Shown here in pieces: positions 1 to 28,179 of a stretch of 28,179 nucleotides of DNA. Numbering within the stretch: position 1 is the stretch's first letter; each line of letters starts with the position of its first letter. Under the pieces are notes generated by a model. The model was not told the origin of the DNA. It worked only from the letters and a program-made list of their open reading frames with translations, and did no database searches. This DNA comes from an uncultured Flavihumibacter sp. (lineage in GTDB: Bacteria > Bacteroidota > Bacteroidia > Chitinophagales > Chitinophagaceae), in the NCBI GenBank assembly GCA_946482545.1, contig CAMLRX010000059.1, positions 1 to 28,179 of the forward strand, read 5' to 3'. The translations under genes were made by a program, and so were the position numbers.

Positions 1-1166
1 TCCACCACTTCTTCGTTGTCGGTAAAAGTATAGTTAGAAGTTCCAGAAACGGGAACCTTTTTCCAGTTGATGAACTCACGGTAATGTGGCGCTTTCTTTT
101 CTATCACATATTCTTTCACCTGCTGCTGATCGCTTACCTGGAAAGAAAGATGAACTGAATTCTTTTGCTTCCGCGCTTGTAAAGTAAGTTTCGGTTCATC
201 TAATATTACCATGTGTGGATAAACACAGGTGGCCAGGTCCGTAAGAAAATAGCCTGAAGCCGGGGCGCTCATGGTAGTGATCTGGTTCAGCAGAATAGTG
301 GGTTCAAGTGTACTGCCCATGTACAGGGAAGATGTACCGCTGGCAGCATCCGCAGAAGCCACATAAAAGTTGCCGTACATATCAAACGCAGCACCGGAAA
401 CCCCGCGTCCGTGCATGGCAGGCATAGTGCCCACATAATTTACATGTATGTCACCGGTACCGGCCGTGGTGGGGATGTTCGCCGCCGGAATCCGGTACAC
501 TCTCGACTGATCATAGACCCAGGCAGAAGATATGTTGGTGTAATGCGAGCCGAAAATATACATATCGCCATTGTTCGCGAAACAGATATCGCCATTGTAT
601 TGATGCCAGTTCGGCATTTCCGATCCGGGAATAAAACCCAGTGTTTCTATCGTGGTACATCCGTTGCTGGAAATACAATCACTGAATCGGACTACCCTTG
701 TCCGTCCTGCGGAATCATTGGTTACGGCGTTTGTAGCCAGTGCGTACACCCTGTTATCAGGCCCTACGGCCATTTTTACGTAATGTTCATTGTTCATGGC
801 ATTGGGCGTGGTGGTCCTGACCCTGGTGTTTGATACTGGATCATGCGTCCAGAAATATTTATTGCTAACATCCCGCGTCATGTAGAACATTCTTCCCGTA
901 GCAGAAGAGATGGCGAAAGTGGCTGATCCATAAGAGCCGCCACTGGCGGCGTTTACAGAGAAGGAACGTATGGTTGTGCCAATGGTTCCGTTTGAAAATT
1001 GTATTGGCGCTACATACACGCCTGTGGGATTGGTCTGCCGCATAAAAATCCCATACATATTTGTGATGCCATCGCAATTGAATTGTGCCTGCACATTTAC
1101 TGTTACTAAAAACAGCGCAGCAAGCAACATGTACACACTTCTTTTGAGTGAGTAGAACTGTTTCAT
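1..1166 (-). CDS. Secreted protein, 3' end outside window (partial)
   Basis: The frame is open from an ATG at 1166 down to base 1, giving 388 visible codons, and the C-terminus lies beyond the left edge. The N-terminus is a clear Sec signal peptide (MKQFYSLKRS, a hydrophobic core LLAALFLVTV, then a likely cut after VQA). The body has repeated stretches such as GRMFYMTRD, NRVYALATN and NGDMYIFGS, as expected of a beta-propeller-like extracellular domain. The last visible part (KNSVHLSFQVSD, then KEYVIEKK) looks like the Ig-like linker that often precedes a T9SS sorting tail, so a sorting domain outside the window is likely but not seen. The start lies 38 bases after the stop of the upstream gene on the same strand, so the two are probably co-transcribed. 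The function is unknown; export to the surface or medium is an inference. Confidence 0.8.
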   Translation of the reverse strand, partial: MKQFYSLKRSVYMLLAALFLVTVNVQAQFNCDGITNMYGIFMRQTNPTGVYVAPIQFSNGTIGTTIRSFSVNAASGGSYGSATFAISSATGRMFYMTRDVSNKYFWTHDPVSNTRVRTTTPNAMNNEHYVKMAVGPDNRVYALATNAVTNDSAGRTRVVRFSDCISSNGCTTIETLGFIPGSEMPNWHQYNGDICFANNGDMYIFGSHYTNISSAWVYDQSRVYRIPAANIPTTAGTGDIHVNYVGTMPAMHGRGVSGAAFDMYGNFYVASADAASGTSSLYMGSTLEPTILLNQITTMSAPASGYFLTDLATCVYPHMVILDEPKLTLQARKQKNSVHLSFQVSDQQQVKEYVIEKKAPHYREFINWKKVPVSGTSNYTFTDNEEVV

Positions 1167-1204
1167 GGATATTTGTTTTCGGGTGAGGATTGAGGGTAGT
1201 CTGT

Positions 1205-4162
1205 TTATTTTTTAATGAACGGAAATACCTGCCATTGTTCCGATCCTTCCACCACAAACTGGTAGAGGCCCGGATGCAACTGGCTCATGGGTAATGTATA
1301 TTGTTGCGCGCCCGCGGAAAGTTTGAGCTCCCGTTTCCACAACAGGCGACCGTTGTTGTCAAATACCTTCCATTGGTAGGAACCGGCGTTTCTCAGGTTA
1401 CACGACACCGTTATATCCGACAGTACCGGATTCGGATAGATGTTCCAGCCTTCTGAAGCTTTCTGCAATAAAGTGACCGTTTCACTGTATTCGTGCGACC
1501 CGTCATTGTTGAGAATCTTGAGCCGGTAATAAATTTTTCCATTCCAGGTAATGGCATGGCGGAAGTTATAGCTGGCGCCGCCACCATTGTTCGCCTTCGG
1601 GAGGGTTCTTCCAGCTTCCATAAAATGAACAGCATCCGTGCTGTATTCCACCACAAAATGCCGGATACTTTCTTCCATTTCCGTTTGCCAGGTGAGTTCA
1701 TTCTCTTTCACTTTGCTCACGCCTTTGAAGTAAGTCATTTTCACGGGAAGGGTTCCTTGCGGCGCGAGCGCGCGGCCCCAGAAGCCTCTACCGTAGGAGG
1801 ACATACGCAGTTCGTTACCGGATGTAATCACGATGTCACTCACCAGGATCGCATCGCCGAATCCTTCGTTGTAAGCAGTCCAGTTGGTGGAAATAGTGGA
1901 AGGCAGCGTTCCGGAAGTGGGCAGATTTTGTACATAGAACACACCGATGTCGTTGCCCACGTAGAGGTTGCCGGTATTGTTCGGATCGAACGCGAGTGTG
2001 TTGTGCGGTACATCCGGCAGGTTGCCGTCTATATCACTCCAGTTGGCGCCGCCGTCGTGGCTCAGGAATACATGGGAAGTGCCGAAGCCGGAAAGCGTTA
2101 CGGCCACACGGTTCTTATTAGCGGGGTCAACCGCTATTTTGGAGAAATACCTGTCGGGCAGCCCGTCCGTAATATTGGTGAATGTTCCGCCCCCATCGCC
2201 GGTACGGTACATTCGTGTGGAAGCGCCGCCACCAGGACAGGTGGAGAGGTAAACCATATTCGCATCATTCGGCGCAACAGTAATGGTGAGAATGGGCGCT
2301 GAACTGTTTACAAGCACATTGCCGCCGTTCCGGTTGCTCCAACTGCCGCCGGTATTGGTGCTTCTTTTGAAATAGATGGTGCCTCCATACATTGTTGCGG
2401 GTGCACTGGGCGCGATAACGAAAGGCGCATTGAAACACGCATTTTCAGCAGGTGGTAATCCTGAATTGGTGAATACACTGCTGAAACTGGATGCCCTGTT
2501 GGTTGATTTTTTAATGTTGAGAAAGTAAGAGGCGATGAAACAGACATCATCATCCGTTGGATGGATCGCCGTATGGAAGCCATCTCCCAGGTTGGGTACT
2601 CTTCTGCAACCGGGTGATCCGGCATATACCACACCTTCATTGTCCTGCATGCCGCCCAGCATAAAATCAGGATCCTGTTGGGATACGCTCATATTGGCAT
2701 AAATCTGTGCAGTTTGTAACCCGCCGTTCAGCGCCACATAACTGTTCGTACTGCTGATGTCCTGCCGGAAGATGCCCCCGTCGGTGCAGATGTACAGGTG
2801 ATTATCATTATGGGGAGAGAAGATCAGTTTATGAATATCCGCATGTACATAGGTGTTAGCCGTACCTTCCGCGGTAGTGCCTACGGTGGTTTTGTTGACA
2901 TCCCACTGGCTCCAGTCACTTCTTTTGGTGAAGGAACTACCGCTGTTCGTGGAACGGTACACATCCATTTCAGCCCAGAACACAGTAGCGGCGGAGCTTC
3001 TGCTTACGGCCACATCGTGCGCGTACCAGCCCTGGTTGTTGATGATGGAGGTCGTGCTTTTGGTGAAGCTGGTACCTTCATCAGCGGAATAATACAGTCC
3101 GTTTGTATTCGAGGTCTGGGGAGCTTTTCCAATACTCACATATACACGGCTGCTGTTGTTGGGACTGATATCCACCATGATCTTTCCGGAAATGGAAGTG
3201 GGCAATCCGCCACCCAATTTGGTGAAGCTGGGCGTTGCGGTGTTCACGTTGGTGGATTTGTACAATCCTGTTCCGGTTGATTCAAAGTTTCCGCAGCCCA
3301 CGTACAATACGCTTGAACTGCCGGGCTTCATACAGAGGTCCATGGCCATGACCACAGAATGAATCTTCGTCCATGAAGCACCCGCATCACTTGTTTTGTA
3401 CACGCCATCGGTGGTAGCCGCGTACATGATATCGGCGTTGTTCGGATCAGCCACCATATCGTTCACACTCATCATGTTGTTTACGGAAAAATCGAGGGCC
3501 TTGCTCCAGGTGGCGCCGCCATCGGTGGAACGCAGGATGCCCACGCCATAGGATCCCCGGAAGGTGCGGATGTTGCCCGAACCCGTGGTGCCCGATTCAG
3601 TGGTGCCGTAATTGTATACTTCCCCCGTTCCTACGAGGATGATATCGGGATCGGTGGGATGAAACAGAATAGAACTCACACCAAGGACCGGGAACCCGGT
3701 AGAAACATATTCCCAGGAAATACCGTTTGTACCGCCGGTACCGCCAACCGTTGTTCTCCACAAGCCGCCACTGGCGGAACCGGCGTACATGATATTGGCA
3801 TTGGTAGGGTGAAACCCGATGCAGAGTATCCTGCCGGCGAAATTCATGGGTGCCAGGGCTTCCCAATCAGAGGTATTCGTTCTGGCCTGCAGACCGTTCT
3901 CCCTTTTTTGGGAGGCCATGTCCATTGCTCTGGCCCGGAAAAAAGCGCCGGAATACGGGGCTGCATTGAGTTTTTTGCCGGGATAGGTCCGCATTTCTCC
4001 CCAAAGGTTCATAGCGGAGAAAATGCCCGGAACACCTTCACCTTCTTCTTCCTCCCTTTCTTCAGGGGATAAAAGCTGGCCGGTAAAGAAGAGAAAAGTA
4101 AAGAATACACCTATGCAGGCAGCAACGGCGATCTTTACAGGAAAAGGGTAAAGCTTTCGCAT
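1205..4162 (-). CDS. Asp-box (BNR/sortilin-like) beta-propeller protein with T9SS sorting domain
   Basis: This 985-aa protein has an N-terminal hydrophobic segment (about residues 9-29), then an unusual acidic run (EEREEEEGEG, about 34-43). The body carries at least seven Asp-box motifs of the S-x-D-x-G-x-x-W type: STDGGATWS (about 212), TSDAGASWT, SADEGTSFT, STNSGSSFT, STNTGGSWS, TGDGGGTFT and SHDGGANWS. Asp boxes mark beta-propellers of the sialidase, Vps10 and photosynthesis-assembly type, so a glycan- or protein-binding surface is plausible. No sialidase catalytic set is obvious, so enzymatic activity is not claimed. An Ig-like linker (LPVKMTYFKG onward) leads into a C-terminal domain with the T9SS type A features IYPNPV, DNNGRLL and LHPGLYQFVV. 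It is therefore predicted to cross the outer membrane by T9SS and be anchored or released. It is the first gene of a probable two-gene unit with the gene at 1-1166. Confidence 0.85.
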   Translation of the reverse strand: MRKLYPFPVKIAVAACIGVFFTFLFFTGQLLSPEEREEEEGEGVPGIFSAMNLWGEMRTYPGKKLNAAPYSGAFFRARAMDMASQKRENGLQARTNTSDWEALAPMNFAGRILCIGFHPTNANIMYAGSASGGLWRTTVGGTGGTNGISWEYVSTGFPVLGVSSILFHPTDPDIILVGTGEVYNYGTTESGTTGSGNIRTFRGSYGVGILRSTDGGATWSKALDFSVNNMMSVNDMVADPNNADIMYAATTDGVYKTSDAGASWTKIHSVVMAMDLCMKPGSSSVLYVGCGNFESTGTGLYKSTNVNTATPSFTKLGGGLPTSISGKIMVDISPNNSSRVYVSIGKAPQTSNTNGLYYSADEGTSFTKSTTSIINNQGWYAHDVAVSRSSAATVFWAEMDVYRSTNSGSSFTKRSDWSQWDVNKTTVGTTAEGTANTYVHADIHKLIFSPHNDNHLYICTDGGIFRQDISSTNSYVALNGGLQTAQIYANMSVSQQDPDFMLGGMQDNEGVVYAGSPGCRRVPNLGDGFHTAIHPTDDDVCFIASYFLNIKKSTNRASSFSSVFTNSGLPPAENACFNAPFVIAPSAPATMYGGTIYFKRSTNTGGSWSNRNGGNVLVNSSAPILTITVAPNDANMVYLSTCPGGGASTRMYRTGDGGGTFTNITDGLPDRYFSKIAVDPANKNRVAVTLSGFGTSHVFLSHDGGANWSDIDGNLPDVPHNTLAFDPNNTGNLYVGNDIGVFYVQNLPTSGTLPSTISTNWTAYNEGFGDAILVSDIVITSGNELRMSSYGRGFWGRALAPQGTLPVKMTYFKGVSKVKENELTWQTEMEESIRHFVVEYSTDAVHFMEAGRTLPKANNGGGASYNFRHAITWNGKIYYRLKILNNDGSHEYSETVTLLQKASEGWNIYPNPVLSDITVSCNLRNAGSYQWKVFDNNGRLLWKRELKLSAGAQQYTLPMSQLHPGLYQFVVEGSEQWQVFPFIKK

Positions 4163-4302
4163 GTCTGGATATTGGATGAATACTGTTTACAACTTTTAAG
4201 GACCGGAGCATTGAAAATCACTAAACAATACACCGATCAAAAAATATAAACCACCTACAATAAATGATTTTTACACTTATTTAGTATAGATATTTTCACT
4301 AT

Positions 4303-4330
4303 TAACGATAAGTGATTTCACTTATTGTTA
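4303..4330. promoter_or_regulatory. 28-bp near-perfect palindrome upstream of the Asp-box gene
   Basis: Two 13-bp arms (TAACGATAAGTGA and TCACTTATTGTTA) flank a TT centre with one mismatched pair. Further TCACT/ACACT half-sites in the same orientation lie 22-23 bp apart, with CAC at 4274, 4297 and 4319. The site is about 140 bp upstream of the start at 4162, in a 184-bp region between that gene and the atpA terminator. It could be an operator for the secreted-protein genes. I see no clean TAnnTTTG promoter for 4162; TATATTTT near 4239-4246 is the nearest candidate. Confidence 0.5.
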
Positions 4331-4346
4331 ACCCAGCATTACACGC

Positions 4347-4377
4347 AAAAAAAAATCCCCCCGGAACCGGAGGGATT
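4347..4377 (-). terminator. Rho-independent terminator of the ATP synthase operon
   Basis: Read on the minus strand, an 11-bp stem (AATCCCTCCGG with CCGGGGGGATT, one G-T pair, tiny loop) is followed at once by a run of nine T. It starts 22 bases after the atpA stop, so the operon ends after atpA. Confidence 0.88.
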
Positions 4378-4398
4378 GTATTCAGAAGAAAGTAATTC

Positions 4399-5976
4399 TT
4401 ATTTGAACTGGGCCGCGATGTTTTTAGCGAGTTCGGTCATTTTGGCGATACCTGCGTCGGGCAGATTGCCTTTTTTGAACTCGGCCAGTACGTCGGGAAG
4501 TTTGTTTTCCATTTCGAGGAGGAATTGCTCTTCGAATTCCTTTACCTTTTTAACGGGTACTTCGCGGAGCAAACCTTGTGTACCGAGGTAGATCATAGCC
4601 ACCTGCTTTTCTACGGAGAAAGGCGCGAACTGGGCTTGCTTCAGGATTTCCACGTTACGGGCACCTTTGTCGAGCACCAGTTTGGTAGCGGCATCGAGGT
4701 CACCACCGAACTTGGAGAACGCTTCCATTTCGCGGTAGAGGGCCTGGTCGAGCTTCAGGGTACCGGATACCTTCTTCATGGATTTGATCTGGGCGTTACC
4801 CCCTACGCGGCTTACGGAGATACCCACGTTAATGGCCGGACGGATACCCGCGTTGAAGAGGTTACCTTCCAGGAAGATCTGACCATCGGTGATGGAGATC
4901 ACGTTTGTCGGGATATAAGCAGATACGTCACCGGCCTGTGTCTCGATGATGGGCAGGGCGGTCAGAGACCCACCACCTTTCACAAGGTGTTTGATGGATT
5001 CTGGGAGATCGTTCATTTTAGCTGCGATCTCATCTTTCGCGATCACTTTGGCGGCGCGTTCCAGCAAGCGGGAGTGCAGGTAGAATACGTCACCGGGATA
5101 AGCTTCACGTCCTGGGGGACGGCGAAGCAGCAGGGACACCTCACGGTAGGCCACGGCTTGCTTGGAGAGGTCATCGAAAATGATCAGCGCGGGGCGACCT
5201 GTATCGCGGAAGAACTCACCGATGGCGGCTCCGGCGAAAGGCGCATAGAACTGTTGTGGAGCGGGATCGGAAGCGGAAGCTGCCACGATGGTGGTATATT
5301 CCATCGCGCCATTGTCTTCCAGGGTCTTCATCACACCAGCGATGGTGGATGCTTTCTGTCCGATGGCCACATATATACAATAAACAGGCTTACCTGCTTT
5401 GTAGAATTCTTTCTGGTTGATGATGGTGTCAACGGCGATGGCGGTTTTACCGGTCTGACGGTCGCCGATGATCAGTTCCCTTTGACCACGACCGATAGGA
5501 ATCATGGCGTCGATGGCCTTGATACCGGTTTGGAGGGGTTCTTTAACGGGTTCACGGAAAATAACGCCGGGCGCTTTTCTTTCCAATGGCATCTCGTAGA
5601 GGTCACCGGTGATGGGGCCTTTGCCATCGATAGGTTCACCCAGGGTGTTGATTACCCGTCCAACCACACCTTCACCTACATTAATAGAGGCGATTTTGCC
5701 GGTGCGGCGTACTTTGGAACCTTCCCTGATGTCGCCACTCTCTCCCATCAGAACGACACCTACGTTGTCTTCTTCCAGGTTCAGTGCGATGGCTTTAACG
5801 CCGTTCTCAAATTCAACCAGTTCCCCTGAGCGAACGCTGCTCAGTCCGTACACGCGGGCAATACCATCACCCACCTGGAGTACGGTGCCTACTTCTTCCA
5901 GATCTGCAGAAGCATTGAAATTGCTCAATTGCTGACGCAATATCGCCGAAATCTCATCTGGTTTGATGTCTACCAT
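4399..5976 (-). CDS. atpA: ATP synthase F1 subunit alpha
   Basis: This 525-aa protein is the alpha subunit of the F1 hexamer, which forms the non-catalytic nucleotide sites and supplies the arginine that completes the catalytic sites on beta. The Walker A motif GDRQTGKT is at 171-178. [10 protein letters not shown] is the Walker B region. The ISVSRVGG segment near residue 380 carries the conserved arginine. Length and domain order (beta-barrel, nucleotide-binding domain, helical C-terminal domain) are normal. It is the last gene of the operon. The 98-bp gap to atpH holds a palindromic repeat. The gamma subunit gene, which commonly follows atpA in ATP synthase clusters, is absent here because a terminator comes directly after atpA. 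Confidence 0.98.
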
Positions 5977-6007
5977 TTTCTGTTTATTTAAAGCGTTTGT
6001 TTTAAAA

Positions 6008-6076
6008 ATTTTGGATGTTGAATGTTGAATTTTGAATTAAGACCAATCCAAAATTCAGCATTCAAAATTCAACATT
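6008..6076. repeat. Intra-operon palindromic repeat, copy 1 (atpH/atpA gap)
   Basis: A perfect 17-bp inverted repeat has arms AATGTTGAATTTTGAAT at 6021-6037 and its complement at 6060-6076. A second, nested pair is ATTTTGGAT (6008-6016) with ATCCAAAAT (6046-6054). The right arm abuts the atpH stop codon. Close relatives of this element occur at 13927-14042 and 21823-21899. Confidence 0.85.
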
Positions 6077-6638
6077 ATCTTATATTAAAAATATAGTCGT
6101 TGTTCAGGAACTGCTTCTTCACATCACGCAAGTCGCGGATAATGCTGGCATCCACCAGGCTATCCCCCATTTCAAGGACAAACCCGCCGATGATGCTTTC
6201 GTCCACCACTGTTTCCAGTTCCACGTTCTGCATGGGAGTGGAAGACTGAATCCTTTTCACGATAGCACCTTTCAGTTCCTCGCTTACGGGAACGGCTGTG
6301 GTGAGTTTTACTTCATGAATACCTTTCAGCAGTTTGTATTGCTGCAGGAACGCGGTGGCGATTTCAGGCAACACGTTCTCCCTTCCTTTCCTGATCAGCA
6401 AAGACGCGAATGCGGTGGTGAGTTCACTGATTCTTCCGCTCAACACGGCTTCCATGATCTTCAGCTTTTTATCGCCGGGAATCACGGGGCTTCTCATCAG
6501 TGTTACAAAGTCAGGGTTCTGTTTGCAGACAGCCTGTAAAAATTCCATATCCTTGAATACCACTTCCAGTTGGTTGCGTTCTGTTGCCAGATCGACCAGA
6601 CTTTTCGCGTATCTTCCTGCTAAACGGGGATTCTGCAT
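6075..6638 (-). CDS. atpH: ATP synthase F1 subunit delta
   Basis: This 187-aa protein is the F1 delta subunit (OSCP type), which joins the top of the F1 head to the peripheral stalk made by subunit b. The N-terminal part (ARLAGRYAKSLVDLA) and the C-terminal segment (VELETVVDESIIGGFVLEMGDSLVDASI) match the family pattern, in which the GGF-G-D signature near the C-terminus is the best-conserved part. The length is typical. It lies 22 bases after atpF in the operon, and its stop codon touches a palindromic repeat that separates it from atpA. Confidence 0.96.
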   Translation of the reverse strand: MQNPRLAGRYAKSLVDLATERNQLEVVFKDMEFLQAVCKQNPDFVTLMRSPVIPGDKKLKIMEAVLSGRISELTTAFASLLIRKGRENVLPEIATAFLQQYKLLKGIHEVKLTTAVPVSEELKGAIVKRIQSSTPMQNVELETVVDESIIGGFVLEMGDSLVDASIIRDLRDVKKQFLNNDYIFNIR

Positions 6639-6660
6639 CGTTAATATTTTGGATAACTCC

Positions 6661-7155
6661 TTAGTTCAGTTTCACATCATCAGCCAACTGCTGAATATAA
6701 TTTTCCTGGTTGGCTTTGTCGGATAGTTCGCGGCGAAGTACTTTCTCGCTCACTTCCACCACCAGTTTACCTACCTGGTTTTTCACCTCGGTAAGGGCGG
6801 CCATTTTCTGCGCCTGGATAGCGGCCTGGGCATCAATCATGATCTTGTTGGCTTCAGCTTTTGCCTGCTCCTTCGCTTCAGCGATGATGCGGTCCTTCAC
6901 TTCTTTCGCTTCTTTCAGAATAAGACCACGTTCTTCGCGTGCCTTCTGCATCAGCAATTCGTTTTCGCTCTTCATCTGTGCCATTTCCGCTTTCACGCGT
7001 TCAGCGCTTTCGATGGAATCAGCGATTGTTTTCTCCCTTTCGTTCAGGGTGGAGATGATGGGTTTCCAGGCGAATTTCTTCAGGATCAGGAATACGATCA
7101 CAAAGGCCAGCAATGTCCAGAAGAAAAAACCAAGACCAGGTAATAAGAGTTCCAT
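6661..7155 (-). CDS. atpF: ATP synthase Fo subunit b
   Basis: This 164-aa protein forms the peripheral stator stalk. It has a single N-terminal membrane helix (about residues 5-27, PGLGFFFWTLLAFVIVFLIL) followed by a long charged coiled coil rich in Ala, Glu and Lys. The FAWKPI segment just after the membrane helix is typical of the family. A 95-bp gap separates it from atpE, and that gap contains a stable stem-loop. Only one b-type gene is present, so the stalk is probably a homodimer, as in most non-photosynthetic bacteria. Confidence 0.96.
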   Translation of the reverse strand: MELLLPGLGFFFWTLLAFVIVFLILKKFAWKPIISTLNEREKTIADSIESAERVKAEMAQMKSENELLMQKAREERGLILKEAKEVKDRIIAEAKEQAKAEANKIMIDAQAAIQAQKMAALTEVKNQVGKLVVEVSEKVLRRELSDKANQENYIQQLADDVKLN

Positions 7156-7184
7156 AACAGATTTCTATATGTTGTTTTAATAAC

Positions 7185-7233
7185 GGGCGAAGTTACAAAA
7201 CTGCATCCTCCGCCCTGTGCTTTGGATGCAGTA
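7185..7233 (-). promoter_or_regulatory. Stem-loop with possible pseudoknot between atpE and atpF
   Basis: On the minus-strand transcript a perfect 9-bp stem (ACTGCATCC with GGATGCAGT, bases 7233-7225 and 7209-7201) encloses a 15-nt loop. The loop contains GGGCG, and CGCCC follows 10 nt after the stem (7190-7186), so an H-type pseudoknot could form. The stem begins 17 bases after the atpE stop. The structure is seen in the sequence. A role in protecting or partly ending the atpB-atpE message, to raise c-subunit output, is inference. Confidence 0.6.
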
Positions 7234-7250
7234 ATGAATTTGAATTGATC

Positions 7251-7517
<267 letters not shown>

Positions 7518-7530
7518 TTAAAAAACGATT

Positions 7531-8643
7531 TTATACGCCGGCTACGAAGCCATCATCGTGATGACCACCGTGCTCTTCCGTGTGTCCGCCTTCAAAAGCC
7601 TGTCCGATGAATACCGCCGTCAGGTTGGTGAAGATGAACGCCTGGATGAACGCCACCAGTACTTCAATAAGGTAAATGAACACGGAGAAAGCAACTGAGA
7701 TGGGAGAGAATCCCCAGCCGGCAACCGTAGACATCTGACCAAAGATAAAGATAAGCGAAACGAAACTCAGGATCACGATGTGTCCCGCGGTCATGTTCGC
7801 GAAAAGACGGATCATGAGGGCCGCAGGTTTAATGAACACGCCCATCAGTTCCACCGGGATCAGGATCAGCTTCACCAGGAAGGGAACCCCCGGAGGCCAG
7901 AAGATATGGCCCCAGAAATGACCGTTGGTGCTGAACAGGATCACGAGCAGTGAAATAAGCGCCAGCACCATGGTAAAGGCAATATTACCTGTTACGTTGG
8001 CGGCGCCTGGTATAAGTCCGAATATATTGTTGATGAGAATGAAGAAGAATACGGTGAGCAGGTAGGGCAGGTATTTACCTGCTTTGTGTCCCAGATTGGG
8101 TTTGGCCACATCGTCGCGCACGAAAGTGATCACCGGTTCAATGGCGTTCTGCAGTCCGCTCGGTGCTTTGGAAGCGCCGTTCTTTTTGTATTTTTTCGCG
8201 ACGCTGGTCATGATGAGCACCAGTACCACCAGTGCGAGGATCATCTGTACCACGTTTTTGGTCATGGAGAAATCATAAACCTTCACCGATTCATCTACGG
8301 TACCATCTTCTTTTACGGCGAAAATATGGTCGTGTTCCATTTTGTATCCTTCGTAAGTGGCATGTCCATGCTCGAATTTAGAAGAAGAGAAAACGGAGAG
8401 TCCTTTTTCGGGGGAATACAGGATGATGGGCAGGGGAATGGTCACATGGGTATGGCCCACGGTAGCGAAGTGGAACTCATGGGAATCCATGATGTGGTGC
8501 AGGATCTCTTTACCCGGATCGAGTTCGGCTTTTTGTTCCGCAGCGTGATCGCCTCCTTCGTTGGCCAGCGCCACCTGCGAATTCAGCAGCGTGAATACGC
8601 TGAAAACCGCTACCAATAAAGATTTCATGCTAATTCGTGCCAT
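7531..8643 (-). CDS. atpB: ATP synthase Fo subunit a
   Basis: This is the stator subunit that forms the two proton half-channels. The conserved arginine segment MIRLFANMTAGH and the C-terminal membrane helices are intact. The N-terminus has a signal-peptide-like stretch (MKSLLVAVFSVFTLLNSQVALA) and a His-rich periplasmic extension of roughly 110 residues before the first core helix. Such extensions occur in Bacteroidota AtpB. An ATG at 8694 is in frame but lies inside the -33 box of the promoter at 8664-8695, so it cannot be the start of that transcript. I chose ATG 8643 (370 aa); ATG 8628 (365 aa, beginning MKSLL) is equally credible. It is the first gene of the operon. No atpI or atpZ homologue lies upstream. 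Confidence 0.93.
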   Translation of the reverse strand: MARISMKSLLVAVFSVFTLLNSQVALANEGGDHAAEQKAELDPGKEILHHIMDSHEFHFATVGHTHVTIPLPIILYSPEKGLSVFSSSKFEHGHATYEGYKMEHDHIFAVKEDGTVDESVKVYDFSMTKNVVQMILALVVLVLIMTSVAKKYKKNGASKAPSGLQNAIEPVITFVRDDVAKPNLGHKAGKYLPYLLTVFFFILINNIFGLIPGAANVTGNIAFTMVLALISLLVILFSTNGHFWGHIFWPPGVPFLVKLILIPVELMGVFIKPAALMIRLFANMTAGHIVILSFVSLIFIFGQMSTVAGWGFSPISVAFSVFIYLIEVLVAFIQAFIFTNLTAVFIGQAFEGGHTEEHGGHHDDGFVAGV

Positions 8644-8663
8644 ACCTGTCTCAAAATTTGCGG

Positions 8664-8695
8664 CAAAGATATGACGGAAGGGCGGTAAAGTCAAA
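8664..8695 (-). promoter_or_regulatory. Promoter of the ATP synthase operon
   Basis: The minus strand has TTTG (8695-8692), a 20-nt spacer, then TATCTTTG (8671-8664). This is a full match to the Bacteroidota -33/-7 consensus (TTTG and TAnnTTTG). Transcription should begin near 8660, about 17 nt before the chosen atpB start. The site is what rules out the upstream ATG at 8694. Confidence 0.8.
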
Positions 8696-8789
8696 ATTCA
8701 GGAAAATAAAGTGAAAAGTTCCATCATGCCGGGAGATATTCCTGTTTTTACGCAGAAATCGCTGGTTGCACAGTAGTGGTAGAGATTAG

Positions 8790-8979
8790 TTCTCGCAAAG
8801 ACGCGAAGGAGCAAGGACGCAAGGAGTGGCTGATCTTTTTAAACACTCAAAACCTGCAATCCACCCATACAAAAGCGTTAATTAGGGCCATGAAACACAT
8901 CAGGAACATTCCGATAATGAAGCAACCCGCCAACCAATCAATGCCTTGCGTCCTTGCTCCTTTGCGTCTTCGCGTGAAA
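8790..8979. repeat. Long inverted-repeat element, MITE-like or terminator-like
   Basis: Arms at 8794-8824 and 8944-8974 are complementary over 31 bp with two mismatches, around a 119-nt loop. Each arm is itself built of short direct repeats (GCAAAGACGC, GCAAGGACGC). No gene is visible in the loop; a 68-aa frame spanning it merely reads through the arms. The element fills most of the 302-bp gap between the ABC transporter stop and the atpB promoter. It could be a dispersed non-coding repeat that also ends the ABC transporter transcript. I see no other terminator for that gene. Confidence 0.65.
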
Positions 8980-8996
8980 TAAAACTGCGGGCAACC

Positions 8997-10793
8997 TCAC
9001 ACCGCACTCACCGTCCCGAACTGCATTTCCACCAACCCCGCGTAATACCCGCCCTGCGCCATCAACTCCTCATGAGACCCCATTTCCCGGATCACCCCCT
9101 TATCCAGCACCAAAATCTTATCGGCTTTGCGGATAGTAGAGAGGCGGTGGGCGATCACGATAGCGGTTCTACCCGCGATCAGCGTATCAATGGCGTGTTG
9201 GATCAGGTATTCCGATTCGGTATCAACAGAAGAAGTTGCTTCGTCCAGGATCAGGATGGAAGGGTCATACAACAGGGCCCGCGCGAACGACATCAGTTGC
9301 CGCTGGCCCATGGAGAGCGTATTCCCTCTTTCCATGACATTATAATGGTATCCGCCCGGTAGTTGGAGGATAAATTCGTGTAAACCAATTAGTTTGGCAG
9401 CGGCTTCCACCCTTTCGAAGGGAATATCCGGGTTCCGGAGCGTGAGGTTATCGAGCACCGTTCCGGAGAAAAGGAACACATCCTGTAGTACAACGCCGAT
9501 CCTGGACCGGAGGGCATCCAGTTTGTAGGCTTCTATGGAAACATCATCAATGAGGATACGCCCCTTGTTGATGTGGTAGAGCCGGTTCATCAGACTGATT
9601 ATGGAAGTTTTCCCGCTGCCCGTATGCCCAACTATGGCCAGGGTTTCCCCCGGGTTCACTTTAAAGTTTACATCTTTCAACACATAATTCTCCGCTTCGT
9701 AGGCGAACCACACCTTATCGAATTCGATTTTCCCGTTCACTGTGGCAGGGGCGTGGGTGCCATCATCTTCCGTAACATCGGGGTTATCCATCACCTTAAA
9801 TACCCTTTCGGAGGCGATCATGCCCATCTGGATCACGTTGAATTTATCGGCGATCACGCGGAGCGGACGGAAAATCTGGTTAATGTACAAGATAAAAGCG
9901 ATCAGGTTGCCCGCCAGCGCATCCGCTCCATTGGAAGAGATGGCCGCACCTACACCCGGCGCAACCTGCGTGGCGCCCCACCAAACGAGCAAGCCAATGG
10001 AAAGGGCCGAGATGATTTCCACTACCGGAAAAAAAACCGAATAGGCGAAGATGGCGCGTATATTGGCGTTGCGATGGTCTTTATTGATCTGAACGAACTT
10101 GTTCATTTCCCTTTCTTCCGAAGCGAAGGCCTGAACAATACCCATACCCGTAATGTGTTCCTGCACAAAAGCATTCAGCGCAGCAACGGCGTTCCGTACC
10201 TTATGAAAAGATTTGTTCACGCTTTCCTTGAAGAAATAGGTAGCGATGATGAGAATAGGAAACGGAATAAGGCAAACGAGGGTGAGCCGCCAATCGACCC
10301 AGAACATGGTGGCGAGTACAAATAATATGGTGAGCAGGTCCGAAATAATGGGGATCAGGCCATCGGCGAATATATCGTTGATGGATTCAATATCGTTGAT
10401 GGTACGCGTGGTAAGGGTACCGATGGGTGTACGGTCGTACTGGCTGAGATTAAGCCGCAGCACTTTGCCGAATACATTCCGACGGAGATCGCGTACCACA
10501 TTCTGTCCGAGTGAAGAAGTGATGAAAGAGAAGAAGAACCGCGCCACCGTTTCAATGATCAAAACGCCTACCTGGATGGCCGTGATCCAGAACAACATCT
10601 GTAAAGCGTCGTTGCGGATATAATCGTTTACGGTTTTTTGTATCAGGAGCGGGCGCACCGGGGAGATCACCGCCAGGAATATGGCGAGGAACACCGAAGT
10701 ATAGAAACTTCCACGGTAAGGGCGTGTGTACTGAAAAACCCTTCTTAACAGCCTGGTATCAAAAAATTGCTTCTTTTCCTTCTTTTCAGTCAT
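8997..10793 (-). CDS. ABC transporter, fused membrane and ATPase domains (MsbA-like exporter)
   Basis: This 598-aa half-transporter would work as a dimer in the inner membrane. The six-helix membrane domain covers about 25-330. The ATPase domain follows, with Walker A GHTGSGKT (389-396), Q-loop VVLQDVFLF, signature LSMGQ (493-497), Walker B ILILDE (513-518) with its catalytic Glu, and switch His549 in IAHRLST. All catalytic residues are intact, so a homodimer is possible. The family exports lipids, drugs or peptides, and the substrate cannot be told from sequence alone. The start is 21 bases after the stop of the 728-aa secreted protein, so the two genes form an operon. It may export lipid A precursors like MsbA or serve its operon partner. 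Confidence 0.93.
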   Translation of the reverse strand: MTEKKEKKQFFDTRLLRRVFQYTRPYRGSFYTSVFLAIFLAVISPVRPLLIQKTVNDYIRNDALQMLFWITAIQVGVLIIETVARFFFSFITSSLGQNVVRDLRRNVFGKVLRLNLSQYDRTPIGTLTTRTINDIESINDIFADGLIPIISDLLTILFVLATMFWVDWRLTLVCLIPFPILIIATYFFKESVNKSFHKVRNAVAALNAFVQEHITGMGIVQAFASEEREMNKFVQINKDHRNANIRAIFAYSVFFPVVEIISALSIGLLVWWGATQVAPGVGAAISSNGADALAGNLIAFILYINQIFRPLRVIADKFNVIQMGMIASERVFKVMDNPDVTEDDGTHAPATVNGKIEFDKVWFAYEAENYVLKDVNFKVNPGETLAIVGHTGSGKTSIISLMNRLYHINKGRILIDDVSIEAYKLDALRSRIGVVLQDVFLFSGTVLDNLTLRNPDIPFERVEAAAKLIGLHEFILQLPGGYHYNVMERGNTLSMGQRQLMSFARALLYDPSILILDEATSSVDTESEYLIQHAIDTLIAGRTAIVIAHRLSTIRKADKILVLDKGVIREMGSHEELMAQGGYYAGLVEMQFGTVSAV

Positions 10794-10814
10794 AACTTTT
10801 GTTGCAACGGGCGT

Positions 10815-13001
10815 TTACTCCTCTCCCATTGCTTTCTTGTAAGCCTTTATGAATATCGCCCCCAGGTTTTTGTGTGGTGGGATATAATCTTCGAAACGTT
10901 CATCTTTTACCCTGGAGGCCAGGTCGCCCCACATGCTGATCCATTCAATGTTCTTTCCGCTGCGTACACATTCGTTGATGGATTGAAGGATAGGCTCATT
11001 CACCACGCGGGTACCCACCTGCTTGGACGAAATGATGTGCGCGTCGGGCGAGATGTCCAGCACCTGGTCGAGGTTATGGTATCCGCCACAGGACCCGAGA
11101 ATCACCACTCTTGCCGAAGGTGCCAGTTGCGCGATGGTATACTTCACATGATAACTATGCCCGCGGTGCACCACAATGGTGGGGCTGAGTCCTTTCTCCG
11201 ACATGTAAGCGGAGAGGGCATGTTGCGCCTTCGCATCCTGGTCGGTATCATTGTCCAGTGGTAGGTTGGCGAAAATGCGTACGGGCTTGCCTTTGGTGGA
11301 ACTGATTTCCACCCATTGCTTATTGGCAACCACTTTCCAGTTGGGATTTCCGCGGAACATACCCATAAAGTTGGCGTAAGAATCAATACCATCTTTGTCG
11401 CCATAGAAGAATACCTGTTGTATTACAGCACCGCTGTCGCTGGAAAGAGACTTGTAAGAAACATTGTACACGGGGGGAATACCGAGTTTAGCGGACAGGT
11501 CCACATGTTGTGAAGTATCCGAAGAGGCGAACAGGGTTTCGAGGATATTGTAAATCACTTCTCCTTTTTTGTTGCCATTCTGCCTGTTGCTGGCATATCC
11601 CTGTTTGATCTCCCTTAATACGATCGCCTTAATTTCTTCGTTGCGGATGCTGCCGTAGGAATCGGCCACGTCCACGGGATCTTCCATATCGCGGGTCTTT
11701 TCCAGGCGGAGCGCGAAGGCGCGCATCAGCGCGATGGCGTTGTCTTTTTCCATGGTTCCCAGGAAATGATCGAGGGTATTGTATCCAGCAGACATTTTAA
11801 TAAACTTCCTGAAATGGTCGAAGTTTACGCGCATCAATAAACTATCGCCGCGGGGAACGGCCATTTTCTGAAAAATCAGTTTGTAAACACCATTGGTATA
11901 GCTGGAAGTATAGATTTCATCTTCTCCCAGTACTGCCAGGTAATACAGTTCTTCCGGGGTAAGGGATTGCAGTATTTTGAAGCGGATGGCATCGGGCGAA
12001 TCGTGCAGCGCGTTGATCTGGCTCACATACACCTGTTTCCCTTTTCTGCCAAGCATATCCGTGAGCGCCTGCATTTCCATGGGGGTATCCCTTTCTGGCA
12101 GACGTCCGGCGTATTCGATCTGGGTTTTCACCAGCAGTTTGTAGTAAGTTTCGTCATTTTCCGCGGCCTTATCTACCTGGTCGAGCGTGATCTTTCCATG
12201 GTAGAGGTTATCGAGAAAGGGGAAGTACAATTGTCCGCTGCGGCTGGTGGCCAGTTGCGACACGGTTCTCACCAGTGGTTCATCAACATTGCGTATCCTG
12301 CTCCCCAGTTTGTTCCCGGCGGCGGCGTAGTCGTATAATTTCTTGGGATCACGGTGCGCCGCGGCGATGATAAGGCTATCGGTGAAGGGATAATCTGAAT
12401 TCACCCTGAGTTTGGGCAGAATATCATTGGGATGGAGGGCACAATACTTGCGGAAAACGATATAGCCACTCTCTTTCAGCCCGGGATTGTCAATAAAAGA
12501 AGAGGCCCTGATCAACACATTTCCAACGGTGTATGGATACTTTGCGATCTGCAGTGTCATGTTCTCCCCTTTTTTGTCTGCCTTCATCGTTTCGAGATAG
12601 GCGGCCACGAGTTCCGGGGCTTGAGCGGGCTTGAAGGAGCGGTCCTGCCAGCCGGTATTGTACAGGCGCAGCACATCTTCTATACCGCGGAGGTACTTCA
12701 CTTTCAGGCGGTGATCCAGTGTGGAATCAGTTTCAACTTCATCCTGGAATTTATCTACTTTCCGGATAACCGCGTCCGTTACCTGGAGGTTGATGGATTC
12801 ATCTTCTGAAACCTTTACAATATCAGTTGCTTTGCCCAGCGCCAGCGCTTTTTTCTGTTCTTCGTCTATCTTATCATGCCATAATATCCTTGGGTTGGAA
12901 CGCAGGATATTTTTAGCGGGCGTATCCGAAGTTTGGGCCCATACCCCGGAAACGGTAGCCATCAGCAGCAGAGAACAGCAAATTCGTACAAGTACCTTCA
13001 T
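10815..13001 (-). CDS. Secreted protein of unknown function, possible caspase-like C-terminal domain
   Basis: The 728-aa product begins with a clean signal peptide (MKVLVRICCSLLLMATVSGVWAQ). An upstream in-frame ATG at 13064 is rejected because it precedes the promoter at 13029-13036 and lies inside a palindrome. The first 500 or so residues are charged and mostly helical, with no motif I recognise. The C-terminal 120 residues contain VVHRGHSYH and, 23 residues after the GHS histidine, VVILGSCGGY. A hydrophobic strand ending in a cysteine, after a Gly-His motif, is the pattern of clan CD peptidases (gingipain, separase, CHAT). However, clan CD normally has His-Gly, and here His is followed by Ser, so this is a hypothesis. 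It is co-transcribed with the ABC exporter downstream. Confidence 0.8.
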   Translation of the reverse strand: MKVLVRICCSLLLMATVSGVWAQTSDTPAKNILRSNPRILWHDKIDEEQKKALALGKATDIVKVSEDESINLQVTDAVIRKVDKFQDEVETDSTLDHRLKVKYLRGIEDVLRLYNTGWQDRSFKPAQAPELVAAYLETMKADKKGENMTLQIAKYPYTVGNVLIRASSFIDNPGLKESGYIVFRKYCALHPNDILPKLRVNSDYPFTDSLIIAAAHRDPKKLYDYAAAGNKLGSRIRNVDEPLVRTVSQLATSRSGQLYFPFLDNLYHGKITLDQVDKAAENDETYYKLLVKTQIEYAGRLPERDTPMEMQALTDMLGRKGKQVYVSQINALHDSPDAIRFKILQSLTPEELYYLAVLGEDEIYTSSYTNGVYKLIFQKMAVPRGDSLLMRVNFDHFRKFIKMSAGYNTLDHFLGTMEKDNAIALMRAFALRLEKTRDMEDPVDVADSYGSIRNEEIKAIVLREIKQGYASNRQNGNKKGEVIYNILETLFASSDTSQHVDLSAKLGIPPVYNVSYKSLSSDSGAVIQQVFFYGDKDGIDSYANFMGMFRGNPNWKVVANKQWVEISSTKGKPVRIFANLPLDNDTDQDAKAQHALSAYMSEKGLSPTIVVHRGHSYHVKYTIAQLAPSARVVILGSCGGYHNLDQVLDISPDAHIISSKQVGTRVVNEPILQSINECVRSGKNIEWISMWGDLASRVKDERFEDYIPPHKNLGAIFIKAYKKAMGEE

Positions 13002-13028
13002 AATGAACAGGATATGAGAAATAAGATG

Positions 13029-13036
13029 CAAAAATA
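13029..13036 (-). promoter_or_regulatory. -7 promoter element of the 728-aa gene/ABC exporter operon
   Basis: TATTTTTG on the minus strand is a full TAnnTTTG match, 27 bases upstream of the ATG at 13001. The expected -33 position has no TTTG and is instead occupied by the edge of the palindrome at 13054-13085, which suggests control by a DNA-binding protein. Confidence 0.65.
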
Positions 13037-13053
13037 CGACCAATTTACTTAAC

Positions 13054-13085
13054 CCCGGTGGCACCGCTATAGCGGTGGCACCGGG
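13054..13085. promoter_or_regulatory. 32-bp GC-rich palindrome in a divergent promoter region
   Basis: The two 16-bp halves are complementary except for one position (centre between 13069 and 13070, GCTA|TAGC). It contains two direct copies of CGGTGGCACCG (13056-13066 and 13073-13083), each itself palindromic around its middle base. It covers the -33 zone of the minus-strand promoter. Because both neighbouring genes point away from it, a terminator role is unlikely. The same 11-mer recurs at 26237-26247. Confidence 0.6.
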
Positions 13086-13156
13086 TACCGTGTTTTCACG
13101 GGCCCGCTTTTCCGTTTTTCCACCATGTCCCCTCTATTCAGCATGGCTTCTTCCAA

Positions 13157-13189
13157 CTTAACAATTACATAATCCCTACATTTAACATT
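13157..13189. promoter_or_regulatory. Possible Pho-box-like units ahead of the response regulator
   Basis: On the minus strand the sequence has TTA cores at spacings of 13 and 11 bp within AATGTTAA, GGATTATG and TTGTTAAG units. The first unit is identical to units in the array at 20905-20972. The block ends 17 bp before the -7 element at 13207, where an activator would sit. Autoregulation is inferred. Confidence 0.4.
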
Positions 13190-13206
13190 AGAAGCCCTCC
13201 GCAAAT

Positions 13207-13214
13207 TATTTTTG
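13207..13214 (+). promoter_or_regulatory. -7 promoter element of the response regulator
   Basis: TATTTTTG is a full TAnnTTTG match ending 17 bases before the ATG at 13232. No TTTG is present about 20 bp upstream; TTAACATT lies there instead. Confidence 0.65.
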
Positions 13215-13231
13215 TGTAAATATATTGTTAA

Positions 13232-13924
13232 ATGGAACCGAAAGGCAAGAAGATACTGATCGCCGACGACGAGCCCGATATCCTGGAAATACTGGACTAC
13301 AACCTCAGAAAGGAAGGCTATGAAGTGGTGAGGGCCGCCAATGGAGATGAAGCGCTGGAACAGGCCAAAGCCCAGAAACCCGACCTTATTGTGCTGGACA
13401 TTATGATGCCGAAAAGAACCGGACTCGAAGTTTGCGAGATTCTCCGTAACCAGGAAGCCTTCCGCGATACACTGATTATCATGCTCACCGCCCTCAGCGA
13501 CGAGACCTCCCACATAAAAGGACTGGAAAGCGGCGCCGACGACTACGTAAACAAACCCATCAGCCCGAAAGTACTGACCAGCCGCGTAAACGCGCTGTTC
13601 CGCCGGCTCAACAAGAACATCAATACCAAAGAAGAAGGCGGCGTACTGAAAATCGACAACCTCACCATTGACCCGGTAAAGTTCGTGGTCATGGCCGACG
13701 ATCAGGAGATCATCCTCGCCAAAAAAGAATTCGAACTCCTCTACCTGCTCGCCTCCAAACCAGGCCGCGTGTTCCTGCGCAACGAAATCCTCAGCCAGAT
13801 ATGGGGCAATGATGTGATCGTTGGCGACCGCACCATTGATGTGCACGTCAGGAAAGTAAGGCAGAAAATGGGGATGGACTGCATCACGACTGTAAAAGGT
13901 GTAGGCTACAAGTTCGAGTTGTAA
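13232..13924 (+). CDS. OmpR/PhoB-family response regulator
   Basis: This 230-aa protein has a receiver domain (about 6-120) with acidic pocket D12-D13, phosphoacceptor Asp56 in LIVLDIMMP, Thr in MLTAL, and the switch lysine in YVNKP. A winged-helix DNA-binding domain (about 135-230) follows, ending in the family's VRGVGYKF-type pattern (VKGVGYKFEL). It is the cytoplasmic output half of a two-component system with the kinase at 14057. Proteins of this subfamily bind 11-bp direct repeats in tandem. Such repeats occur before the nearby phosphate-transport genes and, more weakly, before this gene. A PhoB role is therefore a good inference, but it is not proven by the protein sequence alone. The ATG at 13232 is chosen because the promoter lies directly ahead of it. 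Confidence 0.95.
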   Translation: MEPKGKKILIADDEPDILEILDYNLRKEGYEVVRAANGDEALEQAKAQKPDLIVLDIMMPKRTGLEVCEILRNQEAFRDTLIIMLTALSDETSHIKGLESGADDYVNKPISPKVLTSRVNALFRRLNKNINTKEEGGVLKIDNLTIDPVKFVVMADDQEIILAKKEFELLYLLASKPGRVFLRNEILSQIWGNDVIVGDRTIDVHVRKVRQKMGMDCITTVKGVGYKFEL

Positions 13925-13926
13925 TC

Positions 13927-14042
13927 ATTTTGAATGTTGGATTTTAAATGATGGATGAAAGAAGGGCATTCCCTATATACTGAATTGTAGCTCATTTGAA
14001 AATTCATCATTCAACATCCAAAATTCAACATCCAAAATTTTC
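13927..14042. repeat. Intra-operon palindromic repeat, copy 2 (regulator/kinase gap)
   Basis: Left half (13927-13961) has TTTTGAATGTTGGATTTTAA units and right half (14003-14042) has the complements CATTCAACATCCAAAATTCA. The halves pair imperfectly around a non-repetitive middle of about 40 bp. It fills the gap between the regulator stop and the kinase start at 14057. Confidence 0.8.
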
Positions 14043-14056
14043 CTACCTTCCAATCC

Positions 14057-15106
14057 ATGTTAGATACCAAAAACCTTTCGCCCCGGCAGCTTTCGGCACT
14101 AACGGCGTTTATGCTATCAGTGCCCATCGCGCTGGGTATTTACTGGCTCCGTCCCGTATGGTGGATCGGCGTATCCGCTTTTTTCCTGGTGTTCGCCGGC
14201 AGCTATGCGCTGGTGGCCATCACGCTTCAGCGGTTTATCTACCGGAAAATAAAACTCATTTATAAATACATCTACCAGACCAAAGCCTCTAAAAAGGAGG
14301 AGATGTACTACAAATACATCATTCCCCAGAAAGGCATTGATGAAGTAAGAATGGACGTGGAGAAATGGGCCGACCAGCGCAAACAGGAGATCGAAAACCT
14401 CAAACAGAACGAGGCTTACAGGAAAGAGTTTCTTCAGAATCTGGCCCATGAATTCAAAACGCCCATCTTCGCGATCCAGGGTTATGTGGATACACTACTG
14501 AACGGCGCCATGGAAGATCCCGATATCAGTAAACGTTTCCTTACCAACGCTTCCAAAAACGTGGACCGCCTCGTGAACCTGATGAACGACCTCGATGAAA
14601 TCTCCAAACTCGAAAGAGGAGAACAGGCCCTGTACAAACAGAACTTCGTGATCCAGGACCTCACAAAAGAAGTGTTCGAATCTCTCTCCATCAAAACCAA
14701 TGAGAAAGGGATCAAATGCAGCATCAAAAAGGGCTGTGAACCACCCCTCACCGTTTTCGCCGATAAAGAGAAGATCAGGCAGGTGCTCATCAACCTCGTG
14801 GAGAACGCCACCAAATACGGCCGACCCGGCGGCACCATCGTGGCCAGCATGTACAATACCGATGGCAAACACGTGTTGATTGAAATATCTGATGACGGAC
14901 TGGGTATCGAAGAAGAACACCTTATCCGCATATTCGAACGTTTTTACCGCACCGATAAAGCGCGCAGCCGCGACAAAGGGGGCACTGGTCTCGGACTCGC
15001 CATCTGCAAACACATTGTAGAAGCCCACGGCCAAACCATTCACGTGAGAAGTAAAATAGATGTGGGCACTACTATTGGCTTTACACTGGACGCGAAGAAA
15101 GATTAA
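14057..15106 (+). CDS. Sensor histidine kinase (PhoR-like)
   Basis: This 349-aa membrane kinase is the partner of the regulator at 13232. Two closely spaced membrane helices (about 12-30 and 36-58) leave almost no periplasmic loop, so it is unlikely to bind a large ligand outside the cell directly. A cytoplasmic helical linker leads to the HisKA domain with phosphorylated His131 in HEFKTP. The ATPase domain has N box Asn250 (NLVENATKYG), G1 box DDGLGI (279-284) and G2 box GGTGLGL (308-314). No PAS domain is seen, although many PhoR proteins have one. The short sensor part resembles kinases that sense through other proteins, which would fit PhoR reading the state of a transporter via a PhoU-like protein (inference). 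Confidence 0.94.
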   Translation: MLDTKNLSPRQLSALTAFMLSVPIALGIYWLRPVWWIGVSAFFLVFAGSYALVAITLQRFIYRKIKLIYKYIYQTKASKKEEMYYKYIIPQKGIDEVRMDVEKWADQRKQEIENLKQNEAYRKEFLQNLAHEFKTPIFAIQGYVDTLLNGAMEDPDISKRFLTNASKNVDRLVNLMNDLDEISKLERGEQALYKQNFVIQDLTKEVFESLSIKTNEKGIKCSIKKGCEPPLTVFADKEKIRQVLINLVENATKYGRPGGTIVASMYNTDGKHVLIEISDDGLGIEEEHLIRIFERFYRTDKARSRDKGGTGLGLAICKHIVEAHGQTIHVRSKIDVGTTIGFTLDAKKD

Positions 15107-15116
15107 CCGCATACCT

Positions 15117-15124
15117 TATCTTTG
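15117..15124 (+). promoter_or_regulatory. Candidate -7 promoter element after the kinase gene
   Basis: TATCTTTG is a full TAnnTTTG match 10 bases after the kinase stop. No TTTG sits at the right distance upstream, so the promoter may be weak or need an activator. It suggests the next two genes can be transcribed separately from the regulator/kinase pair. Confidence 0.45.
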
Positions 15125-15128
15125 TGCG

Positions 15129-15560
15129 GTGCTTCTCCTCAGGAAAACATACAAAAGAATAAAGACATTCGCCGCAAAAGTGCTCCTGGCTTCGCTTGCT
15201 TTGCTGGTGCTGAACAGCAGTGCAGATACACGTGAACACCTTAACAACTATGTATGGAACGGGGAATCGTATGTTGAAAGCCATACCCACAACGATATTG
15301 AGTCCATTTACGAACTGATTACTGAGATAACATTAGGGCTGGAAGACCATCTGCCCGAAGCCGGCGATTCAGCCGATGAAGAACAAGGTTCTGCCGGATT
15401 CGATTGCGCAGGTCTTTGTTTCCATGAATTAAAGTTGAACCATCCCACCGTCTATGCCGGAAGACCATCTGGCTTCTATTCCGGCTCCAACAGCAATAAT
15501 GTCTCCCTCGTAATAACACCTCCACCCGACAGGTTTTTCGCCTACGCAAAGTCCTTCTGA
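15129..15560 (+). CDS. Small exported protein of unknown function
   Basis: The product is about 143 aa if GTG 15129 is used. The N-terminus KTYKRIKTFAAK followed by VLLASLALLVLNSSA is a typical signal peptide. The mature part is acidic (LEDHLPEAGDSADEEQ) and holds two cysteines in CAGLC, which could form a disulfide or bind a metal. The start is uncertain. An ATG at 15060 overlaps the kinase gene by 47 bp and would give 166 aa with a long odd leader. GTG 15129 falls almost at the predicted transcript start. It probably forms a unit with the HAEPLYID-family gene 67 bases downstream. I do not recognise a family. Confidence 0.6.
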   Translation: MLLLRKTYKRIKTFAAKVLLASLALLVLNSSADTREHLNNYVWNGESYVESHTHNDIESIYELITEITLGLEDHLPEAGDSADEEQGSAGFDCAGLCFHELKLNHPTVYAGRPSGFYSGSNSNNVSLVITPPPDRFFAYAKSF

Positions 15561-15627
15561 CCACTTACTTTATTTCATTCAATGACGGAATCGCACGGAA
15601 ATCCGCTGCGGAATCACTTTTATACTT

Positions 15628-16527
15628 ATGCGAGGAATATTATTGACGGCAGGCGCCTTATGCCTGCTGGCACTTTCCGTTAGTGCACAAAAACACAGCA
15701 AAGCAGATACGGATAGTATATACATCAACAAGGTCCAGGAAACCAGTGAACCCGATAAAGTACTACATGCCGAGCCGCTCTACATTGATCTGATCCGGGA
15801 CCTCGGCGCAAGAAAAGGAGAAAAAGAATGGAACTTCGGCCTGGGCATTACCGACAACCTGGGATATGATAGTTACGAAGCGCTGGTGGAATACGAATGG
15901 GCCCCTATCAACAGATTGGGGCTGGAAGTAGAACTGCCATTCACCTTTTACTCAAAACTTAACGGAACAACAAATAATCAGAAACCCGCCAACAAATTGG
16001 AAAGCATTAAAACCGCTGTTCAATGGACCTTCCTCGTGTCGCAGCGTGCCAGCACCAGCATGGCCATCGGGTACATCAATGAACTGGTATTGGCAGACCT
16101 GAACAAGCTTGGCAAACAAAGGTCCGTTACGGGTAATGTTTTCAACCCGTTTCTCATCACGGCGAAACGCTGGGGCAACAATTTTCATTCGCTGCTGTAC
16201 ACAGGTCCTGTACTTGAAAAACCATTCTCCGGCGGAAGTTGGCACAGCCGGTACGAAATCAATACCAGCTTCCATTACATGATCCCGGGCACCCGCAACT
16301 TCGTGGGCACCGAGTTCAACAAGGAACTGCATGGCTCCGATTTCGATATGGTGATCAGACCGCAATTACGGGTAGGAATAGCCGATAATTTGCTGATAGG
16401 TATAGTAGCGGGCATCCCGGTAAGAAGGGAGAACCAGCGGATGAGCAGTTTTGTGCGGGTGATCTGGGAGCCGGGGCACAAACACCAGGAAAAAAATATC
16501 GCCCCGAAGAATCGGGGCGATTTCTAA
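15628..16527 (+). CDS. HAEPLYID family outer-membrane protein
   Basis: This 299-aa protein has a signal peptide (1-20, cut after SVSA) and the signature HAEPLYID at 47-54, followed by LIRDLGARKGE, which names this Bacteroidota family. The rest alternates hydrophobic and polar residues with many aromatic turns, as in an outer-membrane beta-barrel of roughly 10-12 strands. The function is not established. I recall members near metal-efflux genes, but no efflux genes are present here. The last codons (IAPKNRGDF) are encoded by the stem of a terminator that serves the convergent gene, so the C-terminal tail is probably not under strong protein-level constraint. Confidence 0.8.
   Translation: MRGILLTAGALCLLALSVSAQKHSKADTDSIYINKVQETSEPDKVLHAEPLYIDLIRDLGARKGEKEWNFGLGITDNLGYDSYEALVEYEWAPINRLGLEVELPFTFYSKLNGTTNNQKPANKLESIKTAVQWTFLVSQRASTSMAIGYINELVLADLNKLGKQRSVTGNVFNPFLITAKRWGNNFHSLLYTGPVLEKPFSGGSWHSRYEINTSFHYMIPGTRNFVGTEFNKELHGSDFDMVIRPQLRVGIADNLLIGIVAGIPVRRENQRMSSFVRVIWEPGHKHQEKNIAPKNRGDF
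16490..16521 (-). terminator. Terminator for the receptor/lipoprotein operon, inside the convergent gene
   Basis: A perfect 10-bp stem (ATCGCCCCGA with TCGGGGCGAT) has a four-base loop. On the minus strand it is followed by A and seven T. It starts 51 bases after the lipoprotein stop. It also overlaps the last codons of the plus-strand gene ending at 16527, where the following T-run is weak. Confidence 0.85.
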
Positions 16528-16572
16528 ATCTACTCTTTACTCTGATATTGCTACGAACGATTATAAAGAGAA

Positions 16573-18024
16573 TTAGTTGTTGAATTTTGTCCAGCCTTTG
16601 TGCCAGTTGGCATCTTCACCGGAAGGAGCGATACCGCCGATGAAGTCAACTTTCTTAATGAAAGGACGTGCCTGAATCAACGCATCATCAAAATGAGTGT
16701 TAGATGCGGTTGGGATCACGACTGCAGAGTTACCGAATGGCTGCCAGTCAGGATTTCCATAGTCGAAAGGACGGATATAACGGGCATCATCAACTGTAGC
16801 TAGGATTTTGTTTTTTGTATTGGCGGTGAACCATTCAGTTAATGTGGTCTCATTGTACACACTTCCTGAACCGGATACGAATTCGATTGCTTTTTTATAT
16901 GCGCCTGCAATGATGATACCGCTCAGTTTCAATGTTCCCGCCTGAATGTTCAGGTCCGTATTTCCTTGTGCCGCATTGATCTGGATACCTACGGGCCATC
17001 CGATGAACGAAGAGTTAAAGATGGAGATAGAAGAATTCCTTCTGATCTGTACTGCTGCGCCAAGGTAGTTGGAGTTGCCCTTGTTGTTGGCGGTTGCAGC
17101 AGGACCAAAAGCAGAGATGTTGCTGAATACCGCTCTTGTCTGAGGAGTTACAGCGCCCCCACTGCTGTTGTTATCGCTTTCAAAAGCTTCTGACTTAGAC
17201 ACGTCAGCTACAGAAGAATCACGAACAATCAAACCAAACTGTACGCTGCCTGAGTAGCCGTTATCGGTATCAAAATCATCATCCTGCGTATTGTAAGCGA
17301 TCAGGTATTTACAGTTAACGGTACCACCGAACCATTCGAAGGCATCATCTTTAGCGTAGGTCACCTGTACGTGATCAATTACGGTTTTGCTGCCTACTCC
17401 TGCCATTGTAAGACTGTTCACTTCTTTGTCGGGCTGGTAAGCGTAACCGGCGTATTCAATGCGCACATAACGGAGTACACCTGAACTGTCGTTGTCAACA
17501 GGCGTTGGCGCAACCGCGTCACCGGAACCTGCGCGACCTTCACCTTCAGCATTGTCAACGCCACCTTCTACCTGCAACAGGCCGTTTTTGTTGTCGTAGC
17601 TGGTGTTGATGCTTGCTTTACCCAGCAGAACGATACCGCCCCAGTCGCCGGATTGCGGAGAGGGCGCTGAAGAAGTAAATACGATAGGCTCACTCACTGT
17701 ACCGTCAGCCACCAGCTTACCACCACGGGAAACAATCAGTGTGGCCACATCTGCGCCAGTGTAAGCAGCCTTCACTGTAGCGCCTTTTTCTACGGTAAGC
17801 GTAAACCCGTTGGTGATGTACACTTTACCCCTCAGGATATTCTCATCTCCTTTCTTCAATGTGATGTTGGAAGTGATACGGCCACTCAGTTCTACGGTTT
17901 GACCCGTTCCGTTTCCGCCGCCGTTGTTACCATTTCCGTTGCTGTCTCCGTCAATCTCAATTTTCCTACAAGCAGTAAATGCCAGAACAGTGAAAGCAAC
18001 GAGATAAAGGATGTTCTGTTTCAT
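16573..18024 (-). CDS. Lipoprotein with parallel beta-helix-like repeats, partner of TonB receptor
   Basis: This 483-aa protein has a lipoprotein signal (lipid-carrying Cys19 in AFTAC), then KIEIDGD, which is acidic like the export signals that send Bacteroidota lipoproteins to the cell surface, and a flexible Gly/Asn linker. The body shows repeated short strands such as GFTLTVEKGATVKA, LIVSRGGKLVADGT and EPIVFTSS, the pattern of right-handed beta-helix proteins. It lies 42 bases after the TonB receptor, so it is almost certainly its co-transcribed partner and may capture ligand at the surface in the way SusD does for SusC. It is not a SusD homologue: SusD is helical with TPR-like repeats. 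The ligand is unknown. The divergent Pho-box-like array suggests a phosphorus source. Confidence 0.85.
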   Translation of the reverse strand: MKQNILYLVAFTVLAFTACRKIEIDGDSNGNGNNGGGNGTGQTVELSGRITSNITLKKGDENILRGKVYITNGFTLTVEKGATVKAAYTGADVATLIVSRGGKLVADGTVSEPIVFTSSAPSPQSGDWGGIVLLGKASINTSYDNKNGLLQVEGGVDNAEGEGRAGSGDAVAPTPVDNDSSGVLRYVRIEYAGYAYQPDKEVNSLTMAGVGSKTVIDHVQVTYAKDDAFEWFGGTVNCKYLIAYNTQDDDFDTDNGYSGSVQFGLIVRDSSVADVSKSEAFESDNNSSGGAVTPQTRAVFSNISAFGPAATANNKGNSNYLGAAVQIRRNSSISIFNSSFIGWPVGIQINAAQGNTDLNIQAGTLKLSGIIIAGAYKKAIEFVSGSGSVYNETTLTEWFTANTKNKILATVDDARYIRPFDYGNPDWQPFGNSAVVIPTASNTHFDDALIQARPFIKKVDFIGGIAPSGEDANWHKGWTKFNN

Positions 18025-18066
18025 TTTTGTTTTTTTGTATTTTAAGAATTTTAGTGCTGCTGATTA

Positions 18067-20868
18067 TTATATAGAATAGTTAAACGTGATGCCGAATGTT
18101 GTACCCAGTTTCCTGGTGAAGCGATATTGGTCTTCATTCTTCTGGAAGCTTTCTTTGTTGCCTTTGGCATTCTGGTAGAAGTATTGCCTTTGGTTGAGGA
18201 TATCTGAAACATTCAGTCTGATCTCGGCTTTTTTGTCCAGGAACTTCTTGCCAAACTGGAAATCAAGTAAAGGTCTTGGCGCTTCATAGATGTCTGGAGA
18301 ACCCGCACCTGCGGTGATATCACCCACGAGGTAAATACGCTCACCCACCTGGTTGAACAATACAGTAGCGTTTATACCTTCCTTCTCAAGATCATACATG
18401 AGGCTGAGGTTGAAAAGGTAGGGCGACTGTCCTTGCATGGGCCTGTCGATGTTTAATCCGGCATCTTTTACCCGGCTGTAGATGTATGCGGCATTCGCCT
18501 GGAAAGTGAAGTTTTTCAGTGCGGTGGCAAAATCAAGTTTCTTCCTGAACTCTACTTCAGCACCATATGAAGTGGCTTCTTCCGGGTTTTTGAATTCGAA
18601 CGTGCTCGCTCCGCCGATGCCTTCGTAGAATACCTGTTCAATCGGATTCTGGAAACGCTTGAAGAACACGCCCGCAGTAAACACCTCGCCGGAACGGGGA
18701 TAAAGTTCATAACGGAAATCAGCATTCGTAACTTTAGTTCTTTTCAGACTAGGGCTGCCCTGTACAGAAGCATTCAATTCAAAATCATACAGGTTCAGGA
18801 AAGAAAGTTCGCGGAGCTCGGGACGGATCACAGTTTGTGAACCGCTCAAACGCAGGTTGGAAAGGTTATTCAGTTTCAAGGTAGCGTTCATCCCGGGCAG
18901 GATATCCGTTACCCTTGAATGGGTGTGGCGGGGATCAGATTTTTTCACGCTACCCACCAGCTGATCGTAATCTTCGATCCTGGCGCCCCACACCACACGG
19001 AACATGGGGGTGAACTGGTTATCGAACTGAAGGAACCCGGCGTTAAGAATCGTATTGGCCAGGTACCTGAAATTGCTTCCGCGGATGGCATCGAAGGCAA
19101 ACTGATTGCTGCCAGCGGAACCATCACCAAAGTTTTCAGGGCTGAAAATTTTATCAGCAGGCAACTGGCGCAGGGCGTCATTATCACGTGGAAGATAATT
19201 CGCGAACAGCTTGGCATCATACAGCCTGTCCTTGATCTGGAGCATATAGCCACCTTTTACGGTTTGCTTCAGATCAAAAAGGTCGAAGGAATAACTCAGG
19301 TCACCACCGGCAGTATAAATGTAGTCGTTCAGGTTCTGGAATATACGGCTGCCGCTTTCCTGGGAGAGGGAGTTACCCACCAGCAAACGGTAAGCTTCCT
19401 GTGTTCCCGTGGTGCGGGTGTATTGAAGCCTGCGCTGATCGGGAGAGTACCCATCCAGTATATTAAAGGATCCGTACCATTTCATTTTCAGGGGCGTGGC
19501 CAGCAGGTGTTCGCCGGTAGCCTGAATGGTGTAGAAAGTATTCTGCCGGAAGGTGAACTCTGTACCCCTTACATCATTTTCACGGTTGTAATCCTGTCCT
19601 TCCCTTTGTGTGATGAAATTGGAAGAATTCACGTTTGCAAGCGACTTCAGGGAAATTTTGTGCAGCGGGTTCAACTGTACTGTAAGACTGGCCATTGCAC
19701 CCACGGAAACATCCTGTGTGTAACGGTCATCATCATACTTGTAATTGGGCACGAATTCATTTGAAACGTCATTGAGCGCACTCTGCTGGTTCATCATATC
19801 AATGAACCTGTTGTTCTTATTGTATACCAGTCCGAACATACCGCCTACTTTCTTTCCGAAGAGTACGCTGTTGAACCCGCCGTTCGCCTGGAACGAAGCG
19901 TTGAGCGGAGCGGATGTTTGAACCGGCACCCATGCATTGCGCAATTGTGTTCCTATGGTTGTTCTGTCGGCAATGGAAAGTCCGTCGAACTGAGATTTGG
20001 TTTTATAAGAGGATGGGAGTCCGCGGGCACCGTCATCAATACCAAGCCAATCGAGTTTACCGCCATCCTGTTTGTAAAAATTCTTACCAATGGTTTGGGT
20101 GTTGAAGCCGGTTCCTACCTGTATGTTGAAGAAATTCTGCGAAGGAATATCTTTTGTATTCACCTGAATCAGGCCACCGGCCCATTCTCCGGGGTATTCG
20201 GGAACGAATGCCTTATTGATCACCACGTTATCGATCATGGCGGAAGGGATCAGGTCGAAGGAAAAGGTTTTTCTATCAGGTTCCGTACTGGTTAAAAGGA
20301 TGCCATTCAGCATCGCCTGGTTGTAACGATCGGCAAGACCACGGATAACGAGGAACTTACCTTCCTGGATACTTGCGCCGGGCGTACGTTTCAGGACCTC
20401 ACCAGTGGTACGGTCGGGTGAACGGCGGATGGCTTCAGCAGAAATAACCGAGGCAACAGTATTGGTATTCTTCTGAAAGGCAATCACGGCGGCAGCGGTT
20501 TCCCTGCGAACGGAATTTCTGCCAGCCGTTACGGTCACTGTTTCAAGATTTTTCGAAGTAACAGCCATTACAACATCAGCATAAGTAACTTTATCTGCTT
20601 CCACCAATACATCACTGATGGTATTCTTATCATAACCTACAGCAGAAAACTCAAGCTGGTACTTTTTGTTGGCAGGTAAAGAAAGGGTATACCTTCCTTC
20701 CAGGTCGGTAGTGGCCCCGCCGGCGGCGCCAGTTATTTTAACGGATACACTTGCCAGTGGTTCGTTCTTATCGTTCAGGACCTTCCCTGAAATCTTTCCG
20801 TTCTGTGCCTGTGCAAAAACCGTTGCCAGGAAGAGCAGCGGTAATAGGAGCAGATACTTTTTCCTCAC
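18067..20868 (-). CDS. TonB-dependent receptor with N-terminal CarboxypepD-like domain
   Basis: This is a 933-aa outer-membrane importer. The signal peptide is VRKKYLLLLPLLFLATVFAQ. Residues about 22-95 form a carboxypeptidase-regulatory-like beta-sandwich (GKISGKVLNDKNEPLASVSV). The plug domain follows (about 130-240), with GEVLKRTPG, RGLADRYNQAMLNG and STEPDRKTFSFDLIPS. The rest is a 22-strand-type barrel ending in GITFNYSI. SusC-specific features are absent. The start is GTG 20868: the frame continues to a TTG at 20892, but that TTG overlaps the perfect -7 element at 20890-20897, and GTG 20868 gives a compact signal peptide. Six 11-bp direct repeats lie directly upstream. Its operon partner is the beta-helix lipoprotein. 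The substrate is unknown; phosphate esters or a phosphorus-containing complex are candidates by context only. Confidence 0.9.
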   Translation of the reverse strand: MRKKYLLLLPLLFLATVFAQAQNGKISGKVLNDKNEPLASVSVKITGAAGGATTDLEGRYTLSLPANKKYQLEFSAVGYDKNTISDVLVEADKVTYADVVMAVTSKNLETVTVTAGRNSVRRETAAAVIAFQKNTNTVASVISAEAIRRSPDRTTGEVLKRTPGASIQEGKFLVIRGLADRYNQAMLNGILLTSTEPDRKTFSFDLIPSAMIDNVVINKAFVPEYPGEWAGGLIQVNTKDIPSQNFFNIQVGTGFNTQTIGKNFYKQDGGKLDWLGIDDGARGLPSSYKTKSQFDGLSIADRTTIGTQLRNAWVPVQTSAPLNASFQANGGFNSVLFGKKVGGMFGLVYNKNNRFIDMMNQQSALNDVSNEFVPNYKYDDDRYTQDVSVGAMASLTVQLNPLHKISLKSLANVNSSNFITQREGQDYNRENDVRGTEFTFRQNTFYTIQATGEHLLATPLKMKWYGSFNILDGYSPDQRRLQYTRTTGTQEAYRLLVGNSLSQESGSRIFQNLNDYIYTAGGDLSYSFDLFDLKQTVKGGYMLQIKDRLYDAKLFANYLPRDNDALRQLPADKIFSPENFGDGSAGSNQFAFDAIRGSNFRYLANTILNAGFLQFDNQFTPMFRVVWGARIEDYDQLVGSVKKSDPRHTHSRVTDILPGMNATLKLNNLSNLRLSGSQTVIRPELRELSFLNLYDFELNASVQGSPSLKRTKVTNADFRYELYPRSGEVFTAGVFFKRFQNPIEQVFYEGIGGASTFEFKNPEEATSYGAEVEFRKKLDFATALKNFTFQANAAYIYSRVKDAGLNIDRPMQGQSPYLFNLSLMYDLEKEGINATVLFNQVGERIYLVGDITAGAGSPDIYEAPRPLLDFQFGKKFLDKKAEIRLNVSDILNQRQYFYQNAKGNKESFQKNEDQYRFTRKLGTTFGITFNYSI

Positions 20869-20889
20869 GAGATTAGTTTTATTTGCCCG

Positions 20890-20897
20890 CAAAAGTA
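20890..20897 (-). promoter_or_regulatory. -7 promoter element of the TonB receptor operon
   Basis: TACTTTTG on the minus strand is a full TAnnTTTG match, placing transcription start near 20886 and the GTG start about 18 nt later. The -33 position lacks TTTG and is covered by the direct-repeat array, as in activator-dependent promoters. Confidence 0.75.
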
Positions 20898-20904
20898 TCA
20901 GCCC

Positions 20905-20972
20905 AATGTTACCGCCACGTTACCGTAATATTACCTCAATGTTAAGAACAGATATTACCGCAATGTTAAGCG
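20905..20972. promoter_or_regulatory. Array of six 11-bp direct repeats, candidate Pho box
   Basis: Units start at 20905 (AATGTTACCGC), 20916 (CACGTTACCGT), 20927 (AATATTACCTC), 20938 (AATGTTAAGAA), 20951 (GATATTACCGC) and 20962 (AATGTTAAGCG). Spacing is 11 bp throughout, except for one 2-bp insertion after the fourth. On the receptor's strand they read TTAACATT or GGTAAC(A/G)T. The array ends 8 bp from the -7 element, the geometry expected when a PhoB/PhoP-type activator replaces the upstream promoter box. Confidence 0.75.
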
Positions 20973-21001
20973 CAATGCTGTGCGCCCGAAAACAGACACA
21001 C

Positions 21002-21023
21002 AGTGTTAATTAATTATTAAGCG
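21002..21023 (+). promoter_or_regulatory. 22-bp double site 1, candidate Pho box for DUF47-PiT
   Basis: Two 11-bp units (AGTGTTAATTA and ATTATTAAGCG) have their TTAA cores 11 bp apart. The site matches the double site at 21091-21112 at 17 of 22 positions and shares the unit pattern of the array at 20905. It lies 25 bp upstream of the -33 box at 21049. Confidence 0.6.
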
Positions 21024-21048
21024 CGTGATTATGAACGCTTTAGTATAA

Positions 21049-21082
21049 TTTGATGCATTTCTTTCAAAGAACCCTAATTTTG
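21049..21082 (+). promoter_or_regulatory. Promoter of the DUF47-PiT operon
   Basis: TTTG (21049-21052), a 22-nt spacer and TAATTTTG (21075-21082) match the Bacteroidota consensus. Predicted transcription start is near 21086, giving an 87-nt leader. A second, weaker -7 (TAATTTCG, 21147-21154) lies closer to the gene and could be used instead. Confidence 0.6.
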
Positions 21083-21090
21083 GCTTTTCC

Positions 21091-21112
21091 AATGTTAAGG
21101 AATTATTAACTC
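21091..21112 (+). promoter_or_regulatory. 22-bp double site 2, candidate Pho box for DUF47-PiT
   Basis: Units AATGTTAAGGA and ATTATTAACTC have TTAA cores 11 bp apart. The site is 34 bp upstream of the weak -7 element at 21147-21154 and just downstream of the start predicted for the promoter at 21049-21082. It could therefore activate the proximal promoter or repress the distal one. Confidence 0.6.
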
Positions 21113-21172
21113 TCCCATCCGGCAAGGCTTACAGGGTTAGTAATTCTAATTTCGCACCAAATTTTTAGCTAT

Positions 21173-21820
21173 ATGGCCCTGAATTCAATTATGAAGTTCT
21201 TCATGCCGAAAGACAAGGTATTTTACTCTCTCTTTGAACAGGTTGGTGAGAACGTGGAAAAAATGGGAGTGATCCTCAATGATGTAGTATCTGAACCCAA
21301 CTTCGATAAAAGAGCAGCCCTGATCTCCCAGATAGAAGATATGGAACATGTGAACGACGATTTCACCCATAAAATCTTCACTGAACTCGGGCGCAACTTC
21401 ATTACGCCTTTCGACCGGGAAGACATCCACTACCTCGCCTCCGCACTGGATGACATCGCCGACTATATTTATTCTTCCGCAAAAAAGATCAACTTCTATA
21501 AAGTTAATCCCAACGACCAGGGCATCCAGAAAATGGCCGACCTCATCGAGCAGGGTGCCAAACAAATTCACCTCGCCGTGCGGGAGCTGCGCAACATGAA
21601 GAACATGCGCCAGATCACCGACGCACTCGTGAAAGTGAACAGCATCGAGAACCAGGCCGATGATATCTTCGACCTCAGCATCGACCGCCTCTTCGAAATG
21701 GAACCCGACGCCAAAGAAGTGATCAAGAAAAGAGAGATTTACCAGGCAATGGAAACCGTGACCGATAAATGCGAAGACGCCGCAAACGTGATCGAATCCA
21801 TTATTATTAAATACGCGTAG
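21173..21820 (+). CDS. DUF47/PhoU-like protein, PiT accessory
   Basis: This 215-aa all-helical cytoplasmic protein belongs to the DUF47 (TIGR00153) family, distant from PhoU, whose genes are usually paired with PiT phosphate transporters. The recognisable parts are MKFFMPKDKVFYSLFEQ at the start, the HKIFTELGRNFITPFDREDIHYLASALDDIADYI block (about residues 60-95), and the closing VTDKCEDAANVIESIIIKYA. The middle block contains the acidic and His residues thought to bind metal in PhoU-like proteins. It is the first gene of an operon with the PiT transporter, 85 bases upstream of it. It probably tunes the transporter or reports its state, perhaps to the PhoR-like kinase (inference). Two candidate Pho boxes lie upstream. 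Confidence 0.93.
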   Translation: MALNSIMKFFMPKDKVFYSLFEQVGENVEKMGVILNDVVSEPNFDKRAALISQIEDMEHVNDDFTHKIFTELGRNFITPFDREDIHYLASALDDIADYIYSSAKKINFYKVNPNDQGIQKMADLIEQGAKQIHLAVRELRNMKNMRQITDALVKVNSIENQADDIFDLSIDRLFEMEPDAKEVIKKREIYQAMETVTDKCEDAANVIESIIIKYA

Positions 21821-21822
21821 GA

Positions 21823-21899
21823 CATTTTGAATGTTGAATTTTGAATGTTGGATGAATAACCGCTTCTGATTCAAAATCCAACATCCAGAATCCAAAATA
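21823..21899. repeat. Intra-operon palindromic repeat, copy 3 (DUF47/PiT gap)
   Basis: Left half 21824-21853 (units TTTTGAATGTTGAATTTTGA) and right half 21870-21899 (complementary units ATTCAAAATCCAACATCC) pair imperfectly around a 16-bp middle. It fills almost the whole gap between the DUF47 stop and the PiT start at 21906. Confidence 0.82.
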
Positions 21900-21905
21900 C
21901 TATTT

Positions 21906-22967
21906 ATGCTCTCCTTCCTCATCATTATCATCATCCTGGCCGTGATCTTCGACCTCATCAACGGGTTTCACGACGCAGCCAACTCCATAGCCACCATCGT
22001 TTCCACGAAAGTACTCACGCCTTTCCAGGCCGTGGTTTGGGCGGCCTTCTTCAACGTGGTGGCCTACTTTATCTTCGACCTGAACGTGGCCGATACCGTG
22101 GCGAAAACCGTGAAGAACAGCAGCATCAACCTGGAAGTGATCTTCGCCGGACTCATCGCGGCCATCAGTTGGAACCTCCTTACCTGGTGGTTCGGCATTC
22201 CCTCCAGTTCCTCGCATACGCTTATTGGCGGGTTCGCAGGTGCCGCCATCGCACACGCCGGTAGTTTCACCGTGGTGGCGCAGGATAAAATAATACAAAT
22301 CTTCGCGTTCATTTTCATCGCCCCTTTAGTGGGGATGATCATGGCTTACATTATTACCATCATTATCGTGAACATCTGCCGGAAAGCCAATCCCTACCGG
22401 GCCGATAAATGGTTCAAGCGATTACAGCTCGTATCTTCGGCGTTGTTCAGTATTGGTCACGGTGGTAACGATTCCCAGAAGGTAATGGGTATTATTTCTG
22501 CCGCCCTGCTCGTGTACGCAGCACAGGTAACGGCAGCAGGAGGTGAAATCCCACACTGGGCGCTGGTAGAACAAACCGTGGACGCCGCTACCGGGAAAGC
22601 CAAAATCGCCCATATTCCCGCCTGGGTACCCATTGTATGTTACACGGCCATAGGTCTGGGTACGATGATGGGTGGCTGGAAGATCGTTAAAACCATGGGA
22701 ACCCGTATCACCAAAGTAACGCCACTGGAAGGGGTAAGCGCTGAAACAGCAGGTGCATTCACCCTGTTCATCACGGAAAAACTCGGTATTCCCGTGAGTA
22801 CAACGCATACCATTACCGGTTCTATCATCGGGGTAGGACTTACCAAAAGGGTATCGGCCGTACGCTGGGGGGTCACCATCAACCTGCTCTGGGCCTGGAT
22901 ACTTACCATACCGGTAAGCGCCCTGCTCGCAGCCCTGGTGTACTATATTGTAACACTCTTTAAATAA
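21906..22967 (+). CDS. PiT family inorganic phosphate transporter
   Basis: This 353-aa inner-membrane permease imports phosphate, usually as a metal-phosphate complex together with a proton or cation. About ten hydrophobic helices are visible. The two inverted PiT signatures are present: GFHDAANSIATIVSTKVL near residue 20 and GHGGNDSQKVMGII near residue 182. The paired substrate-site segments WWFGIPSSSSHTLIGG and LGIPVSTTHTITGSIIG are also intact. It is preceded by the DUF47 gene and followed by a strong terminator, so the operon is DUF47-PiT only. No high-affinity pstSCAB genes are in the window. A PiT under a Pho-box-like site would be a simple Pho-regulated importer. Confidence 0.96.
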   Translation: MLSFLIIIIILAVIFDLINGFHDAANSIATIVSTKVLTPFQAVVWAAFFNVVAYFIFDLNVADTVAKTVKNSSINLEVIFAGLIAAISWNLLTWWFGIPSSSSHTLIGGFAGAAIAHAGSFTVVAQDKIIQIFAFIFIAPLVGMIMAYIITIIIVNICRKANPYRADKWFKRLQLVSSALFSIGHGGNDSQKVMGIISAALLVYAAQVTAAGGEIPHWALVEQTVDAATGKAKIAHIPAWVPIVCYTAIGLGTMMGGWKIVKTMGTRITKVTPLEGVSAETAGAFTLFITEKLGIPVSTTHTITGSIIGVGLTKRVSAVRWGVTINLLWAWILTIPVSALLAALVYYIVTLFK

Positions 22968-22989
22968 ACGGTCAACCGTTTGTATGATA

Positions 22990-23026
22990 AAAACCCGCAA
23001 TGAATCCCGTTGCGGGTTCTTTTTTT
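22990..23026 (+). terminator. Rho-independent terminator after the PiT gene
   Basis: A perfect 9-bp stem (AACCCGCAA with TTGCGGGTT), a 9-nt loop, and a T-rich run (TTCTTTTTTT). It begins 22 bases after the PiT stop. An in-frame ATG for the next gene at 23000 lies inside this hairpin and is therefore not its start. Confidence 0.92.
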
Positions 23027-23128
23027 AGTGAATTATGTTGTTATTTTGGAAACTTATCCAACAACCCCGCAACCAAGGCTTGCCAGAAAACACCCGTTGA
23101 GCCGGTTGCGATCATAAAAAAATCATTC

Positions 23129-23986
23129 ATGAAGGGAATTATTCTCGCCGGAGGATCCGGAACCCGTTTGCACCCCATCACCTATGCCATCAGCAAGCAG
23201 ATCATGCCCGTGTATGATAAACCCATGATCTATTATCCGCTTTCCACGCTGATGATGGCCGGCATCCGTGAAATCCTGATCATCTCCACCCCGCAGGACC
23301 TTCCGCTGTTTAAAAAACTGCTGGGCACCGGGGAACAGATCGGACTCTCGCTGTCTTATGCTGAGCAGGCCGTTCCCAATGGGCTGGCACAGGCTTTTGT
23401 GATCGGCGAATCTTTCATAGGGAAAGACAATGTGGCGCTGGTACTGGGCGATAACATCTTCCACGGCGTGGGTCTGGGCCAGCAACTGGAAAAGAATACC
23501 ACCCCCGATGGCGGTATCGTATATGCCTACCACGTGAGCGACCCCGAAAGGTATGGCGTGGTGGAATTTGACGCAGACAATAAAGTGGTGTCCATTGAAG
23601 AAAAGCCCCTTCAGCCCAAAAGCAATTACGCCGTTCCCGGGCTTTATTTCTATGACAACGATGTAATCGAAATCGCGAAGAACCTGCAGCCCTCACCACG
23701 CGGGGAATACGAAATTACCGATGTGAACAAGGAATACCTGAAAAGAGGCAAGCTCCGTGTTTCCGTGATGGACCGCGGTACCGCCTGGCTCGATACCGGC
23801 ACATTCGATTCGCTGATGCAGGCATCACAATTTGTGCAGGTGATCGAACAACGCCAGGGCATTAAGATCGCCTGCATCGAAGAGATTGCCTACCGTAAAG
23901 GATTTATCGGGAAAGAAAAACTGGAAGAAATCGCGAAACCACTGATGAAAAGCGGTTACGGGAAATATTTGATGGAGCTGATATAA
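23129..23986 (+). CDS. rfbA: Glucose-1-phosphate thymidylyltransferase
   Basis: This 285-aa enzyme joins glucose-1-phosphate and dTTP to make dTDP-glucose, the first step to dTDP-rhamnose and related sugars for surface polysaccharide. The N-terminal nucleotide-binding loop [11 protein letters not shown] (8-18), followed by the [20 protein letters not shown] block, is diagnostic. [10 protein letters not shown] carries the metal-binding Asp, and [20 protein letters not shown] and [11 protein letters not shown] complete the family pattern. The start ATG 23129 is standard; the frame opens further upstream only through the preceding terminator. rfbB, rfbC and rfbD are not in the window. It is followed after 22 bases by galE, so the two are likely co-transcribed. 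Confidence 0.96.
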
Positions 23987-24008
23987 AAATTTCTAACACA
24001 ATATATAT

Positions 24009-25064
24009 ATGCCTAAGATTTTAGTTACCGGGGGCTGCGGTTATATAGGAGCCCACACTATAGTAGACCTGATAGAACATGGTTACGATGTTATCTCCGT
24101 AGACAACAACTCCCGTTCCACCATGCGCATCCTCGAGGGCGCTGAAAAAATCGTGGGCAGGGGCATCAAAAATTACAAAGTAGACCTTTGCAATTTCGAT
24201 GATACCCGGGCTATTTTCCAGGAGAATGAAGACATTGCTGGGATCATCCACTTCGCCGCCTACAAAGCAGTGGGCGAATCGGTGGAGCAACCGCTGATGT
24301 ATTTTGAGAACAACCTCACTTCGCTGGTCAACCTGCTGAAATGCGTGCAGGAGTTCAACGTGCCTTATTTCGTATTCTCTTCTTCCTGCACCGTGTATGG
24401 AAGTCCCGATAAGATTCCGGTTACCGAAGCCACGCCGCCCAAACCGGCGGAATCGCCTTACGGTTATACCAAACAGATGGGTGAGCAGATCATCAACGAA
24501 TTCTCCAAAGCGGTGAATACACAGTGTGTGCTACTCCGTTACTTTAACCCGGTAGGCGCACACCCTTCCGCGCTGATCGGGGAACTGCCACTGGGTAAAC
24601 CCAGCAACCTGGTGCCCGTGATTACCCAGACAGCCATCGGCAAATTGCCACAGGTGCAGGTATTCGGCGGTGACTATGAAACCCGCGACGGCTCCTGCCT
24701 CCGCGATTACATCCATGTTTGCGATATCTCCCGCGCCCACACCCTGGCAGTGGACTTCCTGATTGCCGGCAAATCTGATAAAAGGTGTGAAGTATTCAAC
24801 CTCGGCACAGGTGTAGGCGTAACCGTGCTCGAAGCCATCAAGGCCTTCGAAAAAGTATCGGGTGAAAAACTGAACTATATGGTGGGACCCCGTCGTCCCG
24901 GTGATGTGATGGCCATTTACGCCAACAACGAATACGCCGTTAAGACCCTGGGCTGGGACATCAAATACAATATCGATGATATGATGTCCACCGCCTGGAA
25001 ATGGGAACAGAAGCTGAAAGCCGACGAAAGTTTCTATTCCAACCAGCACGCAGGGTTGAACTAA
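24009..25064 (+). CDS. galE: UDP-glucose 4-epimerase
   Basis: This 351-aa short-chain dehydrogenase-type enzyme interconverts UDP-glucose and UDP-galactose using bound NAD. The NAD-binding GGCGYIG is at 8-14. The catalytic pair is Tyr151 and Lys155 (YGYTK), with the SSS motif at 124-126. LRYFNPVGAHPS and the sugar-binding RDGSCLRDYIHVCD are typical of GalE rather than of dTDP-glucose dehydratase. The length is slightly above the E. coli enzyme. It lies between rfbA and the transketolase half in one direction with short gaps (22 and 36 bases), which suggests a sugar-nucleotide/sugar-phosphate operon. Confidence 0.96.
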   Translation: MPKILVTGGCGYIGAHTIVDLIEHGYDVISVDNNSRSTMRILEGAEKIVGRGIKNYKVDLCNFDDTRAIFQENEDIAGIIHFAAYKAVGESVEQPLMYFENNLTSLVNLLKCVQEFNVPYFVFSSSCTVYGSPDKIPVTEATPPKPAESPYGYTKQMGEQIINEFSKAVNTQCVLLRYFNPVGAHPSALIGELPLGKPSNLVPVITQTAIGKLPQVQVFGGDYETRDGSCLRDYIHVCDISRAHTLAVDFLIAGKSDKRCEVFNLGTGVGVTVLEAIKAFEKVSGEKLNYMVGPRRPGDVMAIYANNEYAVKTLGWDIKYNIDDMMSTAWKWEQKLKADESFYSNQHAGLN

Positions 25065-25100
25065 GTTTGCTATTTTTATAGTTTTTCAAAACAAAACATC

Positions 25101-26057
25101 ATGCTACAATCAATCAAATCAATTGGTAACAAGGATACCCGCAGTGGTTTCGGAGACGGTATCGCCGAGTTGGGACGCACCAATCCCAACGTGGTGGCGC
25201 TCACCGCCGATCTCGCGGGTTCCATGAAACTCCAGCAATTCATCAAGGAAAATCCCGACCGCTTTATCCAGGTGGGCATCGCCGAAGCCAATATGATCGG
25301 CATCGCAGCCGGACTTACCATCGGCGGAAAAATTCCCTTCACCACTACTTTCGCCAACTTCTCTACCGGACGCGTGTACGACCAGATCCGTCAATCCGTG
25401 GCCTATTCCGGTAAGAACGTGAAAATATGCGCTTCCCATGCCGGACTCACCCTCGGCGAAGACGGCGCCACCCACCAGATCCTGGAAGACATCGGCATGA
25501 TGAAGATGCTTCCCGGCATGACCGTGATCGTTCCCTGTGATTATGCGCAAACCAAAGCAGCCACCATCGCGGTAGCGGATTACGAAGGTCCGGTTTACCT
25601 GCGTTTTGGCCGTCCCTCCTGGCCCATCTTCACTACCGATATGCCTTTCGAAATCGGTAAAGCACAGGTGCTTTCAGAAGGAACCGACGTTTCCATCTTC
25701 GCCTGCGGCCACATGGTATGGAAAGCAATTGAAGCCGGCCTGCAACTCGAAGAAAAAGGTTACAGCGTGGAAGTGATCAACATTCACACCATTAAACCAC
25801 TGGATACCGAAGCCGTGCTGAAATCCATCAGCAAAACCAGGTGTGCGGTAACCGTGGAAGAGCATAATGTTATTGGTGGTCTGGGCGACAGCATCGCACA
25901 GGTAGCGGCGAAAAACCTCCCCATTCCCATCGAATACATCGGTACCAACGATACCTTCGGGGAAAGCGGCACGCCTACTGAACTCCTGAAGAAGTACGGT
26001 CTGGATACGCCTTTCATCGTGGAAGCCGCGGAAAAAGCCATCCAGAGAAAAGGATAG
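25101..26057 (+). CDS. Transketolase, C-terminal subunit (split enzyme)
   Basis: This 318-aa protein holds the pyrimidine-binding and C-terminal domains of a transketolase encoded as two genes. The conserved Glu62 in VGIAEANMIGIAAGL activates thiamine diphosphate. The SHAGLTLGEDGATHQ segment helps form the active site at the subunit interface. The C-terminal domain (from about 190) has the EEHNVIGGLGDSIA motif. The enzyme moves two-carbon units between sugar phosphates in the pentose phosphate pathway. The partner subunit, which carries the diphosphate-binding GDG motif, is not next to it here although the two halves are commonly adjacent. A 1-deoxyxylulose-5-phosphate synthase fragment is less likely given the length and motifs. 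Confidence 0.92.
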   Translation: MLQSIKSIGNKDTRSGFGDGIAELGRTNPNVVALTADLAGSMKLQQFIKENPDRFIQVGIAEANMIGIAAGLTIGGKIPFTTTFANFSTGRVYDQIRQSVAYSGKNVKICASHAGLTLGEDGATHQILEDIGMMKMLPGMTVIVPCDYAQTKAATIAVADYEGPVYLRFGRPSWPIFTTDMPFEIGKAQVLSEGTDVSIFACGHMVWKAIEAGLQLEEKGYSVEVINIHTIKPLDTEAVLKSISKTRCAVTVEEHNVIGGLGDSIAQVAAKNLPIPIEYIGTNDTFGESGTPTELLKKYGLDTPFIVEAAEKAIQRKG

Positions 26058-26115
26058 TTTATGGCGGGTGTTCTTTCTTAAAAGATATTCCATAACCATA
26101 GTGATGAATAACATT

Positions 26116-26153
26116 AAAGAGGTGTTGCAACAGATGCGGCACCTCTTTTTTTT
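26116..26153 (+). terminator. Rho-independent terminator after transketolase subunit
   Basis: A 9-bp stem (AAAGAGGTG with CACCTCTTT) closes a 15-nt loop that contains a short inner GCA/TGC pairing and runs into eight T. It begins 58 bases after the stop, ending the rfbA-galE-transketolase unit. Confidence 0.88.
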
Positions 26154-26441
26154 ACAACCTTCATACGCAAACTTTACGGTATAAACACCTTCGCAAGTAA
26201 CCCTGTTACACCGTGGAAGCCCCAGGAAAACAACGTCGGTGGCACCGGTTCCAAACCGGCTCCCGAGACCAGCTTCTCCCCCAACCCCTCGCCAGGCAAG
26301 CCATTGCCGCATTTTTAACACCACAAATTCGTCTGAAAAGAAAAACACTGCACCGAAGTCGATGCAATCACCCAAATCAGGACATGTAAAACACCGCCAG
26401 AAATTCCTCAAAATCCCTATCTTCCCCGCAAATCGCACCGA
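26154..26441. other. Gene-free region upstream of the ECF sigma factor
   Basis: I see no credible gene in this 288-bp stretch. It contains the 11-mer CGGTGGCACCG (26237-26247), also found twice in the palindrome at 13054-13085. An overlapping inverted repeat is CCGGTT-CCA-AACCGG (26245-26259). No full TAnnTTTG is present. TATCTTCC at 26419-26426 is a weak candidate, which would fit a promoter read by an alternative sigma factor. Confidence 0.5.
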
Positions 26442-26993
26442 ATGGCGTTGAACGACGACGACAGGCTTTTACTCATCCAATTCCGGGAACCGGCCACCAA
26501 GGAAGGCGCTTATACCGCCATCATCCGGAAGTACCAACAGAAGCTGTACTGGCATATCCGGAGAATGGTCGTGGAACACGAAGACGCGAACGATGTATTG
26601 CAGAACACGTTCTTACGCGTTTGGAACGGGTTGGCGAATTTCAGAGAAGACGCGCAACTGTACACCTGGCTGTACCGTGTGGCCACAAACGAATGCCTCA
26701 GCTTCCTGGAACAACAAAAGAAAAAAAGCACGGCATCCCTTGATGAGCACGTGGAAACGATGAGTAATAAGGTGAAGGCTGATCCATTTTTTGACCCGAA
26801 ACAACTGGAATGGAAACTGCAACTTGCGATCCAGCAACTGCCTGAAAAACAACGGATCGTATTTTCGTTGCGCTATTATGATGAAATGCCCTACGAAGAA
26901 ATGAGCCGTGTACTGGAGACCTCCGAAGGGGCACTGAAAGCATCGTACCACCATGCGGTCAAAAAAATAGAGGATTTCATAAAGAATCATTAA
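26442..26993 (+). CDS. ECF-type RNA polymerase sigma factor
   Basis: This 183-aa sigma-70 family protein is reduced to regions 2 and 4. Region 2 (about 20-85) includes the core-binding stretch HEDANDVLQNTFLRVWNGL and the -10-reading LYTWLYRVATNECLSFL. Region 4 (about 130-180) has LPEKQRIVFSLRYYDEMPYEEMSRVL followed by a helix-turn-helix, TSEGALKASYHHAVKKI. This is the common Bacteroidota arrangement. It heads a three-gene unit with a membrane protein 25 bases downstream and a small periplasmic protein. The sigma factor probably drives its own operon in response to an envelope signal (inference). Confidence 0.95.
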   Translation: MALNDDDRLLLIQFREPATKEGAYTAIIRKYQQKLYWHIRRMVVEHEDANDVLQNTFLRVWNGLANFREDAQLYTWLYRVATNECLSFLEQQKKKSTASLDEHVETMSNKVKADPFFDPKQLEWKLQLAIQQLPEKQRIVFSLRYYDEMPYEEMSRVLETSEGALKASYHHAVKKIEDFIKNH

Positions 26994-27018
26994 ACTTTTC
27001 TTTGATACAAGGGTCTTA

Positions 27019-27603
27019 ATGAACGAGATGAACGAGCAAATACACAATGAATTATTGAGCATCAGCACGTTGGTGGCCGAAATCCCCCGGGTACCCACTT
27101 ACCGTGTGCCCGAAGCATATTTTGATGAACTCCCCACAACGATGGCCGCCATCGTTGGACCGGAGGAAGTACCGTTATGGGAAAAAGGCCCTTCGATGCC
27201 GCAGCAGGCACCCGCAGGGTATTTTGAGCAACTTCCCCAAACCCTCCTGGCCAGGGTGAAACAGGAGGAGCAGCAAACGGGAAAAGTGGTGAAATTGTTT
27301 CCGAAACGTTTGCGCTGGCTCGCAGCCGCAAGCATCGTAGCCGTGATGGGCATCGCCGTGTGGCGCTTCGTCGGTAATGAGGAAAATACCGGAGCGGCTC
27401 CGGCAGTAGCTTTCAGCCAGGTTTCAGATGAAGAACTGTCTAAATACGCTGAGGCGCTCACCCCTACAGACCCGACAACAAAAGAGGCTGAACCCATGGG
27501 AATATCGGACCAGGATATACAGGCGATGCTTACCGACTACTCTACTGAAGAACTGGAAAAGTATGTGAAGGAACAACATCTAAAAGAAGGAACCCTTCAT
27601 TAG
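27019..27603 (+). CDS. Single-pass membrane protein, probable anti-sigma factor
   Basis: This 194-aa protein has one membrane helix at about 99-118 (RWLAAASIVAVMGIAVWRFV). The cytoplasmic N-terminal part carries two copies of a short motif, VPEAYFDELP (30-39) and APAGYFEQLP (64-73), spaced 34 residues. Such P-x-x-YF-x-x-LP repeats are typical of Bacteroidota proteins encoded after ECF sigma genes. The outer part also has a doubled element, SDEELSKYAE and STEELEKYVKE. No zinc-binding HxxxCxxC anti-sigma motif is present. Position and topology suggest it holds the sigma factor at the membrane. ATG 27028 is an alternative start three residues later. Confidence 0.8.
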   Translation: MNEMNEQIHNELLSISTLVAEIPRVPTYRVPEAYFDELPTTMAAIVGPEEVPLWEKGPSMPQQAPAGYFEQLPQTLLARVKQEEQQTGKVVKLFPKRLRWLAAASIVAVMGIAVWRFVGNEENTGAAPAVAFSQVSDEELSKYAEALTPTDPTTKEAEPMGISDQDIQAMLTDYSTEELEKYVKEQHLKEGTLH

Positions 27604-27648
27604 AATTTTTCTAAATTTTCGGCGGAGTCTTAAAAAAAATACAATCAG

Positions 27649-28053
27649 ATGAAAAAAATATTATTACTTGCATTGGTTTTCCTTGGTTTCACGACTGTAT
27701 CACTGGCGCAAAATCCGGCTGGAAGGGTGCAAGCCCTGAAGATTGCTTTTCTCACCAGAAAACTGGACCTCTCTCCTGAAGAAGCGCAAAAGTTCTGGCC
27801 GGTGTACAACAATTACGAAGCGGAATTACGGAAAACAAGATTGGAAATGAAGAACCAGGACGATGAAATCGCCTTTGAAGAAAAAGTGGTTGGCGTTAGG
27901 AAGAAGTACAGGGAGGAGTTTTCAAAGGTTTTAGGCAAAGAAAAAGCCAACAAGGTTTTCACGGAGGAAAAAGAATTCAACCGTTACGTGCAGAAAGAGA
28001 TCCAGGAACGCAGGATGGAACGGCAGAACAACAGGAAGAATAACCTCAGGTAA
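27649..28053 (+). CDS. Small periplasmic Spy/CpxP-like protein
   Basis: This 134-aa protein has a clean signal peptide (MKKILLLALVFLGFTTVSLAQ). The mature part is very rich in charged residues and helical, with LDLSPEEAQKFWPVYNNYEAEL near residue 38. That segment resembles the LTxxQ-type repeats of the Spy/CpxP/heavy-metal-sensor group, which bind unfolded proteins or ions in the periplasm. It is third in the sigma/anti-sigma unit, 45 bases after the probable anti-sigma gene. A possible internal -7 (TAAATTTT, 27612-27619) precedes it. It may be the envelope sensor or a chaperone induced by the sigma factor. Confidence 0.78.
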   Translation: MKKILLLALVFLGFTTVSLAQNPAGRVQALKIAFLTRKLDLSPEEAQKFWPVYNNYEAELRKTRLEMKNQDDEIAFEEKVVGVRKKYREEFSKVLGKEKANKVFTEEKEFNRYVQKEIQERRMERQNNRKNNLR

Positions 28054-28101
28054 AGATATTTTCACCTTATTTGAACTAGGTGTTTTTCATAGGTTAGCAA
28101 C

Positions 28102-28135
28102 GGCCGGCTCTTTTCAGGGCAGGCCTCTTTTTTTT
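28102..28135 (+). terminator. Rho-independent terminator after the sigma-factor unit
   Basis: A 7-bp stem (GGCCGGC with GCAGGCC, one mismatch) and a 10-nt loop are followed by TCTTTTTTTT. It is 48 bases after the last stop. Nothing else is visible in the remaining 44 bases. Confidence 0.75.
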
Positions 28136-28179
28136 CACGCAACAGCTTAACTGCTTCGTTCCTCGCAGTGCGCAGCGCA

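Follow-up and report, generated by a model that had tools for sequence, protein, structure and literature searches.

What does the array of six short direct repeats beside the promoter of a TonB-dependent receptor gene do, and which regulator would recognize it? The window (the whole stretch of DNA that was analyzed, 28,179 nucleotides in length) contains the following features at this locus.

16573..18024, minus strand: lipoprotein-like receptor partner, right-handed beta-helix fold (homologues carry the precomputed Pfam label PF28492)
18067..20868, minus strand: TonB-dependent receptor (CarboxypepD_reg, Plug and beta-barrel; domain search)
20890..20897, minus strand: -7 element TACTTTTG of the receptor gene; its TTTG anchors the conserved register
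20903..20913, minus strand: candidate Pho-box unit 1 (GGTAACATTGG), promoter-proximal, with its TAA starting 18 bp before the TTTG
20914..20924, minus strand: candidate Pho-box unit 2 (CGGTAACGTGG register; sequence and matrix)
20925..20935, minus strand: candidate Pho-box unit 3 (sequence and matrix)
20936..20946, minus strand: candidate Pho-box unit 4, the last in the common register (sequence and matrix)
20949..20959, minus strand: candidate Pho-box unit 5, beyond a 13-bp step (sequence)
20960..20970, minus strand: candidate Pho-box unit 6 (sequence and matrix)

The receptor likely starts at the GTG at 20868, by analogy with its orthologues. PF28492 is a newer Pfam label, and the beta-helix partner has thousands of homologues. 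Judged from sequence, the six-repeat array is very probably the docking site of a phosphate-shortage regulator, because the same repeats precede phosphate-uptake and phosphatase genes in relatives. We consider it highly likely that the array is a PhoB-type Pho box which replaces the -33 box, is bound by the regulator encoded at 13232 and activates the receptor and the lipoprotein at low phosphate.

An earlier, sequence-only reading of this DNA had placed six TTA cores next to a perfect -7 element, TACTTTTG. On the plus strand, the cores are indeed found at 20909, 20920, 20931, 20942, 20955, and 20966, and 8 bp separate the TACTTTTG box from the ATGTTA of the first unit. The period of 11 bp claimed for the array holds for four of the core-to-core steps (11, 11, 11, 13, and 11 bp) but not for the one of 13 bp, because of which the array is not strictly periodic and the shared register comprises the four promoter-proximal units only; this break in register is counted against the Pho-box reading. 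Bacteroidota promoters have a -33/-7 consensus, and, as had been claimed, the window has no TTG at the place expected for the -33 site of the receptor promoter. With a unit matrix built from 75 other receptor loci, the best three-unit score in the window was 24.4, a value reached by 0 of 300 block-wise dinucleotide shuffles, the top of which scored 18.9. The array shares its intergenic region with the second-best two-unit site of the window, which scores 16.0 and begins on the minus strand at 21110. Tandem Repeats Finder did not report the array even at its lowest threshold, and the units are therefore too diverged for a plain repeat finder. A/T-rich heptad repeats of the ATTCAACATTNNAAA or TTGAATG type, which are related to one another, occupy several intergenic gaps of the window, at 6045-6076, 14009-14039, 21824-21854, and 21872-21898.

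The array is conserved among related receptor loci. An alignment query retrieved 80 of them, 75 of which include the 5' end of the gene (L027, L028, L037, L042, and L067 were left out, their 5' ends being missing). The consensus unit, read toward the receptor, is GGTAACATTnC with an 11-bp period and is present in all 76 receptor upstreams, i.e., the 75 related loci and the window; the unit given earlier, AATGTTAM, is the same motif on the complementary strand and is refined by this consensus. A three-unit score of at least 16 was reached in 76 of 76 upstreams, a count that is partly circular because the matrix derives from these same sequences. Tandem direct repeats with an 11-bp period, as expected of a Pho box, were thus found, with one 13-bp step in the window, whereas wrong-period controls over the same 1.47 Mb yielded 2 places at period 10 and 4 at period 12 with scores of at least 16. 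When the 75 upstreams and the window were aligned on the TTTG, TAACATT appeared at -18, -29, -40, and -51 and more weakly at -62 and -73, in a profile that is blurred because 28 of the 76 TTTG anchors are ambiguous. The distance from the last unit to the TTTG of the -7 element is 18 bp in 57 of the 71 receptor upstreams measured, the other 5 of the 76 having no TTTG in the measured stretch.

Three further features lie about the gene at 13232, which had been named as the source of the regulator.

13159..13189, plus strand: candidate Pho box of phoB, weak (two-unit score of 9.3), with core spacings of 11 and 13 bp
13232..13924, plus strand: PhoB-like response regulator, the predicted ligand of the array (domain and family models)
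14057..15106, plus strand: PhoR/PnpS-like histidine kinase (domain and family models)

The DNA-binding domain of the regulator aligns with the PhoB effector domains of PDB entries 3t72, 1qqi, and 1gxp (E values of about 1.5e-15), and its recognition helix is of the PhoB type, keeping DRTxDVHxRxxR in the alignment with Escherichia coli PhoB; we take the DNA-touching residues to lie within this helix. The protein scores below the NCBIfam PhoB equivalog cut-offs (230.2 versus 296.2 for TIGR02154 and 217.3 versus 270 for NF053854), and these missed cut-offs are counted against the Pho-box reading. TIGR02154 is nevertheless its best-scoring family, and the protein is therefore called no more than PhoB-like. 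A perfect TATTTTTG is located at 13207-13214, downstream of the candidate phoB box, and the 13-bp step is common to this box and the receptor array. The weak score of the box (9.3) also counts against the reading. Among 20 phoB upstreams, many have two-unit boxes in either orientation, such as TTAACAATTTGATAATA in several, with modest scores (median of 9.8; raw and uncontrolled). A HAEPLYID-family protein (NF041634, 415.7 bits) at 15628-16527 adjoins phoBR.

These elements can be combined into a mechanism. Regulators of the PhoB type occupy 11-bp units arranged head to tail (accessible part of PMC4415409). At low phosphate, the PhoB-like regulator, whose gene lies 7 kb away, would load in phosphorylated form as tandem dimers along the units, one unit per helical turn, and the promoter-proximal unit, 18 bp before the TTTG, would occupy the -33 contact site of the sigma factor; by taking the place of that contact, the regulator would turn on the receptor and the beta-helix lipoprotein. 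No room is left for a -33 contact, since the last unit ends about 10 bp before the TTTG, and activation by substitution is therefore the natural reading. The regulator at 13232 is the presumed binder, and the need for phosphorylation, activation as the effect, and the cargo of the receptor are what we infer in addition.

Other genes were next scanned with the matrix, whose training had used receptor promoters alone. The pstS set comprised the best 20 loci by protein score among the PstS matches listed in 117 genomes of the family, those shorter than 345 amino acids having been dropped; one of the 20 sits on a 784-base fragment. An array scoring at least 14 precedes the first gene of the operon or pstS itself in 16 of the 20 loci, and 14 of the 20 exceed the maximum of 400 composition shuffles (16.6). 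The fixed position in place of the upstream promoter box recurs here, with 18 bp between array and TTTG in 8 of 16 loci and 29 bp (18 + 11) in 4. In the two cases tested, Pfam recognized no domain in the gene preceding pstS. PhoX-family genes carry the array in 4 of 10 cases in the family set, two of them with weak PhoX scores, and in 4 of 28 phylum loci at a score of at least 14; the remaining 6 of 10 and 24 of 28, which fall below 14, count against the reading. PhoX is a poor marker, being present in 8 of 98 family genomes. In six of nine flavobacterial-type PhoX upstreams displayed, TTAAYATT occurs twice at 22 bp (two turns). These pairs (L173, L175, L176, L177, L304, and L305) lie about 110 bp before the PhoX start codon, a looser box farther from the promoter. 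The same operator is thus common to unlinked phosphate-starvation genes, pst foremost, and the earlier identification of a Bacteroidota Pho box gains support. The enrichment check that had been proposed with it was run, and the 11-bp TAACATT repeat was found at pstS, PhoX, and, as two units in 30 of 39 loci, DUF47-PiT; because of these arrays, the objection that phosphate genes might show no enrichment fails.

A wider scan gave a similar range of genes. With the receptor upstreams masked, 62 places scored at least 16, against a mean of 2.9 in 10 shuffles. By sequence pattern, the downstream genes were 11 Porin_O_P-like, 9 PlcP-like, 4 dnaB, 3 PAP2, 3 TonB-dependent receptors, 2 DUF47, 2 phosphodiesterases, 2 unknown genes of an MKWV type, and 8 others; 18 places have no downstream ORF of at least 80 amino acids, and these 18 and the 8 others are counted against the Pho-box reading. 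One place is inside an ORF of more than 200 amino acids. Pfam searches confirmed one example each of Porin_O_P, a phosphoesterase (Metallophos/Metallophos_2), and PAP2. Arrays before a glycosyltransferase (L052), a metalloenzyme (L049), and phoB (L032) are outside the 62 because their scores, 15.95 to 15.99, are under 16; Pfam assigned Glyco_trans_1_3 and Metalloenzyme to targets just under the cut. Masked shuffles replaced a reversed-sequence control, in which the 61 places at scores of at least 16 nearly equaled the 64 real nonreceptor places; the cause is that TAACAAT is the same when read backwards (46 of the 61 in receptor upstreams, 14 within 60 bp of another real match, and 1 elsewhere). 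Strong arrays (TAAATGTGNATAGTAACAATTTGGTAAC...) with no downstream ORF of at least 80 amino acids on the minus strand occur in L022, L024, L037, L041, L044, and L049 and perhaps precede a small gene or RNA.

A strict, unbiased three-unit pattern matched 83 times in 56 of the 117 family genomes, against 12 control matches. The 67 merged places include 57 with a downstream ORF and 10 without, 2 of the latter being inside ORFs. The 57 precede 37 TonB receptors (23 of the receptor type described here, 11 of an OMP_b-brl_4 type, and 3 others), 7 membrane-protein/pstS operons, 7 dnaB genes, and 6 singles. The second family of TonB receptors (CarboxypepD_reg and OMP_b-brl_4 in the one tested) repeatedly follows the strict array, as in L210, L213, L214, L218, L223, L225, L231, L240, L241, L255, and L256. 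In the phylum set, the pattern yielded 59 matches, against 12 control matches, in only 46 of 296 genomes, a presence that counts against the reading. Among the 28 new phylum loci, 25 were examined (L330 to L332 were left out, their genomes being already in the family set), and 21 of the 25 have a downstream ORF. Pfam searches of 10 gave 3 Porin_O_P, 2 TonB-dependent receptors, 1 Glyco_tran_28_C, 1 metallophosphoesterase, 1 ABC permease, and 2 without a match. Some phylum matches, e.g., one at an Asp-tRNA ligase-like ORF, look like chance.

The arrays might instead be bound by a different member of the OmpR family (one that acts in redox control like ArcA, for instance), with the phosphate genes being only part of its targets: 11-bp direct-repeat sites are common to this family, dnaB and similar targets fall outside the classical phosphate genes, and, in the accessible part of the report on Riemerella anatipestifer, the PhoP motif closely resembles the E. 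coli ArcA motif and the 583 peaks are not mainly at phosphate genes (PMC9603813). However, phosphate functions dominate the targets found here, the neighboring gene encodes a PhoB-type regulator with a PhoB-like recognition helix, and the Riemerella regulator itself is termed a phosphate regulator by its authors and rises in expression in phosphate starvation (PMC9603813), all of which makes this alternative improbable. That the array is a promoter-strengthening or nucleoid feature, built of phased A+T-rich tracts and served by no dedicated regulator, would agree with its T/A-rich, helically phased units adjoining a promoter, yet we regard this as extremely unlikely: the letters TAACATT are conserved and not the A+T content alone, periods of 10 or 12 yield almost nothing, block-wise dinucleotide shuffles do not produce the array, and the array selects phosphate genes. 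The probability is equally negligible that the array, which sits in an intergenic region shared with the divergent DUF47-PiT operon, serves that operon and not the receptor, since the units are directed toward the receptor and adjoin its -7 box, a separate conserved box precedes DUF47-PiT, and the receptor and DUF47 are nonadjacent in many loci, where each still has its own box.

The divergent operon has the following features.

21091..21109, minus strand: candidate reversed two-unit Pho box before DUF47-PiT (matrix and conservation)
21147..21154, plus strand: likely -7 element TAATTTCG of DUF47-PiT (alignment of 39 upstreams)
21173..21820, plus strand: DUF47 (PhoU_div) protein (domain search)
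21906..22967, plus strand: PiT-family phosphate transporter (PHO4; domain search)

The reversed box scores at least 12 in 30 of 39 loci (38 and the window), compared with 1 of 39 on the other strand and 0 of 195 shuffles. The distance from the end of the box to the TTT[GC] of DUF47-PiT is 39 bp in 13 loci and 50 bp in 5, i.e., one of the two in 18 of 39. An alternative -7 element, TAATTTTG at 21075, which would have the box immediately downstream of it, was dropped after the alignment of the 39 upstreams had placed the likely one at 21147. In Sinorhizobium, PhoB represses a DUF47-pit operon, and the reversed upstream box may activate or repress DUF47-PiT in the present case. A phosphate transporter operon on the other side had been noted earlier, and DUF47-PiT is indeed there, but because it has its own reversed box the six-unit array is assigned to the receptor instead.

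A phosphate-induced pair of Flavobacterium johnsoniae resembles the receptor and beta-helix lipoprotein that are encoded beside phoB-phoR. In the phosphate-depletion table, the FC column gives 8.02 for Fjoh_0545 (a TonB-dependent receptor) and 9.91 for Fjoh_0546 (a pectin-lyase-fold lipoprotein), and the two genes adjoin phoBR (accessible part of PMC8115612). The order compared, a TonB-dependent receptor with pf07715, pf13715, and pf14905 followed by a pectin-lyase-fold lipoprotein and adjoining phoBR, was found. According to the same source, phosphate depletion further raises phoB, PhoX, a pf04101 glycosyltransferase, PlcP (pf12850), and a pf01676 phosphatase, along with Fjoh_3841, a pf13620 TonB-dependent receptor (PMC8115612) that may correspond to the targets of the OMP_b-brl_4 type. 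F. johnsoniae OprP, however, is not phosphate induced in that table (FC of -1.3; PMC8115612), which, set against porins as frequent targets here, is counted against the Pho-box reading. In soils and waters, Bacteroidota play a major part in moving organic phosphorus. The literature searched covers their phosphate regulon through expression data and a single DAP-seq motif and gives no operator grammar.

The repeats of Bacillus PhoP have a TTAACA core at about 11 bp, like the present unit; they belong to Firmicute promoters and are usually described as paired hexamers. The E. coli Pho box is similar to the present array in its 11-nucleotide head-to-tail direct repeats, its PhoB-type regulator, and its position just upstream of the downstream promoter box (accessible parts of PMC4415409 and PMC1906773), whereas GGTAACATTnC here takes the place of the CTGT-type unit, commonly with four to six units and at a Bacteroidota TAnnTTTG promoter. 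The similarity to the cyanobacterial SphR box that had been pointed out holds: that box consists of three or more 8-bp units in tandem, joined by 3-bp linkers (CTTAACCT); its core is nearly identical to the present one and its period is likewise 11 bp, in another phylum and at another type of promoter, with no fixed TTTG register reported in the accessible text (PMC1906773). Within the phylum, the most conserved DAP-seq letters of R. anatipestifer PhoP are TTTAACA, and a TonB receptor promoter was bound in a shift assay, as was the replication gene dnaG (PMC9603813). In contrast, the accessible part of that report frames the targets as virulence and aerotolerance and describes no 11-bp arrays, -7 register, Pho box, pst, or dnaB (PMC9603813). 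PhoB of Bacteroides fragilis binds the pst promoter in a shift assay, in a report whose accessible part gives neither consensus nor motif (PMC3547664). The TAACTGA repeats of some Bacteroidetes were set aside as heptamer direct repeats of a different sequence (accessible part of PMC4679880).

Pho boxes are an old kind, and one regulator motif of this phylum (TTTAACA) is already in print. The suggestion that the array could define a Pho-box consensus for the phylum stands insofar as no such 11-bp arrays were found in the literature searched for this phylum, but it was preceded by the Riemerella motif (accessible part of PMC9603813). Besides that motif, no Bacteroidota Pho-box consensus was found in the literature searched, which covered few subscription journals, and neither were the operator grammar, its use across Chitinophagaceae phosphate genes, or the dnaB and PiT operators. 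From the unit, the period, and the fixed -7 register together, the Chitinophagaceae regulon can be predicted by sequence, and isolated examples from other parts of the phylum suggest that the operator is used more widely.

The arrays before dnaB differ in placement. In a set of 30 dnaB loci selected by protein score from 113 genomes, the N terminus was found in 26 (the other 4 were dropped), and arrays scoring at least 12 are present in 16 of these 26 relatives versus 6 of 520 shuffles. They consist of three to four TAACATT units past a TATATTCG-like box, and in 14 of the 16 loci a TAnnTT[CT]G box starts 21 to 33 bp, mostly 23 to 25 bp, ahead of the point where the array begins; this placement was also seen in four named loci. 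The position is repressor-like because the array lies about where transcription would start. We tentatively propose, at somewhat less than an even chance, an operator of opposite sign: arrays at the -7 element would activate scavenging genes, and past the -7-like box of dnaB the phosphate regulator would directly repress the helicase, whereby phosphate shortage would brake DNA replication through transcription. The binding of the dnaG promoter by Riemerella PhoP concerns a second replication gene, and dnaG fell in the phoP deletion, the sign opposite to repression (accessible part of PMC9603813). A search of the literature, with few subscription journals covered, for dnaB together with phosphate starvation, Pho box, and replication found no paper. 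If the dnaB arrays work as placed, they would provide a directly testable tie between phosphate supply and the replication machinery. The dnaB loci concerned are L224, L235, L239, L250, L251, L259, and L260; L002, L003, L013, and L030; and L274-L303.
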